The position numbers were made by a program, and so were the translations under genes. A stretch of 64,000 bases of DNA from the NCBI GenBank assembly GCA_020725545.1, contig DYEV01000008.1, forward strand, positions 1 through 64,000, given 5' to 3'. Every line of letters begins with the position of its first letter. Positions within the stretch are counted from its first letter, which is position 1. The stretch comes from Desulfobacca sp. GTDB lineage: Bacteria > Desulfobacterota > Desulfobaccia > Desulfobaccales > Desulfobaccaceae. The notes under the pieces were generated by a model, which worked only from the letters and a program-made list of their open reading frames with translations, made no database searches and was not told the origin of the DNA. Shown one piece after another: positions 1 to 64,000 of this stretch.

Positions 1-347
1 ACCGAGAAAGACATAAAATGGTTGTTATGAGATAGCAAATGAAGACCTAGTTCCTTTGTGATTGAAAATTTGATCCGAAATTAAAGGCAAATTGAAAATC
101 CCCTTTATGCAACGGTCTCAATATAAATGCCCCCTCACTGGGCTTGCCGGGGCGTCATTCTGCCATTCCGGGGAAGCGCGGCGACCGAAGGATCCCAGAT
201 CCTTCCGCACCCGCCGGACAAGACAGATCTTCAGTAAAAATAATTACTGATAAATTATTTATAAATTGATATACAACTATGATATAACAAGAAATAAATA
301 AAAAAGAATAAGTTGGTTGCTATGTTAGCCTAACAAGGGGTGACCCC
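1..347. other. AT-rich upstream region without a gene
   Basis: No convincing reading frame is seen. Around 150-215 is a stretch resembling the GTCATTC...GAAGGATC...GATCCTTC type of dispersed repeat seen better at 1926-2050. From 230 to 320 the DNA is strongly AT-rich and probably carries the promoter of the lipoprotein gene that starts at 348. TTATAA and TATAAC boxes 18 bases apart are one weak candidate. Confidence 0.4.
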
Positions 348-1256
348 ATGACACATCCCCACCGTCCCTTGGCCGGTTTTTTGTTAGGTGTTGTCTGTCT
401 CGGTTGCCTTGCCGGTTGTCTCTTATACATTCCGCAACGGTATCGCCAGGCGGCACTCGCAGGCGAGAAGATCCACACTGAGAGGTTGAGGATGCTGGTG
501 CCCGGCGAGACCACCAAGGCTGAATTCATCGACAAAGTCGGGCAACCTTACCTGGATCTGGATGATTTCGGGGTCATGGTCTATTACTGGAAGATGCTCA
601 GCGGCTCTTTAGTTTCCATCATTGGCGGTGGTTACCAGGCGTGTGGTGCCGTAATGGAACATTCGGAAACCAACCTCTTGCTGCTCGCCTATGATGCCGA
701 CGGCATCATCACCAAGCATGAAATCGTTCGTCCGCAGTTGGTGGCAACGGTCAACGAATCGGCTATCACCTGGGTCGGTCAGGGTGATAGGCTGACGACA
801 TTTACACCCCTGACGCCACCTCCCGGCCAAGCGGTGGTCAATATCTACAAACTTAGAGATGTGCTTGCAGATTCTCCGGGTCAGCCCAGCAAGGGCGCTG
901 TCCGATGGCGACACGTGGGCAAAAGGATGCCTGATGGCGATATTTCAGGCATCTTCCTCAATGGCACCCTTTTTGCCGAACTCGATTTTGGCCAATATGT
1001 GGTCATAACCCTGCCACCGGGACAACACCGCATCGGGGTTGAACCCCAGATCCGAGCCACCAACAGGTATATGGTTTTACAGCGTCAGGCGCCCGAGCCC
1101 GCTTACACCACCACTCTTGCAACTGAGCCAAACCAGGTAGACGTCCTGGAAATATTTTTTCGGGATGTGGGTTTGTGGGGTAAGAGTCCCGGTTTTTTCC
1201 GGCAGACGTTGGAGGAGGCGCAACCCAGACTGGTGCGGTTCAAAAGAGCTCGATAA
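348..1256 (+). CDS. putative lipoprotein with BamE-like and DUF2846-like segments
   Basis: A 302-residue secreted lipoprotein. The N-terminus has a basic start, a hydrophobic stretch and a lipobox LAGC with the modified Cys at residue 24. Residues about 48-75 (VPGETTKAEFIDKVGQP) resemble the SmpA/BamE pattern in which a short helix follows a GxT turn. Residues about 200-240 (NGTLFAELDFGQYVVITLPP) resemble the DUF2846 beta-sandwich found in small lipoproteins. The ATG at 348 is preceded by AAGGGG at 335-340. It stands alone, with the next gene convergent. It may be an envelope protein of unknown role; the family likenesses were judged by eye. Confidence 0.75.
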   Translation: MTHPHRPLAGFLLGVVCLGCLAGCLLYIPQRYRQAALAGEKIHTERLRMLVPGETTKAEFIDKVGQPYLDLDDFGVMVYYWKMLSGSLVSIIGGGYQACGAVMEHSETNLLLLAYDADGIITKHEIVRPQLVATVNESAITWVGQGDRLTTFTPLTPPPGQAVVNIYKLRDVLADSPGQPSKGAVRWRHVGKRMPDGDISGIFLNGTLFAELDFGQYVVITLPPGQHRIGVEPQIRATNRYMVLQRQAPEPAYTTTLATEPNQVDVLEIFFRDVGLWGKSPGFFRQTLEEAQPRLVRFKRAR

Positions 1257-1366
1257 GACCAGAGGGGCTGGGTGGGCGCCCTGCCTCGGCAATATCAGTC
1301 CTGAAGAAAGTTTTTTGCCTGGAAACAGGGGCTAGAAACCAGATTTTCTCAAAACCACGCTAAGTT

Positions 1367-1855
1367 CTAAAACACCCGGGTTCCCTTGCGGGGCTGATCT
1401 TCGGATAGCGCCGGCAGGGTGGAGGGATTAGCGGGGTATCGGCGGCCGCTGAATTTCAGGGCGACTTTTTTGGGCGCAGCACCGCCGCCGCCCACCTGCA
1501 CCACCAAGTCTCGCCAGCCGTTGGTTTTGGTCTCGCTCACCATGATGGGGGGGCGAATCAGAGTAGAACGGGAGACGAATTGGAAGCCTCTTTTGGTATC
1601 TTTGAAAACCAGGAGGGTGCAGCCGCCGGTGCCGCAAAAGTAAGGGTTTTCCAGGAGGACCAGGGCATCTTCCCGGCTATCGCCGTTCAGATCGATCCGG
1701 GCGGTTTGGTGGGGATCGAGATAGGCGGCGTCGCCTTGCTGGGCCAGATAAGCAAGAATCGCCCGGCTTAAGTCTGGCGGCTCAGTTCCCCTGGCCAGGG
1801 ATGACCAAATAGCCATGGTCCAGGCAATGATGAGACAGAAAATCGCCTTTTTCAT
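1367..1855 (-). CDS. secreted hypothetical protein
   Basis: A 162-residue protein with a clear signal peptide (MKK, hydrophobic stretch, likely cleavage near residue 23). The mature part contains the acidic loop DLNGDSREDALVLL (about residues 55-68), a calcium-loop-like motif found in FG-GAP/VCBS repeats. It is followed by FCGTGGC with Cys74 and Cys79, a possible disulfide in the periplasm. A glycine-rich segment VGGGGAAPKKV lies near residue 120. No enzymatic family is recognised. The start is supported by GGAGGAA upstream on the minus strand. Confidence 0.7.
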   Translation of the reverse strand: MKKAIFCLIIAWTMAIWSSLARGTEPPDLSRAILAYLAQQGDAAYLDPHQTARIDLNGDSREDALVLLENPYFCGTGGCTLLVFKDTKRGFQFVSRSTLIRPPIMVSETKTNGWRDLVVQVGGGGAAPKKVALKFSGRRYPANPSTLPALSEDQPRKGTRVF

Positions 1856-1925
1856 AATCTATTCCTCCTGATCCGCCCTTTTCTAGTCAAGGACAGGGCT
1901 CTACGGAAAAAAAACCTGACCACAA

Positions 1926-2050
1926 GTTGTGGCCAAACCTCTTTTCTTGTCATCCGGGACGAAGTGAAGGATCTCTATCTATATGGAAAGACTAGATTCT
2001 TCGCTGCGCTTAGAATGACCTGGAATCCACTTTCAAGGCTTGGCAACAGC
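1926..2050 (+). repeat. MITE-like dispersed repeat, copy 1
   Basis: About 125 bases bounded by imperfect inverted ends (GTTGTGGCCAAACC at the left, GGCTTGGCAACAGC at the right). The interior contains GACGAAGTGAAGGATC and TTCTTCGCTGCGCTTAGAATGACC. The same element lies in the opposite orientation at 11459-11580, where the ends are better preserved as GTTGCAAAACC/GGTTTTGCAAC. No reading frame is inside, so it fits a non-autonomous miniature element. Confidence 0.65.
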
Positions 2051-2082
2051 TTCTGGGCTTGCTGAGCAATTCTTGGCTAAGG

Positions 2083-2120
2083 GAAAAGAAAAAGCACCTT
2101 ACCATTTTTGGTCAGGTGCC
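2083..2120 (-). terminator. intrinsic terminator of tRNA-Ala
   Basis: On the minus strand GCACCT pairs with AGGTGC. An inner ACCA/TGGT extends the stem after one mismatch, and TTTTTCTTTT follows. It lies 18 bases beyond the tRNA 3' end. Confidence 0.85.
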
Positions 2121-2138
2121 TTCCTTGGATGCAGGCTT

Positions 2139-2214
<76 letters not shown>

Positions 2215-2329
2215 ACGCACATTGTCTATTAAAGCTAACAGACCAGAAACGATCTGTCAAGCAGTAGGCGGGGAAATTTTTGTCCTTGGAAACCAGGCCA
2301 CTCCTCTTGACGGCTCCAGGTGTGGTGTC

Positions 2330-4060
2330 TTAGGAGACTTCGATAGCCGGCCCCAGGTCCAGGAGGTGCAGTTCCGGCTGCGGTCTCCCCTGGTAGAAGC
2401 TGATTCTGGGACTGAGGGCCAGATCGAAGTGGCCCCGCAAGGGGTGGAGGCCGGCCTGGTCAAAGGCGATGGCCGTCATGATCTTGCCGTTTTGGCTCAG
2501 TTTCAGTTTGAGGTGCTCCTGGCCGACGATCCAGGAATCCAGGACCTGGGTCTGGAGACTGGCCAACACCGGCAGGGGGTTGCCCGGGCCGAAAGGGCGC
2601 AGCCGGTTGAGGTGAAAAAAGAATTCCTCGTCCAGTTGGGGCAGGGTCACTTCGGCGTCCAGGGTCAGATCGGGAAGGCCCACGTCCTGGCCCAGGGTGA
2701 TTTGGACCACTTCTGCAAAGGCCTCCCGGAAGGTCTCCACCTGGGGCTCGGCAATGGTAAAGCCGGCTGCGGCCGGGTGGCCGCCGAATTGCAGCAGGTG
2801 CGCTTGACAGGCGCAGAGACCGGCATAGAGGTCAAAGGCCGCCACTGACCGGGCCGAACCGCGGCCCAGGCCGTCGGCCAGGGAGATGAGGGCCACGGGC
2901 CGGTGGTAGCGCTCCGTGAGTTTGGCCGCAACGATGCCGATGATGCCGGGGTGCCAGCCGGGTGCGGCCAAGACCAGGGCCGGGTGGTTCTGGAAACCCC
3001 GTTGGCGGATCTGGTCTTCGGCCGCAGCCAAGATGGCCGCCTGCTCGGCCTGGCGGTCGCGATTGAGGCGATCCAGGATCTGGGCTAGTTGGCGGGCCTG
3101 CTGCCAGTCGTCGGTGAGGAGCAGCTCCAGGGCAGCGCGGGTCTGGCCCAGGCGGCCGGCGGCGTTCAGGCGGGGAGCCAGCCGGAAGACCACGTCGCGC
3201 AAGGAAATGGGGCCGTTGGGCAGTCCGGCTACCTCCTTCAGGGCCTGCAGACCGGGACGCTGGCTCTCGGCCAGGATTCGCAGCCCCTGACTCACCAGGA
3301 TGCGGTTGACGCCGGTGAGGGGGGAGACATCAGCGGCAGTGCCCAGAGCCACCAGATCCAGATAATCTTTGATATTGGGTTCGGGCCGCCGGCGAAACCA
3401 GCCTGCCTCCCGGAGGCAGGCCCGCAGTCCCAGTATCAGGTTAAGGGCCACCCCCACTCCGGCCAGGTCTTTATAGGCATAGCCGCAGTCGGCGCGTTTG
3501 GGGTTGAGGACGGCCAGGGCCGGGGGCAGGGTCGGCGGAGGTTCGTGGTGGTCAGTGACGATGATCTCCAGCCCCCACTCCCGGGCTTGGGCCACCTCGG
3601 CGGCATTGCTGATGCCACAGTCAACGGTCACCAGGAGGCGGCCTTTGGCAGCCAGCTCAGCCAAGGCTGGCCCATGCAGACCATAGCCCTGGGTCAGACG
3701 GTTGGGGATATAGCTCATGACCTGGCCCCCCAACCCTGTGAGAAAATGTCGCAACAACGCCGTGGCGGTGAGGCCGTCCACGTCATAGTCGCCGTAGATG
3801 ATAATGGGCTCCTGGGCCTGCACGGCTTGGGTCAGGCGGGCCGCGGCCACAGGCAGGTCCCGCATGCCGGCGGGCGGTTGCAGATGGTGGAGGGTCGGCT
3901 CCAAGAAGGCCTCAATGGCCTCAGCCTCCACCAGACCCCGATTCAAAAGAATCCGGGCTACCAGTTCCGGCACCTGATGCCGGCGACTCAGCTGCTGAAT
4001 GAGGTCCGCTGGGGCCGGCTGCAACCGCCAGCGTTGGCGACGTCTCTTGACCATGGTCAT
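2330..4060 (-). CDS. recJ: single-stranded-DNA-specific exonuclease RecJ
   Basis: A 576-residue 5'-3' single-strand DNA exonuclease for recombination and repair. The DHH phosphoesterase motifs are visible: DYDVDGLTA at residues 91-99, VTVDCG at about 145-150 and DHH at 170-172. The DHHA1 glycine motif FGGHPAAAGF lies near residue 425, followed by the C-terminal OB domain. The length matches the family (about 560-580). It is third in a same-strand run after the K+ channel and the UPF0173 hydrolase, with a 13-base gap. An alternative start is the Met two codons downstream. Confidence 0.95.
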   Translation of the reverse strand: MTMVKRRRQRWRLQPAPADLIQQLSRRHQVPELVARILLNRGLVEAEAIEAFLEPTLHHLQPPAGMRDLPVAAARLTQAVQAQEPIIIYGDYDVDGLTATALLRHFLTGLGGQVMSYIPNRLTQGYGLHGPALAELAAKGRLLVTVDCGISNAAEVAQAREWGLEIIVTDHHEPPPTLPPALAVLNPKRADCGYAYKDLAGVGVALNLILGLRACLREAGWFRRRPEPNIKDYLDLVALGTAADVSPLTGVNRILVSQGLRILAESQRPGLQALKEVAGLPNGPISLRDVVFRLAPRLNAAGRLGQTRAALELLLTDDWQQARQLAQILDRLNRDRQAEQAAILAAAEDQIRQRGFQNHPALVLAAPGWHPGIIGIVAAKLTERYHRPVALISLADGLGRGSARSVAAFDLYAGLCACQAHLLQFGGHPAAAGFTIAEPQVETFREAFAEVVQITLGQDVGLPDLTLDAEVTLPQLDEEFFFHLNRLRPFGPGNPLPVLASLQTQVLDSWIVGQEHLKLKLSQNGKIMTAIAFDQAGLHPLRGHFDLALSPRISFYQGRPQPELHLLDLGPAIEVS

Positions 4061-4073
4061 GTGGTAGCGGCCC

Positions 4074-4790
4074 TTAGGCCACCGACTCCCCGGGTTTCAA
4101 GGGTATGACCTTGATCTGGGGCTGGTCTTTGAGGTTCTCCTGGAACTCCTGGGGCGTACCCGTCAGGACCGGGAATGTGCCATAGTGGATGGGGATGACA
4201 AACTGCGGCTGCAGGAGTCGACAGGCCAGAGCGGCTTCAGCCGGATTCATGACGTAATGGCTGCCGATGGGCAGGATGGCCAACTGGGGGTGATAGAGCT
4301 CGCGGATCAGCTCCATATCTTTAAAGACCGCAGTGTCGCCAGCATGGTAGGCCACGAAGCCGTTGGGGAAGGCCACCACAAAGCCGGCCGGATCACCGGT
4401 GGGGATGAGCTGACCCCCTTCTTCGGCAGTGGAGGAGTGCACGGCCTGGGTCATGGTGACCCGGACGCCGCCGGCTGTCATGCTGCCGCCTTTGTTCATG
4501 CCGATGACCGAGGGGACGCCTTTGGCCGCCAGATACTGGGCCAGTTCGTGGATGGCCGCCACCGGCGCGGCGGTGGCCTGGGCAATGGCCACGGTTTCGC
4601 CCACATGATCACCATGGCCGTGGGTGACTAAGATCAGGGTGATGTCCCCCAGGGCTGAGATGGGGGTCTGCAAGAGGGGATTACTGAGCCACGGGTCGAT
4701 GAGGACGCTGGCACCGGCCCCCGCCAATTTAATGGCCGCATGGCCGTAATAGGTAATGGTCACGCCTTTGCCGATGGTCGTAGTGCTCAT
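4074..4790 (-). CDS. UPF0173 metallo-beta-lactamase-fold hydrolase
   Basis: A 238-residue metal-dependent hydrolase. The zinc-binding signature HGHGDH is at residues 57-62 (His57, His59, Asp61, His62), with further ligands in YHAGDTAVF and the C-terminal IPIHYGTF. Length and motifs fit the UPF0173 family, whose substrate is not established. It sits 15 bases after the K+ channel gene and 13 bases before recJ, so the three are probably cotranscribed. Confidence 0.92.
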   Translation of the reverse strand: MSTTTIGKGVTITYYGHAAIKLAGAGASVLIDPWLSNPLLQTPISALGDITLILVTHGHGDHVGETVAIAQATAAPVAAIHELAQYLAAKGVPSVIGMNKGGSMTAGGVRVTMTQAVHSSTAEEGGQLIPTGDPAGFVVAFPNGFVAYHAGDTAVFKDMELIRELYHPQLAILPIGSHYVMNPAEAALACRLLQPQFVIPIHYGTFPVLTGTPQEFQENLKDQPQIKVIPLKPGESVA

Positions 4791-4805
4791 GTTCTTCTCC
4801 TTCTC

Positions 4806-5807
4806 TCAAGCTTCCACCATGTGCATCAGTTTATCCAGATTGGCTTTGGAACCCAGGGCAATCAAGGTGTCGCCCGGGAGGATGACGGTATCCGGCTGGG
4901 GGTTGAACAACATGGTACCATCCAACCGTTTGATGGCGACGATGATGAGATCCAGTCGCTGGCGGATGCCCGAGTCTTTGAGGGGCAGGCCGATGATTTC
5001 GGCACCGCCGCCCACGGGGATCTCCTCGAGGCTCAGGTCGATACCTTCACCCATGGCCATGTCCATAAAGTCCACCACCGTGGGTCGCAAAATAGTTTGG
5101 GCCATGCGGTGGCCCCCCAATTCATAGGGAGAGATGACTTCATTGGCCCCGGCCCGGAGCAGCTTCTGTTCGGAACCCGTTTCCCCAGCCCGGGCAACGA
5201 TATTTAAATTGGGATTGAGGCTTCTGGCCGTCAGGACGATATAGACATTATCGGCATCCGAAGAACATACTGAGACGAGGCCCTTAGCCCGTTCAATGCC
5301 GGCGGCGATTAACAGTTCTTCCTGGGTGGCGTTACCGAACAAGTGGAGGTAGCCAGAGCGCTCCAACACCGGCAAACGCTCGGGGTCGTTGTCCACCACG
5401 ACGATGGGGATGCCGTTGTTGTGCAATTCCCGGGCGATGACCTCGCCAATGCGGCCGAAGCCGCAGATAATATAATGGTCTTTAATAGTGCGAATAGCCC
5501 GTTCCAAACGCCGCTTGCCCACCACGTCTTTAAGTTGCCCTTCCACCACTATCTGGGTGATGGTCGAAACCACATAAAACATAAGGCCGATACCGGAAAA
5601 GATCAACAGAATTGTGAAGACCCGACCGCTGTAGCCCAGCGGCCGCACCTCCCCAAAGCCCACCGTGGTCAGGGAAATGACCGTCATATAGAGACCTTCA
5701 AAAAAACTCCAGCCCTCCAGGATTACATAACCCACACTGCCAATGACGAGGATGGCCAAGAGAGCGAAGATGACCACGATGATGCGGTTGAAAGATTCCA
5801 TTGGCAC
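4806..5807 (-). CDS. two-TM potassium channel with RCK (TrkA-N/TrkA-C) domain
   Basis: A 333-residue inner-membrane channel. TM1 is at about residues 10-30, followed by a pore with selectivity filter TTVGFGE and TM2 at about 60-85. A cytoplasmic Rossmann RCK domain begins with IICGFGRIGEVIARELHNNG, and a TrkA-C domain lies after residue 240. This is the prokaryotic single-pore K+ channel layout (Kch/MthK-like), gated by ligand binding to the RCK domain. It is the first gene of the channel/hydrolase/recJ run. The upstream region 5808-6056 is shared with a divergent lipoprotein gene. Confidence 0.93.
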   Translation of the reverse strand: MPMESFNRIIVVIFALLAILVIGSVGYVILEGWSFFEGLYMTVISLTTVGFGEVRPLGYSGRVFTILLIFSGIGLMFYVVSTITQIVVEGQLKDVVGKRRLERAIRTIKDHYIICGFGRIGEVIARELHNNGIPIVVVDNDPERLPVLERSGYLHLFGNATQEELLIAAGIERAKGLVSVCSSDADNVYIVLTARSLNPNLNIVARAGETGSEQKLLRAGANEVISPYELGGHRMAQTILRPTVVDFMDMAMGEGIDLSLEEIPVGGGAEIIGLPLKDSGIRQRLDLIIVAIKRLDGTMLFNPQPDTVILPGDTLIALGSKANLDKLMHMVEA

Positions 5808-6056
5808 CGTATCCTGGACGGCCGAGGGGTTCGAGAGGGCTGCGACCGCCCCTGCGTCGACTTGCTGACCGGTCCGACGTCAGCTATTGTAATCCAGACC
5901 TCCGGCCCGAGGCAACTAATATAGTGGCGATCTGCCGGTCCGGTGGCGCCGAGATTGAGCCTCTAACTTTTCTGACACCTGACAATTTTTCCACCTCGTC
6001 TCTTGGCCGACAATAATAAAGTTGTTTCCCGGCCGGGACCTGTGGTATGAAAAACT

Positions 6057-6683
6057 ATGGCAAGTATTCGGGTATTGCGTTTTTTCCTCCTCGGTTGGGG
6101 GCTGGCGGCGCTCTGCGCCTGTACTGCGGCCCGGCCGGTGAGGAGCGAGGGTGAGTGGCTCGAGCCGGGGCGCTATGTCCAGCAGGTCTATCGGAGTCCG
6201 GACTTGCCGGCCGCAACCATGGGGTACACGGTGGAACCCCTGCCAGTGGCCTTCGCCCAAGGGCTCAGTACCCAAGAGGCTGCCACCATATTTCAGGAGG
6301 AATTGGTCCGGGCCCTGCAGGCCAACGGCCTGCGAGTCAATCGGGGCAGTCCGGATGCCGTCCTGAGCGGTCAGGTGGAGCGATTCACGGTGGCCTCACC
6401 GGTGTGGCGTTTTCTCTCGGGCCGCGGGCAGGCCCAGGTGCAGGTGCGCGGCGAAATCCGTCGGGGGCAAGAGGTCCTGTTTGCCTTCCAGGATCACGTG
6501 ACCGTCAATCCCGCGGTGAACCCCCGGCACCAGCCGCCCTTGGAGCCGAACCTGCTGGCCCGACAGGCAGCCCGCCGTCTGGCGATGCATGTGGTCAACG
6601 AACTGCTGCTGCCGCCCCGGCAGGAGGAAGGCAAGGTCGCCCTGCCCGAAAGCCAACCAGCGGCGGGCCGGTCAAAAGAATAA
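6057..6683 (+). CDS. putative outer-membrane lipoprotein
   Basis: A 208-residue lipoprotein. The signal peptide ends in the lipobox LCAC with Cys22. The mature region (YTVEPLPVAFAQGLSTQEAATIFQ... and QVERFTVASPVWRFLSGRGQAQVQVRGEI, in parts) has the alternating pattern of the YajG/DUF4410 group of small envelope lipoproteins. No enzymatic motif is present. It lies 86 bases upstream of hisB on the same strand, but no functional link is evident. Confidence 0.75.
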   Translation: MASIRVLRFFLLGWGLAALCACTAARPVRSEGEWLEPGRYVQQVYRSPDLPAATMGYTVEPLPVAFAQGLSTQEAATIFQEELVRALQANGLRVNRGSPDAVLSGQVERFTVASPVWRFLSGRGQAQVQVRGEIRRGQEVLFAFQDHVTVNPAVNPRHQPPLEPNLLARQAARRLAMHVVNELLLPPRQEEGKVALPESQPAAGRSKE

Positions 6684-6769
6684 GCAGACCAGCCGCCGGC
6701 ACTGATGAGCCGTGACCGAGGCGCTGGTTCCCCAGGCCGAGACCACAGGAGTAAAAGGAGAATAGGTCC

Positions 6770-7354
6770 ATGTCCCCCCCTAGTCGCATTGCCCGCACCA
6801 CCCGGGAAACCGATATCGTCCTCGAGCTGGCATTGGACGGCAGCGGCAGGGCAGAGATCGATTCCGGCATCCCCTTCCTGGACCACATGCTTACCCTCTT
6901 TGCGGCCCATGGTTTTTTTGACCTAAAGTTGCAAGCGACCGGCGATCTGGAGATTGACGATCACCATACGGTGGAGGACATCGGCATCTGTCTGGGGCAG
7001 GCTCTGCGTCAGGCCTTGCAGGAGCGGATGGGCTTCCGGCGCTATGGCTTTGCCCGGGTGCCCATGGATGAAGCTGTGGCCCAAGTGACCCTTGATCTCA
7101 GCAACCGCCCGTATCTGGTCTTTAACGCAGCCTTGGCGCCTGGCGGCGGCCGCTTTGACCCCCAATTGGTGAAAGAGTTCTGGCGGGCCGTGGCCAATCA
7201 CGGCGGTATCACCCTGCACATCGACGTTCCCTACGGGGAGAATACCCACCACATCATTGAAGCCATCTTCAAGGCCGCGGGCCGGGCCCTGGATGAGGCC
7301 ACGGCAGTGGACCCCCGTCGCCAGGGAGTGCCCTCCACCAAAGGCTTGCTATAA
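6770..7354 (+). CDS. hisB: imidazoleglycerol-phosphate dehydratase
   Basis: A 194-residue monofunctional IGPD that dehydrates imidazole glycerol phosphate in histidine synthesis. The metal-binding motifs are clear: FLDHM near residue 42, DDHHTVED near 64, and GENTHHIIEA near 159. The length is that of the single-domain enzyme; no phosphatase domain is fused. The start follows AAAGGAG. The pathway is dispersed here: hisI and hisG lie 21 kb away. Confidence 0.96.
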   Translation: MSPPSRIARTTRETDIVLELALDGSGRAEIDSGIPFLDHMLTLFAAHGFFDLKLQATGDLEIDDHHTVEDIGICLGQALRQALQERMGFRRYGFARVPMDEAVAQVTLDLSNRPYLVFNAALAPGGGRFDPQLVKEFWRAVANHGGITLHIDVPYGENTHHIIEAIFKAAGRALDEATAVDPRRQGVPSTKGLL

Positions 7355-7814
7355 ATCCCCCTCCGCTGGAGCGTTAGCGCTCGTCAAAATTATGACGGCA
7401 GGGGTTTTGGGGCCGGGCCTGAAGTTGAGGTGCGGCAACTGCGGACTTTCTTTGTCTGAGCATACCTTGCTTGGCCGCAACCGGTAAGCCACCGTGCTGC
7501 GGTCGTTTCTTGCAGGAAAAGCCTCCCCACCGTCGCCTCCATACCCCCGTCAGCCTCAGTCAGCCACGGCCTCCGAGTGGTGGACGTGCTTTTCCGGGCT
7601 CTCCTGCTCCAAAGTTGCGGGGCCTTCTATGTCAACTTATTGACGCGACAAGGGTTGTTCTTGACGATTTTGCCTTCCCCCAGACTTACCTCAATCTCTT
7701 CCCAACTCTTTTTGTCGGCTTTTCAAAGGGATAAAAAAGGGGACATTTGGTATGCATATTGCATAAGAAAAAAGTGCCTCATCATCTCGGAAAAGCTTCG
7801 GTCAGGGAGGACCT
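7355..7814. other. intergenic region upstream of flhG
   Basis: 460 bases between hisB and flhG. I see no gene or known riboswitch. Near the 3' end is the candidate sigma-54 promoter (7747-7763), listed separately. The rest is unremarkable. Confidence 0.5.
7747..7763 (+). promoter_or_regulatory. candidate sigma-54 promoter of flhG-fliA
   Basis: TTGGTATGCATATTGCA has GG at 7749-7750 and GC at 7761-7762, exactly ten bases apart, with a perfect TTGCA -12 box. A transcript would start near 7774, 41 bases ahead of flhG. Sigma-54 control of flagellar regulators is common in this phylum, and an NtrC-family activator is encoded at 17705. Confidence 0.55.
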
Positions 7815-8738
7815 ATGAAGCCAGCCAAAGTTATCTCGCCAGTCGCCGCAACCGCTGCCGGCTGTGTTAACAGTCAGCACCAGAGAACTCCCCGGGTCAT
7901 TGCTGTTACCAGTGGTCGCCGGGGTGTCGGCCAATCCGTGGTCGTGGTGCTCCTGGGTTTGGCTTTAAGCCGGTTGGGCAAGAAGGTTTTACTCGTGGAT
8001 GCGGCCTTGGGTCAGGCCTCGCTCCATACATTCTTAGGGGTTAGTCCAAGGCTGGGTATTGGGGATGTGTTGGCCGGGCGGCGGGCTTTGGCCGAGGTGA
8101 TTATCAAGGGGCCCGATGGGCTGGAAATTTTGCCGGCTGCTGCGGGCGGGACGGCGGCCGCGGCTTTTCGTCAAGAAGCTAAGTTGCTCTTATTGCAGGA
8201 ACTAGAAGATTGTGCCGCCAGTTTTGATTTTCTGTTGGTGGATACCGGAGCCGGCCTGGCGAGTCATGTGTTGTATTTCAATATGGGGGCTCAGGAACGC
8301 ATTGTGGTGGCCGATGAGGAGCCGGCCTCGATCATCGATGCCTATACTTTAATCAAAGTATTGGCCACGAAGTATGCGGAAAGGCGTTTTCAGGTGCTTT
8401 TTACCAGGATAGCGCAGCCGGAAGTGGCCCAGCGTGCTTTTGCCCAACTGGTCAAGGTTGCCGATCGGTTTTTGCATGGCACGGTGTCGTTGGGCTATTT
8501 GGGAATCATCCCCTTTGATGCTGCCATTGTGGAGGCGGCTTTGCGGCAGCAACCGGTGGTTGAGGTGGCGGCCCTGTCGCCAGCCGGTTGTGCCAGTGCC
8601 CACCTTGCTCAGGCCTTGCTGGTCCAGGAAGCGTATCCTTCCATGGATGGAAGTATAAAATTTTTCTGGCAGGACTTACATAAGAAGGCTGCCAGTGCTT
8701 TTTGTCAAGGAGCTTCCCATGAAGGCCGACTTCGCTGA
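7815..8738 (+). CDS. flhG: FlhG/MinD-family ATPase homologue with degenerate Walker A
   Basis: A 307-residue ParA/MinD-superfamily protein of the FlhG (flagellar number regulator) type, placed by sequence and by its overlap with fliA. The start follows GGGAGGACCT. The deviant Walker A, normally KGGVGK(S/T), reads RRGVGQS at residues 35-41. Both the signature Lys and the P-loop Lys are replaced (Arg35, Gln40), and the usual DADLG reads DAALG near residue 63. The later DTGAGL motif is kept. ATP hydrolysis is therefore doubtful. The C-terminus (LGIIPFDAAIVEAALRQQPV) is typical of FlhG. The gene overlaps fliA by 20 bases. A candidate sigma-54 promoter lies upstream. Confidence 0.82.
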   Translation: MKPAKVISPVAATAAGCVNSQHQRTPRVIAVTSGRRGVGQSVVVVLLGLALSRLGKKVLLVDAALGQASLHTFLGVSPRLGIGDVLAGRRALAEVIIKGPDGLEILPAAAGGTAAAAFRQEAKLLLLQELEDCAASFDFLLVDTGAGLASHVLYFNMGAQERIVVADEEPASIIDAYTLIKVLATKYAERRFQVLFTRIAQPEVAQRAFAQLVKVADRFLHGTVSLGYLGIIPFDAAIVEAALRQQPVVEVAALSPAGCASAHLAQALLVQEAYPSMDGSIKFFWQDLHKKAASAFCQGASHEGRLR

Positions 8739-9501
8739 AAATGCTGCCGAATCGCCGGTCCCGGAATGGCCGGACAAGATCGACGCGGCCACCCAGGAAC
8801 GGCTGGTCATGCAATATGCGCCGCTTATCAAATATATCGCCACCCGGATGGCATTGCGCCTGCCCCCCCACATCTCCTTGGATGATCTGATCAGTTCCGG
8901 CATGATCGGTCTGTTGGATGCCATCAAGAAATATGATCCCACCAAAAATATCAGTTTCAAGACCTATGCCGAATTTCGCATCAAAGGGGCTATCCTAGAT
9001 GAGTTGCGCTCCCTGGATTGGATCCCCCGATCCATTCGCAAGAAGACCAATCAGTTGGAAAAAGCCTATGTCAGCCTCCAGAAAGAGTTGGGGCGGCCGG
9101 CTGAGGCCGAGGAGATTGCCCAAAGTATGGGGCTAACCATGGAGGAGTATTACCATCTGTTGGACGAAACCAAAGGGGTGTCGCTCCTGGATTTGGACTC
9201 GGTCAGGAAAAATCTCCCCAAACTCTCTGAGGAGGAATTATACGAAATCCTGCAGGATGAGTCGGCCCGGGATCCCTTTATCTCCGTGCATTTCGCCGAA
9301 TTGAGGGAGATCCTTATGAAGGCTTTGGAGTGTCTGCCGGACAAAGGCAAACTGCTCATTTCCCTTTATTATTATGAAGAATTGACCATGAAGGAAATCG
9401 GCGAAATCATGGGCTATACGGAGTCTCGGATTTCCCAGATGCACAGCCAGGCCATTTTACATCTCTGTGCGAAATTGTCGGAATATCTCAGTAATCAGTA
9501 A
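8719..9501 (+). CDS. fliA: RNA polymerase sigma factor FliA (sigma-28)
   Basis: A 260-residue sigma-70-family factor of the FliA/WhiG group, which directs late flagellar and chemotaxis transcription. Region 2 is clear (YAPLIKYIATRMALRLPPHISLDDL in parts, GLLDAIKKYDP), as is the FliA hallmark FKTYAEFRIKGAILDELRSLDWIPRS (in parts). Region 4 ends with the HTH LTMKEIGEIMGYTESRISQMH. I chose the ATG at 8719 because AAGGAG sits at 8709-8714. An upstream in-frame codon at 8695 lacks such a site. It overlaps the end of flhG, suggesting coupled translation. Confidence 0.95.
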   Translation: MKADFAENAAESPVPEWPDKIDAATQERLVMQYAPLIKYIATRMALRLPPHISLDDLISSGMIGLLDAIKKYDPTKNISFKTYAEFRIKGAILDELRSLDWIPRSIRKKTNQLEKAYVSLQKELGRPAEAEEIAQSMGLTMEEYYHLLDETKGVSLLDLDSVRKNLPKLSEEELYEILQDESARDPFISVHFAELREILMKALECLPDKGKLLISLYYYEELTMKEIGEIMGYTESRISQMHSQAILHLCAKLSEYLSNQ

Positions 9502-9700
9502 GCCCCGTTTTTCTTCTTCCGAGGATCGACTCTGTGCCGATCCTGTCTGACTGCCGGCGGGGCGATGTGTATCTCCCTGCCTTCCCCCTCCAGACCGCGG
9601 CCCAACTTCGAGTTTCCGTTTAAGAGAATCTGGCGATTGCCAGCCAAGCCTTGACTTGCCGCTGATTTGCGGCCAAGATAAGGGCAGGGGAGGACTTATC

Positions 9701-11425
9701 ATGCCAGTCAGAAGGGTGGAGCAGCTGCGTCGCCGGATCCAGGCGGCGACGGGTCAGGCGCCGGTGGCTCTGGTCTTGCGGGGCGGTTGGGTCGCTGATG
9801 TTTTTCGGGGGCGTCTGGTAAAGACAGATGTGGCGGTGGCGGACGGTATCATTGTCGGCTGGGGGGAGTACGAAGGTCCGGGACTGGATGTGTCGGGGCA
9901 GGTCATTTGCCCCGGACTGATTGATGGCCATATCCATTTGGAGAGCACGCTGTTGTCACCCCCGGAATTTGCCAGGGCGGTGGTGCCCCAGGGGACAACG
10001 GCGGTGGTTGCGGACCCCCATGAGATCGTCAATGTCGCCGGAGTTGCCGGTCTAGAATATATCCTTGGTTTTCAGGGCCGCTTACCCCTGGACCTTTTCG
10101 TGCTGCTGCCTTCGTGCGTGCCGGCCTCGCCTTTTGAGACCAACGGGGCTGATTTCGACCTTGCGGACCTCCAGCGCTTCCAAGGGCATGCCGGTGTTCT
10201 GGGGTTGGCCGAGGTTATGAACTTTCCCGGGGTGGTACAGGGCGATCCTCAGATGCTGGAGAAGATTGCCTTGTTTCAGGGAAGGGTGGTGGATGGCCAT
10301 GCTCCCTGCCTGCGCGGCCGGGAATTAAATGCCTACCGGCTGGCCGGCATCGGCTCGGACCATGAAAGCACCACCCTGGCCGAAGCCCACGACCGCCTGG
10401 CCCGGGGTTTTTATCTGATGATCCGGGAAGGGAGCACCGCCAAAAATATGACGGATCTCTGGCCGGCGGTGACGCCCGCCTCCCTGCGGCGGATCATGTT
10501 GGTAAGCGATGACCTGCACCCCGAAGATCTGCAGCACCGGGGGCATCTGCCGGCTCTGGTCAGGAAAGCCCAAGCCCTGGGGTGCGACCCTCTGGCCGTC
10601 CTGGCGCTGGTGACCCTCAATCCCGCGGAATATTTTCGGCTTTTTGATCGGGGGGCGGTGGCGCCGGGGTACCGCGCCGATTTGGTGGTGGTGGACAGCC
10701 TGGAAACCTTCCGGGTGCAGCTAGTCCTGAAAGACGGCCGGATCGTGGCGACTGGCGGCCGCTTGACCGAGCCGCTGCCTCTACCGACCAATGGGGCGCC
10801 GCCAAAGCCGCTGCAGGTCAAGGACCTCTCGCCCCAGGCTTTTGCCCTGCCGGCGGCCGGTGAGCTGGTAAAAGTCATCGGTCTGATTCCTGGCCAGATT
10901 TTGACCGACCGACTCATCCGGCCCACGCCGGTGCGGGATGGTTTGGTCCAGGCGGATCTGCAACAGGATATCCTGAAATTGGCGGTGGTGGAACGGCACC
11001 GGGGCACCGGCCATCTCGGCCTGGGGTTGGTCCACGGTTTTGGCCTGCAGCGGGGGGCGTTGGCCTCGACGGTGGCCCATGATTCCCACAATTTGATCAT
11101 CGTCGGTGTCTCTGATGCGGACATGTCCCTGGCCGCGCAGCATCTGGTGGATCTGGGGGGCGGCCTGGCAGTGGCCGCCGACGGCCGGATTTTGGCCGAT
11201 CTGCCCCTGCCCGTGGCCGGTCTGATGAGCCTGGCATCGTTGGAGCAGGTAACCGCCCGACAGGCGGCCTTGCACGAGGCTTGCCGGGCCCTGGGCCTTA
11301 CGTTGCCCGATCCCTTTATGGCCTTATCCTTTCTGGCCCTGCCGGTGATCCCGAAGCTGAAGCTGACCGACCAAGGCCTGGTGGATGTGGAGCGTTTTGC
11401 GGTGGTGCCCTTGTTTGGCGAGTAA
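9701..11425 (+). CDS. ade: adenine deaminase
   Basis: A 574-residue amidohydrolase converting adenine to hypoxanthine in purine salvage. The metal-binding GLIDGHIHLES lies near residue 72. Further signatures are VADPHEIVNV, DGHAPCLRG, GSDHESTT and the C-terminal VAHDSHNLIIVG, all characteristic of adenine deaminase. The start at 9701 is preceded by AGGGGAGGA; an in-frame codon 45 bases upstream has no such site. It is monocistronic, and no purine riboswitch is seen in the 199-base leader. Confidence 0.95.
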   Translation: MPVRRVEQLRRRIQAATGQAPVALVLRGGWVADVFRGRLVKTDVAVADGIIVGWGEYEGPGLDVSGQVICPGLIDGHIHLESTLLSPPEFARAVVPQGTTAVVADPHEIVNVAGVAGLEYILGFQGRLPLDLFVLLPSCVPASPFETNGADFDLADLQRFQGHAGVLGLAEVMNFPGVVQGDPQMLEKIALFQGRVVDGHAPCLRGRELNAYRLAGIGSDHESTTLAEAHDRLARGFYLMIREGSTAKNMTDLWPAVTPASLRRIMLVSDDLHPEDLQHRGHLPALVRKAQALGCDPLAVLALVTLNPAEYFRLFDRGAVAPGYRADLVVVDSLETFRVQLVLKDGRIVATGGRLTEPLPLPTNGAPPKPLQVKDLSPQAFALPAAGELVKVIGLIPGQILTDRLIRPTPVRDGLVQADLQQDILKLAVVERHRGTGHLGLGLVHGFGLQRGALASTVAHDSHNLIIVGVSDADMSLAAQHLVDLGGGLAVAADGRILADLPLPVAGLMSLASLEQVTARQAALHEACRALGLTLPDPFMALSFLALPVIPKLKLTDQGLVDVERFAVVPLFGE

Positions 11426-11458
11426 GGCGCTGGCCAGCGCTTACCTAAGGGATTAGAA

Positions 11459-11580
11459 GCTGTTGCAAAACCCTAAAAGCCGATTCCAGGTCATTCTGAG
11501 CGCAGCGAAGAATTTTTTCTTTCCGACTAGATAAAGATCCTTCACTTCGTTCAGGACGTTAAGCAAGGAGGTTTTGCAAC
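11459..11580 (-). repeat. MITE-like dispersed repeat, copy 2
   Basis: The inverted counterpart of the repeat at 1926-2050. Here the terminal inverted repeats are nearly perfect (TGTTGCAAAACCC left, GGTTTTGCAAC right). They enclose GTCATTCTGAGCGCAGCGAA and GATCCTTCACTTCGTTC. It fills most of the gap between ade and the radical SAM gene. Confidence 0.7.
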
Positions 11581-11641
11581 GCCCTTTAGGGTTCTTGCGC
11601 CGGGCTTATCTCACAATCCTTTGACTGACCGTCGGAAACCA

Positions 11642-12916
11642 ATGGCTATGGCCGCTCATCTTGTTTATGCCGATGCCCAGGGCCGGATGTATGATCATCC
11701 CTACTTAGAGATGGTGGGGCGCACCGGCCGGGATTTCTGCCGGATCCCGGCTGATGAACTGCTGCCTCTGCCGCCGGGGAGCGATCTGTTTGTCTTGCCG
11801 GGGCGCCGGCCAGTGGGGTATGACCGGAGGCGGCGGCGCCTGGTGAGGGCGGGGGAGACCAGCGATCTGCCGGCCGACGCCCAGGCGGTGGCGGCTTTCA
11901 TGGCGCCGGCCCATACCATGAGTTATCTGGCGGCCTACACTACGCTGCCTCGGGCTCCGGTCTTGCCGCTCTTTGCCTATACGGCGGTGGGCTGGCGGGC
12001 CGGGCGGTTTTGGGTGGCCGGTTGGCGGAGCGATCCGGATGTGCGCCAGGACATACAACTGGTGGATTGCGACCAGGTGGAACGGGGGGTGCGGCAGAGG
12101 TTGGCCGCGGAGCCGAAAAACCGTCTATTGCAGCATCTGTCCCATTGTGCCCTGACCTATGGCTGTCCGGCGGCCCGGAATCTTTTTCTGGGCCGTTGGG
12201 AGGCGCCGCTGCCCACTTCGCCGGGCTGCAACGCCCGTTGTTTGGGTTGCCTGTCCCACCAACCGCAGCAACGCTTTCCCGCGCCCATGCAAAGGATCAC
12301 TTTTGTGCCTCATCCCGAGGAGATCGCCGGCGTAGCAGTGCCTCACCTCCAAGAGGTGGATCAGGCCGTAGCCAGTTTTGGCCAAGGGTGTGAAGGCGAG
12401 CCGCTGCTGCAGGGGCCCACGCTGGTGGCAGCCTTGCAGCTGATCCGCCGCCAGGTATCCCGGGGGACACTGAACCTGAACACCAATGCCAGCCGGCCGG
12501 AGGTGGTAGCCACGCTGGTTGACGCCGGCCTGGACAGCATGCGGGTAAGCCTGAACAGTGCCCGCCCCGAGTATTATACGGCCTATTATCGGCCCCAGGG
12601 GTACGGTTGGGCCGAGGTGGTGGCAGCCATCCGGGCCGCCAAGGCCGGCGGTGCCAAGGTTGCCCTGAATTACCTGATCCTCCCCGGCTTCAGCGATCAA
12701 CCCGCAGAAGTGGCGGCCTTGCGCGAGCTTATCCATCAGACTGAGGTTGACCTTATCCAGTTGCGCAATCTCAACATTGATCCGGATTATTATCTCAGGG
12801 GCATCCGCTGGCATGACCATGGCCGCCCGCTGGGGGTTCGGCGAATGGTTGCCCACCTGCAAAAAAGCTTCCCTGGGCTCCGCTTCGGCTATTTTAATCC
12901 GGCTTGGCGCGGCTGA
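11642..12916 (+). CDS. radical SAM protein with long N-terminal extension
   Basis: A protein of about 424 residues. The cluster-binding motif CNARCLGC (CX3CX2C) is preceded by roughly 195 residues that I do not recognise, and followed by a TIM-barrel half with GEPLLQG, LNTNAS and DSMRVSLNSA. The latter are typical radical SAM strand motifs (GE, ribose and SAM contacts). I placed the start at ATG 11642; a TTG at 11621 and an ATG at 11648 are alternatives. The substrate is unknown, and neighbours give no clear hint. The unusual feature is that the SAM domain is C-terminal. Confidence 0.85.
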   Translation: MAMAAHLVYADAQGRMYDHPYLEMVGRTGRDFCRIPADELLPLPPGSDLFVLPGRRPVGYDRRRRRLVRAGETSDLPADAQAVAAFMAPAHTMSYLAAYTTLPRAPVLPLFAYTAVGWRAGRFWVAGWRSDPDVRQDIQLVDCDQVERGVRQRLAAEPKNRLLQHLSHCALTYGCPAARNLFLGRWEAPLPTSPGCNARCLGCLSHQPQQRFPAPMQRITFVPHPEEIAGVAVPHLQEVDQAVASFGQGCEGEPLLQGPTLVAALQLIRRQVSRGTLNLNTNASRPEVVATLVDAGLDSMRVSLNSARPEYYTAYYRPQGYGWAEVVAAIRAAKAGGAKVALNYLILPGFSDQPAEVAALRELIHQTEVDLIQLRNLNIDPDYYLRGIRWHDHGRPLGVRRMVAHLQKSFPGLRFGYFNPAWRG

Positions 12917-13052
12917 GACCGACCGACGTGGGAACTGAAAGAAAAGTTTGAATTTTTTGCTCCATGGGCATACAATACAATGCAACCCGGGGAAAACGTC
13001 CGAGGGCGGCACCTTCGGGACCGATGCTTTCTCCTGCCCAGAGGTGGTGGCG

Positions 13053-14048
13053 ATGAGTTGGATATTAACTGGCACCGAGGTCCTGCAGGTCCTGGATATG
13101 GACCTGGCGTTGACCGCAGCGGAAGCGGCTTTTCGGGCCTATGGCGAGGGGCGGGTAAACATGCCCCCCAAGTCCTATCTGACGTTGGCTAAAGGCGATT
13201 TCCGGGCCATGTATGGTACTTTGACCCTGGAACGGGAAATTTGTGGCCTCAAGTGGGTCAACGTGCATCCGGCCAATCCGCAGCGAGGTCTGCCCACGGT
13301 CATGGCCAAGATCGTCCTCAATGACCCGGAAACGGCCCTGGAACTGGCCGATATGGACGGCACTTATATCACCAACTACCGGACCGGCGCGGCCGGCGGT
13401 TTGGCAGCCCGTTATTTGGCCCGGCCGGAGGCAAGCTCGGTGGGGGTGATCGGCGCTGGGGTCCAGGCCAGGATGCAATTGGCCGCCCTGTGCAAAGTCC
13501 GGGATATCCGCCAGGTTACCATCTATAACCGAACGGTGGGACGGGCCCAGGCCCTCAGGGAAGAACTGGCCTCCCGCTATGATCTGCAGGTTGCGGTGGC
13601 CGAGCAGCCCCAGGAGGCGGTGGCGGGCAAAGACATCGTGGTGACGACGACGGCCAGTACTACCCCGATCATTCAGGCGGCTTGGATCAGTCCGGGCACC
13701 CATATCAACGCCATCGGTGCGGATGCGGCCGGCAAGCAGGAATTGGATCCGGCCATTTTCGCGAACGCCAAGGTTATCGTTGATGATCTCGCCCAGGCGC
13801 AGCATTCCGGGGAAATCAATGTGAGCCTCTCCCAGGGAGTCTTCCGAATAGACCAGATTCATGCCTGTCTGGGGGAGGTGGTGGCCGGCCGGAAGCCGGG
13901 GCGGGAACATCCGGAGGAGATTACGATTTTTGACTCAACGGGCCTCATCATTCAGGATCTGGCCCTGGGTCTGGCCGTGCTGCAAGCGGCTCAGGAACGG
14001 GGACTGGGGGAGTATAAAGAATTTATTCCAGGGCTGCCGCCGAAATAG
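13053..14048 (+). CDS. ornithine cyclodeaminase / mu-crystallin family dehydrogenase
   Basis: A 331-residue NAD(P)-dependent enzyme of the OCD/mu-crystallin/archaeal alanine dehydrogenase family. Motifs are KWVNVHPANP (substrate site), TGAAGGLAARYLARPEA, the Rossmann VGVIGAGVQARMQL and INAIGADAAGKQELD. Family members include ornithine cyclodeaminase, alanine dehydrogenase and ketimine reductase; the sequence alone does not decide among these. The start at 13053 follows GAGGTGGTGG. The upstream in-frame extension from 12948 has no coding character. Confidence 0.9.
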   Translation: MSWILTGTEVLQVLDMDLALTAAEAAFRAYGEGRVNMPPKSYLTLAKGDFRAMYGTLTLEREICGLKWVNVHPANPQRGLPTVMAKIVLNDPETALELADMDGTYITNYRTGAAGGLAARYLARPEASSVGVIGAGVQARMQLAALCKVRDIRQVTIYNRTVGRAQALREELASRYDLQVAVAEQPQEAVAGKDIVVTTTASTTPIIQAAWISPGTHINAIGADAAGKQELDPAIFANAKVIVDDLAQAQHSGEINVSLSQGVFRIDQIHACLGEVVAGRKPGREHPEEITIFDSTGLIIQDLALGLAVLQAAQERGLGEYKEFIPGLPPK

Positions 14049-14052
14049 GTTT

Positions 14053-14265
14053 TCAGGGGAATCGCCGGCGGGAAGCATTGGCACAACGTTGGCAGAGGAA
14101 GCCCGTGGGCGTGGCTTGGTGCAGGCCCTCGACGACCACGGCGCCGCAGGCCTGGCAGACGCCCAAAATATTGGGGATGCCCCGGCCGCCCAGATGCGTG
14201 GGCTGCTGGGGTTCTTCTTTCGGGCGACGGCGCAGGCGCCGCCAGATATCGGACCAAATTCCCAT
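14053..14265 (-). CDS. small zinc-ribbon protein
   Basis: A 70-residue protein converging on the OCD-like gene with a 4-base gap. It has an arginine-rich N-terminus (WRRLRRRPK) and two CxxC knuckles, CQAC at residues 37-40 and CQRC at 58-61, forming a likely zinc ribbon. The frame is open far upstream, but ATG 14265 is the sensible start because the longer frame runs through repeat-like DNA. No strong ribosome binding site is visible. Function unknown. Confidence 0.55.
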   Translation of the reverse strand: MGIWSDIWRRLRRRPKEEPQQPTHLGGRGIPNILGVCQACGAVVVEGLHQATPTGFLCQRCANASRRRFP

Positions 14266-14658
14266 ATTAGGATTATGACCGTCAGGACCGCGGGAGTCAA
14301 GGCGCGGCCGCAGACAAATGGGCAGACTGTTGAAAAAGTGTGGTGAGGGGAGAAGGCTGAGAGGCACAGCCCCCTGGCCCCTTCCCTCAGACCCCCATGC
14401 TCTTGACTTAAAGAGGCCTTTCCTCGTTGTTATCCTCTCATCATGGCACCCCAGACTTGCCAGCCGGTGCGCCGATGACCAGGCTGAAAGCTTGGTCCAC
14501 CCATTGGCAATCAACAGCATTGCCCTCAAAACCCTCCGCCAACCAAGCCTTGTGGCTGGGCCAAACGGCAAAAAAGAGGGGTGTTCTTCCGTCTCCAGGT
14601 CATGGGGAGAGTTTTGCAACAGCCTATTGGTGACAACAAGCCTGACACAGGAGCAGAT
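14266..14658. other. intergenic region with repeat remnants
   Basis: 393 bases between the zinc-ribbon gene and pgi. It starts with CTGTTGAAAAAGTG (14326) and ends with GTTTTGCAACAGCC (14612), which resemble the ends of the MITE-like repeat. Between them is a C-rich tract GCCCCCTGGCCCCTTCCC that recurs at 31765-31845. No gene was seen. Confidence 0.45.
14326..14400 (+). repeat. G/C-tract dispersed repeat, copy 1
   Basis: GTTGAAAAAGTG followed by a purine-rich stretch and CAGCCCCCTGGCCCCTTCCC. The same order (GAAAAAG, G-rich, then CCCC-rich) recurs at 25785-25835, 31765-31845 and 44805-44875. Similarity is partial, so the family is tentative. Confidence 0.4.
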
Positions 14659-16116
14659 ATGATCAGAAAAAGTGAACGCGGGCACCACGAACACCGCCGG
14701 GAGTATGAGCAAACCCCCCTGACCGTGGATCATAGCATGGCGATGGCGGAGGTGGTGGGGACGGCCAATGGTCTCAGCGAAGGCGAACTGCGGGAGTTGG
14801 CACCGCGGCTCCAGCGACTGGATGAACAGGTCCAGGCCTGGCGCCGTGACGGCACCGCGGGGTTTTGTGCTCTTCCGTATGACACGGCAGCGGTGCAGGA
14901 CATTAAAGGGTTGGCCAAAAACCTGAAGGAATGGTGCCGGGACGCGTTGGTCGTCGGCATCGGTGGGTCGGCGTGGGGGGCCCGGGCCCTGCGCCAGGCC
15001 TTGCTCCATCCGTCGCATAATCACTTGCCGTTGGGCCAGCGGCATTATCACTCCCGGCTGTTTATTGCCGACAACATTGAACCGGACAGCCTCTACGGCA
15101 TGCTGGATGGCCTGGAGTTGAAGCGGACGACGGTAAATGTTATATCCAAATCAGGGGAGACGCCGGAAACCCTGGCCCTGTTTTTATTTATTTATCAGAT
15201 CCTGGAGAATCGTCTGGGAGCAGCCCAGGCCAAAGAGAGCTGTGTGTTGACCACGGACGGGGGCCAGGGCAGTCTGTCACGCCTGGCGGCACGGGAAGGC
15301 TTCCAGCTTCTGCAGGTCCCGGCCGGGGTGAGCGGCCGCTTTGCCATGTTGTCGGCCATGGGATTGTTTCCCGCGGCTTTGGCCGGCATTGATATTGATG
15401 GGTTACTGGCCGGAGCCAGATTTATGGACCAGCGGCTGCGAGAGGCGCCGGTGACGGAAAATGCCGCCTATCGCCTGGCGGTCTGTTATTACCTGGCCCA
15501 GCGGCACAAAGGGCGGCGCGTCCAGGTGATCATGCCCTATGCCGACAGTCTCTTGGGTCTGGCGGAATGGTGCGGGCACTTGTGGGCCGAGAGTTTGGGC
15601 AAACAATACGATTCGCAAGGCCGCCAGGTCAACACCGGTTTTACCACCCTCCGGTCCCGGGGGGCCACGGACCAGCACACCCAGATGCAGTTATTTCTGG
15701 AAGGCCCCAACGACAAGATGGTGACCTTTTGGGAAGTGGGGAAGTTTCAGCATACCATCACCATACCGCCGTGTTTTGCCGACCTCGAGGGGCTGGACTA
15801 TCTGGGCGGCCAGACGCTGGCCGCAGTGTTGGCCGCCGCCAAACAGGCGACCGCCTGGCACCTGGCTGAGCGGGGCTGCCCCACTCTGACCATTCAGATC
15901 CCCGAGGTCAATGCCTTTACCATCGGCCAACTGATCTATTTATGTCAAATGACCGTGGTTGCCCTGGGTGGACTGCTGGAGATCGACCCCTTTGGGCAAC
16001 CCCAGGTTGAGGGACTGAAACGGACCGTCTGCGGCCTTATGGGTCGACGGGGCTATGAGGCGGAAAAAGAGGCTTTGGCCACCTTCAACCGGACCATGAA
16101 AAAATACCTCGTCTAA
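14659..16116 (+). CDS. pgi: glucose-6-phosphate isomerase
   Basis: A 485-residue glycolytic isomerase of glucose-6-phosphate and fructose-6-phosphate. Signatures are VVGIGGSAWGARALR, VISKSGETPETL (phosphate-binding SIS motif) and GQQYDSQG-like KQYDSQGRQVNTGF with the family's late catalytic segment RGATDQHTQMQLF. The start at ATG 14659 follows AGGAG; an upstream in-frame extension lies in repeat DNA and is rejected. It is shorter than the enterobacterial enzyme, as in the bacterial PGI-B-like group. Confidence 0.93.
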   Translation: MIRKSERGHHEHRREYEQTPLTVDHSMAMAEVVGTANGLSEGELRELAPRLQRLDEQVQAWRRDGTAGFCALPYDTAAVQDIKGLAKNLKEWCRDALVVGIGGSAWGARALRQALLHPSHNHLPLGQRHYHSRLFIADNIEPDSLYGMLDGLELKRTTVNVISKSGETPETLALFLFIYQILENRLGAAQAKESCVLTTDGGQGSLSRLAAREGFQLLQVPAGVSGRFAMLSAMGLFPAALAGIDIDGLLAGARFMDQRLREAPVTENAAYRLAVCYYLAQRHKGRRVQVIMPYADSLLGLAEWCGHLWAESLGKQYDSQGRQVNTGFTTLRSRGATDQHTQMQLFLEGPNDKMVTFWEVGKFQHTITIPPCFADLEGLDYLGGQTLAAVLAAAKQATAWHLAERGCPTLTIQIPEVNAFTIGQLIYLCQMTVVALGGLLEIDPFGQPQVEGLKRTVCGLMGRRGYEAEKEALATFNRTMKKYLV

Positions 16117-16146
16117 CACCTCAGCCCATGGCAAACCTTAGTTTCG

Positions 16147-17616
16147 ATGTTGCGCCGTTTTAAACATACCTGGCGGCCGGACCGCCAGGACCTGGAAACC
16201 TTCCGGCTGGTAAAATTTTTTACCCTCACCGGCTTTGTGGTGATCGCCTTCTTTACGGTCTTCCTCACCTTATTTGTGGCGGACCGCCTCCAGGAAATGG
16301 CCCTGAAAAAAAGTGAGGATTACGCGGCGCTGTTGGCTGCCAATCTGAACCACCAAGTATTCCAGCAGTTTGTCCTGCCGGCGGCCATTCGCTTTCAGGG
16401 GCGGATCCAGATCAGCGATCCGGCCCAGTACGAGTTGCTGGACACCGTGGTGCGCAACACCATCCATGGTTTCCATGTGCAGCAGGTCAACATCTATGAC
16501 CAGCGGGGAGATTTGGCCTACAGCACTGATCCCATTGAGTTGGGGGGCGGCTTTCTGCACGTGCCGGCGGTGCGCCAGGCCTTGGAGGCGGGGGAGCGCA
16601 GCATTCAGCTGGAAGTGCCCAAGTCCATGCTGCTGTCGCTGCTGTTTCGGTCCCAGAAAGAAAAATATCTGAAAACGTTCAACCCGTTGCGCCTGGAAAG
16701 CGTGGAGATCAAACTGACCCCCGAGTTGGGGCCGGTGATCGGGGTTTTTGAGATCACCCAGGACATCTCCCGGGATATGGCTGAAATCGGCAAATTTCAA
16801 CTCATGCTCATTGCCACCTTGGTGGCCCTCATGGGTTTATTGTTTGTGGTTTTGCGGCAGATCGTCAAAAAAGCGGAATCAATTCTGGAACGGCGTCAGG
16901 AGGAACAGAAGGAACTGCAGGCCCAATTGGAGCTGGCCGAACGGTTGGCGGCCCTGGGAGAGATGGTGGCCGGGGTGGCCCACGAAATCCGTAATCCTTT
17001 GGGGATTATCAGTTCTACCGCCGAACTGCTGCGCAAACGTCTGGAAAGCGACGCAGCCAATAATCGCCTGGCCACCGTCATCGAAGAAGAGGTCAACCGC
17101 CTGAACCAAACCGTGACGGAGTTTTTGGATTTTGCCAGACCACGGGAGCCCAACCTGCAGCCGGCCGCAGTGGAAGACATTATCGAACGGGGGCTGGAGT
17201 TTCTCCGACCGGAAATCGAGCGCCATCACATTTCTCTGGAGCGCCGTTATGCTGAGAACGGCCGGCCGTTGTGGGTGGACCCTGATCTGTTGTATCGGGC
17301 CTTTCTCAATATTCTGATTAATGCCATCCAGGCCATGCCGCAGGGCGGCAACTTGACGGTGACCACGCAACCAGGCCCCCAGGGCAAAGGACGGAAAATT
17401 ATTTTCCAGGATACCGGCGAGGGGATCCTGCCCGAGAACGCCAAGAAGATCTTCAATCCTTTTTTTACGACGAAAGACAAAGGCAGCGGCTTGGGCCTGT
17501 CCATTGTGAAAGGCATTATTGAGAGCCATCAGGGACAGATCAGCATTGACAGCGATGTAGACCGGGGCGCCAGAGTAAGTATCATCCTCCCGGAAATCGA
17601 CCCCGAGAGATTTTAA
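16147..17616 (+). CDS. membrane sensor histidine kinase (NtrB/ZraS type)
   Basis: 489 residues. TM1 at about 21-45, a periplasmic sensor of about 170 residues, and TM2 at 218-236. A coiled linker leads to HisKA with the H-box GVAHEIRNPLG (His279) and to HATPase_c with N-, G1- and G2-type motifs (LNILINAIQAMP, DTGEGI, GSGLGLSIVKGII). The periplasmic part resembles a single Cache-like sensor (VQQVNIYDQRGDLAYST), so the ligand is extracytoplasmic and unknown. It is followed after 88 bases by its cognate NtrC-family regulator. Confidence 0.93.
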   Translation: MLRRFKHTWRPDRQDLETFRLVKFFTLTGFVVIAFFTVFLTLFVADRLQEMALKKSEDYAALLAANLNHQVFQQFVLPAAIRFQGRIQISDPAQYELLDTVVRNTIHGFHVQQVNIYDQRGDLAYSTDPIELGGGFLHVPAVRQALEAGERSIQLEVPKSMLLSLLFRSQKEKYLKTFNPLRLESVEIKLTPELGPVIGVFEITQDISRDMAEIGKFQLMLIATLVALMGLLFVVLRQIVKKAESILERRQEEQKELQAQLELAERLAALGEMVAGVAHEIRNPLGIISSTAELLRKRLESDAANNRLATVIEEEVNRLNQTVTEFLDFARPREPNLQPAAVEDIIERGLEFLRPEIERHHISLERRYAENGRPLWVDPDLLYRAFLNILINAIQAMPQGGNLTVTTQPGPQGKGRKIIFQDTGEGILPENAKKIFNPFFTTKDKGSGLGLSIVKGIIESHQGQISIDSDVDRGARVSIILPEIDPERF

Positions 17617-17704
17617 GAAAAGCAAGGCGGTTGCGGCTCGGGTCATCACTGAAGCAGGGAAAGTTTTAGCCGGCCGCCTGTGGGCCGGCTGAGCAACATC
17701 CGTT

Positions 17705-19072
17705 ATGGACACAGTATTAGTCGTTGACGACGAAAAAAATTACCTGCTGGTCATGGAGACCCTGTTGACCGGCGCCGGCTACGAGGTCCTGACCGCGGAC
17801 AGCGGTGAAGAAGCCTTGGAGATCATCCGCCGCAACGATCTGGATTTGGTCATCACCGATATGAAGATGCCCCGACTGAGCGGCATTGAATTGATGGAGC
17901 AGATCAAACAGGTCTACCCCGATCTGCCGGTCATTATGATGACGGCCTACGGCACGGTGGAAAAGGCCGTGGAGGCCATGAAGAAAGGGGCTTTTGATTA
18001 TATCCTTAAGCCCTTTAAAAATGAGGAAATGCTCCTGACGGTGGCCAAGGCCCTGGACCTGCGCCACCTGCTCACCGAAAACCGGCGGCTCAAGCAGGAT
18101 CTGGAGCAGCGCTACCGGTTTGAGAACATTATCGGCAACAGCAAGGCCATGCAGAGCATCTTTGCCATGGTGGAAAAGGTGGCCCAGACCCGGGCCACGG
18201 TGCTGATCTCTGGGGAAAGCGGCACCGGCAAAGAGTTGATCGCCCGGGCCATTCATTACCGCAGCCCCCGGAGCCAGGGGCCGTTTATCTCGGTCAACTG
18301 CGGCGCCTTGACCGAGACGCTGCTGGAGAGCGAACTGTTCGGACATGAAAAGGGGGCCTTCACCCACGCTTTGACCCTGCGCAAAGGCCGCTTCGAGATG
18401 GCCGAGGGCGGGACCCTGTTCCTGGATGAGGTGGCGGAGATGTCCCCGGCCCTGCAGGTCAAACTCCTGCGGGTGCTCCAGGAGATGGAGTTTGAAAGGG
18501 TGGGCGGCTCCAAGACCATCCGGGTGGATGTGCGGGTCGTGGCCGCGTCCAACCGGGAGCTCAAAACCGAAGTGGAGGCCGGCAACTTTCGGGAAGATCT
18601 GTTCTATCGCCTGAACGTAGTGCACATCCAGATGCCGCCCTTGCGGCAGCGCGTCGAGGATATCCCGCTGCTGGTTATGCATTTTGTTCATAAGTATGCG
18701 GAAGCGAATCAGAAAGAAGAAGTTAAACTCGATCCCGAGGTCATGAAGATCCTGTTGAGCTACCCTTGGCCGGGCAATGTCCGGGAACTGGAAAACGTCA
18801 TAGAACGGGCGGTGATCCTGTGCAGCCAGCATACCATCACCGTAGACGACCTGCCCCCCCAGATCACGGAGGCCCCGAAAATCGAATTGGACATTGACCA
18901 GGTGGTGCCCAGCCATATGCCCCTTCCTGAGGCTCTCGAAAAGATTGAGGAATTGATGATCCGCCGGGCTTTGCACCAATCCGGCTATGTGCAGGTGCGG
19001 GCCGCCGAACTCTTGGGCATCACCAAGAGCCTGCTGCAGTATAAATTGAAGAAATACCAGATCACCAGCTAA
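17705..19072 (+). CDS. NtrC-family sigma-54 response regulator with GAFTHA variant
   Basis: 455 residues. The receiver has phospho-acceptor Asp52 (VITDMKMP). The AAA+ domain has Walker A GESGTGKE at 170-177, Walker B GGTLFLDEVAEM and R-finger region. A Fis-type HTH (QVRAAELLGITKSLLQYKLKKY) closes the protein. The sigma-54-contacting L1 motif, normally GAFTGA, reads GAFTHA at 217-222. It pairs with the preceding kinase. Sigma-54 promoter candidates in this window (7747, 29745, 30137) are possible targets, but no link is shown by sequence. Confidence 0.94.
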   Translation: MDTVLVVDDEKNYLLVMETLLTGAGYEVLTADSGEEALEIIRRNDLDLVITDMKMPRLSGIELMEQIKQVYPDLPVIMMTAYGTVEKAVEAMKKGAFDYILKPFKNEEMLLTVAKALDLRHLLTENRRLKQDLEQRYRFENIIGNSKAMQSIFAMVEKVAQTRATVLISGESGTGKELIARAIHYRSPRSQGPFISVNCGALTETLLESELFGHEKGAFTHALTLRKGRFEMAEGGTLFLDEVAEMSPALQVKLLRVLQEMEFERVGGSKTIRVDVRVVAASNRELKTEVEAGNFREDLFYRLNVVHIQMPPLRQRVEDIPLLVMHFVHKYAEANQKEEVKLDPEVMKILLSYPWPGNVRELENVIERAVILCSQHTITVDDLPPQITEAPKIELDIDQVVPSHMPLPEALEKIEELMIRRALHQSGYVQVRAAELLGITKSLLQYKLKKYQITS

Positions 19073-19143
19073 TGGCTGGGGAGAGGGATGGGGCCATTGC
19101 AAACCAACGCCCACCGACGGAACAGAATTGAGGGGAGAATGTC

Positions 19144-20637
19144 ATGAGATGGCAAGATTTTCCTGAAGACCTGCAGCCCTATCTGCTGCCGCAGCCGGCG
19201 GGGCGGATGGTGTACCGGTGTTTGGAGTGCGGTGCCGAATACGGCATTGACCGGCTGCTGTATACCTGCCCCGAGTGCCAGGGGTTGTTCCTGCTGGTGG
19301 ACCTGGAGGCGGACCGGTTGAAGGCCCGCCCCGGTTCGTTCTGGCGGCGGCTCTTTGATTATCGTCGGCTGCTCAATGATCCGGCGGTGCAGGGCGTCTT
19401 CTGCTACCATGAATTCATCGCTCCCATTATCCCCCGGGAAGACATCGTCTATCTGGGTGAGTGCCACACCCCGCAAGTTCAGGCCAATCCCCGCTTGCAG
19501 GAGGAAGTGGGCATGGCCTTTTATTACAAGAATGACGGCCAGAACCCCAGCGCCTCCTTCAAAGACCGGGGTATGGCGGCGGCCTTGAGCTACCTGAATT
19601 TTGTCATGCGGACGCAGAAGTTGGACGGGGTCTTGGCCATCTGTGCCTCCACCGGCGACACCTCGGCGGCCGCGGCCCTGTATGCTGCGTATTTGGGCGA
19701 TAAGGTAGCCTCGGCGGTGCTCCTGCCCCATGGCAAGGTCACACCCCAGCAGCTCTCCCAACCCCTGGGCGCCGGGGCCCGGGTCTTGGAAATCCCCGGC
19801 GTCTTTGATGACTGCATGCGGGTGGTGGAGGCCCTAGCCGAGCATTATCCCGTGGCTTTGCTCAACTCCAAGAACAGTTGGCGCATCCGCGGCCAGGAAT
19901 CCTATGCCTATGAAGTGGCCCAGTGGTTTGATTATGACCTAGCCGGCAAAGTGATCGTGGTGCCCATCGGCAATGCCGGCAATATTACGGCAGTATTAGA
20001 GGGTTTACTGAGATTTCATGACCTGGGCATCATCGACACCCTGCCCAAAGTCATCGGCGTGCAATCCCGGCACGCCAACCCGGTATTCCGGTATTATCAG
20101 GAGAAAAACCCGCAGCGCCGTCTTTTTGTACCGGTGACGGTGCAGCCCAGCGTGGCCCAGGCGGCCATGATCGGCCGACCGGTTTCCATGCCGCGGGTGA
20201 TCCGGTTGGTGGAGGAATATAGCCGCCGTGGCGGTGACCACAGTTTTGCCGTCGTGGAAGTGACGGAACAGGAGATTATGGATAACATGCTGTTGGCCAA
20301 CCGCAACGGCCACATTGCCTGCACCCAGGGGGGCGAGTCCCTGGCCGGTTTGCGCGCGGCCCTGCGGGCGGGGTTGGTCCAGCAGGACGAAGTGGCCGTA
20401 GTGGACGCCACCGCCCATCACCTCAAGTTTATCGGCTTCCAACAGATGTATTTTGACAACAGCTTCCCACCGGAGTTCGAGGTAACCCCCAGACCCGAGT
20501 ATCAGAACCGGCCGCGGCTCTTGACGCCGGCGGTGCGGCCCAGCCACTCTCCCTGGACGCCCGAGGAAATCCAGGCATTTACCAAAGACATGGTAGGGCA
20601 GGTGGCTGCGGCCCTGGGACTAAAGAACAGGGCATAG
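19144..20637 (+). CDS. thrC: threonine synthase with N-terminal zinc ribbon
   Basis: 497 residues, converting O-phosphohomoserine to threonine. An N-terminal zinc ribbon (Cys26, Cys29, Cys42, Cys45) precedes the PLP fold. The Schiff-base Lys is K140 in NPSASFKDRGM, and the glycine loop ASTGDTSAAAALYAAY binds the PLP phosphate. The long form with an ATG start at 19144 follows GGGGAGA. The next gene is convergent. Confident assignment, though diverged members of this PLP family can act on related substrates. Confidence 0.93.
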   Translation: MRWQDFPEDLQPYLLPQPAGRMVYRCLECGAEYGIDRLLYTCPECQGLFLLVDLEADRLKARPGSFWRRLFDYRRLLNDPAVQGVFCYHEFIAPIIPREDIVYLGECHTPQVQANPRLQEEVGMAFYYKNDGQNPSASFKDRGMAAALSYLNFVMRTQKLDGVLAICASTGDTSAAAALYAAYLGDKVASAVLLPHGKVTPQQLSQPLGAGARVLEIPGVFDDCMRVVEALAEHYPVALLNSKNSWRIRGQESYAYEVAQWFDYDLAGKVIVVPIGNAGNITAVLEGLLRFHDLGIIDTLPKVIGVQSRHANPVFRYYQEKNPQRRLFVPVTVQPSVAQAAMIGRPVSMPRVIRLVEEYSRRGGDHSFAVVEVTEQEIMDNMLLANRNGHIACTQGGESLAGLRAALRAGLVQQDEVAVVDATAHHLKFIGFQQMYFDNSFPPEFEVTPRPEYQNRPRLLTPAVRPSHSPWTPEEIQAFTKDMVGQVAAALGLKNRA

Positions 20638-20709
20638 GGATTAGGGTCCCCGGGTCCCTTCCCTGATAAGCCCTTTGTCAACAATCTCTTGGGTCATCCG
20701 CGGCACCGC

Positions 20710-21873
20710 TCACCGCTGCCGTCCTTGCAGGCCCCAAAAGGCCAGGGGCAACAGGCCCAGGCTGATGCAGCCCGAGAGGATCAGCGGCCACTGGTAGCCC
20801 CAGGCAGCGCCCAGGGGGCCGAAGAGCAGGGCGCCGGCAAAGCTGCCGCTGACACTCACTAGGCTGATGAGGCTAGAATTGCCGCCGATGCGCTCCACCT
20901 GAAAAAGGCGGGCGATGGTGGTATAGCTCTCCATGAGAATGAGGGCGTCGCCGAAGCCGTGGACCAACCGCCAGGCCAGGGAGACGGCCACCATGGGGAT
21001 GGTCATGAGGATATGGCCCAGACCTGAGGTCAGCAAGGCCAGGCTCAGGAAGGTCAGGGGCGACAGGCGGCCGTACCAGAAGTGACCGTAAAGATAGGCG
21101 GTCACGGCCAGGACCGCAAATTCGGTGGCCATGTACAGACCCATGCCCTGAGGGGTCAGGCGTAAGTTCTCCTGCAGAAAAAGGCCGTAACTGGTGGTTT
21201 CCGCGCCCCAATGGAGGCAGAAAAGAAAGAGCCAGGTGGCGAAAAAAAGCACCGGCGCTTGCAAAAAGTCCCGGCCGTATTGCCATAAGGGGCTGTGATG
21301 CAGTTGCAGGCGGGGCAGCTTGAAAGTGGGGAGGAGCAACAGGAGGGGCACGACGGCCAAAATCTGCAAGGCGACGGCGAAACCCAGACGATGGAACAAG
21401 AACCCGCCGGAGAGGGTGCCGAGCATCATGCCGGCCATGCGCCAAGAGTTGTAATGGGCCAGAGCCCGCACCGAACTGTGGCCCACGGATTTAAAAAGGA
21501 CGGTATCCAAGGCAATCCGAAAGGCATGCAGCCCCAGGCCAAAGCCCCAAAAAACCAGGAGATACGGGAAAAAGGCCTGAACCCGGCCCAGGCCCCAGAG
21601 ACAGAGGCCGCTCAGGACCAGACCGATGCGGAGCAGATAAACTAAAGGATAACGGTCGCCGGCCACCCCCAAGGGGAAGGTTACCAACAGGGCATTGAGG
21701 CTGGCCGCGGCATAGAGCACGCCGATCTGCCAACCACCGAACTGGAGCTGGTGCTTCAAATACAGGGGCAGGAAAAAATAGACGCCGGACATCAGGAGAG
21801 ACAGCACCAGGATAAAGAATGAGGGCAGCCAGGCGGCGGATGCCACGCCCTCGGCACCGTCAAGATTAGCCAT
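20710..21873 (-). CDS. major facilitator superfamily transporter
   Basis: 387 residues with about 12 hydrophobic segments. The loop GVAGDRYPLVYLLRIG after TM2-TM3 matches the MFS motif GxxxDRxGRR in relaxed form, and a weaker equivalent is seen in the second half. The substrate is unknown. I placed the start at ATG 21873 (MANLDGAEG); the frame upstream of this overlaps the next gene and is not coding. It converges with thrC and follows the NIL-ferredoxin gene by 38 bases, so the two may be cotranscribed. Confidence 0.85.
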   Translation of the reverse strand: MANLDGAEGVASAAWLPSFFILVLSLLMSGVYFFLPLYLKHQLQFGGWQIGVLYAAASLNALLVTFPLGVAGDRYPLVYLLRIGLVLSGLCLWGLGRVQAFFPYLLVFWGFGLGLHAFRIALDTVLFKSVGHSSVRALAHYNSWRMAGMMLGTLSGGFLFHRLGFAVALQILAVVPLLLLLPTFKLPRLQLHHSPLWQYGRDFLQAPVLFFATWLFLFCLHWGAETTSYGLFLQENLRLTPQGMGLYMATEFAVLAVTAYLYGHFWYGRLSPLTFLSLALLTSGLGHILMTIPMVAVSLAWRLVHGFGDALILMESYTTIARLFQVERIGGNSSLISLVSVSGSFAGALLFGPLGAAWGYQWPLILSGCISLGLLPLAFWGLQGRQR

Positions 21874-21911
21874 GTTCGGCCTCCGGCTCACAGCCGACGC
21901 ATTGCCGGCCT

Positions 21912-22337
21912 TTAGGCCACCGCATTGCGATTGATGGAGACCTCCATGGCCCGGGCCGGACAGACCGGGCAGCACAACTCGCAGGCACTGCATTTCTCGA
22001 CATCAAAGACGATTTCCATCTCCGGCCGTTTCACATGCAACGCCCCGGTGGGGCAGATGGCCGTGCAGGTCCCACACTGGTAACAACGCTCGTCATTCCG
22101 CCGCACTTCACTGGCCACCCGTTGCACCTTTACCCCGGCATTTTTGAGATACTTTACGCCGGCCTCGAAGTTCTTGGGGTGCCCCCGCAATTCCAGAACA
22201 ATGATGCCCTCCTGGCGCGGATAGATCGTGGCTTTGAGGAGGTTGAATTCCAGATCAAAATCTTTCACCAGTCGATAAATTATGGGCTGATCAACAATAT
22301 CTTTGCCAAAATGCAAGACGAGGATCTCGGCGTGCAC
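21912..22337 (-). CDS. NIL-domain 4Fe-4S ferredoxin
   Basis: 141 residues. An N-terminal NIL domain (about 3-75) is followed by a 2[4Fe-4S] ferredoxin domain. Cluster ligands are Cys85, 88, 91, 95 and Cys116, 119, 122, 126. Such NIL-ferredoxins occur next to COG1900 proteins in methanogens and Desulfobacterota, where they take part in homocysteine synthesis from sulfide and aspartate semialdehyde. No COG1900 partner is in the window. The start is GTG 22337 with AGGAGGG five to six bases upstream. Its nearness to thrC is suggestive of amino-acid sulfur metabolism but not proof. Confidence 0.9.
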   Translation of the reverse strand: MHAEILVLHFGKDIVDQPIIYRLVKDFDLEFNLLKATIYPRQEGIIVLELRGHPKNFEAGVKYLKNAGVKVQRVASEVRRNDERCYQCGTCTAICPTGALHVKRPEMEIVFDVEKCSACELCCPVCPARAMEVSINRNAVA

Positions 22338-22687
22338 AGTCCCTCCTAGAAAGTGGTCAGTGGCCAGTTATTAGAGCTGGCATTCCTGCCAGCCCAGCCC
22401 CCCAGACGCGGCAAGCGTGCAGTTTCATGGTTGGGGGGACTGATATAACAAATGGCAATTACCAAGAAAATATAGTTTCTGGTTTCCGGTTTCTTAATAA
22501 TGTCTGCTTTTAGTGGGAAGGGCCTCCGTGCCCGCCCATGCCAGCCAGATGGAGCATCTGGAGGCCGGCGGCCAATTGTTGTCATTTCCTTTGTAACCGC
22601 TCACTGCTCATGGCGCATCGCGCCGATTATCATGGTTCGCGGGCGATTTCTAAGTAATGGCAATTACTAGAGGCACAACCATGAACC
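22338..22687. other. intergenic region with short direct repeats
   Basis: 350 bases between the NIL-ferredoxin gene and the end of purL. AATGGCAATTAC occurs at 22451-22462 and again at 22656-22667, bracketing about 190 bases. The stretch GGGCCTCCGTGCCCGC at 22520-22535 reappears in inverse orientation at 31734-31749. No gene was seen. Confidence 0.4.
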
Positions 22688-25669
22688 TCAGATCAGGTTG
22701 CCGAAGCGTTCCTGCCAAACAGTCAGCAGATCGGACACCTCGGTCTGGATGAGGAGGTGCTCGCCCCAGTGCACCAGGAAGCGGCGATCGGCCCGCACCC
22801 GGCCCAGCCGCCGGAGCGGTGCCCCGGCCATGCAGGTCTCCCAGCGTTGGCAATCCTGCGGGGCTACCGTCACCAGGAAACGGCCGGCCGATTCGGAGTA
22901 GAGGGCCGTGAGGGGAGACGTCGCTACGCCAGCCAGGTCGACCTCCAGACCCAGGTCCCCGGCCATGGCCATAAGGGCCAGATGGACGGCCAGGCCGCCC
23001 CGATAGACGCCGTGGCAGGAGGCCAGCAACCCGGCGGCGATGGCCGCTTCCACCTGCTTATAATAGGCCAAAAACTCGCCAGGATTCACCTCGGGCACCT
23101 GGAGGCCGAGGTAGCCGAACAGGTCATACAATTCCGAACCGCCGAGCTCCGGCTTGGTTGTGCCAATTAGGTAAACATAATCACCGGGTTCTTTGCAATC
23201 CAGGGTCAGGCAGCGGGCCACATCGGGAATAACGCTGATGGCAGTAAACAAGAGGGTGGCCAGCCCTGAGACTTTATGGGTTTCCTGGAAATCCCCGGGC
23301 AGGTGACCGTCGATGTACATGCTGTCCTTCCCCGAGAGGAGAGGAATGCCGTAGGCCAGGCAATAGTGCTGCAGAGCCTGGTTGGCCCGGACCAATTGGG
23401 CCGCCTTGTATTTGCCGTCGGGATTTTTGACCGGATCGTACTGGATGCTGGGCCAGCAGAAATTGTCGACGCCGCCGATATGGTCCAGACTGCCACCCAC
23501 GGCCAGGAGGCGGCGCACCGCTTCGTCAATGGAGGCCGCAGTCATGTGATAGGTATCGATCTGGCCATAGGAGGGATGCAGGGCCATACTCACGGCCAGC
23601 CCCCGGTGAGACTCCTGCCGGGGCCGGAGCACCGCACCATCGGTGGGGATATTGGCCCCGCGGCCCACCAGGGGCTTAATGACGCTGCTTCCCTGCACTT
23701 CGTGGTCATACTGCCGGGCGATCCACTCCCGGGAGCAGATGTTGGGCCGGGCCAACATCCGGTACAGGAGGCTGGTATGATCCTGGGGCTCGCCCAGCAC
23801 CGGTTCGGTCAGACCTCGCAGGGCGGGCGGCAGCCACTCGGCCTCGAAGCGCCAGGGTGGAAAATCGCCCTCCAGAAAAGCCAGCTCAATATAGGCACAG
23901 GTCTGGCCCTGATAGAGGAGATGCAGGGCTCCGGAGTCGGTGTAGCGGCCGATGTTGCTGACTTCCACGCCATGTTTGGCAGCCAACGCCTGGAAAGCCG
24001 GGGCGTGTGCCGGTTTCACCGCCGTCACCATGCGCTCCTGGGATTCGGAAATCCAGATCTCCCATTGATCCAGACCCTCGTATTTCAGGGGGACTTTGTC
24101 CAACCAGACTTCGCAGCCGCCGGCGAAGCGGGCCGACTCACCGATGGCCGAGGACAGGCCGCCGCCGCCGCAGTCGGTAATGAAGGCGATATAGCCCTGA
24201 TCCCGGGCCTCGAGAAGAAAATCGTGCATTTTTTTCTGGGTATACGGATCGCCGATCTGCACGTGGCCGGCCGGGGTATGGGCGCCGAATTCTTCGGAAG
24301 AAGCGGTGACGCCGTGGATGCCGTCTTTGCCCACCCGACCGCCGCACATGAAGATGAGATCGCCGGGCGCAGTGGTCTTTTGGGAGGCATCCGTCCCCTG
24401 GAGCAACCGGGGCATTAATCCCACCGCCACGACAAAGACCAGACATTTCCCCAGGTAGCTATCATGAAAATGGACAAAGCCCAGGGGCGTGGGGATGCCG
24501 CTCTTGTTGCCGCCGTCCTTGACGCCGGCGATAACGCCGTCCAGAAGCCGGCGGGGGTGGAGGCGGGGCCGCAGGGAGCCCTGATAATCGCGGTGGCCAA
24601 CGCAGAAGCCGTAGAGCCCGGCCACCAACTTTGCCCCCCGCCCGGTCCCCAGGGGATCCCGATACACCCCGACGATGCCGGTGAGGGAGCCGCCGTAGGC
24701 CTCCATATTGGAGGGGGAATTATGGGTTTCGCCGGTGATGACGTAGTTAAAGTCGTCGTCGAAGGCGCCGACGCCGGCGTTATCCCAGAGGACCGAGACT
24801 ACCCAGGGCTTTTCCTGGGCCAGGGCCAAGGTAGGCTGCTCAATACAGGTCTTGAAGAGGCTTTTGATGGTGGCGGTCTCACCTGTGCCCAGGTCTTTAT
24901 AAGCAAAAATACCCCGGAAGGTATTATGGTTGCAATGGTCGCTGCGGGCTTGGGCAATGTACTCCAGTTCCACATCGGTGGGCAGACTCAGACCCAGCTG
25001 CCGGCGCCGGGCCTGCACCTCGGACCGCAGATAATATCGCCGGATAATGGGGATGTCCTGCTCCCGCAGGGCCAGATTGCGCTCCTGACTCAGCCTCTGC
25101 AACGTCTCATTACTGTCGATGGCCAGGGTGGTCACCGTGGGTTGATGGTCCAATCGCACCTGCGGTAGGATCAGGCCGACGCCGCTCTCCGGGTCCCATT
25201 GGTCCGGGGCGAAGAGGCGGAATTCCTGGATGATGTCATTGGCCAACAGCTCCTGGGCAATCTTGGTGATCTCTGGTCGGGAAATGCCGTCCCCCTCGAA
25301 AAGGTACAACGTCGAGGTATAAATGGCCGCCTCCGGCCCCAGGGAACGCCCCAGGAAGGCCTCCACCGCTTCCAGACCGGTGGCGCCAGGATTGTCCCGG
25401 ACGCCGGGCCTCAGGCCCACCCAGACGGCCCAATCAAAATGCCGGGCCAGTGGCCGAAAACTGGAAATCTGGGTCACCGGGTTGGTGAAGACCTCGGTGC
25501 GGACGGCCTCCAATTCCGCCGGAGTCATCCCGGTGTCAAAGGTCAGGATCTGGATAACCCGCACCCGGGTGAATTCCAGACCGAAATACTCCCGGGCCTG
25601 CCGGCGGACGCTCTCCCCGGCGGCATCAAACAACTCTGGCCGCAGCATGATCTCTAAACGGGCTGCCAT
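22688..25669 (-). CDS. purL: phosphoribosylformylglycinamidine synthase, PurS-PurL fusion
   Basis: 993 residues. The N-terminal 200 residues look like two PurS-like modules (AARLEIMLRPELFDAAGESV, then a second repeat). The rest is a PurL synthetase with two AIRS-type halves: IAQARSDHCNHNTF, GETHNSPSNMEAYGG, GGRVGKDGIHG and the second-half LSGKDSMYIDG. The glutaminase domain of large PurL is absent, so a separate PurQ must supply ammonia; none is in the window. The enzyme makes FGAM from FGAR in purine synthesis. It appears monocistronic. Confidence 0.93.
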   Translation of the reverse strand: MAARLEIMLRPELFDAAGESVRRQAREYFGLEFTRVRVIQILTFDTGMTPAELEAVRTEVFTNPVTQISSFRPLARHFDWAVWVGLRPGVRDNPGATGLEAVEAFLGRSLGPEAAIYTSTLYLFEGDGISRPEITKIAQELLANDIIQEFRLFAPDQWDPESGVGLILPQVRLDHQPTVTTLAIDSNETLQRLSQERNLALREQDIPIIRRYYLRSEVQARRRQLGLSLPTDVELEYIAQARSDHCNHNTFRGIFAYKDLGTGETATIKSLFKTCIEQPTLALAQEKPWVVSVLWDNAGVGAFDDDFNYVITGETHNSPSNMEAYGGSLTGIVGVYRDPLGTGRGAKLVAGLYGFCVGHRDYQGSLRPRLHPRRLLDGVIAGVKDGGNKSGIPTPLGFVHFHDSYLGKCLVFVVAVGLMPRLLQGTDASQKTTAPGDLIFMCGGRVGKDGIHGVTASSEEFGAHTPAGHVQIGDPYTQKKMHDFLLEARDQGYIAFITDCGGGGLSSAIGESARFAGGCEVWLDKVPLKYEGLDQWEIWISESQERMVTAVKPAHAPAFQALAAKHGVEVSNIGRYTDSGALHLLYQGQTCAYIELAFLEGDFPPWRFEAEWLPPALRGLTEPVLGEPQDHTSLLYRMLARPNICSREWIARQYDHEVQGSSVIKPLVGRGANIPTDGAVLRPRQESHRGLAVSMALHPSYGQIDTYHMTAASIDEAVRRLLAVGGSLDHIGGVDNFCWPSIQYDPVKNPDGKYKAAQLVRANQALQHYCLAYGIPLLSGKDSMYIDGHLPGDFQETHKVSGLATLLFTAISVIPDVARCLTLDCKEPGDYVYLIGTTKPELGGSELYDLFGYLGLQVPEVNPGEFLAYYKQVEAAIAAGLLASCHGVYRGGLAVHLALMAMAGDLGLEVDLAGVATSPLTALYSESAGRFLVTVAPQDCQRWETCMAGAPLRRLGRVRADRRFLVHWGEHLLIQTEVSDLLTVWQERFGNLI

Positions 25670-25988
25670 GGTAGTTTTTGGTTCCTTCAGTTCTTGATGA
25701 ATGCTTTATAATATCACGGATTGGACCGTTGGGAACCAAAAAGCCGGAGCTGGCCGGCGCGGCTGGGTGCAAGATTTTTGCAGGGGGCCGAAACGGCGGG
25801 GAGCAAGGCCCCCCACCCCCTTTAACAAACCCTGTTGGCATCAGGCTCATGATAGCAGAGAGGAACATGAGCAGATAGCTGCAATCTGAGCCCCCCCGCA
25901 GTTGACAGGGCTGGGGGCCTGATACCGACAGAGCAACTTGACCAGCTCCCTGGAACCAGACCTGATCCATTGACGGCGGCGCCGGGAG
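25670..25988. other. intergenic region upstream of purL
   Basis: About 320 bases. An AT-rich stretch at 25690-25730 probably holds the purL promoter on the minus strand. A G-run/C-run segment at 25785-25835 resembles the dispersed repeat at 31765. Nothing else is recognised. Confidence 0.4.
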
Positions 25989-26223
25989 ATGGTGCGGCGT
26001 CGGCAAGAACGATGCCTGGCCAGGGCCTGGCTTGACCTGGAAAAGATAACCGCAGTCCTGGTCCAGCAATTCGGGGCGCGGCAGGGGGGCCGGCCGGTGA
26101 CTTTTTCCAGGCTTTGGCCGCAGTGCCAAGGCTCACCGCCTTTCCCGTCGATCTCAAACCTTGGGAAAGGCTGGCACCGTATTTTCAACAGAAAATTATC
26201 AAAACGGGCGGGGTAATCTCTGC
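25989..26223 (+). pseudogene. relic of an MNT-family minimal nucleotidyltransferase
   Basis: Two pieces in different frames fit one small nucleotidyltransferase. Frame 1 from 25989 gives RAWLDLEKITAVLVQQFGAR, like the helix and first strand before the GSxARG motif. After a shift between about 26075 and 26099, another frame gives GDFFQALAAVPRL, then TAFPVDLKPWERLAP and QQKIIKTGGVI, which matches the C-terminal third (FPVDLVDLE...REGV pattern). The segment with the catalytic GS and DxD residues, roughly 25 codons, is missing. It looks like an internal deletion with frameshift in a former toxin-antitoxin-type MNT gene. Confidence 0.5.
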
Positions 26224-26357
26224 AGGAGATGATGGCGGCCCTGAGAATCTAAAGTCCCTGGCCGAGACCTTGGCCATGACCTCGATTAAGACATGGCACC
26301 TAACATGGCCAGGCGGGCCAACTCAGCCCGCCTGGTGCAGATATGGCCAGGATGTCG

Positions 26358-27134
26358 TTAGGCCGCTTCTTTGGCGGCGGTCTCTTGCCAATGGAGAGCC
26401 GCGGTGGGACAATGGTGCACACAGAGGCTGCATTTCAGGCAGTCACCCCGGTTGGTCATGCCCACGGGCGCCTTTAAGGTGACGGGGGCCAACTGCATGG
26501 GGCATTTTTGGGCGCAGAGACCACAGTCCACACACTTCTCGGCGACCAATGCCAAGGGTTGCCGGTTTTTTCCCACCCAACCGGACATGGTGCCGATGGG
26601 GCAGAGATAACACCAGACCCGCTGCTGATAAAGAATGCCCAGGACCACGGCGACGACCGTGGTGACGGTGAGCATGAGGACAAAAAAACCGCCGATGGCC
26701 ACGGGATCGGGCCAGAGCCGGATGATCATGACGGTCAGGACGGTCATCAACAGCGCCATGACACCCAACCGCAGCGGCAGACGCCGAAACACTTGGGGAA
26801 TGGGCCGATTGCGGCTGAGGCGGGCCAGCAGGCTGTCTTCAAAGGACCCCCGGGGGCAGAGCCAATTACACCAGGAACGGCCCTGGAAAGAGGCGATGCC
26901 AATCCCGAGCAGCATGCACACGGGGATGAAATACCCTAACAGGGGGAAGAGCCAGCCAGCCGCCAACACCGCGATAAAGACCAAACCCATGAGGAGCTGT
27001 TTGCGGCCCCGCGTTTTCAGGGCTTGGGCGGCTTGGGCCTTGCGGGTCAGGCGTTCTTGGGCGCTAAGCCGGGGACCAGTGGCCCTGTTGGCCGAAGCGG
27101 TGTTTTCTTGGGAAAGGGAAGTTGCTGGGTGCAT
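26358..27134 (-). CDS. membrane polyferredoxin (NapH/CcoG-like)
   Basis: 258 residues. Four to five hydrophobic segments with two cytoplasmic-side CX3CP motifs (CNWLCPRGSF and CYLCPIGTMSG), as in NapH/NosR-type proteins. These are followed by two [4Fe-4S] motifs (CVDCGLCAQKCP and CLKCSLCVHHCP). It should move electrons between the membrane quinone pool and a soluble or periplasmic partner. It lies 87 bases downstream of, and on the same strand as, an ArsR-type regulator that probably controls it. Confidence 0.9.
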   Translation of the reverse strand: MHPATSLSQENTASANRATGPRLSAQERLTRKAQAAQALKTRGRKQLLMGLVFIAVLAAGWLFPLLGYFIPVCMLLGIGIASFQGRSWCNWLCPRGSFEDSLLARLSRNRPIPQVFRRLPLRLGVMALLMTVLTVMIIRLWPDPVAIGGFFVLMLTVTTVVAVVLGILYQQRVWCYLCPIGTMSGWVGKNRQPLALVAEKCVDCGLCAQKCPMQLAPVTLKAPVGMTNRGDCLKCSLCVHHCPTAALHWQETAAKEAA

Positions 27135-27221
27135 TTCTTGTTTTCTGCCTCCATTTAATTAATATATATTTGCGCAATTTTGCAACAACGATCGAAAAAA
27201 AAGTTGCGGAAGACCCCGCCG

Positions 27222-27632
27222 TCAGGAAGCCTCGATTGGCGCCAGAGGTGCCTCTTGGGTGGCCGCAGCCGGCGTCTCGCTGCCGAGGGAGCCGCGCACG
27301 GCCAAGGCCTCCAGCAGGACCTGGCGCATCACCCGGCAGGCCTCGATGATATGGGGCGTGGCCAGGCGATAGTAGATGGTGGTCCCTTCCCGACGGGCAG
27401 TCAAGATGCCCTTCTGCCGCATGACCGCCAGATGCTGGGAGAGATTGGGTTTGGTGATATCCAGAGCGGCGACCATAGCCCCGACGGACATTTCCCCATT
27501 TTTCAGGAGATTGAGGATCTGCAGGCGCTTGGCATTGGCCAGGGTTTGGCAGATATCAGCCTGGAGCTCAAAGAACCGCAGGTCTTCTGGGGTCGGGGTC
27601 ACGTTGGTTTGGTTTTTTTCATTGTTGCGCAT
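27222..27632 (-). CDS. ArsR-family transcriptional regulator
   Basis: 136 residues with a winged HTH (VGAMVAALDITKPNLSQHLAVMRQKGIL, in parts) and the wing RREGTTIYYRL. The CxC metal site of classical ArsR is absent. Two Cys remain, Cys28 in the N-terminal helix and Cys99 in the C-terminal helix, a placement like that in persulfide-sensing SqrR/BigR proteins. The ATG at 27632 lies only about four bases after the expected transcription start of a consensus promoter at 27643-27671, so the message may be leaderless. The likely target is the polyferredoxin gene downstream. Confidence 0.88.
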   Translation of the reverse strand: MRNNEKNQTNVTPTPEDLRFFELQADICQTLANAKRLQILNLLKNGEMSVGAMVAALDITKPNLSQHLAVMRQKGILTARREGTTIYYRLATPHIIEACRVMRQVLLEALAVRGSLGSETPAAATQEAPLAPIEAS

Positions 27633-27642
27633 AATTGAAAAT

Positions 27643-27671
27643 ATTATAGCTCCCCAAAATGGACCTGTCAA
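27643..27671 (-). promoter_or_regulatory. consensus sigma-70 promoter of the arsR-type gene
   Basis: TTGACA and TATAAT on the minus strand, separated by exactly 17 bases. Directly downstream is ATAATATTTTCAATTAT, an imperfect inverted repeat that overlaps the -10 box and start codon and could be the autoregulatory operator. Confidence 0.8.
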
Positions 27672-27785
27672 GCCTTCTGTCCAAAAAATTTGCCCGGCCG
27701 GCGGCAGTTCCCGCCGCGGCAAGTCTGTGGCCGGCGCCGGGCCCCACCGTTTGAGCAACAAGCGCAGGTTTTAGAACTGGCAGGT

Positions 27786-28667
27786 TTAAATAACCTTGAA
27801 AAGGGGATATTCCACAATACCGGTGGCTCCGTGCTTGATAACCTGGGGGATGAGGTAGCGCACGTTGGCTTTTTCCACCACGATCTCCACGGAATACCAT
27901 TCGGGGTGGTAGAGCGAGGAGATGGTGGGCGCCTGCAGACTGGGCAGGATGGCCACCAGGGCCGCCAGTTTGGCCGCCGGGACGTTCATCTTCAGACCCA
28001 CCATGCGGTCCGCGCGCAGCGCCCCTTTGAGGAGCAGGACCAGGTTGTCGATCTTTTCCCGTTTCCAGGTGTCTTTTTCCCAGACCTGCCGATTGACGAT
28101 GAATTGGGTGTTGGTCTGCAGCAATTCATGAATGATTTTGAGGCCGTGGGCTCGGATGGTGCTGCCGGTTTCGGTCACTTCGACGATGGCGTCGGCCAGG
28201 CCGGCCTCCACCTTGGCTTCGGTGGCGCCCCAGGAAAACTCTACCTGGACGGGAATCTGACGTTCAGCAAAATATTTCTTGGTAAAATTTACCAGTTCGG
28301 TGGCGATTTTCTTGCCGGCCAGGTCTTCGGGCTGACGATAGGGCGAATCTTTGGGCACGGCCAGGACCCAGCGGGCCGGGTTTTTGCTGACCTTGGAGTA
28401 GACCAGGTCGGCGACGACCACGACCTGGGAGTCGTTTTCCAGGATCCAATCCTTGCCGGTGAGGCCGCAATCCAGGGTGCCGTTTTCCACATAACGGGAC
28501 ATTTCCTGGGCTCGGCACATGGAGCAGCTGATTTCCGGGTCGTCGATATCGGGGAAATAGCTGCGGCCGTTGACGGTGATCTTCCAGCCGGATTTGGCGA
28601 ACAGTTCAATGGTGGCCTTTTCCAGGCTGCCTTTGGGGATGCCCAATTTCAGATTATTCACTGCCAT
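27786..28667 (-). CDS. hisG: ATP phosphoribosyltransferase (long form)
   Basis: 293 residues, catalysing the first step of histidine synthesis. Motifs are [18 protein letters not shown] and the PRPP loop [14 protein letters not shown]. The C-terminal regulatory domain ([24 protein letters not shown] in parts) is present, so this is the HisZ-independent long form. The start at 28667 follows AGGAGGTTT. It overlaps the end of hisI by 14 bases. Confidence 0.96.
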
Positions 28668-29031
28668 AAACCTCCTTGGGGTCAAAGACCTGGACGCCGA
28701 CGGGCTGGACACGGCCGTCTTTGACCTGCCGATAGAAACAACTGCGATAGCCGGTGTGGCAGGCGGCGCCGCCGACCTGTTCCACTTTGACGAGAACGGC
28801 GTCGTCATCGCAGTCCACGTAGATTTCCTTGACCAACTGGACGTGCCCCGAGGTTTCGCCTTTACACCAGAGCTTCTGCCGGGTACGGCTGTAGAAATGG
28901 ACCCGGCCGCTGGTCTGGGTCTTTTCCCAAGCTTCCTGATTCATGAACCCCAACATGAGAATTTCGCCGCTGGCCGCGTCCTGAATGATGGCCGGGACCA
29001 ACCCGTCCAGTTTGCTAAAATTTAACTCCAT
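28654..29031 (-). CDS. hisI: phosphoribosyl-AMP cyclohydrolase
   Basis: 125 residues, a monofunctional enzyme without the HisE pyrophosphohydrolase domain. The signature [16 protein letters not shown] and the zinc/magnesium segment [13 protein letters not shown]...[12 protein letters not shown] are clear. It overlaps hisG, giving a hisI-hisG operon. The divergent region 29032-29223 is shared with an unrelated gene on the plus strand. Confidence 0.96.
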
Positions 29032-29223
29032 GGCGAAGCAATGATCCTTTCTTAGCTTATCTTGCTAAAAATAATCTTTTCACCTTGAATCTGCAACCGG
29101 CAATGATACATTAGAAGGATATTTGCCGAATCCTGACAAACAGGGGGCGCCTTGGTGTGGCTGCTCTGCCCCCCCAGCCACCTTGGCCCCGGACCACGCC
29201 ACATTTGGGGCTGTGAGGTGTTT

Positions 29224-29574
29224 ATGAGCAACGTCATCCCTTTCAGCGAATTGAGCCGCCAGCACCGCTTGAATCTCCTGGATCATAAGCGGCGGGAATA
29301 CCAGGAACGGGAAAATTACCTCAACCGCCTGCGCAAACTGCTCTTTCAGGTGGAGGGTCAGATGCGCCAGGCCGAACTGGAGCAGATGGAACTCTACCAC
29401 GCCGTCTTGGCCGGTTTTGATATCCAGGTCAATTTCCCCAACCTGGGGGATCGCATCGGCCTACAGCGCCTTTTCCGGGAACACCCGGCCCTCATGACTT
29501 TGACCGCCTTCCTGGAAGAACGGCTCAGTCCCGAGGAATGCTACGAACGCCTCATGCAGTTGAAAAAGGAGTAG
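29224..29574 (+). CDS. conserved hypothetical protein, coiled-coil
   Basis: 116 residues, starting MSNVIPFSEL at ATG 29224. Residues about 15-65 are a long amphipathic helix rich in Arg, Glu and Leu, likely coiled coil. The C-terminal half is helical with no motif I recognise. The upstream in-frame extension (29152) has poor coding character. Function unknown. Confidence 0.65.
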   Translation: MSNVIPFSELSRQHRLNLLDHKRREYQERENYLNRLRKLLFQVEGQMRQAELEQMELYHAVLAGFDIQVNFPNLGDRIGLQRLFREHPALMTLTAFLEERLSPEECYERLMQLKKE

Positions 29575-29624
29575 ACTCCCTCAGCCTGGCCCCCGGCGCT
29601 CCCCAGTCTCGGCAAGAGAGCGAC

Positions 29625-29661
29625 AAAAAAAAATGACCGGATGGGGGAGGCATCCGGTCAT
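29625..29661 (-). terminator. intrinsic terminator of RNA unit 1
   Basis: An 11-bp perfect stem with a 7-base loop, followed on the minus strand by nine consecutive T. Confidence 0.88.
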
Positions 29662-29734
29662 CGGAGTGGGGGAGAATCTCACTATAAACTTCGATTAAGG
29701 GGGGATTGGGGGGTCCTTAATGGTTCATAGTTGC
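29625..29734 (-). ncRNA. candidate sigma-54-dependent small RNA, unit 1
   Basis: About 110 nt on the minus strand from a predicted +1 G at 29734. A 5' hairpin pairs ACUAUGAAC with GUUUAUAGU and AUUAAGG with CCUUAAU around a loop ACCCCCCAAUCCCC. It is followed by the unpaired stretch UUCUCCCCCACUCC. The RNA ends in a perfect 11-bp terminator stem (AUGACCGGAUG/CAUCCGGUCAU) with loop CCUCCCC and a run of nine U. It has no reading frame. The C-rich loops are complementary to Shine-Dalgarno sequences. A -24/-12 promoter lies at the right distance. A homologous unit lies at 30016-30126. Confidence 0.7.
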
Positions 29735-29744
29735 TTTTATCTAT

Positions 29745-29761
29745 TGCAGGTCTTATGCCAA
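29745..29761 (-). promoter_or_regulatory. sigma-54 promoter of RNA unit 1
   Basis: Minus strand TTGGCATAAGACCTGCA, with GG and GC exactly ten bases apart. It predicts initiation at G 29734. The same arrangement stands before unit 2. Confidence 0.65.
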
Positions 29762-30015
29762 CCTCCCGACAAATGCCCGCCAATCCATATTAATCAATAT
29801 TATCAAGAGACTACCAGACTGCGGCTCGCCCCTCCGGCAAAGCCCCGAGTATAAATTTTTGAACCGGCCAACCCGATATTGACGGCAAAATCGGTCCGAC
29901 TCAATCTATCTGCATGAATTAACTTTATATTTTGTGGTAAAAGAATTTGGCCCGGACCGGCCCTTTGAACAGTTTTTTGAACCGGGTGTTGGTTGCCGGA
30001 ACTCACTCCTGGCCA

Positions 30016-30053
30016 GAAAAAAAGCTGACCGGACGGGGGAGCATCCGGTCAGC
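30016..30053 (-). terminator. intrinsic terminator of RNA unit 2
   Basis: A 12-position stem with one C:A or G:U-type irregularity and a C-rich loop, followed on the minus strand by TTTTTTT. Confidence 0.85.
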
Positions 30054-30126
30054 GGGGGTAAGGGGAGAAAATGGTTTATGAACTCTGTTAAGGGGGGATG
30101 GGAAACCTTAAGTGTTCATAACTGCC
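30016..30126 (-). ncRNA. candidate sigma-54-dependent small RNA, unit 2
   Basis: About 111 nt on the minus strand from a predicted +1 G at 30126. The layout matches unit 1: a 5' hairpin (UAUGAAC/GUUCAUA and UUAAGG/CCUUAA), unpaired UUCUCCCCUUACCCCC, and a terminator stem GCUGACCGGAUG/CGUCCGGUCAGC with a C-rich loop and seven U. Between copies, a G:U pair becomes G:C in the first stem, and an A:U pair becomes C:G at the base of the terminator stem, which supports the fold. Confidence 0.7.
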
Positions 30127-30136
30127 TTTTTATTAA

Positions 30137-30153
30137 TGCACAGGCCGTGCCAA
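30137..30153 (-). promoter_or_regulatory. sigma-54 promoter of RNA unit 2
   Basis: Minus strand TTGGCACGGCCTGTGCA. The -24 element TTGGCACG is a perfect consensus match. GG and GC are ten bases apart. It predicts initiation at G 30126. Confidence 0.72.
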
Positions 30154-30412
30154 AAACGAGAGGGGCACCAAACTATTTTATTCTTCAAGTATTTTCAGCG
30201 AGTTGGATGATATTCGGGGCTCGCCGGCTCGGGGCTGCGCCTTGGGGCTGGTACAATAATTTGAACCGGTTGGTGGTCTATTCCCGTTGGCCCTGGCCAT
30301 CCTACTGATATTGTTTCAGAACCCCTGGTTTAATTTTTTTGCCGCCAAAATGGCAAATTTGGTCGACCCTGCCTTGGGCTGCCCCCCCCCAACCGCTGCC
30401 GGGCCGCCTCTC

Positions 30413-31363
30413 TTATCCAGCTGTTCTGGTCTCCCGGCCCTGCCCTTCCAGAAAGCGGACCAATTGGCAGACCGCGTCATTGTAAGGGGTGGCCAGCCCC
30501 AGTTCCCGGGCATAGCGGCAGATGGCGCCGTTGAGGGCCTCGATCTCGGTCTGCCGGCCATGTTGCAGGTCCTGGAGCATGGAAGGGTAATGGGCGGCGG
30601 TGGGCGGTACTAGGTTGGTGAAAAAATGGCGGCAATAGTCCGTGGCCGTGGCCTGCAGCAGGTGCACCCCTTTGGCGGTGGCCACCGTGTACATCTCGGC
30701 GATGAGGGCTTCCATGAGCTGCCGGGTGTGGGGATTGGCCGCCAGTTCGCCATAGGTCACCCCCAGGATGGCCCCCAGGGGGTTGAGGGCGCCGTTGTAC
30801 AGGACCTTGGCCCAGAGATGGGGTATAATATCCTGGACTACGGCGGTGGGAATGCCGGCCTGGTGCAGATGGCCGGCCACCTGCGGGAGGCGGGGCGGGG
30901 CCGCGGCCGGCTGCGGCAGGCCCAGGAGGACCTTATCGGCATAGACGGTGACGGTGGCTACGCCCGGCCGGCTGATCCGGGCGCCGAAGATGACCCGGGC
31001 TCCCACCGGCGTGGCCGCGGGGCACTCGTGGGCGATGGTTTCCAGGTTGCCCAGACCGTTCTGGATGGAGACGATCAGGCCGTGGGGCTGCACCAGGTCT
31101 TTGATCTGCCGGCAGGCGGCCTGGGTGTCAAAAGATTTGACACAGAGCAGGACGACGTCATACCAGTGGCGGGCCCCGGCGGGCGGGACGGGCACCGGCC
31201 CCAGGTGCACCTCGCCCCAGATGCCGTCGATGTTCAGACCCTGGTGCCGGAGGGCGTCGAAATGCGCGCCGCGGCCCAAAAAATCCACGTGGTGACCGGC
31301 CCGCCGCAGCAGGCCGCCAAAGACTGTCCCCAGGGCCCCGGTGCCCATAATCAGATAGCCCAT
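30413..31363 (-). CDS. panE: 2-dehydropantoate 2-reductase
   Basis: 316 residues, an NADPH-dependent ketopantoate reductase of pantothenate synthesis. The N-terminal dinucleotide motif MGTGALGTVFGGLL, the segment VLLCVKSFDTQAA, the catalytic Lys region PHLWAKVLYNGALNPLGAI and the helical C-terminal domain (PSMLQDLQHGRQTEIEALNGAI in parts) are typical. Its start codon is only eight bases from that of the divergent HTH-Zn gene, so the two promoters must overlap the opposite coding regions or one message is leaderless. Confidence 0.92.
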   Translation of the reverse strand: MGYLIMGTGALGTVFGGLLRRAGHHVDFLGRGAHFDALRHQGLNIDGIWGEVHLGPVPVPPAGARHWYDVVLLCVKSFDTQAACRQIKDLVQPHGLIVSIQNGLGNLETIAHECPAATPVGARVIFGARISRPGVATVTVYADKVLLGLPQPAAAPPRLPQVAGHLHQAGIPTAVVQDIIPHLWAKVLYNGALNPLGAILGVTYGELAANPHTRQLMEALIAEMYTVATAKGVHLLQATATDYCRHFFTNLVPPTAAHYPSMLQDLQHGRQTEIEALNGAICRYARELGLATPYNDAVCQLVRFLEGQGRETRTAG

Positions 31364-31371
31364 GGTGCCTC

Positions 31372-31671
31372 ATGTCCACTGAGCAGACCCAGACCATCCG
31401 GCAGGCTTTGAAAACCCTGCTGCTGAGCCAGGACCGCTCTTTGCGGGAACTCTCCCAATTGTTGTCTTTACCGGAAAAAGAGATCCTCAGCCATCTGGAG
31501 CATCTCGCCCAACATCCTGGCGCCGGTTACCGCTTTGTCATCATCCCGGCCCGCTGCCGGCAGTGCGGTTTTGTCTTTCACAAGCGGCAGCGGGTTACGG
31601 CGCCGTCCCGCTGTCCCCGCTGCCGCCAGACCGATCTGGCCCGGCCGAGATATGCGTTTGCGGTTGCCTGA
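31372..31671 (+). CDS. HTH-zinc-ribbon predicted transcription regulator (COG3357 type)
   Basis: 99 residues. An N-terminal winged-helix segment (LRELSQLLSLPEKEILSHLEHL) is joined to a C-terminal zinc ribbon with CRQC and CPRC knuckles. This layout is the COG3357 group, seen mostly in archaea and anaerobic bacteria. Target unknown. It is divergent from panE. Confidence 0.8.
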   Translation: MSTEQTQTIRQALKTLLLSQDRSLRELSQLLSLPEKEILSHLEHLAQHPGAGYRFVIIPARCRQCGFVFHKRQRVTAPSRCPRCRQTDLARPRYAFAVA

Positions 31672-31764
31672 CAAAGATAGGTAGATAAAGCCTTACCCAT
31701 AGGGTTCAGCCCAACCGCCAAGGGCAGGCTTGAGCGGGCACGGAGGCCCACCCCACCGACAGGT

Positions 31765-31845
31765 TGGTGAAAAAGTGCTTTTCGGACAGGGGCAGGGGAC
31801 ACCGCCCCCTGCTCCCTCCCTTAACCCCAACTTGGTTTTTGGCCT
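31765..31845 (+). repeat. G/C-tract dispersed repeat, copy 3
   Basis: GTTGGTGAAAAAGTGC, a purine-rich stretch, then CCGCCCCCTGCTCCCTCCC, resembling 14326-14400. Just before it, 31734-31749 (GCGGGCACGGAGGCCC) is the reverse complement of 22520-22535. Confidence 0.4.
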
Positions 31846-31877
31846 GCGCCCATCAGCAGCTCCCGCCGACATCCCCC

Positions 31878-33113
31878 TTAATCCTGGCAGAAGACATGGG
31901 CCAGGACCTGGCAGTCGCCGATCAAGGCATTGATGTTGACGTATTCGTTGGGTTGATGGGCCGTGTGGGCGTCGGTCATCCAGACTGCGGCCGGCAGGCC
32001 CAGGCGCCGGAAAAAGGCGGCCACGGTGCCGCCGCCGATGCCCCGGGGTTGGGCCTGGCGCTGGTAGACTGCCTGGATGGCCTCCTCCAAAGCCTTGACC
32101 ACCGGTGCCTCGGCCGGGGTAGCCGGCGGGGCCTGGACTGCCTGCACGGCCTGCACCGTCATGGTGACGCCCCAACGTTGGGCGACCTCCCCGGTGATCT
32201 CTTGCACCTTGGCGATGACCTGGGCCAGGTCATAGACCGGCAGCACCCGGCAATCCAGATAGAACACGCCGAGGCCCGGGATAGTATTGATATTGTCCAC
32301 ATTGGCCTCGATTTTGGTAGGCTCAAAGGTGCTGTGAGGCGGATCGAAGAACGGGTCGACGGCGTTGAATTTTGCAGCCAACTCATCGAGGGCGACGATG
32401 GCCTGGGCACTGGCCCGCAGAGTATTCACCCCCAGATCGGGTCTGCTGGCGTGACACTGCTTGCCCTGTACTTCCAGGCGCAGCCACAACATGCTTTTTT
32501 CGGCAATCTCAATGAGGGTGCCTTCGGGGTTGCCAGCATCGGGGACGATGATCAAGTCCCGGGGGGAAAACAGCTCTCGGTAGTGGGTCAAGAGGTAGGC
32601 CAGACCTTTCTGGCTCCCGGTTTCCTCATCCGAGACCAGGGCCAGACCGATGGTGCGGTTTGGTTTGATGCCGGCCTCGATGAGGGCTCGCACGGCAAAA
32701 ATCGAGGCCACGATACCGTGGTGGTCGTCCTCCACGCCCCGGCCATAGAGCAGATCGCCGTCCACGTGGAGGGTAAAGGGGTCGGTATGCCAGAGGTTTT
32801 TATCGCCCACCGGGACCACGTCCAGGTGGCTGAGAACCCAAACCTTTTCCGGCCGCCGGCCCGGCAGCAGGGCGATGAGATTGGGGCGCTGACCGCCAGC
32901 CACCCGGTCGTCCGGCGCGGGGTAGTCAGTCACCTGCAGCCCCAGGCGGGTGAGGGCCTCAACCAGGAACGCAGCCTTCTCAGCTTCCCCCGGGCCTTTA
33001 TTCTCCGGCCCCACGGCATTGCGGCGGACCAATTCCCGTTGCAGATCAATCATGGCTGGCCGGTACCCAGCGATAATCTCCTTTAATTTGGCAAAGTCGC
33101 GGCAATGGGTCAT
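31878..33113 (-). CDS. M20-family metallopeptidase (dipeptidase-like)
   Basis: 411 residues. Zinc-site motifs are LSHLDVVPVG, GRGVEDDHHG (bridging Asp) and SDEETGSQKG (catalytic Glu), with the M20 dimerisation domain and C-terminal His (DAHTAHQPNEYV). It is closest in pattern to Sapep/PepV-like dipeptidases. The start at 33113 follows GGAGG and overlaps the stop of the activase gene as ATGA, so it is translationally coupled to a system with no obvious need for a peptidase. Confidence 0.88.
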   Translation of the reverse strand: MTHCRDFAKLKEIIAGYRPAMIDLQRELVRRNAVGPENKGPGEAEKAAFLVEALTRLGLQVTDYPAPDDRVAGGQRPNLIALLPGRRPEKVWVLSHLDVVPVGDKNLWHTDPFTLHVDGDLLYGRGVEDDHHGIVASIFAVRALIEAGIKPNRTIGLALVSDEETGSQKGLAYLLTHYRELFSPRDLIIVPDAGNPEGTLIEIAEKSMLWLRLEVQGKQCHASRPDLGVNTLRASAQAIVALDELAAKFNAVDPFFDPPHSTFEPTKIEANVDNINTIPGLGVFYLDCRVLPVYDLAQVIAKVQEITGEVAQRWGVTMTVQAVQAVQAPPATPAEAPVVKALEEAIQAVYQRQAQPRGIGGGTVAAFFRRLGLPAAVWMTDAHTAHQPNEYVNINALIGDCQVLAHVFCQD

Positions 33114-33943
33114 TGAGACCTCCTTCTCGGCAGAGTTTCTGGGAGGCTTAAGCTTCCACTCCGGGCCTCCAAACAGCAGCCCAAGGCGCCGTTGAATTGG
33201 GGATTGGCCGGCACCAGCACCTGATAGCGACCGGCGCGGCGCAGGCCGGCTACCACGGCGCGGTTGCGGGCCACGCCGCCCACAAAGACCAGGGTCTGGC
33301 AGGGGAAGCGCTTGATCATTTGCAAGGCCCGCCGGGCCACCGAATCGTTGACGCCGGCCGCCAGGCGGGGCACGGGGACGCCGTCCAGGAGATGGCTGAT
33401 GAGCTCCGTCTCCCCGAAAATGGCGCAGGTGTTGGAGATGGCCACCGGCTCGGCACCGGCGGCGGTAAACTCCCGCCAGGGCATCTTTAAAAACCTGGCC
33501 ATATTCTCCAGATAGCGGCCGGTACCGGCGGCACACTTATCGTTGGTGAGAAAGTCAAAGACCCGTCCCTCTTTGATATAGAGGGCCTTGGTATCCTGGC
33601 CGCCGATCTCCAGGAGGATAAAGTGGCTTAGCCCGGTCTGGAAACAGGCCCCCAGGTAATGGGCCCGGATCTCGGTGATGGTGGGCAAGACCCCTTGAAA
33701 CAGGTGTTTGCCGTAGCCGGTGACCACCAGGCGGTCGGGTTCGGGCAAGCCCAGGCGCGGCCAGGCAAAGGCCACGCCCGCGGCGCTGGGGCGCTGCACA
33801 TAGTCCCGGTAAAAGATCAGGGAGTCCACTTTTTTATAGAGAAAGCGGCGAAAATCCGCGGTCGCCGCCACTTTGACGAAGCGGCTGCCGAAGTCCAGAC
33901 CCATACACCAGGGCGGCGTGGTGGTATTAGCGGCGCAGGACAT
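33110..33943 (-). CDS. BadF/HgdC-type Fe-S activase ATPase
   Basis: 277 residues of the ASKHA-fold activases that drive ATP-dependent electron transfer into 2-hydroxyacyl-CoA-dehydratase-like proteins. It has LDFGSRFVKV, the ATP motif LEIGGQDTKAL and the two bridging-cluster Cys in NDKCAAGTGRYLE and SNTCAIFGETE. VFVGGVARNRAVV is the second phosphate motif. The start at ATG 33943 overlaps the upstream gene by 17 bases; ATG 33904 is an alternative. The three genes form one overlapping operon. Confidence 0.88.
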   Translation of the reverse strand: MSCAANTTTPPWCMGLDFGSRFVKVAATADFRRFLYKKVDSLIFYRDYVQRPSAAGVAFAWPRLGLPEPDRLVVTGYGKHLFQGVLPTITEIRAHYLGACFQTGLSHFILLEIGGQDTKALYIKEGRVFDFLTNDKCAAGTGRYLENMARFLKMPWREFTAAGAEPVAISNTCAIFGETELISHLLDGVPVPRLAAGVNDSVARRALQMIKRFPCQTLVFVGGVARNRAVVAGLRRAGRYQVLVPANPQFNGALGCCLEARSGSLSLPETLPRRRSQ

Positions 33944-34928
33944 CGACAAAGGCCTCCAGACGCAGGCGGGTGCGGTGGTCCAGGGGGGTGGGCCGATCCC
34001 CTTCAATGGTGAGAATGGGCAGATTGAGATTCTGCCGCAGGAGTCGGTCCTGAATCTGCCGGAAGCAGAAACTTTGGGTATAGTGGATCAGGCCGTCCAG
34101 CCGGCGTTGGCTGACGGCCGCCCGGATATCGGCCAGGCGGGCAAAGATATCGTACGGATAAGTGTAGCGCAGATATTGCTCCGTCAGGTCCCGGCATGGG
34201 TAAGGCATGCTGAACTGCCGGGGGATTTCCTGGAAGACCACCTGGACCGGCAGTTCTTCGAGATAATCAAAAAGATCAGTAAAAATAGGCGGAATGCCCA
34301 CCAGTCCCAAGCGCACCCCCTGACGCTGAGGCGGCCGCCGGCGGGCCGCAGCCAGGAAATCGCGCAGTTCTTCCCCAAACGCGGCCGGATCGCCGTGAAA
34401 ATCAGAGCTGGCGATGAGAAAGCGAAAATTCTCCTGGCCCCGCACCTGGCCGGTCTCCCAGGTGAGGCGGTCCAGTTCCGCCAACTTGGCCCGGAGGGGC
34501 TGGAGCTCCTGCCAGACATGATGAACTGCGGCCTCGTGGGTGCCGCAGGCCGCCGTCAGGGCCTCGATCTGGCCCTGCAGTTGGCCCCGCTGCCGGGGAT
34601 AAGGGAATTGGAAGGGGATAATGGCCCGGCCCTCGGCCTCCAGGAGTTCCATGAGGGCGTGGGTATTGGAGCAATCGCCCTGGGTGACCACGATGACCGT
34701 GGGGATGTCGGGGTGCAGCTGTAGGGTGGTATAGATCCCCTTGATCCAGGCGCAGACGGTGCGGGGCCAGCCTTCCTCTTCGGCGCCGCTCACCCGTTCA
34801 TAGGCATCGGCCGCGGTAATAAAGATATTGTTCAGGTCCACCGGGGTGAGACCGGCGGCCAACAGGACTTCGACGGGAATGGTGGTGGTGAAACCGACCC
34901 GAGTGCCGGGCTTTGGGATGGTTGCCAA
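33927..34928 (-). CDS. HgdB/YjiM-like Fe-S protein of the 2-hydroxyacyl-CoA dehydratase family
   Basis: 333 residues with the family start GFTTTIPVEVLLAAGLTPVDLNN. Candidate cluster ligands are Cys59, Cys86, Cys128, Cys245 and Cys288. True dehydratases need two different subunits, but here only one is encoded, followed directly by its activase. That single-subunit layout matches the double-cubane-cluster protein type (E. coli YjiM/YjiL and the Carboxydothermus protein), whose natural substrate is uncertain. First gene of the operon. Confidence 0.85.
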   Translation of the reverse strand: MATIPKPGTRVGFTTTIPVEVLLAAGLTPVDLNNIFITAADAYERVSGAEEEGWPRTVCAWIKGIYTTLQLHPDIPTVIVVTQGDCSNTHALMELLEAEGRAIIPFQFPYPRQRGQLQGQIEALTAACGTHEAAVHHVWQELQPLRAKLAELDRLTWETGQVRGQENFRFLIASSDFHGDPAAFGEELRDFLAAARRRPPQRQGVRLGLVGIPPIFTDLFDYLEELPVQVVFQEIPRQFSMPYPCRDLTEQYLRYTYPYDIFARLADIRAAVSQRRLDGLIHYTQSFCFRQIQDRLLRQNLNLPILTIEGDRPTPLDHRTRLRLEAFVDVLRR

Positions 34929-35257
34929 GGTGAGTTGCGTCGTCTCCTGCCCAAGATGTGCGCCATGGCTGCTTAACCGGCTGCCAACGGGATAAACCGC
35001 CGCCGGTGGCTGCTTGCCATCAAGCAGATGGTATGATTATAGCAAAAATCCTGGAGAATTGTCAGGGGGGAATTACCTCGCCCTTGCCGGTGAAGCGGAA
35101 AGCGCTTGGCAACCACCAGCGCCGCTAAAAAGCGCGGTGCGGTGTCATCCTCCAAAAGAGTCGCTGCCCAGAAAAAACCGGGAGGAGGCGACCGCCGCAG
35201 CAATCAGCCTCCTCCCGGGAAAAAGACCTCAGACCGAAAGTACTCGGGATTAAGAGG
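34929..35257. other. intergenic region with one terminator
   Basis: 329 bases between the HgdB-like gene and the thioredoxin gene. The terminator at 35171-35220 belongs to the thioredoxin gene. The rest probably contains the promoter of the HgdB-like operon, but no clear boxes were found. Confidence 0.45.
35171..35220 (-). terminator. intrinsic terminator of the thioredoxin gene
   Basis: On the minus strand CCGGGAGGAGGC pairs perfectly with GCCTCCTCCCGG (12 bp), followed by TTTTTTC. Confidence 0.88.
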
Positions 35258-35692
35258 TTATTTGTTCCACTCCAAGACTTTGTTGATGGCATCCTGGCCT
35301 TTGTATTGAAGCTGGCCCTGTTCGTCAAAGATCAGGATGAAGGGCACAAAATTCAGCCCCTGCTGCTTGGCCAGGGGGGAATCGAAATCAATGCTGCCCT
35401 TGACATTGGGGCGATTGATGTCCAGTTTGACCACCTGGGTTTTGGGGCGTTTGGCCGCCACAGAGGCGAGGATGGGGGCAATCTTCTCGCACGGCGGGCA
35501 GTATTGGCTGTACATGTCGATAATGGTGGTCTGGCCGGGTTTGACAAACTTTTTGATATCCACCGGTTGACCGGGATTATCCTTATTCCCATGGATGACG
35601 CCGGCGGCAAAGGCCGGGACTACTACCAAGCCGCCGAGCAGCAAGAGAATCATCGCCATGCCAACCGCTTTTTTGTAAAGTTTCAAGTTCAT
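35258..35692 (-). CDS. periplasmic thioredoxin-like protein
   Basis: 144 residues with a signal peptide (basic N-terminus, hydrophobic 9-25, cleavage after AFA). The thioredoxin fold carries the active site CPPC in YSQYCPPCEKIAP, and the cis-Pro loop is NFVPFILIF. It likely reduces or oxidises periplasmic disulfides. The start at 35692 follows GGGAGAAGG. It is monocistronic with a strong terminator at 35171-35220. Confidence 0.9.
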   Translation of the reverse strand: MNLKLYKKAVGMAMILLLLGGLVVVPAFAAGVIHGNKDNPGQPVDIKKFVKPGQTTIIDMYSQYCPPCEKIAPILASVAAKRPKTQVVKLDINRPNVKGSIDFDSPLAKQQGLNFVPFILIFDEQGQLQYKGQDAINKVLEWNK

Positions 35693-35780
35693 GCCTTCTC
35701 CCTTAATGGTGTTGTAATGAAGGGGCCAAAACCGGCCTCTTATCAAAGATAACCCAATTTAATGCCGCCTGACGGGGATG

Positions 35781-36482
35781 TCAATGTGGCCGGGGGCCAA
35801 AAAGGGCGGTGCCGATCCGGACCAGAGTGGCGCCTTCCTCGATGGCCACGGCAAAATCGTCGGACATGCCCATGGATAATTCCAAGAGCTCTACCCCAGG
35901 GAGGTTAAGGGCTTGGAGCCGCTCCCGGGCTTCCCGGAGCTGCCGGAAATAGGGCCGGACGTGTTCGGGATCCGGGCTCCAGGGGGGCATGGTCATGAGC
36001 CCCCGCACCCGCAGGTGGGGCAGGGCGGCACAGGCCCGCAGCAGGTCCTCGAGAGCCGCCGGGGCCACCCCAGACTTGCTGGCCTCGCCGGCGATATTGA
36101 CTTCCAGGAGGACATCCTGGACCTTGGCCAGCCGGGCTGCAGCCCGGTCCAGGGCCTGGGCCAGGGAGAGCCGGTCCACAGAATGGATCAGGTCGAAGAG
36201 CTGAACTGCCGCAGCCGCCTTATTGCTCTGCAGATGGCCGATAAAATGCCAGGACACCGGCAGATCCAGGGCGGCGATCTTGGCCTTGGCCTCTTGCAGA
36301 TAATTTTCCCCGACAATGGCCAAGCCGGCGGCCACTACCGGGCGCAGACGCTCGACGGGCACGCTTTTGGCCGCCCCCACCAACCTGACGCTGGCGGGAG
36401 CGCGGCCGGCGCGGCGGGCCGCGGCGGCGATGGCCGCGAGCAGCTGCTGATAACGTTGGATACTGTCGTTGCTGGTACTCAT
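35781..36482 (-). CDS. yggS: YggS-family PLP homeostasis protein
   Basis: 233 residues of the fold-type III PLP-binding family. The PLP-Lys is in LVGAAKSVP near residue 39, with motifs VGENYLQEAKAK, WHFIGHLQSNK, GEASKSGV and LSMGMSDDF. It regulates free pyridoxal phosphate; no catalytic activity is established for the family. It stands 185 bases from feoB, same strand. Confidence 0.95.
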   Translation of the reverse strand: MSTSNDSIQRYQQLLAAIAAAARRAGRAPASVRLVGAAKSVPVERLRPVVAAGLAIVGENYLQEAKAKIAALDLPVSWHFIGHLQSNKAAAAVQLFDLIHSVDRLSLAQALDRAAARLAKVQDVLLEVNIAGEASKSGVAPAALEDLLRACAALPHLRVRGLMTMPPWSPDPEHVRPYFRQLREARERLQALNLPGVELLELSMGMSDDFAVAIEEGATLVRIGTALFGPRPH

Positions 36483-36667
36483 AACGCCTTCCCGGTCTGG
36501 GCGCTGCCCAGCTGCCGTTTTCGCATGGCCAGAGACTTGGCTAATGTTCTAGAAAATGCCAAAAAATGCTCTTTAGCAAGCGGTTTTTTCAGTATAGGGC
36601 ATTTTGGGCCTCGTGGAGCGAACTTCGCCCCGGCCGGACGTTCAGCAGAGCAGCCGGCTGGGAGGGC

Positions 36668-38863
36668 TCAGCCCAACCTCAGGAAAAGGCCGATTCTCAG
36701 GACCAACCAGGCCGTCAGCCAGGCCAGGATGATTTGGTAGCTGATGGCGAAGAGCATCCATTTCAGGGCGCCGCTTTCCCGCCACAGGGTCACTACGGTG
36801 GCAAGGCAGGGGGTATAGAGGAGGACAAAGACCATGAAGGCCAAGGCCACGGCCGGGGTCAGCCCCGAGGCCTTCAAGGCTTCCTGGAGGGTGGCGGCCG
36901 CGCCGTCGCTCACCTCGCCCACTTCATAGAGAACCCCCAGGGTGCTGATGACAATCTCTTTGGCCACAAAGCCGCTGAGCAGGCTGACGCTCATGCGCCA
37001 ATCAAATCCCAGGGGTCGCATCAGCGGCTCCAGGACTGCCCCCAGGCGGCCGATGAAGGTCTGGCGCATCTGGGCGGCCTGCTGCCGGTGACTTAGTTCG
37101 GCCAGGGCAGCTTCTTTTTCTTTTTCCAGAGCGCGGCAGAAGGCGGCAAAATCTTCCCGGCCTTGCAGAGCCTTGGCCTTTTCCAGAAAAGAGGCCTCGA
37201 GCTCGGCCCGTTCCTGGGCAAAGCGGCCGGCGAGTTCCGGATTTTTGGGGAAGGCGCCCAAGAACCAGATGATGGTCGAGGCCACCAGGATGACGGTGCC
37301 CATGCGCTTCAGATAGATGGTAACCTTGTCCCACATGTGCACCAGCACGCCTCGCAGGGCCGGCAGGCGGTAGGGCGGCAGTTCCATGACAAAGGGTTCT
37401 TCCTGCCCTTTCAGAAGGATCTTATTAAAGACGATACCCAGGAGCACGGCCATGAGGATGCCCAGCAGATAAAGGCCGAAGATCACCTGTCCGGCCCGCC
37501 GGGGGAAGAAGACCCCGGCAAAAAGGATATATACCGGCAGGCGGGCGCTGCAGCTCATGAGGGGGATGAGCAGCATGGTGAGGATGCGGTCCCGCTGGCT
37601 GTTCAAGCCCCGGGTGGCCATGATGGCCGGGACGTTGCAGCCGAACCCCATGAGCATGGGGATAAAGGATTTACCGTGCAATCCCAGGGCGTGCATAATG
37701 CGATCCATGATAAAGGCGACCCGGGCCATGTAGCCGGTATCATCCAGAAAGGAAATGCCGAGGAACAAGAGGGAAATCTGCGGCAGAAAGACCAAAACGC
37801 TGCCCACCCCGCCGATGATGCCGTCGGCAAGCAGATCCCGGAACCAGGTCGCGGGCAGCAGGGTGCGGATGCCATCCTTCAGACCGGCCACGCCACCCTC
37901 GATCCAGCTCATGGGCAGTTCGCCCAGGGTGAACGTCATCTGAAAGAGGAGCCACATGAAAAACAGGAAGATGGGGAAGCCGAATAATTGGTGGGTCAGA
38001 ATTTTATCCACCTGTTCGGAGAGGATGATGCGTTTGGCCAACTCTTCCTTCTGGACCTCCCGGACGGTGCCGCCCAGAAAACCATAGCGCCGTTCAGCCA
38101 CCAATACCGCGGCATCTTCGCCCCAGGTTTTTTCCAACTGGCGCCGGCCTTCCTCCACCTGGGCCATGACCGGTGCCCGTTGGGGGCTCTGCTCAAGGCG
38201 ACGGAGGGCATCCGGGTCCAATTCCAGGAGTTTGGTGGCCAGCCAGCGGGGGTAGTGCCCATCGGCCAGGCTGGGGTCGACCGCCAACACTTTTTCTATC
38301 CGGCTTAAGACCGCTTCCACATCCGGGCCGTAATCAATGTGGATATGGCGGGCCACTGGGTCGCGGGCCTCGGCCAGGCGAATCACTGCGTCCAGGAGTT
38401 CCTGGGTCCCCTGATTGCGGTTGGCCACCGTGGGGACTACCGGCACGCCCCACAACTCCGCCAGGCGCTTCTGGTCGATGTGGATGCCGCGGTTGGCGGC
38501 GGTATCCACCATATTGAGGGCAAAGACCATCTTGGCCCCCAGATCAATAATCTGGGCCGAAAGAAAGAGATTGCGCTCCAGGTTGCTGGCGTCGATGACG
38601 TTGATCACCACGTCGGGTTTCTCATCAATAATAAAATTGCGGGCGATGATCTCTTCCAGGGAATAGGGGCTGAGGCTGTAAGTGCCGGGGAGATCCACGA
38701 CGGTAATGTCATAATCTTGCCAACGGACGGTGCCCTCTTTTTTTTCCACGGTGACGCCGGGCCAGTTGGCCACGTGCTGACGGGCGCCCGTCAGGTTGTT
38801 GAAGAGGGCCGTCTTGCCCACATTGGGATTGCCGGCCAGGGCCACCGTTAATTTCTTGGCCAT
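36668..38863 (-). CDS. feoB: ferrous iron transport protein B
   Basis: 731 residues. An N-terminal G domain has G1 GNPNVGKTALF, G3 VDLPGTYSLSPYS and G4 NMVD. It is followed by a helical GDI-like domain and a membrane domain with gate motifs GFGCNVPAIMATRG and a second similar site. A long charged helical insert lies near residues 540-600 (FAQERAELEASFLEKAKAL in part). The ATG overlaps the feoA stop codon by one base (TAATG), so the two are coupled. Confidence 0.96.
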   Translation of the reverse strand: MAKKLTVALAGNPNVGKTALFNNLTGARQHVANWPGVTVEKKEGTVRWQDYDITVVDLPGTYSLSPYSLEEIIARNFIIDEKPDVVINVIDASNLERNLFLSAQIIDLGAKMVFALNMVDTAANRGIHIDQKRLAELWGVPVVPTVANRNQGTQELLDAVIRLAEARDPVARHIHIDYGPDVEAVLSRIEKVLAVDPSLADGHYPRWLATKLLELDPDALRRLEQSPQRAPVMAQVEEGRRQLEKTWGEDAAVLVAERRYGFLGGTVREVQKEELAKRIILSEQVDKILTHQLFGFPIFLFFMWLLFQMTFTLGELPMSWIEGGVAGLKDGIRTLLPATWFRDLLADGIIGGVGSVLVFLPQISLLFLGISFLDDTGYMARVAFIMDRIMHALGLHGKSFIPMLMGFGCNVPAIMATRGLNSQRDRILTMLLIPLMSCSARLPVYILFAGVFFPRRAGQVIFGLYLLGILMAVLLGIVFNKILLKGQEEPFVMELPPYRLPALRGVLVHMWDKVTIYLKRMGTVILVASTIIWFLGAFPKNPELAGRFAQERAELEASFLEKAKALQGREDFAAFCRALEKEKEAALAELSHRQQAAQMRQTFIGRLGAVLEPLMRPLGFDWRMSVSLLSGFVAKEIVISTLGVLYEVGEVSDGAAATLQEALKASGLTPAVALAFMVFVLLYTPCLATVVTLWRESGALKWMLFAISYQIILAWLTAWLVLRIGLFLRLG

Positions 38864-39111
38864 TACCCTTCCTCCCCCTGCACCTGCGAGAGCAGAATGA
38901 GGTCCGCTTCACCTTTGCGCAAACTGATATGATAGCCTTTGACGACATACTCGGTGGGGTCGCCCAGGGGCGCGGTCTTTTCCATGGCAACCCGGACCCC
39001 GCGGGTCAGGCCCATCTCCAAAAGGCGCTGACGAAACGGGCCGGCACCGATGACCCGCTCCACAATACCGGCTTCACCGGGGCGCAGATCGCTGAGTTTT
39101 TTGTTGGCCAT
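38863..39111 (-). CDS. feoA: ferrous iron transport protein A
   Basis: 82 residues with an SH3-like fold (LRPGEAGIVERVIGAG, then RQRLLEMGLTRG). Cytoplasmic partner of FeoB. The start at ATG 39111 follows AAGGAAGG; an in-frame TTG at 39129 is less likely. A consensus-like promoter and a TGATAATCA operator candidate stand directly upstream. Confidence 0.93.
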   Translation of the reverse strand: MANKKLSDLRPGEAGIVERVIGAGPFRQRLLEMGLTRGVRVAMEKTAPLGDPTEYVVKGYHISLRKGEADLILLSQVQGEEG

Positions 39112-39130
39112 ACACCTTCCTTTTCGCAAT

Positions 39131-39139
39131 TGATAATCA
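39131..39139. promoter_or_regulatory. Fur-box-like operator before feoA
   Basis: TGATAATCA is flanked by a GCAA...TTGC inverted pair and lies between the -10 box and the feoA start, where bound Fur would block transcription. It is only a partial match to the 19-base Fur box. Confidence 0.4.
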
Positions 39140-39149
39140 GTTGCAACAA

Positions 39150-39178
39150 GATATAGCCTTTTCCGGCGGTGTTGTCAA
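39150..39178 (-). promoter_or_regulatory. sigma-70 promoter of feoAB
   Basis: TTGACA and TATATC on the minus strand with a 17-base spacer. The -35 box overlaps the last codons of the GIY-YIG gene. Confidence 0.7.
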
Positions 39179-39588
39179 GGGGGTGGATAGCGGGCCAGGC
39201 CCCAGGAAGGCAAGATCTGGCGTAGGGCCAGCAGGGACCCCTGCCAACTGAAGAAATGGGCCGGGCAGCGGCAATCGCTGGCCCCCAGGCGGGGGTGCGG
39301 CACCGTGCTGGTTGGCAGGGTCAGAAGGGCGTGGGCCAGGGCGCACTCGCCCAGCCGCCCGGTTGTCCAGATCTCCTGGATGTTCAAGACATCGCTGGCT
39401 AAGAGGTAATCGATATGCCAATGCACCCGTTTTTGGGAGCGCTGATGGCGCGCCAGCCGCGCCGCCAGATACCGACGGGCCGAACCCACATAGAGGTAGA
39501 AGCCCGGGGTGACGGCAACCATGCCGATGGCCCCAACCTGAACCACGGCGTGGCCATGACAGTGGAGGATCAGGATATAGGTGGACAA
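39175..39588 (-). CDS. GIY-YIG (DUF123-type) nuclease-like protein
   Basis: 137 residues. The family motif reads GFYLYVGSARRYLAARLARH, with the Tyr and Gly of the GIY-YIG core in relaxed form, and WHIDYLLA and the Cys-rich DCRCPAHFF follow. DUF123 members occur in archaea and some anaerobes, and their nuclease role is not established. It lies directly upstream of feoA on the same strand, but feoA has its own promoter. Confidence 0.87.
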   Translation of the reverse strand: MSTYILILHCHGHAVVQVGAIGMVAVTPGFYLYVGSARRYLAARLARHQRSQKRVHWHIDYLLASDVLNIQEIWTTGRLGECALAHALLTLPTSTVPHPRLGASDCRCPAHFFSWQGSLLALRQILPSWGLARYPPP

Positions 39589-39731
39589 TGTGCGCTGCTT
39601 GGCCTCCTAAACAGGGACGGCGGGTTTTTCCTGCCGTTGTTTTATCATAACTGCGAAAATTGAATTCCGGCAAGACACCTTAGCCAGGCGGGGCATTTTT
39701 TCCCTAGCCGAGGCGGCCTGGGAGTCGATTC

Positions 39732-39760
39732 TTGCTTTTAAAAAGTTCTTCTGTTATTAT
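39732..39760 (+). promoter_or_regulatory. sigma-70 promoter of the pyrR operon
   Basis: TTGCTT and TATTAT separated by 17 bases, about 90 bases ahead of pyrR. The leader contains small hairpins (CCGCA/TGCGG), but I could not match a PyrR binding loop. Confidence 0.6.
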
Positions 39761-39850
39761 GATACTTTCTGAAACTTAATGCCTTGGCCGGCAGGGGCCG
39801 CACCAGACTGCGGTCAACACCGGCGCGGTATTTTTTCCGGGTGTTTAGGT

Positions 39851-40411
39851 ATGAAACATATGACTGAGGGGTTCGTAACGATGACGGCCCCAGAGGTAGG
39901 GCAGACGCTGGACCGTCTCAGGGACGAGATTTTAGCTCGTCACGGCGACTTGTCACGGCTTGCTTTGGTGGGCATCCGCACCGGCGGGGCTTTTTTGGCC
40001 CAGCGCCTGGGCCAGCAGATCCAGGCGCGGACCGGGGTGCCGGTGCCCGTCGGGATTCTGGATATCACCCTCTATCGGGATGATTGGACCCGGATCAGCC
40101 ACAAACCGCACGTGGGCAAGACGGAGTTGGAATTCTCCCTGGATGATATCGACGTAGTCCTGGTGGACGATGTGCTCTTTACCGGACGGACGGTGCGGGC
40201 GGCTTTGGATGCCTTGACGGATTTTGGCCGGCCCCGGCGCATCGAGTTGGCCGTGCTAGTGGATCGGGGTGGTCGGGAGCTGCCCATCTGTCCGGATTAC
40301 ACCGGCCAGACGGTGACCCTCACAGGCAATCAACGAGTCAACGTTTATCTCCAGGAGACGGGCCGCACCGATGCCGTGGTCATTGAGGCCGGTCCAAAAA
40401 ACAAGGGATAA
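39851..40411 (+). CDS. pyrR: PyrR bifunctional regulator / uracil phosphoribosyltransferase
   Basis: 186 residues. The PRPP loop VDDVLFTGRTVRAALDAL, the signature DITLYRDDW and VLVDRGGRELPICPDY match PyrR throughout. PyrR senses UMP/PRPP and controls pyrimidine genes, and has UPRTase activity. No pyr biosynthetic gene follows here. The start is uncertain between ATG 39851, 39860 and 39881; length comparison with Bacillus PyrR favours one of the first two. The next gene starts three bases after its stop. Confidence 0.92.
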   Translation: MKHMTEGFVTMTAPEVGQTLDRLRDEILARHGDLSRLALVGIRTGGAFLAQRLGQQIQARTGVPVPVGILDITLYRDDWTRISHKPHVGKTELEFSLDDIDVVLVDDVLFTGRTVRAALDALTDFGRPRRIELAVLVDRGGRELPICPDYTGQTVTLTGNQRVNVYLQETGRTDAVVIEAGPKNKG

Positions 40412-40414
40412 GCC

Positions 40415-41635
40415 ATGAACCAGGAATCCTGGCCGCGGCCCTTGGCCAAATATCTGGCCGGTCTGCGTGCCGATCTACGGGACCTCCTCGCGCCGCTCCT
40501 TGCGCAGATTCAACAGGCCTTAGATCAAGAAGGGGCCGGGGTCGACGATATTCTGGAGCTGTTAGCCGCGGCCCCGCTCAGGACCGTATCCCAGGAGACG
40601 GCTCTCATAGAGGCCTTGGCGCGCCTCCCCCATCGCCTCATGCCGGCCATTTTGGCGGGCCGCTACCGGGCCAATCCGGAGAGAGCTGTGCACAAGGCCC
40701 TGAAAAAGGCCTGGCATCACTTGAAAGTCCAGGGGATAGAGATCCCGCCGGAGTTGGCCAAACCCTCTGGCAAGGCCATCGTCAGCCTCCGCCCCGAGGA
40801 GGCGCCGGTCAAAGCCTATGCCAGTCGGATCGAAGGCAATGGCAGCCGCCTGATTGCCATCCACCTCCCCGGCTTGGGTCAATCCTTCAACATCATGATG
40901 GTCCTGGCCAACGATGTGGAGGGACTCAAAGATGTCTATACGATGCCACTGAGCAATAAAGAAGTTAAACTTTATCTGGAGCAGGTGCGGTCTGAATTGC
41001 CCGGGGAACTGGCGCCGGTGGATCCGGCCTATGCCTTCGGGGTCTTGGAAGAGTGCTTCCAGATCGATCCTGACTCGACGGCTGAGGCAGTCATGCTGTA
41101 TCGGCAGGCGCGGCCGATCTTACGCCAACGTCTGGGACAGGCGACCCCGCCCGCTATCCAGAGTCTGCTGCCCGTTCTGGACGCGCCCCAGAAGTATCTG
41201 GAAAGCTGTGTGGAACTGTTGATGGAGGAAGATTTTCATAACTGGCCGCTGGAACCGGCGGATATCCAGCCATGGCTGGCAAAATTGGCAGAAGTGCAAC
41301 AGAGTCCTCTGCATTTGACCGAAGAGCAGCAGGAGGCCCGCTATAGTGACCTCATGACCAAGGCTTTGCAGGAACTGTTCCCCCCGGCGCAACGCCGGCT
41401 GATCGGCCAACGCCTGCTGCACATGGCCTATTATTTTGATCAAACCGACCGGCTTTATTTGGCCCGCCTGGCCCAAACCGCAGGGGAGGACCTGTTGCGG
41501 GAGCGCAGCATTCTGGAAAAGGAAAACCCGTTCCTGGTCGCTCTGTTCATGCTGCCGGTAGAAATGCTGCGCCGCTCCCTGGAGCCGGCGTCGGAGCAAG
41601 CACCGACAGCGGGCCGGATTATTACGGATTTTTAA
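40415..41635 (+). CDS. uncharacterised protein encoded with pyrR
   Basis: 406 residues, soluble and helical. There are no signal peptide, membrane segments or catalytic motif I recognise. The central region (ISRIEGNGSRLIAIHLPG-like, at about 135-150) looks beta-rich, while the rest is alpha. The three-base gap to pyrR implies cotranscription. I do not recognise the family. Stop at 41633-41635. Confidence 0.8.
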   Translation: MNQESWPRPLAKYLAGLRADLRDLLAPLLAQIQQALDQEGAGVDDILELLAAAPLRTVSQETALIEALARLPHRLMPAILAGRYRANPERAVHKALKKAWHHLKVQGIEIPPELAKPSGKAIVSLRPEEAPVKAYASRIEGNGSRLIAIHLPGLGQSFNIMMVLANDVEGLKDVYTMPLSNKEVKLYLEQVRSELPGELAPVDPAYAFGVLEECFQIDPDSTAEAVMLYRQARPILRQRLGQATPPAIQSLLPVLDAPQKYLESCVELLMEEDFHNWPLEPADIQPWLAKLAEVQQSPLHLTEEQQEARYSDLMTKALQELFPPAQRRLIGQRLLHMAYYFDQTDRLYLARLAQTAGEDLLRERSILEKENPFLVALFMLPVEMLRRSLEPASEQAPTAGRIITDF

Positions 41636-41725
41636 AAGCGGGGCCAATCGCAGGGTGTTGACAACGGGCTTCCTGCCGCGCCAAGAGCAGGCGGCGAGTT
41701 TTGCAACAGTTTGCCAGGAGGGGGT

Positions 41726-42124
41726 ATGCTGCACACCCTGGAAATCAGGACGACCCAGACCACCGAATACATTGAGATTACAGCCGCAGTCCAGGACCTG
41801 GTCAGCCGGCACGGTCCGCTGGACGGCGTCTGTTTTATTTATGTGCCCCATACCACGGCCGGCATTACCATCAACGAAAACGCCGACCCTGCGGTCCGGC
41901 AGGACATCCTCATGGTGCTCAATACCCTCATCCGGGATGAGGCGCCGTATCGCCATGCCGAAGGCAATTCGCCGGCCCACGTCAAGGCGACGCTGACGGG
42001 CTCCACGGCGGCGGTGCCCATCGAGTCCGGGCGGCTGGTCCTGGGTACCTGGCAGGGGATCTTTTTCTGTGAGTATGACGGTCCCCGGCGCCGCCAGGTA
42101 AAAGTGAAGTTCCTCGGTGGCTAA
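41726..42124 (+). CDS. YjbQ family (UPF0047) protein
   Basis: 132 residues. Family motifs are VYVPHTTAGITINEN-like (FIYVPHTTAGITINENADP), HAEGNSPAHVKATLTG and LGTWQGIFFCEYDGPR. Members have weak thiamin-phosphate synthase activity in vitro, and the physiological role is unclear. The start at 41726 follows AGGAGG. The next gene overlaps its stop codon. Confidence 0.93.
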   Translation: MLHTLEIRTTQTTEYIEITAAVQDLVSRHGPLDGVCFIYVPHTTAGITINENADPAVRQDILMVLNTLIRDEAPYRHAEGNSPAHVKATLTGSTAAVPIESGRLVLGTWQGIFFCEYDGPRRRQVKVKFLGG

Positions 42125-43904
42125 GCCCATGGACAAGGGGGCGTTCTTTGCAGCAGTCAGATTGACCAACAACGCTTCCCTGGCGGAGATCCAGAGGGGC
42201 GAGCACAGGATTCAGGATCGCCACACCCTCAAAGAGTTTCTGGAATACATCCACATCAAAAAGGGCCTCCTGGAGGCCTACAGCGCCGACTACCCCCTCA
42301 TCGAGCCCCGGGAACTGCTGCCTTCCTTTGAAAGCAATTATGCGGAGTATCAATTACCCAGCTTCAGCATGGTGGCCTTTAACCGGCCCTTGCAGTATCA
42401 GCGGGAGGTCTTTCAGTTCGATCTCCTCCACAGTCTGGGGGAAGCGGTGCCGGAAAAACCCGGGGGCAAACCCCGGCGTCTGCCCATCCGGGAGCGCCTC
42501 CTCAAGGAAAATGCCGAGAAGTTTTTGCCACATCTGACCAAAGAACTGCGGGCGGCCTTTAAAGAAAAATTCCTGCGGCAGGATCTGACCAGCCTGGCCT
42601 GCTATGAAGACCTGTTGGAATTTATTTTCCACATGGATCGGGCCCACGTCATCGCCAGAGATGCCCAGGATGAATTCCGACTCCTGGGCTGCTATGCCTC
42701 TTTCCCGTCGGACCTGGATACCGAACTGAAACAGTTCGGGCGGCGCTTGGGGAAATTCAGCGAGCGAGATGATGCCGCGTATGAGCGGCACCGGACCTTT
42801 GTCTACCAGTTTCTCATGGAACTCTATGGCTTTCCCATTGCCGCGGAGCGCCGCACCTCCTCGGCGCTTTTTGCCCGGAAACTCAGCCGTCTGAAAGACT
42901 CTTATCTTATCAAGGTGTTGGGGGCTTCAGATCGGACTATCACCAGCCTCAACGGCTTTGAGCAGAAGCGCTATCCAATCGTGGAAAAGGCGGCTCTGGT
43001 GACGGTGCCGGCCGACCTTAAGGAAATGCACAGCTATCTGGCGGACAACGGCTTTTATGTGGACCCCGACCGTCGGGTGGTGGTCGTCAAGGTCATCTAC
43101 ACGCAGCACCGCTACCATCGCCACAACGTCCAGGAAGACCGGGCCTTATCCGTGGTCAAACAGGAGATTCTCCACCCTTATACCGGCGAGCGGGCCTCAT
43201 TTAATATCCTCAAGGATACCAAGAGTTTTATCGTTACCCTGAATGATATTATCCGGGGCGAATACGTCGGCAGCATCTCCTATCGCCAGGAGGGGCTGAT
43301 CACCTCCACCAAAACCCACGATGACCGGCTGAAATTTCTTTATGCCTGGCTGACCAAAAATCAGCGCCGTTTTACCAGTTACAGTAAGGAATTTTTTGCG
43401 GAGCTGAAGAAAATCCTCAATGATTACATTCTCAACCCCGACTATAAGGTCTATTTTCGCAAATATGCCGATCTGCACCGGGAGGTGCTGGGCAAGATCG
43501 CTTATTTGCAACAGTTGCACGAGGTGCAGCAGTTGGAGCGGCTGCTGCACCGGCGGCCGCCCTATAACCGGCGTCTGACCACGGAGCGGTTCCTGGCCCT
43601 GGCTTTGGAGTTCGTGGAGGACAACTATGATGATATCCTGCATTATTACGACGATATTTTCGCCAAATGCAATACCTTGCTCAGCCTGATCGCCAGCCAG
43701 CCATATCTCAAAGGCATCGGCCAGCAGGTGGACCCCCCGGCCAATCCGTACCATCGTACCCTCTGGCTGATGCTGAAACGCCTGCGTTCCCTGCAGGAGA
43801 GTCTGGCCAAAGACCGGGAGCGCATCAAACACGCCGAGGAAGAGGGGGCCTTTACCCGCCTCCTCATGCGGGAATCGCTGGTCAAACCGCACCCGAGGTC
43901 TTAG
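42117..43904 (+). CDS. uncharacterised 595-residue protein
   Basis: 595 residues, soluble and highly charged, mostly alpha-helical with many Phe and Tyr. I do not recognise the family. The likely start is GTG 42117, overlapping the stop of the yjbQ-like gene by eight bases; ATG 42129 is an alternative. Sparse features are RAHVIARDAQDEF and the Tyr/Asp-rich FVEDNYDDILHYYDDIF near the C-terminus, which might bind metal. It is probably cotranscribed with the yjbQ-like gene and precedes rsmG. Confidence 0.82.
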   Translation: MAKPMDKGAFFAAVRLTNNASLAEIQRGEHRIQDRHTLKEFLEYIHIKKGLLEAYSADYPLIEPRELLPSFESNYAEYQLPSFSMVAFNRPLQYQREVFQFDLLHSLGEAVPEKPGGKPRRLPIRERLLKENAEKFLPHLTKELRAAFKEKFLRQDLTSLACYEDLLEFIFHMDRAHVIARDAQDEFRLLGCYASFPSDLDTELKQFGRRLGKFSERDDAAYERHRTFVYQFLMELYGFPIAAERRTSSALFARKLSRLKDSYLIKVLGASDRTITSLNGFEQKRYPIVEKAALVTVPADLKEMHSYLADNGFYVDPDRRVVVVKVIYTQHRYHRHNVQEDRALSVVKQEILHPYTGERASFNILKDTKSFIVTLNDIIRGEYVGSISYRQEGLITSTKTHDDRLKFLYAWLTKNQRRFTSYSKEFFAELKKILNDYILNPDYKVYFRKYADLHREVLGKIAYLQQLHEVQQLERLLHRRPPYNRRLTTERFLALALEFVEDNYDDILHYYDDIFAKCNTLLSLIASQPYLKGIGQQVDPPANPYHRTLWLMLKRLRSLQESLAKDRERIKHAEEEGAFTRLLMRESLVKPHPRS

Positions 43905-43959
43905 CGTCCCCGGCTTCGTCTGCTTTAGCCACGGATTCCCTCATTTTCAAGGTTTTTCT

Positions 43960-44646
43960 ATGCCACCCTCCCTCGACCTTGAGCTTGCCGACCCGGCCTT
44001 TCTCCTTGTGGAGGGTGCCGCAGCCTTGGGGTTGCGCCTTGCTGCCGACGTCCTCGGTCAGTTCCTTTTTTATGGCGAAGAACTGCTGAAGTGGAACCGT
44101 CGGATCAATCTCACCGGCCTGCGGACGGCTCAGGAGGTCGTGGTCAAGCATTTCCTGGATTCCCTGGCGGTGTGGCCGTGGGTGCAAGATCTGGCCAGTT
44201 TGGCGGATATTGGCAGCGGCGGCGGCTTCCCGGGACTGCCCCTGAAGTTGGCGCTGCCGTCACTGGACCTGACCCTGGTGGAGGCCAGCGGCAAGAAGAC
44301 GGCGTTTCTCCACTACCTGGTGGCCCACCTGAGACTGCGCGGCGTGGCAGTGCGCCAGCTGTATCTGACCCATGAGGTGGCCTGCCAATGGGGCCCGGTT
44401 TTCCAGGGCGTCATTACCCGGGCGACCCTGCCCCTGGATCGGTACATGGATTTGGCGGCACCGTTGGTGCGGCCTGGCGGCCGGCTTTTGGCTATGCAGG
44501 GGCCGCACCCGGATACGGCCCAATGGCAGCAGGCCGTGGCTTTGGCCGGGCGCTACCACTGCGAGGTACCGAGTGTCCAGGAGTATCGCCTGCCCTGGAG
44601 CGGCGATCCCCGGCGGTTGGTCATCTGGGAAAAATTAACCGCATGA
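43960..44646 (+). CDS. rsmG: 16S rRNA (guanine-527-N7) methyltransferase RsmG
   Basis: 228 residues. SAM-binding motif LADIGSGGGFPGLPLKLA, then VEASGKKTAFLHYL and ITRATLPLDRYMDLAAPLVRPGG. N-terminal helices carry RINLTGLR. The length fits the family. It methylates G527 of 16S rRNA. No gidA/mnmG neighbour is present here. Confidence 0.95.
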   Translation: MPPSLDLELADPAFLLVEGAAALGLRLAADVLGQFLFYGEELLKWNRRINLTGLRTAQEVVVKHFLDSLAVWPWVQDLASLADIGSGGGFPGLPLKLALPSLDLTLVEASGKKTAFLHYLVAHLRLRGVAVRQLYLTHEVACQWGPVFQGVITRATLPLDRYMDLAAPLVRPGGRLLAMQGPHPDTAQWQQAVALAGRYHCEVPSVQEYRLPWSGDPRRLVIWEKLTA

Positions 44647-44804
44647 AGGGACGCTGCTCTCCTCATTGCCTTGGCGCCGGGCCAGCATTATAATAAAATT
44701 TTGAAAAACGGCTTAAAGGTGAGGGCCGAGGCCTGGGAGGACGCCAGCCGTGCTATTAACTCCCCCTGGCAATTCCCCAACATGGCGGCCAGAGAAAGGT
44801 TCGT

Positions 44805-44875
44805 TGTGGAAAAAGGGTTTTGCGGAAGGGGCCATGGGGCTCTGCCACCCTCCCCTTCCCCGATTCTGCCTTTTG
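44805..44875 (+). repeat. G/C-tract dispersed repeat, copy 4
   Basis: GTTGTGGAAAAAGGGTTTTG, then a purine-rich part, then CCACCCTCCCCTTCCCCG. Related in layout to 14326, 25785 and 31765. Confidence 0.35.
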
Positions 44876-44999
44876 ACCGGGTCCAATGGCAAGAAAAAGA
44901 TTTTTTCTCCCACCTAATGGGCAAGCGGACAGCGATGTCCGGTATGGTTTTGGCGTTCAGCGCCACGCCCTAGGAATTTATCTTAAGGTGGTCCATTCT

Positions 45000-45061
45000 G
45001 TCATTTTGAGGGAGCGAAGCGACTGAAGAATCTCAGATCCTGCGCTGTGCTCAGGATGACA
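45000..45061 (+). repeat. palindromic dispersed repeat
   Basis: GTCATTTTGAGGGAGCGAAG... closes with ...GCTCAGGATGAC, an inverted repeat. The interior GAAGAATCTCAGATCC resembles the core of the 1926 and 11459 elements. Confidence 0.6.
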
Positions 45062-45106
45062 AGATGAGAGTCACCCGTCCAGAAGGAGATTTTTTCAGAG
45101 TCTGCC

Positions 45107-46015
45107 ATGACCTTGCCAGCGCCGCCATCGATTTTTACCATTCTAGCCGATTGTCAACTTCAGGGTCGGTCTGCAGTCTTGGCCATTGTTGTGGCGACGC
45201 AGGGCTCGACGCCCCAGAAAGTCGGCGCCAAACTCGTGGTCCGGGAGGACGGCACGACCGCGGGCACGGTGGGCGGCGGTGAGTTGGAGGCCCGGGTTAT
45301 CCAGGAGGCGCTGGTGGTCCGGCAATCCGGCACGCCGCGGTTGTTGGAGGTGGATCTGTCAGCACCCGGGGCGGCCCTCTGCGGCGGCCGGGTCAGCGTG
45401 TATCTGGAGCCGGTCCTGCCGCCGCCCAGCTTATATATAATCGGCGCCGGACATGTGGGTCTGGCCCTGGCCCATCTGGCGGTCTTCATCGGTTTCCAGG
45501 TCACCTTGTTGGACGACCGGCAGATGGACTTGCCGCCTGAACTCAAGCAGGTCCGATTTCACCAAATTCTGGATTATCGTCAGCCCCTTGCCCAGCTGAC
45601 GTTGGCCGACCCGGCATATATCGTTATTGCCAGCCGGAGCCACCAGCATGATCTGGAGGCTGTGCTGGCGGCCTTGCGCACGCCGGCCGTCTATATCGGT
45701 CTGCTGGGCAGCACCCGCAAGAAAACTGCCTTGGCCGAGAAACTTGTGGCCATGGGCGTGACGCCGGCCGAGTTGGCCCGGGTATATGTCCCGGTGGGCT
45801 TGGACCTGGGGGCCGTCGGTCCGGCGGAAATTGCCGTTAGCATTGCGGCACAACTCATCGCACAGCGGAGGCAACATGCCACCTTTGATCTCAGCCCTGC
45901 TTTTAGCCGCCGGCTCCTCCAGCCGGATGGGTCAGCCGAAAGCCCTGTTGCCCCTGCAGGACAAACCGGCCATTCTCCACTGCCTGACCCCTCTGTGGCA
46001 CGGATCGGTCAGTGA
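45107..46015 (+). CDS. XdhC/CoxI family molybdoenzyme maturation protein
   Basis: 302 residues. The N-terminal XdhC domain has VVATQGSTPQKVGAKLVV and GTVGGGELEARV. The C-terminal Rossmann domain begins with LYIIGAGHVGLALAHLA and has IGLLGSTRKK. XdhC proteins bind molybdenum cofactor, protect it and promote its sulfuration or selenation before insertion into molybdenum hydroxylases. The last 46 codons (after about AQRRQ) overlap mocA in another frame; family members normally stop near that point. It is first in the xdhC-mocA-selenoprotein operon. Confidence 0.9.
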   Translation: MTLPAPPSIFTILADCQLQGRSAVLAIVVATQGSTPQKVGAKLVVREDGTTAGTVGGGELEARVIQEALVVRQSGTPRLLEVDLSAPGAALCGGRVSVYLEPVLPPPSLYIIGAGHVGLALAHLAVFIGFQVTLLDDRQMDLPPELKQVRFHQILDYRQPLAQLTLADPAYIVIASRSHQHDLEAVLAALRTPAVYIGLLGSTRKKTALAEKLVAMGVTPAELARVYVPVGLDLGAVGPAEIAVSIAAQLIAQRRQHATFDLSPAFSRRLLQPDGSAESPVAPAGQTGHSPLPDPSVARIGQ

Positions 46016-46481
46016 GATTATCGTGGTCCTGGGCGGCGGCAGCGAACCGGCGGCGGCCCATTTAAAGGATATGTCCTTAAAAATTCTCTATAATACCCTA
46101 CCGAACTCCGAAATGGTCAAATCAGTGCGGATCGGCCTCCAAGCCATGGCGCCGCAATGCCAGGCGGCCCTCATCTGTCTGGTGGACCACCCGCTGGTGC
46201 AGGCGGACACCATCAAGCAGATCGTCGCGGCCGGCCTGGAGCAGCCCGGCAAGATTATTATCCCCACCTTTCAAGAGCGGCGGGGCCATCCCACCCTGTT
46301 TCCCAAGGCCCTGCTGACGGAAACGTATCAGGGCTTCCACCTCCAGGAAATCATCGGCCGCCATCCTGATAAGGTGGTGCTCCTGCCGGTGCCCGACGAA
46401 GGCGTGGTGCTGGAGATGGATACGCCGGAAGAATATCAGGCCATCTGCCAACGTCTACAGGAGACCAGCCATGGCCAATGA
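45876..46481 (+). CDS. mocA: MocA/MobA-like molybdenum cofactor nucleotidyltransferase
   Basis: 201 residues. The NTP-transferase signature LLLAAGSSSRMGQPKALLPL opens the protein, and VDHPLVQADTI carries the metal-binding Asp. MocA attaches cytidine to molybdopterin, making MCD for XdhC-dependent enzymes. The ATG at 45876 has CGGAGG four bases upstream. It overlaps xdhC by 140 bases and the following gene by 11 bases. Confidence 0.92.
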   Translation: MPPLISALLLAAGSSSRMGQPKALLPLQDKPAILHCLTPLWHGSVSEIIVVLGGGSEPAAAHLKDMSLKILYNTLPNSEMVKSVRIGLQAMAPQCQAALICLVDHPLVQADTIKQIVAAGLEQPGKIIIPTFQERRGHPTLFPKALLTETYQGFHLQEIIGRHPDKVVLLPVPDEGVVLEMDTPEEYQAICQRLQETSHGQ

Positions 46482-46737
46482 ATTAACCCACCTCAGCTTC
46501 CGGGTGCAGGGTTTGCTGCAAAAAGGCGTTTTTACCTGAATGGGCTGCCCGGACGCGGTCCGCGCCGCAGTCACGGCTCTGCCTGGAGTCTTGTCCATCA
46601 GCTATCAACCCGAAACCGATCTCTTCCGCCTGACTTATCGCACCGATAAGGTGCAGTTACCAACTATCTTTGCTGCCGTTTGGGAAGCTGGCCGCCAGAA
46701 CGGTCGGGAGTTCGTGCCCCAGGTGGTCAATGACTAA
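46471..46737 (+). CDS. putative HMA-domain selenoprotein (in-frame TGA, UxxC)
   Basis: 88 codons with TGA as codon 23 (46537-46539), read here as selenocysteine. The ATG at 46471 has AGGAG at 46459-46463 and overlaps the mocA stop by 11 bases, so translation into codon 23 is well supported. The downstream frame remains coding to TAA at 46735. It looks like an HMA domain: TUMGCPDAVRAAVTALPGV aligns with the T-C-x-x-C...LPGV metal-site and helix pattern, so U23 replaces the first Cys and Cys26 is the second. A bSECIS-like hairpin follows (46543-46566). Its role in metal or selenium handling with XdhC/MocA is inference. The alternatives are a nonsense mutation or reinitiation at ATG 46540, which directly follows the TGA. 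Confidence 0.68.
46537..46566 (+). promoter_or_regulatory. candidate bacterial SECIS element
   Basis: Starting at the TGA, CGGAC (46550-46554) pairs with GTCCG (46558-46562) around the loop GCG, and GGC (46543-46545) pairs with GCC (46564-46566) below an internal loop. The loop begins with G, 16 nt after the TGA, at the near edge of the range accepted for bacterial SECIS. Confidence 0.5.
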
Positions 46738-46833
46738 TAGACCATCAAATCGGGTAAAAGTGCCCTAATGGAAGAAAGACAAGTGGGTGTCCAGCCTGCC
46801 ACTGCCAGAGAAGGAGAGGGTTTTTCAATAAAG

Positions 46834-47250
46834 TTAAGCTGTTTCGCTGCCCAACCAAGAGGATATTTCCCGTTCCAGCAGTTCCCGGATGGTGTCCCGG
46901 GTGCGCCGGTAGTGGTCTATGTCAAAACCGAAGGGATCAGCAAGACGGCGGTGAAAAACCCTGCCGCCGAAGTCCGGGGGGAGACGTTTCTGCAGGTCGT
47001 AGCCGGAAAAGTTGATGATGGCGCGACAAGATACCAAGTCCACCGCAGCCAGGCCTTTGGACTGAAGCCCGGTGGTCGGGATATGCAGCTCTGCCAAGAC
47101 GGTCAGGGTCTCGGGCGCCACCCAGCCCAAAGGGCTGAAGCCGGCCGAGACCGCTTCCACCTGTCCGCCAAAGAAGTGCCGTGCCAAGGCCTCGGCCATG
47201 ATGCTGCGGCAGGAGTTGCCCAGACAGAGAAAGGCCAGGCGCGGTTTCAT
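46834..47250 (-). CDS. low-molecular-weight phosphatase / arsenate-reductase-like protein
   Basis: 138 residues. The active-site P-loop CLGNSCRS (CX5R) is near residue 9, and the family helix IMAEALARHFF follows. The catalytic Asp segment is likely RRLADPFGFD near residue 110. It could be a protein-tyrosine phosphatase or an ArsC-type arsenate reductase; the sequence does not decide. The ATG at 47250 overlaps the stop of the upstream membrane-protein gene as ATGA. Last gene of a minus-strand run that begins with the HlyD gene. Confidence 0.87.
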   Translation of the reverse strand: MKPRLAFLCLGNSCRSIMAEALARHFFGGQVEAVSAGFSPLGWVAPETLTVLAELHIPTTGLQSKGLAAVDLVSCRAIINFSGYDLQKRLPPDFGGRVFHRRLADPFGFDIDHYRRTRDTIRELLEREISSWLGSETA

Positions 47251-48194
47251 GACGGCCACCACACGGTCCAGCGATCCAGGGCGGTGAACATCAGGAGCCA
47301 GAAGAGCACCTGTCCGGCCAGCCAACGCCAGCGACCCTGGGGCGTGGTCAGCCAGCGTGCCTGCAGGGCCTCGAGAAAATTATACATTACCGCACAGGCC
47401 ACCGCAAAAGGCGGAAACCCCAGGTAGCCCAAAACCGGCATCTCAAAGACCTTGCCGAATTGGAAAAAGGGCAAGGTATAAATCCACTTGGCCTTGGCCC
47501 AATAATTCCAGCATTCCCAGAATACCCCGCAGACCAGCCCGGCCACGAGCAGCAGGTAAACCTCCCGGCGCTGCCCCTGGCGCCAGTCGATCCACAAGGA
47601 TCGCCCCCCCCAGAGATAACAGAACGGCTCTAACAGAAAGATGAAGGCCAACCAGACCAGTGGAAAAAAGTAGCGGGGCCAAAATAGGGGCATGAGCCAA
47701 AAAAGCCAGCCGGTGAGGAGAAAGGGAACCGGCCAGGTGTTGCCCACGGGTCGGCGGGTGCCCTGGACCGCGGCAAAGAGGCCGAAGGCCCGCAGCAGAT
47801 CCCGGGTCTGAAAAAGGCCCGGCAGGACCGTGGCAAAGCCCAGCCAGTAGCCCAGCCAGCGTGGCAGGCGGTCCAACGGCAGACCTTGATAGTGCCAATT
47901 GCCCAGGAAGAAATTGGCAAACTCAAAGACCAGCCAGCAGGTCACCGAAGCCATGGCAAGTCTGGGCAACTGCCAAGGCCGCGTCATCAAAAGTGACTCG
48001 CCTTGCCGCTGGAAAATCACCGTATCCGCCAGGACAATATAGGACCACCAGGCAAAAGAGTAGAACCAGGTGGCAAAGGGCTCGCGGCCATAATGCAGAC
48101 CCCACACCGCGGTGAGGAAGAAAACCCCGGCCACAAGGCCGAGGCCTCGGGAAAATACTCTTGGTGTTGCCGTCGGCATCCAATTTTTGCGCAT
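47247..48194 (-). CDS. multi-pass membrane protein of unknown function
   Basis: 315 residues, very rich in Trp, Phe and Leu, with about 8-9 hydrophobic segments. No transporter motif is recognised. I placed the start at ATG 48194 (MRKNWMPTATPR); the frame continues upstream through the ABC permease gene, where it is a shadow. It starts 17 bases after the permease stop and overlaps the phosphatase gene, so it belongs to the exporter operon. Confidence 0.75.
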   Translation of the reverse strand: MRKNWMPTATPRVFSRGLGLVAGVFFLTAVWGLHYGREPFATWFYSFAWWSYIVLADTVIFQRQGESLLMTRPWQLPRLAMASVTCWLVFEFANFFLGNWHYQGLPLDRLPRWLGYWLGFATVLPGLFQTRDLLRAFGLFAAVQGTRRPVGNTWPVPFLLTGWLFWLMPLFWPRYFFPLVWLAFIFLLEPFCYLWGGRSLWIDWRQGQRREVYLLLVAGLVCGVFWECWNYWAKAKWIYTLPFFQFGKVFEMPVLGYLGFPPFAVACAVMYNFLEALQARWLTTPQGRWRWLAGQVLFWLLMFTALDRWTVWWPS

Positions 48195-48211
48195 CCAGCA
48201 CGCCGCCTCCC

Positions 48212-49339
48212 TCAATCCAGTCGTTTTTTCAGCCGCCGCAGGCTGAGGCCGAAAAAGGCGATGAAAAATCCCGCCAAAATAAGCAGGCTGGGCCAATACT
48301 GCTGCAGCCCCAGGCCTTTTAAGTATACTCCCCGCACGATCTCCATAAAATAGGTAACCGGCAGGATATGGGCCATTACTTGGGCCTCTCGGCCCATGCT
48401 GGCCACGGAAATAAAAAAGCCGGAATAAATAAAGGCCGGAATCAGGGTAATGACGGTGGTCAGGAGCATGGCCCCCACCTGCGTGCGCAAGAGAACCGAG
48501 ATGAGCAGCCCCAGGGAAGTGGTGACGCCCACATACAAGCAGGCGGCGCCGGTGAGGAAAAAGAAACTGCCCCGCAGGGGGACGTGGAAGACAAACTGGG
48601 CCAGAGCTACCAGCAGAAAGTAATTCAGGAAACCAATGCCCCAATAGGGGAGGAGTTTTCCCAACAGATACTCCCAGGGACGGATGGGCGAACAGTAGAT
48701 ATTAAAAATGGCGCCGCTCTCTTTTTCACGCACCACGGCGATGGAGGCCAGGAGGGCGGAATAGAAAAAGAGGTTGGTGGCGATAAGTCCTGGCACGATG
48801 AAATTGCGGCTTTGCAGATCAGGGTTGAACCAGGCCCGGGACTCCACCTGGATATAGGGGGTGGCAGTCTCCGGCCGCGCCCACCCCATAGCCAGATCCC
48901 GATTGAACTCCTGTTGGATGATGTCGAGATAGTTCAGGATGGCTGAGGCCCGGTCGGGAAAGGCGCCGTCAATCAACGCCTGGATTTCGCTGGGGCGGCC
49001 GGTATAGAGGGTCCGGTCGAAGTTGGGCGGAATGATGAGCCCCAAGCGTATTCGGCTGTCGATGAGGCCCTCATACAGCTTCTGATAATCCTGCAGATGG
49101 GTCTGGAAGGCAAAATAGCGGGAGTGGGCCAGGCGGTCTACCAAGGCCCGGGACAGGGGGGAGCGGTTCTGATCGATGACGGCAAAAGGGATGTTATTGA
49201 CGTCCAGGGTCAGGCCAAAGCCGAAAAGGATAAACAGGAGCAGAGGAACCCCAAAGGCCAAGGAAAGATAGAGTTTATCCCGGAGGATTTCCTTCAGCTC
49301 TTTCTCGGCGACGGCCAGGAGGCGGCGGCTAAGGCGCAT
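48212..49339 (-). CDS. ABC-2 type exporter permease
   Basis: 375 residues with the layout of YbhR/YhhJ/LinK permeases: TM1 after the sequence VAEKELKEILRDKLYLSLAFG, a large periplasmic loop (about 60-190), then five TM segments (VPGLIATNLFFYSALLASIAVV onwards, in parts). It overlaps the ATPase gene by 11 bases. A second permease, usual in YbhFSR-type systems, is not encoded. Confidence 0.92.
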   Translation of the reverse strand: MRLSRRLLAVAEKELKEILRDKLYLSLAFGVPLLLFILFGFGLTLDVNNIPFAVIDQNRSPLSRALVDRLAHSRYFAFQTHLQDYQKLYEGLIDSRIRLGLIIPPNFDRTLYTGRPSEIQALIDGAFPDRASAILNYLDIIQQEFNRDLAMGWARPETATPYIQVESRAWFNPDLQSRNFIVPGLIATNLFFYSALLASIAVVREKESGAIFNIYCSPIRPWEYLLGKLLPYWGIGFLNYFLLVALAQFVFHVPLRGSFFFLTGAACLYVGVTTSLGLLISVLLRTQVGAMLLTTVITLIPAFIYSGFFISVASMGREAQVMAHILPVTYFMEIVRGVYLKGLGLQQYWPSLLILAGFFIAFFGLSLRRLKKRLD

Positions 49340-51083
49340 ATTGCTGCTCCTGGATAAAATAAATAAAGGTGTCTTCCATGGTCAGGGGCGTCGTGGTTAT
49401 GGCTGCCAGCGGCAGACCGGCAGATTGCAGCAGGTCAGCAATCTGCTGCCGATCCTGGTCCGGCGTCTTAGTGGGGATATGGATGCGGCTGCCGTGGAGA
49501 AAGGCCCGGGGATAGTACGGTTGCAGCGCTCGCAAAACCTGGCGGAACTGCGGGCTGCTGATCTCCAGATGCTGGCCGCTGGCTGCCTCGGCCTGCTGGC
49601 GCAGCTCCTCGGGGGCGCCCAAACCCACGATCCGGCCCTGGTGCATGAAGGCCAGGCGCTGGCAGTACTGGGCCTCATCCATATAGTGGGTGGAGACCAT
49701 GATGGTTACGCCCTGACCGGCCAGGGAGCAGATCAGCTGCCAGAACTGCCGTCGGGCAATGGGGTCCACCCCTGAGGTAGGTTCATCTAAAAAGACGACT
49801 CTGGGGCGATGCAGAATGGCGCAACCCAGGGCCAGGCGCTGGCGGATACCTAGGGGCAGATCGCCGGCCAGCCGGTCTTCCTGGCCTTGCAGGTCGGCCA
49901 GGGCCAGAATCTCCGGCAGGCGGGTCTCCAGAGCGACCCGGGACATGCCATAAACCCGGCCGTAGAGACGGATATTTTCCGCCACGGCCAGGTCGCGATA
50001 CAGAGAAAATTTCTGAGACATGTAACCCAAGTGCGCCTTGATGCGGCTGCCGTCCTTGCCGATGGGCAGACCGGCGATGCAGCCCCGGCCGCGGCTGGGT
50101 TTCAAGATACCCGTGAGCATCTTGATAACCGTGGTCTTGCCGGCGCCATTGGGCCCCAGAAAGCCAAAGATTTCCCCCTGATAAATGGTAAAGCTGACCC
50201 GGTCCACGGCCGTGAAGGCACCGAACTTTTTGGTTAACTCCTCCACTTGAATCATCGGCTCGGGGCGGGGCTGGGTGCAGAGAGCGACCGGCTCCGGTAT
50301 GGGCACGGCCGTCTCCTGGGCCATGGCCCGGATAAAGACTTCCTCCAGGGAACAGATCCGGCCCTGGCTGTCGCTTCCGGCCGCGGCCTGGAGGCGGGCG
50401 GTCTCTCCCTGGGCGATGATGCGACCTTTGTGGAGCAGGGCCACCCGATGGCAGCGTTCGGCTTCGTCCAGATACGAAGTGGTCAGAACCACGGTGGCAC
50501 CCTGTTCCACCACTAAGCGGTTGATGATCAGCCAGAAATCCCGGCGGGAGATGGGGTCGACGCCGGTGGTGGGTTCGTCCAGAAAAATGATCTCAGGCAG
50601 ATGAATGAGGGTACAGCACAGAGCCAGTTTCTGGCGCATACCGCCGGAGAGCTGCCCGGCCGGTCGCTCCACAAAAGGGGCCAGTTGGGTTGAGGCCAGG
50701 AGTTCGGCTTTGTGACGCTGGAAAACCTCGGCCGGGACTTCCCGGAGGTGTCCGAAAAAATCGATGTTCTCGGCGACGCTGAGGGCATCATAGAGGTTGA
50801 GGCCCAGCCCCTGGGGCATATAGCCGATGCGGCTCTTGATGGCCTCGGGATCCGTCGTGACATCAACGCTGGCCACGTGGACGCGACCACTATCTGGGCG
50901 CAGCACCCCCGCCATGATCTGCATGAGGGTGGATTTGCCGGCGCCGTCCGGCCCCAGGAGACCAAAGACCTCGCCGGCCTGGACGGCAAAAGAAACGTCC
51001 TGGACGGCCGGAGTGTGACGGTAGGCTTTGGTGACCTGCTGCACTTCAATGAGAGACGACTGAGTTAACGAGGGCGCCGCCAT
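49329..51083 (-). CDS. ABC transporter ATPase with two fused nucleotide-binding domains
   Basis: 584 residues. The first domain has Walker A GPDGAGKST, signature LSGGMRQKLAL and Walker B EIIFLDEPTTGVDP. The second has Walker A GPNGAGKTT, a degenerate signature LPLGIRQRLAL and VVFLDEPTSGVDP. This is the YbhF/YhiH fusion type used with ABC-2 permeases and an HlyD adaptor. Substrates of such systems include drugs and other hydrophobic compounds; the one here is unknown. It overlaps the HlyD gene by 19 bases. Confidence 0.95.
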   Translation of the reverse strand: MAAPSLTQSSLIEVQQVTKAYRHTPAVQDVSFAVQAGEVFGLLGPDGAGKSTLMQIMAGVLRPDSGRVHVASVDVTTDPEAIKSRIGYMPQGLGLNLYDALSVAENIDFFGHLREVPAEVFQRHKAELLASTQLAPFVERPAGQLSGGMRQKLALCCTLIHLPEIIFLDEPTTGVDPISRRDFWLIINRLVVEQGATVVLTTSYLDEAERCHRVALLHKGRIIAQGETARLQAAAGSDSQGRICSLEEVFIRAMAQETAVPIPEPVALCTQPRPEPMIQVEELTKKFGAFTAVDRVSFTIYQGEIFGFLGPNGAGKTTVIKMLTGILKPSRGRGCIAGLPIGKDGSRIKAHLGYMSQKFSLYRDLAVAENIRLYGRVYGMSRVALETRLPEILALADLQGQEDRLAGDLPLGIRQRLALGCAILHRPRVVFLDEPTSGVDPIARRQFWQLICSLAGQGVTIMVSTHYMDEAQYCQRLAFMHQGRIVGLGAPEELRQQAEAASGQHLEISSPQFRQVLRALQPYYPRAFLHGSRIHIPTKTPDQDRQQIADLLQSAGLPLAAITTTPLTMEDTFIYFIQEQQYAP

Positions 51084-52162
51084 GGCACAGTATCTTTCCA
51101 GCGCAGCAGGGCTTCCCCCGGCATGCCCGGTTTTAAGTAGCCCTCCGGATTATCGGCCCGCAATTCCACGGCAAAGACCAAATTGACCCGTTCCTCCCGG
51201 GTCTCCACATATTTCGGCGTGAATTCGGCCCGCGGCGACACCCGGGAGACGAAGGCCGGAAAAAAACGGTCCGGAAAGGCGTCCACATAGATGCGGGCCT
51301 CTTGGCCCAAGCGAATCTTGCCGATATCCGGTTCATTGATAAAGACCTTGAGGTACAACTGCTGCAGATTCACCAGAGTAAACAAGGGGGTGCCGGGATT
51401 GACGATTTCACCGGGTTCCACCTGCCGGGTCAGGAGGACGCCGTCAGCCGGGGCGGCGATGATGGTATCCGCCAGGTTGGCTTCGGCCTCCCGGACCTGG
51501 GCCTGGGCGGCAGCCAGATTGGCTCGGGCGCTCTGCCACTCCTGTTGCTTCAATTGCACCGTGCGGGGAAGCAGGCGGGCTTGCTGGAGCAGGGCGCCGG
51601 CTTGGGCCAGCTCCTGGCTGGCCGCCTCCCGGCGGGCCGCGGCCGCCTTGAAGAGCGCCGTGGCTTCGTCCAGCTTTTGTTGGGGGATGACCCGCCGGGC
51701 CAAGAGGGCATCATAGCGTCGGAAATCCTGGCGGCTCCTGACCAGATCAGCTTCAGCCTCTTGGACCCGGGCCTGGGCTGCGGCCAACCGGGCCTCGGCC
51801 GCGGCGATTTCGGTGTTTACCTGGCGGGCTGTGTAGTCCAGATCAATCTGGGCCTGCTGGACCCGCTCCTGCCAATAGCGCTCCTGCTCCCGGGCCCGAT
51901 CAAGCTGGGCCTGGATCTGCTCTGAGGATAAACGCACCAGGACTTCCCCGGCGGTTACCGTCTCGCCCCGATATTTGGTCACCATAACCACCCGGCCGGG
52001 AACTTTGGGGGCGATGACCACTTCATCGCCTTCGATGCGGCCGCTGGCCAGAAGCAGCCCGTCCGGCACGGCCCGCCCCCATTGGGAGAGGAGGCCCAAA
52101 CCCATGGCCACGAGGATTAGGATGATGATTCCGGTGAAAATAAGTTTTCTGCGGGTTGGCAT
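51065..52162 (-). CDS. HlyD-family membrane fusion protein
   Basis: 365 residues. An N-terminal signal anchor (LIFTGIIILILVAMGLGLL) is followed by a lipoyl half (IAPKVPGRVVMVTKYRGETV), a long alpha-helical hairpin rich in Ala, Glu and Gln (about 85-215) and the second lipoyl half with beta-barrel (ADTIIAAPADGVLLTRQVEPGE in parts). It bridges the exporter to the outer membrane. First gene of the exporter operon. No outer-membrane channel is encoded nearby. Confidence 0.94.
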   Translation of the reverse strand: MPTRRKLIFTGIIILILVAMGLGLLSQWGRAVPDGLLLASGRIEGDEVVIAPKVPGRVVMVTKYRGETVTAGEVLVRLSSEQIQAQLDRAREQERYWQERVQQAQIDLDYTARQVNTEIAAAEARLAAAQARVQEAEADLVRSRQDFRRYDALLARRVIPQQKLDEATALFKAAAARREAASQELAQAGALLQQARLLPRTVQLKQQEWQSARANLAAAQAQVREAEANLADTIIAAPADGVLLTRQVEPGEIVNPGTPLFTLVNLQQLYLKVFINEPDIGKIRLGQEARIYVDAFPDRFFPAFVSRVSPRAEFTPKYVETREERVNLVFAVELRADNPEGYLKPGMPGEALLRWKDTVPWRRPR

Positions 52163-52303
52163 TGCTCTCCTCAGAGCCTGGCGAGGGGCCGGTAAGGGGC
52201 CGGGAACCCCCGCCTTGCCCTCAAACTTTCCTCACACAACTTCTTTCTGATAGATGCCTTTGAGGCTTCAGGACTGGCGTTGGCGGTCGCGTTTGGTCGC
52301 GGA

Positions 52304-53752
52304 TCAGCGCCGCCGGCCCCAGCCGAAGAGGGTGCCCAGGACGCCCCGGCTGATTTCCCGGCCGATCTGGGTGCCGATGGAGCGGGCGGCGCTTTTGGCC
52401 ATGGAGGTGATGATGTTTTCGCCGGTCGCGGCCCCCCGGCCTGGCGACCGGGGCGGGGGGGCTGTGGCCTGGGTGCTGGCCGCCCGGTTTTGCAAGACTT
52501 CATTGGCACTCTGGCGGTCGATGGCTTTTTCATAGTGGCCAAACAGCAGGGAGCTGTGCACTACCTGTTGCCGTTCCGCCGGGGTCAGGGGGGTCAGGCG
52601 GCTCTGGGGCGGCAAGATCCAGGCCCGCTCCACCGGCGTAGGTCTGCCTTTGGCGTCCAGGACCGAGACCAGGGCTTCACCAACGCCCAGTTCGGTGATG
52701 GCTTCCACCACGTTCAGTTTGGGGTTGGGCCGGAAGGTCTCGGCTGCAGCCCGGACGGCCTTCTGTTCTTTGGGGGTAAAGGCCCGCAGGGCATGCTGCA
52801 CCCGGTGGCCCAATTGTCCTAGCACCGTTTCGGGCAGGTCCAAGGGGTTCTGGGTAACAAAATAAACGCCGATGCCTTTGGAGCGGATGAGTCGCACCAC
52901 CTGTTCAATTTTGTCCAACAGGGCTTTGGGGGCATCGGCAAAGAGCAGGTGCGCCTCGTCGAAAAAGAAGATGCCCGTGGGTTTGGGAGGATCGCCCACT
53001 TCAGGCAGGGCCTCGAATAACTCCGACAACAGCCAGAGGAGCAGGGTGGCATAGACCTTGGGGGCGTTGATGAGCCGGTCGGCGGTGAGGATATTGATCA
53101 TCCCCCGGCCCTCGGCGGAGGTCTGGAGAAAATCAGCCAGATTCAAGGCCGGTTCGCCGAAGAAGACCTCGCCGCCCTCTTGTTCCAGGGCCAGCAGATT
53201 GCGTTGAATGGCGCCGATGCTGGCCGCCGAGACATTGCCATACTGGGTGCGCACTTGATCGGCATTGTCGCCGACATACTGCAACATGGCCCGCAGGTCT
53301 TTGAGGTCCAGGAGCAACAGGCCATTGTCATCAGCCAGTTTGAAGACCAGAGTCAGAACGCCGCTTTGGGTGTCATTCAGGTTGAGGAGGCGTGAGAGGA
53401 GGAGAGGGCCCATGTCCGAGATGGTGGTGCGCACCGGATGACCTTGGAGGCCATAGACGTCCCAAAAAGTTACCGGATAAGCCTGAAAAGGAAAATCAGG
53501 CAACCCGAGGATCTTGACCCGCTCCACCACCTTGGGATTGTCACCCCCGGGCTGGCAGATGCCCGATAAATCACCCTTGATGTCGGCCAGAAAGACCGGC
53601 ACGCCGATGCGGCTAAAGGCTTCGGCCAGGACCCGCAAAGTCACAGTCTTGCCGGTGCCGGTGGCCCCGGCGATCAGGCCGTGCCGATTGGCCATCTTGG
53701 GCAAGACGCCGATCAGCTCTTCGCCTTGGGCAATGATTAACGTTTCTTCCAT
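52304..53752 (-). CDS. HerA-like ATPase (DUF853 helicase family)
   Basis: 482 residues. Walker A GATGTGKT is near residue 29, Walker B IFFFDEAHLLF is near 255, and the ADIKGDLSG segment is characteristic of the HerA/FtsK-like YjgR group. The C-terminal 60 residues are low-complexity and basic (RSPGRGAATGEN...GWGRRR). It starts five bases after the P-type ATPase stop, so they are cotranscribed. Family function is poorly known. Confidence 0.9.
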   Translation of the reverse strand: MEETLIIAQGEELIGVLPKMANRHGLIAGATGTGKTVTLRVLAEAFSRIGVPVFLADIKGDLSGICQPGGDNPKVVERVKILGLPDFPFQAYPVTFWDVYGLQGHPVRTTISDMGPLLLSRLLNLNDTQSGVLTLVFKLADDNGLLLLDLKDLRAMLQYVGDNADQVRTQYGNVSAASIGAIQRNLLALEQEGGEVFFGEPALNLADFLQTSAEGRGMINILTADRLINAPKVYATLLLWLLSELFEALPEVGDPPKPTGIFFFDEAHLLFADAPKALLDKIEQVVRLIRSKGIGVYFVTQNPLDLPETVLGQLGHRVQHALRAFTPKEQKAVRAAAETFRPNPKLNVVEAITELGVGEALVSVLDAKGRPTPVERAWILPPQSRLTPLTPAERQQVVHSSLLFGHYEKAIDRQSANEVLQNRAASTQATAPPPRSPGRGAATGENIITSMAKSAARSIGTQIGREISRGVLGTLFGWGRRR

Positions 53753-53757
53753 GCAGA

Positions 53758-55962
53758 CTATCCTTTGGGGGCCGACCCGGCGGCAGCCGGCTCCGGCCCG
53801 ATGGTGGGTTGCCAGCTCAGCAAGCGGCCGGAATTAGCGGAGATCAGGGCGGCGTGGCCCACGTGCAGCAGGCCGCCGATAACCGGGGTAAGGCGGCCGG
53901 TCAGGGCCAATCCGACCCCCAGGAGATCGGTGGCCAGGGCCATCCAGAAATTCTGTTGAATAATACCCAGCGTCTGCCAACTCAGCTGCCTCAGATAGAT
54001 GAGGCGGCGCAGGTCGTCGTCCACCAGGGCAATATCGGCGGTGGCGATGGCGGTCTCGGAGCCGCCGGCTCCCATGGCCACCCCCACTTCCGCTTTGGTG
54101 AGGGCGGGGGCGTCATTGACGCCGTCGCCCACAAAGGCGACGCTGCGTCCTTTGGCCATCAGAGCCGCGACATAGGCGGCCTTTTCTTCGGGCAGCAAGG
54201 CCGCCCCATAGCCGTCGAAGCCATGCGCCCGGGCCAGCCGCTCTACCAGAGCCGGGGCATCACCGCTCACCAGGTGGAATTCTTGGACACCATCCCGGCG
54301 CAGCCAGTCCATGACCTGGGGCAATTCCGGCCGCACGGCCGCGGCAAGTCCGATGAGGCCCAGAAGCCGCTGATTTTTGGCGACATAGAGAATCGACAGG
54401 CCGCTGGCCGCCATTTCCGCGGCGATGTCGTCAAAGGCTGCGGTCGTTATCCCCTCTTCCAGGAAAAAGGCATGGCTCCCCACCACGATGGTGTTCATGC
54501 CCCAGACCGTGCGCACCCCCCGGCCCAGGATAGTATCACTGACAGCATCATTGGCCAGAAGAAGACCTTCTTCCTCGGCCTTTTTGACCACGGCCTTGGC
54601 CAGAGGATGGGGGTTGCGATACTCGGCCACCGCCGCCAAAGTGAGAACTTCGACGTAGTCGGTGAGGCCGTCGTGCCAGGCCACCTGCCGTACTTCCGGC
54701 ACGCCAGTGGTGATGGTGCCGGTCTTGTCAAAACAGAGGCAGTCGGTGGCGCCGAAGCGCTCCAGATATAAGCCGCCTTTGATGAGGATGAGGTGGTCGG
54801 CGGCGTTGGCCAAAGAGGCCGAGACCGCCGTGGCGGCGGCCAGGATGGTGGCGCAGGGACAAGCCATGACCAGGAGCACAGCAAAAACCTTGGCTAGGTC
54901 CTGGGTAAGGACCAGGGCGAAAAATGTGGCCGCCAAACCCAGCCGGGAAAGGCGCACCGCCAGCAGCTCCGCCTGTTTCTCGGCTTGAGGCCGAAAGAGT
55001 AGGGAGCGTTCCACCAGGAAAATGATCTGGTTGAGATAGGTGGCTTCCCCCACTTTTTCGGCCCTGATCCGAATCCTGCCGTCCTGAACGATGGTGCCGG
55101 CATAGACGGGATCACCTTCCCGGCGCAGCCCCGGTTCGCTGCAGCCGGTGAAATGGGCTTGATCCACCAGGGCCTCACCAAACACGACGACACCGTCCAC
55201 GGGTATCTTTTCCATGGGCCGGACCACCACCACATCCCCCACCTGGACTTGCTGCACCGGCGTTTCCACTTCAACCCCATCAACCAGCACAATGGTGTTT
55301 TTGGCACAGACCTGGAGAATGTCCCGGATGGCCCGCCGGGAGCGGTCAGCGACGTATTCCTCCAACACTTCGCCAATATCCAGGATCCAGATGACTTCCA
55401 AGGCGGTCATGGCCTCACCGGTGGCGATGGCCAAGATAGAGGCCATGGACAGAAGGGGATGCAGCCCCAGGAAGCGATAGCCGCTGATCTCGGTCAGGGT
55501 CCGGTACCAGAGGGGCAGGGAAGCCATGACGGCGCCGGCGGTCAAGACCGCCGGACTGAACGGCGCCCCCCAGACCAGGGAGGAGAAGAGGTTGAGCCCC
55601 AAAAAGCCGGTGAGGGCTGTAAGTTTTCTTATGCCCCAGGCCAGCCGGTCGTTTTTTTCCAGCCGGACTTCCTCCAGCCGGGCCGACCAGGACGGGGTGG
55701 TTGCCAAGAGTTGGGGAAGCTGACGAACGCCCTCGGCCACCAAGGCCAGCAGGTCAGACACCCTGACCTCTTGCCGATAATACAGGATCAGGCTGCCGGT
55801 CACCGGATTGGCGGTCGTCGCAGTGATGAACTCCTGCAGCGACAGCCAATGGGCCAGGCTGCCTGCCTCTGCTTCCCGCCGATAAATGGCCGGCACTTTA
55901 AGACGCAGACGGCCGGGAAGGGAATGACAGACTTGAAGAGCGGGGGCAGCTGCCGTCATCAT
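53758..55962 (-). CDS. P1B-type heavy-metal translocating ATPase
   Basis: 734 residues. The N-terminus is an HMA_2-like domain without CxxC (HSLPGRLRLKVP). Then come membrane helices, the actuator, the metal motif CPC in VMACPCATI, phosphorylation site DKTGTITTG, HP locus RNPHPLAKA and hinge GDGVNDAPAL. The C-terminal helix GLLHVGHAALISANSGRLL differs from Cu+ and Zn2+ pumps. The metal is uncertain; a CtpC-like Mn, Co or Zn role is possible. It is followed five bases later by the HerA-like gene. Confidence 0.93.
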   Translation of the reverse strand: MMTAAAPALQVCHSLPGRLRLKVPAIYRREAEAGSLAHWLSLQEFITATTANPVTGSLILYYRQEVRVSDLLALVAEGVRQLPQLLATTPSWSARLEEVRLEKNDRLAWGIRKLTALTGFLGLNLFSSLVWGAPFSPAVLTAGAVMASLPLWYRTLTEISGYRFLGLHPLLSMASILAIATGEAMTALEVIWILDIGEVLEEYVADRSRRAIRDILQVCAKNTIVLVDGVEVETPVQQVQVGDVVVVRPMEKIPVDGVVVFGEALVDQAHFTGCSEPGLRREGDPVYAGTIVQDGRIRIRAEKVGEATYLNQIIFLVERSLLFRPQAEKQAELLAVRLSRLGLAATFFALVLTQDLAKVFAVLLVMACPCATILAAATAVSASLANAADHLILIKGGLYLERFGATDCLCFDKTGTITTGVPEVRQVAWHDGLTDYVEVLTLAAVAEYRNPHPLAKAVVKKAEEEGLLLANDAVSDTILGRGVRTVWGMNTIVVGSHAFFLEEGITTAAFDDIAAEMAASGLSILYVAKNQRLLGLIGLAAAVRPELPQVMDWLRRDGVQEFHLVSGDAPALVERLARAHGFDGYGAALLPEEKAAYVAALMAKGRSVAFVGDGVNDAPALTKAEVGVAMGAGGSETAIATADIALVDDDLRRLIYLRQLSWQTLGIIQQNFWMALATDLLGVGLALTGRLTPVIGGLLHVGHAALISANSGRLLSWQPTIGPEPAAAGSAPKG

Positions 55963-56275
55963 AACTCCACTAAGCCGGGAAACATCATTGGTTCATTTTA
56001 ATGGAAACTGGAAAGAGTACCAAGCAAAAACATGATGGCGGCGATGGCGGCAGACCTGGACATAAAGAAGCCGGTGGCGGGTTCTGATGAGGTTTAAGGG
56101 CAAAAAACCAAGGTGACGCGAGCCGCCCTGGTTCGCTCAGGATGGGAAGAGCATTGCCGGCAGCCCTGGAATCCTGTGGTCACCTTTAGAGGATACCAGA
56201 GCCCGCAATCAGCCAGGGGACCGGCTGCCAGCCCCGGATAGATGCATAATCCTGGTTTTCCTGGGGAATATTGGG
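55963..56275. other. intergenic region, nothing recognised
   Basis: 313 bases upstream of the P-type ATPase gene on its strand and downstream of the cyclodeaminase gene. No reading frame, structured RNA or repeat was recognised. A promoter for the P-type ATPase is expected but not evident. Confidence 0.35.
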
Positions 56276-56926
56276 TCAGAGAGGCCCGCTCGTCAACCGG
56301 CCATAGAGTAAGGCGGCAAAATCCCGGCTGCGTTCCTCCGCGGCGGTCTTCAGGGCCGAGGCCTCGAGCTGCAAAGCAACGGCCTGGGGCACGCCGGCCA
56401 TCATAGTAAGATTGGCAAAGACATTGACCAAGCCGCCGTGCACCACGGCTTGGGCGAGAAACCCCATGACCCCGACGTCAGCCAGAATGACAGGACTGCC
56501 TTTTTCGGCCAAGAGGGTGGCCCAGCCCAAGACCTCCAGCCCCAGCCGGGCCATCTCCAGGGGCGGGTCGCAGGCCCTAGCAAAGGCCTGGGCGATGGCC
56601 TGATCTCGTTGGTACTGTTCGGCTTCCGTCGTGCGCGGCAGCCGGCGGGCCAGGACCACTTGGTGGTATGCCAAGGCGTCGGCGTCGATCAGGTCCAGAA
56701 AGGTTTGGCGAGCTCTCTCGATCTGCGACTGCACGGCTGCCAAAGCGGCCTGCTGTGCTCGCTCCTCGGCCTTGCGGAGACTGATCTGACCAGAGAGAGA
56801 ACCCAGGGCCGCGGCCAAAGCCCCGGCCACCGAGACCGCACAGCCGCCGCCGGGCAACGGTGTGCCTTCGGCCAACTGTTCCACAAAAGCCAGAATCGTC
56901 CACTGGGGGAAATTCGGTCGATCCAT
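56276..56926 (-). CDS. cyclodeaminase/cyclohydrolase family protein (FchA-like)
   Basis: 216 residues of the formiminotetrahydrofolate cyclodeaminase family. The folate loop LPGGGCAVSVAGALAAALG is near residue 24. Members act as methenyl-THF cyclohydrolase or formimino-THF cyclodeaminase in C1 metabolism. The start at ATG 56926 gives the family's usual length; the upstream extension has no support. No other C1 genes are adjacent. Confidence 0.88.
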   Translation of the reverse strand: MDRPNFPQWTILAFVEQLAEGTPLPGGGCAVSVAGALAAALGSLSGQISLRKAEERAQQAALAAVQSQIERARQTFLDLIDADALAYHQVVLARRLPRTTEAEQYQRDQAIAQAFARACDPPLEMARLGLEVLGWATLLAEKGSPVILADVGVMGFLAQAVVHGGLVNVFANLTMMAGVPQAVALQLEASALKTAAEERSRDFAALLYGRLTSGPL

Positions 56927-57399
56927 CTTGCCGTGGTCAGGAAATGAAATTGTCTTCCTCCAGACAATGGAGTGGCGCACTGGACGCATGAAAGGGAGGC
57001 CACCCCCAAGTCTGGTTAACTATCGGAAATAATAAATCTAATATCCCTTGCCCAAAGGCTCTCCCCACCAGTGGGGCGAGGAAAGAAAGGACTTTGCGGA
57101 TGGAGTCTAACTAAAAATTTATTATACTCCGGCCTTATGGCCTCTGGCAAGGCGAAAACCCGGAAAAAAGGATACGGCAGGGGGGGAATGAGACAAGCGG
57201 AGGCTTTTTCTTATTATCATCCGAGCAGCACGGCGTCATCCCCCATAACTAAATCCCGGAGGGGTGGCAGTACCTAGAAGGCCGTTTTCGATGGTCTAAC
57301 GTATCTGAAGAGTTTCCTCACCTCCCCATTGTTGTGGCGTGGGTTATCATGATCCGCCCCATTCCTGGAAGAGCAAAAAGGGTATTGGACAACAGTCTG
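56927..57399. other. intergenic region, no clear gene
   Basis: 473 bases. A purine-rich run with small reading frames lies at 57130-57280, but none has a ribosome binding site or recognisable product. AT-rich TTTATTATAC at 57117 could be a promoter element. Nothing else was seen. Confidence 0.35.
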
Positions 57400-59841
57400 T
57401 CAGCCGGCCAGGCTGGAGGAAACGGTCTTATAGAGCTGCCAGGTGGCTTGAAAGGCCTGGCTGAAGGAGCGGTTTTCGATGTAGGTCCGGGCCGCCTGGC
57501 CCATCTGTTGGCGTTTGACCGGATCATCGATGAGGGTTGTCATCGCCTCTACCAGGTCACGTTCAGCATCGGGCCGGACCACCAAGCCGGTCTGGCCGGG
57601 GATCATGTTTTCCTGGGGACCACCGGCCGCGCTGACGATGACCGGCAGACCCGAGGCCTGGGCTTCCAGGACGACGTTGCCGAAGGTATCTGTGGTGCTG
57701 GGAAAGACAAAGATATCGCAGGTGGCATACACCGCAGCCAGTTCCTCTCCTTCCAGATACCCCGTAAAGGTGCAAGGAAAATCCGCCAAAACCTCTCGCA
57801 TTTCTTCTAGATACGGCCCATCTCCGACCACCACCAGATGGACGTGGGGGCGGCCTGGACTAAGGGTCATGAAGGCCCGGGCCAGCAGCTGCAAGTTCTT
57901 TTCTTTGGAGACCCGCCCCACATAGAGGAGTTTCAGGCCCGGCGGGATCTGGTAGTGGTCTGTCAGAATGCCGTTGCGTTTGCCGGGATGGAAGCGGTAG
58001 AGGTCCACACCCCGCGGAAAAGTGCGGATCTTGGCAGCGTCCAGACCCCGTGCCGCCAGTTCCGCCGCAGTGCTGCTGGACGGCGCATAGATGGTCTGCA
58101 TCTGGTTATAAAACCACAGGATATAACGCCACATGAGCTCTTCGATGGTGGCGTCTTCGGTGAGATACTGGGCATACTGGGGCAGCGAGGTATGGTAGGT
58201 GCCATCAATGGGCAGGTCCAGGAGCCGGGCGATAAACAGGGCGGCCAGTCCCATGGGCCCGGGAGTGGCGGCCAGAACGCGGTTGAAACGCTGCTCATAG
58301 CAATACTGCAGCATCTCCAGAATGGGGGGATGGAAGAGCTTCTGCTCATGGTATTCCGGCAGGTCCCAGACGGCCAGAGGCGTAAAGTTTTTAACGCCCT
58401 CACTGTCGGCATGGTTGCCAGGGTCGCAGGTGATGACCACATATGGCTTTCCGGTGAGCAGGGCTTCATTGACCTGTTTTTGCAGGGTCAAAGCGACGCC
58501 GTTGATCTCATAGAAGGTATCGGTGAAATGGGCCAGTTTGGGCCCGGGCTGGTCGCCCCCGGCCTCAGTGGGTCTCATGAAGCGGGAGAAGATCTCCTGG
58601 CTGAAATGCCGATCCTGGGAAAAAGAATTGAAGGCGGCAAAATAGGGCAGGAGCAAGAGATAGACAATGCCGATGATGGTAAGCGACTGGAACAGATCCA
58701 GGAGATGGGCGCCGTTGATCCCTTCCAAGAGCCTCTGGTTGAATTTGCGGATCAACTGGTTGGCCAGTTGTGTAACAAAATCAAACCACGCCTCTTCCCC
58801 CACTTTCCCTCCACGACGCAGGGTGTGGAAAAATTTTTTGAGCTGCGGATCCTCCTGGATAAACCGGCTGATCTCCTCTTTGACCAGGTCCAGGAAGGAG
58901 AAGCCGTGGCGCTGGCCATTGCTGTTGCCGGCCGTAGTTTTTTTCCTGAAGAGGGCATACCCCACCTGGACCAGGCGGGAGTATTTCGGGACGGCGCCGG
59001 GCGTTAAGGCATTTTCCAGGAAATTCAGGAAGTCATTATACCTGGCCTGATCATGGAGCCCCATTTTGTGGGCATAGAACTGATAGGCGATGCTGTAGAT
59101 ATTGTGGGCCAGGGTCAGGGGGCTGGAGGCGCGGCCAATGATTCTGGCCTGGCGGTGCGCCAGACCGGCAAAAAACTCCTCGAGGCTGGCGGCACCCGGC
59201 ACTTCCGTATGGATGCGGCTGATGGTCAAAGAACTATGATCATCGGAGCCGCCGGTGAGATTCTTGCGCCAGGGTTCGGAAAAGCCGGGCACAATGCCGT
59301 GCTTATCAATGAGCTGTTCATAACAGGCCGGAGTCAGGTGCCCGAGGATACGGCGCAGAAAGAGATTGAGCTGTTCATCCCGACTGCCGTTGATCTCGAA
59401 ATTTTTAAAAAGAAGCAGAAGTTTTTCAAAATGTTCAATGGTGAGGCGGCCGTTTACGGACCAGAGGGGGTGGGCCAGGGAATGGGGAATGTCCTCCTGC
59501 TGCAGATAGGCCGCCAGAGCGAAGATGTTTTCCCGCAGTTTTTGAATTTCCCGGTGTTTCTCCTGATCAATGTTATAGACCAAGACATGGACCTTGCAGC
59601 CATCCTCCGGGAAGTAGCTGGTCACCTCTTCGCTGATAAAAGTCCGGGGCAGGTGGGCGATTTCCAGGCAGCCATTGATGTTGTTGTGGTCGGTGATGGT
59701 CACCCAATCCATGCCTCGCTGCCGAGCAATCTTATAGAGCTGCGCCGGGCTGGTATAACATTCATGGCAGCCTAATTTCTGCAAGACCCATTGGGAAGGG
59801 CGGGTGGAGTATCGGGAGTGGACGTGGAGATCAATCTTCAT
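57400..59841 (-). CDS. PHP-domain / GT4 glycosyltransferase fusion
   Basis: 813 residues. The N-terminus is a PHP hydrolase (DLHVHSRYSTRPS, then TITDHNNING, about 1-280, with HxH and DHN metal motifs and later ADDH-like GSDDH). A middle helical region follows (about 290-420). The C-terminal half is a GT4 glycosyltransferase: LLYVGRVSKEKNL, VVVGDGPYL, FVFPSTTDTFGNVVLEAQASGLPV (in parts) and NP-sugar site EAQASG. The start at 59841 follows AGGAGC. It is downstream of psd. The fusion is uncommon; it may glycosylate lipid or modify a sugar phosphate. Confidence 0.88.
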   Translation of the reverse strand: MKIDLHVHSRYSTRPSQWVLQKLGCHECYTSPAQLYKIARQRGMDWVTITDHNNINGCLEIAHLPRTFISEEVTSYFPEDGCKVHVLVYNIDQEKHREIQKLRENIFALAAYLQQEDIPHSLAHPLWSVNGRLTIEHFEKLLLLFKNFEINGSRDEQLNLFLRRILGHLTPACYEQLIDKHGIVPGFSEPWRKNLTGGSDDHSSLTISRIHTEVPGAASLEEFFAGLAHRQARIIGRASSPLTLAHNIYSIAYQFYAHKMGLHDQARYNDFLNFLENALTPGAVPKYSRLVQVGYALFRKKTTAGNSNGQRHGFSFLDLVKEEISRFIQEDPQLKKFFHTLRRGGKVGEEAWFDFVTQLANQLIRKFNQRLLEGINGAHLLDLFQSLTIIGIVYLLLLPYFAAFNSFSQDRHFSQEIFSRFMRPTEAGGDQPGPKLAHFTDTFYEINGVALTLQKQVNEALLTGKPYVVITCDPGNHADSEGVKNFTPLAVWDLPEYHEQKLFHPPILEMLQYCYEQRFNRVLAATPGPMGLAALFIARLLDLPIDGTYHTSLPQYAQYLTEDATIEELMWRYILWFYNQMQTIYAPSSSTAAELAARGLDAAKIRTFPRGVDLYRFHPGKRNGILTDHYQIPPGLKLLYVGRVSKEKNLQLLARAFMTLSPGRPHVHLVVVGDGPYLEEMREVLADFPCTFTGYLEGEELAAVYATCDIFVFPSTTDTFGNVVLEAQASGLPVIVSAAGGPQENMIPGQTGLVVRPDAERDLVEAMTTLIDDPVKRQQMGQAARTYIENRSFSQAFQATWQLYKTVSSSLAG

Positions 59842-59921
59842 GGGCTGCTCCTGGGGTGTTTTCCGGTTTTTGGTTATCGGCTTGCAAACGGTCAGCCGTG
59901 CGCCGCAAGAAAGGCCAAGGG

Positions 59922-60641
59922 TCAAAGGTCCTCAGGGTCCTCTGGATTTGCTTCTCTTGCTTTAATAAGGATAGTCTGGCCGGCGTAGACCTTGTCCCCC
60001 GGTTTTACCAGGACTTGCATCTCGGGCAGCCAGGTGAGGACCAAGTCCACCTGGGAGCCGATGCGGATCATGCCGAAAATTTCACCTTTGGGGACCACCT
60101 GCCCCGGCTGGATATAAGAATCGATGCCATGGACGCTTTTGCCGCCGATCTGGACGACGTAGCCATTAACCTCGCGGGGTCCGAAGCGGCCCTGAAAGGC
60201 GGTGACGGTGCGCTCATTGGTCCTGATATGCAGGCTCCCCTGGTAAATGGGCCGTAGTTTGCGCAGCGCGCGCCAATGCATGGGGCCCATGTGGCGGTTG
60301 CCACCCTCAGCCGGATAATGGCGGATATTCAGGATCTTCCCGGTCAAGGGCATGCGGTTGTAATGAACATCAAAGGGACTCATAAAGACACCGATGAGCA
60401 GCTTGGGAACCTGGAGGTCCTGCCTGGTGATGTCGTTGACGCTGACGGCCACACCCTGTTTGATGGCAATGACCTTTTCCTGGGGTCGCAGCTTTTTGAC
60501 ATAGACCACCGTGCCATCCGCCGGACTGACCACGTTCTGGCCGGGCGGAACCGTCCGCGCGGGATTGCGCCAGAACCAGACATAGCGCCAGAAAAGAAAG
60601 CCCCCGGCCCCCACTGCCAAGATCAAAAGTCCAAAAATCAT
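59922..60641 (-). CDS. psd: phosphatidylserine decarboxylase
   Basis: 239 residues. An N-terminal membrane anchor (LLILAVGAGGFLFW) is followed by the family segments VVSPADGTVVYV and FMSPFDVHYNR. The self-cleavage site is GS (Gly195-Ser196 in MIRIGSQVDL), with Ser becoming the pyruvoyl group. This is the short Psd-A type. It makes phosphatidylethanolamine. The gene overlaps the upstream methyltransferase gene by four bases (ATGA). Confidence 0.94.
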   Translation of the reverse strand: MIFGLLILAVGAGGFLFWRYVWFWRNPARTVPPGQNVVSPADGTVVYVKKLRPQEKVIAIKQGVAVSVNDITRQDLQVPKLLIGVFMSPFDVHYNRMPLTGKILNIRHYPAEGGNRHMGPMHWRALRKLRPIYQGSLHIRTNERTVTAFQGRFGPREVNGYVVQIGGKSVHGIDSYIQPGQVVPKGEIFGMIRIGSQVDLVLTWLPEMQVLVKPGDKVYAGQTILIKAREANPEDPEDL

Positions 60642-61369
60642 GAGACCATCAGTTTCCAGGCGTTGGCCTGGCGCACCCGCACCAGGGCCACCCCGGAGGC
60701 AAAGGGAAAATCAATGAGCTCAAAGAGCTCCGGCTGCCGCCGGAGGGTGGCCAACCACTTTTTCACCCCGGCATGCTGCAGGATCTCCCGGATATAGATG
60801 TTGGTGTCGTGCAAGAAGATATACGTGTTCTTTTTGGCCTGGGCCAAGACCTGCAGGAAATCATAGCGCACGTCTTTATAAGCATGACTGCCGTCAATGA
60901 AGGCCAAATCAATGGGCGGCAGACCCTGAACACCATAAGACGGAAAAAACTCATCACTGCGCTGTTTATAATGCCTGACGATATCCTCCACCCCAAAACG
61001 CTGGAAGTGCGCCGTGACTTTTTCCGGCTCATCCCAGAATCCCACCCCGCCAATGGTCTTAAAGGGGCCATTCTTGAGGAGTGAATAGGAAGGGTCAATG
61101 AAACTGAGCTGGCCTTTGCCGTTATCCTTGAGCCCCAGGGCCAGACAGACGACGCTGAAGCCATAACCTGAGCCGATCACCAGGATATGCTGGGGCCGCA
61201 CGGCCCGCACCAGACCATAATAGAGGAAGCCGAAACCGAGATTGAGGGATTTGGCGTCCTCATGGTGGCCGATGGGTTTGGCATGGGCAAAGACCTCCCG
61301 GAAGAGATCGGGGTGGAGACTGAAACCTTCCAGTTCCGGATTCAGACGTGGCGAAGCATGCAGTTTCAT
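60638..61369 (-). CDS. class I SAM-dependent methyltransferase
   Basis: 243 residues. SAM motif ILVIGSGYGFSVVCLALG, motif II LSFIDPSY and AFIDGSHAYKDVRYDF, which match the Methyltransf_24 group of O-methyltransferases and related hydroxylase-like enzymes. Substrate unknown. It heads the methyltransferase-psd-glycosyltransferase operon, so a lipid or lipid-linked sugar is plausible. Confidence 0.85.
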   Translation of the reverse strand: MKLHASPRLNPELEGFSLHPDLFREVFAHAKPIGHHEDAKSLNLGFGFLYYGLVRAVRPQHILVIGSGYGFSVVCLALGLKDNGKGQLSFIDPSYSLLKNGPFKTIGGVGFWDEPEKVTAHFQRFGVEDIVRHYKQRSDEFFPSYGVQGLPPIDLAFIDGSHAYKDVRYDFLQVLAQAKKNTYIFLHDTNIYIREILQHAGVKKWLATLRRQPELFELIDFPFASGVALVRVRQANAWKLMVS

Positions 61370-61687
61370 GGGCGATCCAATCCTTTGTTGTTGTAATTAT
61401 ATAGAATTAATTGTCAAAAATATGTCACAAACCGATTAATTGTTGGTAAACAGTGTCATTCCTATCTTTATAGTTCTCTGTTAAAAAAGTATTTCCGACC
61501 TGTTCTGTTACCATTATTTTTTGATGATATTTGGCATCACAGTATTTTGACAGATGATTAATACTATAAATGCTTTCTGCTAACACAAAAGGCGTATCAA
61601 CAGGCAGGCTCAGGGTGAAATCTACGATGTCAAGGAGAGCGATCATTGCCGACGACCTGCCCAAAAGAAGGTTTTTCTGGATTGACC
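61370..61687. other. AT-rich intergenic region
   Basis: About 318 bases, unusually AT-rich for this window, between divergent methyltransferase and acyltransferase genes. It contains the doubtful small reading frame at 61425-61646 and probable promoters for both flanking genes. Confidence 0.45.
61425..61646 (-). CDS. possible small AT-rich gene or gene fragment
   Basis: 73 codons with protein-like composition (LPVDTPFVLAESIYSINHL then KYHQKIMVTEQVGNTFL). Its AT-rich codon use differs strongly from neighbours, which suggests transfer. No good ribosome binding site is seen. It may be the end of a truncated gene rather than a complete one. No family recognised. Confidence 0.35.
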   Translation of the reverse strand: MIALLDIVDFTLSLPVDTPFVLAESIYSINHLSKYCDAKYHQKIMVTEQVGNTFLTENYKDRNDTVYQQLIGL

Positions 61688-63538
61688 ATGCCCGGGGAGG
61701 GAGGCTGCTCTTTGGGCGGTGGTGCTCTGTGGCAGCAGATGCTAGCCAAGCTGACCTGTCTGAGGCAACTGAACCAGGTCTATGCCCAAGCGGCGGCGGC
61801 CCCGGATCGCTGGGAGTTCTTGGCGGCCCTGCTCCAGGTCCTGAAGGTGGAGTATGAGGTGGCCGCTGGCAGTCTGGGCCGCATCCCCCGGGAGGGGCCA
61901 TTGGTCGTGGTGGCCAATCATCCTTTTGGGGGGATTGAGGGGATCATCCTGCCGGATCTGTTGGGCCGGGTGCGGCGGGATGTGAAGATGTTGGCCAACT
62001 ATCTTCTCAAGCAGGTGGTGGAATTGCGGGACCTCTTTATTTTCGTGGATCCCTTCGGCACCCGCACCTCTGCCCATGCCAGTCTGGCCGGACTGCGGCA
62101 GGCGCAGGCCTGGCTGCAACAGGGCGGCGTGCTGGCAGTTTTTCCGGCCGGGGAGGTGTCCCACCTGCACTTAGCCACACGCACGGTGACGGATCCGGCC
62201 TGGAGTCCGACCCTGGGGTGGCTGCTGCGCCAGACCGGGGCTGCGGTCTTGCCCGTCTTTTTTGCCGGCCAGAATGGTCCGTTGTTTCAGGCCTTGGGGT
62301 TGATCCATCCTTTCTTGCGCACCCTGCTTTTGCCCCGGGAGGCCCTGAATAAGGGCGGCAAGACTATCAAGGTTAAAATCGGCCAGGTTATCCGGCCGGA
62401 AATTTTGCGGAACTTAGGGAACGAGGCCGAGGTCATGGCCTATCTGCGGTTGCGCACCTATCTGCTGCAGGGTCACGGCTGTGGGGCAACGCCTCAGCGG
62501 CGGGGTTTCCTCCGGCCTCGTCGCCGGAGTGGCCGTTTCCTGGAAAAGGTGGTGGCCCCCGTAGCTCCCCCGACCCTGGCCGTCGAGGTGGAGCAACTGC
62601 CCGCCAGCCAGCTTTTGCTGGTCAGCGGTACCTATAAAGTCTATTATGCCCATGCCCGGCAGATTCCCTCTCTACTCCAAGAAATCGGGCGCCTCCGGGA
62701 AATCACCTTCCGGGCCGTGGGGGAGGGAACCGGCCAAGCCATTGATCTGGACCGGTTCGATGCCCATTACCTGCATCTGTTCATCTGGCAGGCGGCGACT
62801 CGTGAAGTGGTGGGGGCCTATCGCTTGGGGCGGACGGACCGGATACTGGCGACTCAAGGTCGGGAGGGTCTGTATACCGCGACGCTCTTTGATTTTGCGG
62901 ATAAATTCTTGCGGGATATTCAGCCGGCCCTGGAATTGGGGCGGTCGTTCGTGCGCCAGGAATATCAGAAAAATTATGCAGCCCTGCTCCTCCTGTGGAA
63001 AGGTATCGGCCGCTTCCTGGTCCAGCAGCCACACTATCAGTATCTCTTCGGGCCAGTGTCCATCAGCAATGCCTACAACGAGTTTTCCCAGGGATTATTG
63101 GCTACCTGGCTGAGCATGCATACGTTTCTGCCGGAGTTGGCCCAATACATCCGGCCGAAGCATCCCTTTCACCTGCAGCCAGGTCGTGACCAGGAATTGC
63201 GGCTGGCCCTGGCCGGCACTGAGGCCGTGGAGGACCTGTCCACCCTGCTGGCTGATGTGGATCCCCAGCGCCGGGGCGTGCCGGTGCTTTTACGACAGTA
63301 TCTGAAACTGGGTGGCAAGATCTTGGGTTTTAACCGGGATCCCCAGTTTAACCAGGCCCTGGACGGCCTCATCCTGGTGGACCTGCGGCAGACCCCGGCC
63401 GCGGTCTTGCAACGTTATATGGGGCCAGAAGGATGGGTCAAATACATGGGCTGTCAAGGCCAGGCGGAAGGCAATGCCGACGTTTGCCCCGATTGGCCGG
63501 AGCTCACGGCCCACCCTGACTATGCTCCACCCTGCTAA
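61688..63538 (+). CDS. bifunctional acyltransferase, OlsF-like (PlsC domain + N-acyltransferase)
   Basis: About 616 residues. The N-terminal acyltransferase domain has VANHPFGGIEG (variant of the HX4D motif) and FPAGEVSHL. From about residue 290 there is a GNAT-like OlsB/hemolysin domain (LVSGTYKVYYAHARQIPSLL, ITFRAVGEGTG, LFIWQAATREVVGAYRLGRT in parts). This two-domain order matches OlsF, which makes ornithine or glycine lipids. The start may be TTG 61712, which has GGGGAGGGAGG upstream, rather than ATG 61688. The nearby psd supports a lipid locus. Confidence 0.86.
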   Translation: MPGEGGCSLGGGALWQQMLAKLTCLRQLNQVYAQAAAAPDRWEFLAALLQVLKVEYEVAAGSLGRIPREGPLVVVANHPFGGIEGIILPDLLGRVRRDVKMLANYLLKQVVELRDLFIFVDPFGTRTSAHASLAGLRQAQAWLQQGGVLAVFPAGEVSHLHLATRTVTDPAWSPTLGWLLRQTGAAVLPVFFAGQNGPLFQALGLIHPFLRTLLLPREALNKGGKTIKVKIGQVIRPEILRNLGNEAEVMAYLRLRTYLLQGHGCGATPQRRGFLRPRRRSGRFLEKVVAPVAPPTLAVEVEQLPASQLLLVSGTYKVYYAHARQIPSLLQEIGRLREITFRAVGEGTGQAIDLDRFDAHYLHLFIWQAATREVVGAYRLGRTDRILATQGREGLYTATLFDFADKFLRDIQPALELGRSFVRQEYQKNYAALLLLWKGIGRFLVQQPHYQYLFGPVSISNAYNEFSQGLLATWLSMHTFLPELAQYIRPKHPFHLQPGRDQELRLALAGTEAVEDLSTLLADVDPQRRGVPVLLRQYLKLGGKILGFNRDPQFNQALDGLILVDLRQTPAAVLQRYMGPEGWVKYMGCQGQAEGNADVCPDWPELTAHPDYAPPC

Positions 63539-63642
63539 TAATTTATTAACAAATTTCTAACTTTTCGGTATTAATCAGCTAGTGTATATTCAATAAATGA
63601 AAAATAACTGGCTAAACAACCGGATTTTAGCAGGGGGTAGCG

Positions 63643-63903
63643 ATGAATTTTCTGAAAGATGCTTTTAAAGGTTCCTTGACGAATATTTTAGTGGTGGCTG
63701 GAGTGGCCATTGCCGCGCCGGTGGTCTTGCCGGTGGTCATGAGCATGGCGCGGCCCTTAGTCAAGGGGGTCATCAAAGGCGGCTTGGCTTTGGCGGATAA
63801 AGTGCAGGAGATGGTGGCCGAGACGGGCGAGCAGATCAGCGATTTAATGGCAGAAGTCAGGGCCGAACGGGCCGCCACGATGAAGCCGACGGAGAAGGTC
63901 TAA
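63643..63903 (+). CDS. DUF5132 membrane protein
   Basis: 86 residues. A hydrophobic N-terminal segment (ILVVAGVAIAAPVVLPVV) is followed by an amphipathic, acidic helix (LADKVQEMVAETGEQISDL). The pattern is that of DUF5132 proteins, often encoded next to HMA-like or P-type ATPase genes. Preceded by GGGGGTAGCG. Followed by a gene cut by the window edge. Confidence 0.8.
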   Translation: MNFLKDAFKGSLTNILVVAGVAIAAPVVLPVVMSMARPLVKGVIKGGLALADKVQEMVAETGEQISDLMAEVRAERAATMKPTEKV

Positions 63904-63933
63904 GGAATCCTGCCGCCATACGGAGAACAGGTT

Positions 63934-64000
63934 ATGGTCCCCGAGACGGAAGGTTTGGGCCGACTAGCCGCCTCGGTCCGGCGGGCCACCCTTGGCCTTT
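63934..64000 (+). CDS. start of an unidentified gene (truncated by window end)
   Basis: ATG 63934 follows CGGAGAACAGG. The 22 codons present (MVPETEGLGRLAASVRRATLGL) are too few to identify the product. It is likely cotranscribed with the DUF5132 gene. Confidence 0.5.
   Translation, partial: MVPETEGLGRLAASVRRATLGL

Follow-up and report, generated by a model that had tools for sequence, protein, structure and literature searches.

What are the two similar minus-strand units of about 110 nt that lie between a ketopantoate reductase gene and a small hypothetical gene in the window (the whole stretch of 64,000 nucleotides analysed here), and what might they control? The comparisons described below identify the pair as two copies from a new family of small regulatory RNAs, which probably turn down outer-membrane proteins in response to some signal. 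Promoter, enhancer motif, structure, strand, conservation and complementarity are all supported by sequence comparison, and from these we infer transcription of the RNAs, duplex formation in the cell, repression and the targeting of a porin. To our knowledge, few small RNAs of known function come from sulfate-reducing Desulfobacterota. Here the whole predicted circuit (enhancer, sigma-54 promoter, structured RNA and named targets) can be read from sequence throughout an order and partly beyond it.

Layout of the locus

A first-pass annotation made from the letters of this DNA had placed both units on the minus strand, at 29625-30153. When promoters and RNAs were located again on the sequence, the coordinates and the strand of both units proved correct, and the claimed spacing of ten bases between GG and GC was found in both promoters. 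What had been overlooked are two enhancer-like palindromes (30267-30250 and 29865-29848); because these sit upstream of the promoters, the element really spans approximately 29625-30267. The description of the units as a tandem pair is accurate for the window, with its two units, but does not hold as a general rule, since many relatives have one copy. The features are as follows, with positions counted along the window.

30413..31363, minus strand: flanking gene for ketopantoate reductase (panE/apbA; Pfam PF08546 and PF02558), the upstream neighbour, outside the system
30250..30267, minus strand: UAS of unit A, the enhancer-like palindrome GGTTCAAATTATTGTACC, at a distance of about 141 nt upstream from the RNA; top motif score in 857 kb of the window's own genome (27.7 bits)
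30137..30153, minus strand: sigma-54-type -24/-12 promoter of unit A, TTGGCACGGCCTGTGCA, identified by sequence and of a type kept in 64 of 65 homologous copies
30017..30126, minus strand: small RNA A, about 110 nt, with 5′ hairpin, CU-rich linker and terminator; fold z -7.8, covariance model 93.7 bits
30088..30098, minus strand: seed of RNA A, UCCCCCCUUAA, in the 5′ hairpin loop and the 3′ strand of its stem; perfect match of 11 bp to the porin Shine-Dalgarno sequence
30057..30074, minus strand: CU-rich linker of RNA A, CCAUUUUCUCCCCUUACC, matching over 9 bp site 1 of the porin leader (UUUCUCCCC) and over 11 bp the ribosome-binding site of rpoD (CCAUUUUCUCC)
30017..30053, minus strand: terminator hairpin of RNA A (loop CUCCCCC) and T-run, from fold and alignment
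29848..29865, minus strand: UAS of unit B, the enhancer-like palindrome GGTTCAAAAATTTATACT, at a distance of about 131 nt upstream from the RNA; second motif score in the 857 kb (25.8 bits)
29745..29761, minus strand: sigma-54-type -24/-12 promoter of unit B, TTGGCATAAGACCTGCA, identified by sequence
29625..29734, minus strand: small RNA B, about 110 nt; fold z -6.4, covariance model 97.8 bits
29695..29705, minus strand: seed of RNA B, UCCCCCCUUAA, which with the following U gives a perfect match of 12 bp to the porin Shine-Dalgarno sequence
29663..29678, minus strand: CU-rich linker of RNA B, GAUUCUCCCCCACUCC, of which UUCUCCCCC matches porin leader site 1 (9 bp)
29625..29661, minus strand: terminator hairpin of RNA B (loop CCUCCCCCA) and T-run, from fold and alignment
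29224..29574, plus strand: flanking conserved hypothetical gene of about 117 aa, without Pfam match, convergent with unit B and followed by hisI on the other strand; this neighbourhood is conserved at the family locus in relatives

Distribution and paralogues

A search at the DNA level detected the RNA family in 26 of 59 relatives, all of them within the window's own order. Searching the relatives with a covariance model built from 35 copies showed that the family is conserved: it is present in all 29 genomes examined from the order Desulfobaccales, to which the window, from a Desulfobacca, belongs, with one to a few copies each, and a sample of 297 genomes of the phylum gave a single borderline match outside the order. 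Matches of 20-mers in genomes of Gastranaerophilales and Bacteroidota reached a covariance score of 21 bits at best and were treated as chance. The locus itself is conserved too, being flanked by a panE or hyuA-like gene at one end and by a small hypothetical gene with hisI and hisG at the other.

From the weaker matches of the covariance model emerged a second paralogue, which is shorter (about 80 nt) and lacks the 5′ hairpin. Most genomes of the order have it between nagZ and a heptosyltransferase gene; in the window's own genome, a search at nagZ showed it to be absent there. This short paralogue is preceded by a sigma-54 promoter of its own and by the palindrome that also lies upstream of the long RNA type, and in part of the genomes an NtrC-type response regulator is encoded near its locus. 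A third relative occurs in three genomes (G142, G114 and G194) of another family of the phylum, outside the order, and adjoins a glyA-like gene in G142, the one genome examined for neighbours. It has two copies of the enhancer palindrome upstream of its -24/-12 promoter, and such a promoter is present in all copies of both the short paralogue and the third relative.

Promoter and upstream palindrome

The promoters take the form TTGGCAC or TTGGCAT, with GC ten bases after GG, and the RNA starts 11-12 bases later. With both strands of the 64 kb window counted, the pattern TGGCA-N8-GCA turns up only seven times, the promoters of units A and B included. That the promoters are of the sigma-54 type, as had been proposed from the two copies, is borne out by comparison: a -24/-12 promoter stands at the right distance from the RNA in 64 of 65 copies, while the upstream and flanking DNA diverges, and it is found in both paralogue types. 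We infer from this that transcription of the RNAs depends on sigma-54 (rpoN). A search of the 857 kb read from the own genome (29% of the total) turned up neither the rpoN gene nor an rpoN box.

Counting 8-mers in the upstream regions revealed the palindrome GGTAYAA-N4-TTGAACC, again in both paralogue types. An 8-mer resembling TTGAACCG occurs in 34 of 38 and in 22 of 24 upstream regions, where approximately 2.5 would be expected, and the palindrome site is present in 60 of 62 loci, in most cases starting about 106-141 nt upstream of the RNA. In the 857 kb, the two palindromes of the window take the two highest motif scores, and scores of 25.1, 28.3 and 28.5 bits were obtained for the copies from the other family, although the motif had been built without them. 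Being shared, the palindrome implies one putative enhancer-binding activator and provides strong evidence that it is common to the RNA genes. Two activators of the GAFTGA type were seen in the 857 kb, neither of which could be linked to the RNAs.

RNA structure and strand

Read on the minus strand, both units consist of a 5′ hairpin, a CU-rich single strand, a GC-rich terminator and a T-run. Compared with dinucleotide shuffles, units B and A fold with z-scores of -6.4 and -7.8 (0 of 200 shuffles were as good), whereas the plus-strand readings fold less strongly (z -3.8 and -3.9). The observation that pair substitutions preserve the stems, initially read off the two copies in the window, is confirmed by covariation across 35 homologues. 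More specifically, the named structure pairs in 94.0% of the cells of their alignment, which none of 500 shuffles equalled, and eight pairs are changed on both sides. The terminator stem has the strongest support (97.9% paired, with double changes in five pairs) and the outer 5′ stem moderate support (88.6% paired, with double changes in two). In the minus-strand reading there are 40 G-U pairs versus 17 A-C mispairs, an excess that is expected for a minus-strand RNA, and the T-run and the sigma-54 promoter both lie on that strand.

Two other readings of the units bear on these observations. The functional RNA could be transcribed from the plus strand and bind CsrA through GGA loops, in the manner of CsrB/RsmZ; the loops do read GGGGGAGG on that strand, and the plus-strand folds are still better than those of shuffles. 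However, the sigma-54 promoter, the enhancer spacing and the T-run are on the minus strand in nearly every copy, and since fold strength and G-U excess favour this strand as well, a CsrA-type RNA was rejected as extremely improbable. A short peptide encoded from the AUG in the 5′ hairpin has an equally slight chance of being correct. Some relatives have an ORF of about 11 codons at this place, but in the window and in the genus a stop codon closes the frame two or three sense codons in, in other relatives the frame is likewise closed by a stop or shifted by indels, and the AUG itself sits in a stem without a Shine-Dalgarno sequence; with the frame broken in many copies, the peptide was rejected too.

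Complementarity to outer-membrane protein genes

The C-rich stretches of the units had been noted as possible anti-Shine-Dalgarno elements, and they do match ribosome-binding regions of outer-membrane protein genes beyond background; target prediction from these stretches led to a porin, a second beta-barrel-like protein and rpoD. The invariant seed of the RNA, CCCCCCUUAA, is complementary to the Shine-Dalgarno sequence of the porin gene, and the extended seed, including UUAA, is also invariant among the RNAs. The porin gene is present in 25 of the 29 genomes of the order, including the window's own, where the protein matches Pfam Porin_2 above cut-off. Its leader contains three conserved G-rich tracts, of which the last, UUAAGGGGGGAA, is the Shine-Dalgarno sequence. 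In relatives, each tract is matched by one of the three C-rich patches of the RNA, the order being antiparallel; one example has 11, 11 and 9 perfect pairs. In the window's own genome, the Shine-Dalgarno sequence is matched by 11 (RNA A) and 12 (RNA B) pairs, and the first tract by 9 pairs in both RNAs. If one mismatch is tolerated, the complement of the linker turns up at rpoD and, in several relatives, in front of a porin-like gene, within its 5′ leader. A long complementarity of the linker to a single target (GAAAGGAGAAAATGG) was also considered and dropped, as the exact matches listed comprised only the RNA genes themselves.

How specific these matches are depends on the background. In the 857 kb, TTAAGGGGGG has four occurrences, namely the two RNA complements, the porin Shine-Dalgarno sequence and one elsewhere. 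Over the whole of the own genome, the pattern TTAAGGGGGG-N2-7-ATG is found twice, before the porin and before the second beta-barrel-like protein (Pfam OMP_b-brl match below cut-off); both genes retrieved are outer-membrane-like. The occurrence before the porin could simply be the Shine-Dalgarno sequence of that gene. The 30 loci retrieved for the same pattern include 19 clear ORFs, 17 of which begin like a signal peptide, versus 11% in the background; this enrichment stems largely from orthologues of two families (the porin and the beta-barrel-like protein).

A further comparison used 752 leaders, taken from the ORFs that a simple caller predicted in 29% of the own genome. The porin leader is the only one of them that has a run of at least 11 bp together with a separate run of at least 9 bp, and this for both RNAs. 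Ranked by co-folding gain, it is first for RNA A and fifth for RNA B, with the second beta-barrel-like protein at ranks 16 and 47; plain RNAduplex energy, calculated without self-structure, puts the porin at rank 131 of 752 and does not discriminate. Relative to shuffled porin leaders, the co-folding gain shows no more than a moderate advantage, with z-scores of about -2.3 to -3.1 in six tests, and of -1.5 and -0.9 for genome G020. Much of the gain survives shuffling of the leader, which means that part of it is due to G-richness. RNAs paired hardly better with the porin leader of their own species (-23.0) than with those of others (-22.2), so no clear sign of co-evolution within species was seen.

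The rpoD ribosome-binding site (AAGGAGAAAATGG then ATG; contig C20, L302:9886-9900) is complementary to 11-14 bases of the RNA linker in several genomes, and the rpoD leader is second of the 752 in co-folding gain for RNA A; the stretch that matches the linker is also a good ordinary Shine-Dalgarno sequence. Several further leaders of this set carry matches of at least 11 nt to the RNAs. Also on contig C20 (L306, minus strand, around position 424), a receiver-domain response regulator has the ribosome-binding site AGTGGGGGAGAA, which is perfectly complementary to 12 linker bases of RNA B only.

Matches of this kind raise the question of whether the porin is a dedicated target at all. The sigma-54-dependent RNAs might act as general anti-Shine-Dalgarno elements that damp translation by pairing loosely with many G-rich sites, including that of rpoD, and three redundant C-rich patches per RNA would fit such a role, as would the rank of rpoD and the additional leaders just mentioned. 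We consider this rather unlikely, because the UUAA-extended seed is invariant and its complement is rare in the genome outside the two outer-membrane protein genes, and because the two porin-leader tracts other than the Shine-Dalgarno sequence are also conserved and matched in the right order. Base pairing could, on the other hand, be secondary to the titration of a protein of the C-rich-binding or cold-shock type, comparable to that of Crc/Hfq by CrcZ/CrcY, a family known for multiple copies, sigma-54-driven expression and repeated single-stranded motifs, as seen here. This has a decidedly low probability, given that target leaders match the motif as a specific 10-mer, which is no A-rich repeat, and that no Hfq match (PF17209) was found in the 99.96% complete own genome; of the control genomes, 5 of 14 were positive.

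Relation to known small RNAs

The first-pass annotation had found no named family with this layout. In agreement with this, an Rfam scan of both units gave no family at gathering score, and permissive thresholds yielded only chance-level or analogous matches; in the whole window, a tRNA at 2142-2214 (minus strand) is alone in reaching the gathering score of its Rfam family. The literature was also searched, and no description of this sigma-54 RNA family was found.

LhrC of Listeria (RF00616, LhrC1-5), which comes closest in layout, has a 5′ stem-loop, CU-rich motifs in loop, single strand and terminator loop, multiple copies and an envelope target, whose Shine-Dalgarno sequence it covers while its stem A opens on binding (PMC4132741). 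The window RNAs resemble it in their two stem-loops with a single-stranded joint, in the CU-rich motifs of loop A, linker and terminator loop, in being multicopy, partly tandem and apparently controlled by a signalling system, and in their predicted envelope-protein targets, approached via the Shine-Dalgarno sequence. They differ in the seed (CCCCCCUUAA), in the phylum (Desulfobacterota versus Firmicutes) and in control, which is exerted by LisR of the LisRK two-component system there and points to a sigma-54 promoter with a distinct palindrome here; against RF00616, the two units score 21.8 and 17.9 bits, far from the gathering score of 110 (E 1.4 and 8.4). By analogy, the window RNAs are thus LhrC-like in their predicted mode of action without being members of the LhrC family, and the independent arrival at a design with three C-rich patches suggests a recurring solution for the control of surface proteins.

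The Cuckoo/CcsR RNAs of Alphaproteobacteria likewise expose C-rich anti-Shine-Dalgarno motifs in stem-loops and occur in tandem copies, but their defining CCUCCUCCC motif is absent from both window RNAs, and they have other promoters and belong to another phylum. Several similar small RNAs under one enhancer-binding protein with sigma-54 are known as Qrr in Vibrio and CrcZ/CrcY in Pseudomonas. The window RNAs share with these the -24/-12 promoter at a fixed distance and the upstream activator site, whereas sequence and structure are unrelated; moreover, Qrr needs Hfq and CrcZ titrates Crc/Hfq, and in the window's genome Hfq was not found. In enterobacteria, an alternative sigma factor or a two-component system drives MicA, RybB and OmrA/B, which block the translation of outer-membrane proteins; these are under sigma-E or two-component control with sigma-70, Hfq-dependent and unrelated in sequence, unlike the sigma-54-type RNAs described here. 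Within the sulfate-reducing bacteria, Dv_sRNA2 of Desulfovibrio vulgaris is a small RNA of unrecorded function and a target of the response regulator DVU0679 (PMC3333781). As far as its description goes, it is similar in being a small RNA controlled by a response regulator in a sulfate reducer, but adjoins its own regulator gene, whereas the regulator of the window RNAs is a putative enhancer-binding protein.

Proposed mechanism

We think it likely, judging from the sequences compared, that an enhancer-binding protein and sigma-54 switch on multicopy RNAs which block the translation of outer-membrane proteins. In this scheme, an activator of the sigma-54 enhancer-binding type would, on a signal, bind GGTAYAA-N4-TTGAACC about 130-140 bases upstream and, together with sigma-54 polymerase, start transcription 11-12 bases downstream of the GC in the -12 box. 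The RNA would fold into 5′ hairpin, CU-rich linker and terminator, leaving three C-rich patches exposed that could pair with the G-rich tracts of target leaders. The seed CCCCCCUUAA in the 5′ loop would open its own stem and cover the Shine-Dalgarno sequence of the porin mRNA, while linker and terminator loop would reach the upstream tracts of the porin leader in antiparallel order. Ribosome entry would thereby be blocked, and the porin, the second beta-barrel-like protein and possibly rpoD turned down. As Hfq was not found, pairing may proceed without it or with the help of another chaperone.

A more far-reaching version, which we put forward as a doubtful extension, is an Hfq-free envelope circuit common to the order, in which one activator and sigma-54 would drive two multicopy classes of small RNA, porin leaders would be clamped at three sites and translation of RpoD would be damped. 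If true, such a circuit would link an envelope signal to outer-membrane remodelling and to a shift in sigma-factor use. The circuit read from sequence as such makes concrete predictions for the cultured species Desulfobacca acetoxidans DSM 11109, which has one copy of each RNA type and a porin with the same leader.

Further sites in the genome

On contig C29 of the window's own genome, at about 39.1-39.4 kb (L290:19090-19400), a copy of the palindrome found upstream of the RNAs (24.4 bits) is followed 112 bases downstream by a sigma-54-like promoter. Both precede a non-coding stretch of about 230 nt that ends in a terminator, upstream of an RNase R-like gene, and this stretch is possibly a third RNA of the same regulon. 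On contig C16, an 18.4-bit palindrome and a -24/-12 site (L277:19530-19640) lie upstream of a gene for a secreted protein. The same contig encodes an NtrC-type response regulator (L280:12784-14130) whose AAA+ loop reads GAFTDA instead of GAFTGA, and whose leader is fourth of the 752 in co-folding gain for both RNAs.

Follow-up and report, generated by a model that had tools for sequence, protein, structure and literature searches.

The locus described here raises two questions: whether the TGA that interrupts a small reading frame behind mocA in Desulfobacca is read as selenocysteine (Sec, U), and what a protein that carries this residue in an HMA domain would do. By the window we mean the whole stretch of Desulfobacca sp. 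DNA that was analysed, 64,000 nucleotides in length. The original prediction, made from these nucleotides alone, described an open reading frame with an AGGAG signal, an 11-base overlap with mocA, a TGA at codon 23 and 65 further codons, and all of these were found as described. The overlap is formed by the ATG at 46471 and the 3' end of mocA, and the 65 codons after the TGA are open up to the TAA. The gene comprises the following features:

46471-46737, forward strand: candidate HMA-fold selenoprotein gene of 88 codons, with TGA as Sec at codon 23 and the stop TAA at 46735-46737.
46459-46463, forward strand: ribosome-binding site AGGAG, 7 nt ahead of the ATG at 46471.
46537-46539, forward strand: in-frame TGA (Sec23), the first ligand position of UxxC, with all 23 family members carrying TGA at this codon of the alignment.
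46546-46548, forward strand: TGC (Cys26), the second ligand position, replaced by TGA in both copies of genome G053, which gives UxxU.

Decoding of the TGA as Sec is strongly supported by comparative evidence. Among the window's genome and 58 relatives, 20 genomes were found to hold 22 copies of the gene, each interrupted in frame by TGA at one and the same position, and a wider sample of the phylum added one further copy (G084, locus L073), so that the family counts 23 members in 21 genomes. The window's TGA, which had been proposed to encode Sec, is hence found at the same codon in 22 further sequences from 20 other genomes, which speaks strongly against a chance occurrence. The family motif is U-x-x-C; the two G053 copies, where a second TGA takes the place of the second Cys, have UxxU. 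When 395 genomes of the phylum were searched with a profile, the members scored at least 85 bits and all carried the TGA, while the next matches, below 36 bits, were ordinary HMA domains, mostly of P-type ATPases. We also scanned about 85,000 species genomes with sequence patterns; the 15 loci returned, labelled as Deltaproteobacteria, Syntrophobacterales, Syntrophales, Desulfobacca or uncultured bacterium, all have the TGA.

It had been suggested that homologues be examined for Cys opposite U. In this comparison, TGA stands at the same codon throughout, and a Cys counterpart of Sec23 is seen only in the wider HMA superfamily and not in an orthologue. Indeed, no Cys orthologue was found in the 59 genomes, in the profile search of 395 genomes or in the scan of about 85,000, although the scan patterns were strict and absence is therefore not proven. 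Class-level searches around G053 and G084 revealed no Cys forms, with only 1 and 3 genomes to search, and no relatives were found in IMG/VR and PLSDB. The family is thus apparently Sec-only, as judged from these sequences.

The machinery for Sec insertion, which had been named as something to look for, is complete in the window's genome: selA (618 bits), selB (388 bits), a tRNA-Sec(UCA) with anticodon TCA, and selD were all found. It should be noted that selB is above the cut-off in 55 of the 59 genomes examined, so that its presence does not set genomes with the HMA-Sec gene apart from those lacking it. The match to selD (locus L027, G000:C22:51412-52329) itself holds one in-frame TGA, and SelD of this genome is therefore probably also a selenoprotein.

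The TGA is followed by an element of the kind expected for Sec decoding:

46543-46572, forward strand: bSECIS-like hairpin with apical stem CGCG/CGCG and loop GUC (46558-46560); the stem-closing third bases are conserved in eight genera.

The small hairpin spans 13-27 nt downstream of the TGA, its loop starts about 18-19 nt past it, and in a 36-nt context the window element folds with the CGCG/CGCG apical stem at -14.5 kcal/mol. We compared, for each aligned codon, how often sequence pairs with the same residue also share the codon with the sharing expected from pooled codon usage. Synonymous codons are most strongly conserved at positions +4 to +9, with observed against expected values of 0.59 and 0.33 for Pro +4, 0.82 and 0.50 for Asp +5, 0.62 and 0.34 for Val +7, 1.00 and 0.27 for Arg +8, and 0.89 and 0.41 for Ala +9. 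Codons +1 to +10 lie above the rest (Mann-Whitney p = 0.005); other conserved columns (Gly, Phe, Tyr, Asp) share codons about as expected, and an excess is also seen at a few less conserved columns (+18, +21, +24, +26). In the codons for Asp +5, Arg +8 and Ala +9, the third positions are free of protein constraint and would close the pairs C15-G25, G16-C24 and G13-C27. Of the Desulfobaccia-type (main-lineage) sequences, 20/20, 20/20 and 19/20 have C at these positions, for which the chance is about 1e-8 if the eight genera are taken as independent, a rough figure as the genera are related. Of the 23 members, 21 have G at nt 19 as the first loop base, and inspection shows that a hairpin at a comparable position, one base out of register, is possible in the divergent copies of G053 and G084.

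The folding energy after the TGA, compared with synonymous resampling, gave no signal (mean z about 0), and the case for a SECIS thus rests on site-specific constraint rather than on stability. RNAalifold on the ungapped alignment found no consensus structure, because the divergent members are register-shifted, and an Rfam scan of 44-49 kb of the window gave no match. The hairpin at 46543-46566 of the original prediction can form, and a SECIS-like element is supported; taken alone, however, that hairpin is no stabler than shuffles (z +0.39). It is an alternative pairing specific to the window's genus, and the family-wide element uses a different register. The constraint itself is as expected of a bacterial SECIS.

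The TGA could also be an ordinary stop, in which case the gene would be a 22-residue leader peptide followed by reinitiation at TGAATG, or a pseudogene. In the window, an ATG does directly follow the TGA, and the C-terminal 65 amino acids alone are still HMA-like. However, only 11 of the 23 members have Met (ATG) directly after U, and in eight the codon there is GTC, AGC, ATC, ATA, ACC or GCC; as these eight have no start codon after the TGA, reinitiation is excluded as a general explanation. Residues 12-22, which precede the TGA, are as conserved as the remainder (V12, G14, G19 and F21 are invariant in A1), TAA or TAG never replaces the TGA in any member, and the synonymous constraint described above is of the SECIS type. 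We regard an ordinary stop as very improbable. A pseudogene or sequencing error was rejected, as 21 genomes agree. An alternative genetic code was likewise rejected, since mocA, directly upstream, ends with TGA, which is therefore a normal stop in this genome. The protein downstream of the TGA is conserved across members, and none of the three findings that the original prediction had listed as adverse to it, namely a genome lacking selA, selB and selC, unrelated residues at position 23 and degraded downstream sequence, was made.

The HMA fold of the read-through protein is supported. Residues 22-75 match Pfam PF00403 at 30.5 bits, above the gathering threshold of 24.8 (E 4.8e-7), and the predicted replacement of the first metal-binding Cys holds, as U23-M-G-C26 sits at the CxxC position. 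An AlphaFold2 model built from a 22-sequence alignment (pLDDT 84) has an HMA-like beta-alpha-beta-beta-alpha-beta order of strands and helices, and Foldseek agrees, with MerP (1osd) as top match (E 5.9e-6, target-normalised TM 0.90) and MerP, CopZ-like proteins and copper-ATPase domains as best matches. A six-residue insertion lies between GM and T/V-U (GL-LQKGVF-TU in the window, GM-MQQGGF-TU in the consensus) and is missing in 19 other HMA domains aligned across that stretch. In a FastTree phylogeny, all 23 members fall in one clade (support 0.72). No signal peptide is apparent by eye at the N terminus, and the protein is therefore probably cytoplasmic.

With regard to novelty, the original prediction, which knew of no description of an HMA selenoprotein in an xdhC-mocA operon, needs correction. 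A review of the prokaryotic selenoproteome includes the UxxU metal-binding NF041115, a MerT-type selenoprotein and a P-type ATPase with UxxC (PMC13188914), and NCBIfam also holds NF045683 ('MerT/CopZ fusion-like heavy metal transport selenoprotein'). Selenoproteins of the HMA type, among them the E1-E2 ATPase UxxC protein, are therefore not new as a kind (PMC13188914, PMC9312934). A close counterpart is NF041115, a UxxU metal-binding (seleno)protein called 'putative mercuric reductase' in reviews, which shares with our family the small HMA domain, Sec at the CxxC position, deltaproteobacterial lineages and, for the G053 copies, UxxU. However, the window protein scores only 17.4 bits against this model and the other members tested at most 31.4 (cut-off 95), the NF041115 matches all lack the six-residue insertion, and in locus L090 an NF041115-like UxxU gene and a family member are separate, adjoining genes. 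MerP (TIGR02052) and CopZ (NF033795) have the same fold and position of the metal motif, but the window protein reaches only 19.0 bits (cut-off 92.55) and 23.2 bits (cut-off 91), respectively, and the family differs by Sec for Cys, by the loop insertion and by the lack of an apparent N-terminal export signal. NF045683 and the P-type ATPase E1-E2 UxxC selenoprotein are, like the family, Sec-containing heavy-metal proteins, but they are multi-domain membrane transporters, whereas the family is a free-standing single domain; NF045683 was not among the NCBIfam matches of the window protein. No NCBIfam cut-off was passed by the window protein or by the other members tested, and a description of the family was not found in the selenoprotein literature searched, the partial coverage of which makes this weak evidence of absence. 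As far as could be checked, it is only this family, with its diagnostic six-residue loop insertion, that is undescribed and uncatalogued.

The genes found next to the members point to arsenic and, once, to mercury. Nine sister-family loci (L031, L033-L036, L039, L042, L045 and L046) lie in arsenic clusters, although these include related genomes and are not nine independent events. The clusters contain, in varying combinations, arsR, an ACR3-type permease (PF01758), a universal stress protein, a periplasmic thioredoxin, a CcdA-type protein, the arsenite methyltransferase ArsM (NF008823, 304 bits, cut-off 263), an ArsP-type permease (PF03773) and an ArsE-family thioredoxin (TIGR00412, 78 bits, cut-off 62). 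Among 31 relatives, 15 ArsM genes are above the cut-off, seven of them within about 2.3 kb of the HMA-Sec gene and three of these seven within about 60 to 130 bases. In G053 (L090), the order is a MerR-type regulator, a glutaredoxin/ArsE-like gene, a MerT-like gene, an NF041115-like UxxU MerP homologue and the family member. About half of the loci have no recognisable metal-resistance neighbours.

Several further observations were made in these genomes. The arsenic clusters of L035 and L039 hold genes for lipoyl synthase, lipoate ligase, dihydrolipoyl dehydrogenase and a GcvH-like protein, which suggests a lipoate-dependent step tied to arsenic handling. In L090, which belongs to a distant Desulfobacterota genome, positions 1567-1764 and 1812-2039 form a tandem pair of different UxxU HMA selenoprotein genes behind the genes resembling merR and merT. 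Many ArsM-like methyltransferase genes from relatives in this order contain one in-frame TGA (e.g., G023:C82:9630-10331) and in this resemble the ArsM-type selenoproteins of NCBIfam (NF041536, NF041537).

The surroundings of the gene in the window are as follows:

45107-46015, forward strand: XdhC-family gene (nearest NCBIfam model NF045664, 218.5 bits, cut-off 350), upstream in the same operon and kept in the congener's locus L029.
45876-46481, forward strand: MocA-like nucleotidyltransferase gene (nearest model NF045665, 159 bits, cut-off 315), whose reading frame opens at 45786.
46834-47325, reverse strand: LMW phosphatase/ArsC-type protein (PF01451), convergent and outside the operon.
47250-48644, reverse strand: probable membrane protein of 465 amino acids with no Pfam match, overlapping the LMW-phosphatase gene.

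The window's copy has no adjoining ArsM, ACR3 or ArsP gene, and the nearest match to arsM in this genome is below the cut-off and on another contig. The convergent LMW phosphatase/ArsC-type gene gives a weak hint of arsenic for this organism. The order xdhC-mocA-HMA-Sec is shared by the window and L029, the two known Desulfobacca-type copies. The xdhC-mocA operon highlighted originally is thus real in the window's genus but is specific to it, the recurrent context being arsenic detoxification and, in one case, mercury.

When these data are considered together, we find it likely that the gene encodes a small cytoplasmic HMA-fold selenoprotein with a Sec-x-x-Cys site for the capture and hand-over of soft metal(loid)s. 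For the metal(loid) role on its own the chances appear about even, as ligand and hand-over are inferred from the fold and the gene neighbourhood. In the proposed mechanism, SelB and tRNA-Sec would decode the TGA at codon 23, aided by the hairpin just downstream, and would thereby place a Sec-x-x-Cys metal-binding site where CxxC is usual. On the simplest view, this pair of residues would be a site of high affinity for soft metal(loid)s. The selenolate-thiolate pair would then most probably bind species such as As(III), methylated As(III) and Hg(II), passing what it captures to a partner, which may be an efflux permease, a methyltransferase or a thioredoxin-like reductase. The affinity of selenocysteine for As(III) and Hg(II) is general chemistry, and Sec may be favoured in the site for this affinity. 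The protein would most likely act in the cytoplasm as a carrier whose selenolate-thiolate pair holds arsenic or mercury species. Only tentatively, and with somewhat more doubt than belief, do we suggest a Sec-only metallochaperone family dedicated to arsenic, that is, a selenolate carrier of As(III) or methylated As(III) between methylation by ArsM, reduction, and export by ACR3 or ArsP.

Two other functions were weighed against that of a metal(loid) carrier. The UxxC could be a redox centre that forms a selenenylsulfide, for example in reducing arsenic species or a protein partner with ArsE-like thioredoxins. Redox catalysis is the typical use of Sec (PMC13188914), and thioredoxin-like, CcdA, dihydrolipoyl dehydrogenase and lipoate genes adjoin the gene in several loci. 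Nonetheless, HMA and MerP folds are metal carriers, no catalytic residues were identified beyond UxxC, and the UxxU version in a merT-containing operon better suits a MerP-like role, so that we consider a redox centre unlikely. Less likely still is that, in the window's genus, the protein serves XdhC and MocA by supplying metal, sulfur or selenium for the maturation of a molybdenum hydroxylase or aldehyde oxidoreductase. Both known Desulfobacca-type copies share the gene order and the 11-base overlap, and the nearest NCBIfam models of the two neighbours are aldehyde-oxidoreductase maturation factors; however, this concerns one genus only, and XdhC/MocA were not seen beside any other member. 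For the window's organism, a possible partner suggested by the operon is the machinery of molybdenum-hydroxylase maturation.

Standard annotation truncates or misses this selenoprotein family, which is distinctive for its apparent lack of Cys orthologues and for its link to arsenic detoxification in Desulfobacterota. An arsenic-dedicated selenolate carrier, if true, would be an arsenic-handling component absent from the searched literature. Moreover, a 2026 review leaves open, for Sec-containing metal-resistance proteins, the question of ligand versus catalysis (PMC13188914), and as a small soluble protein the family is suited to asking whether selenium acts as a metal(loid) ligand rather than as a catalyst.
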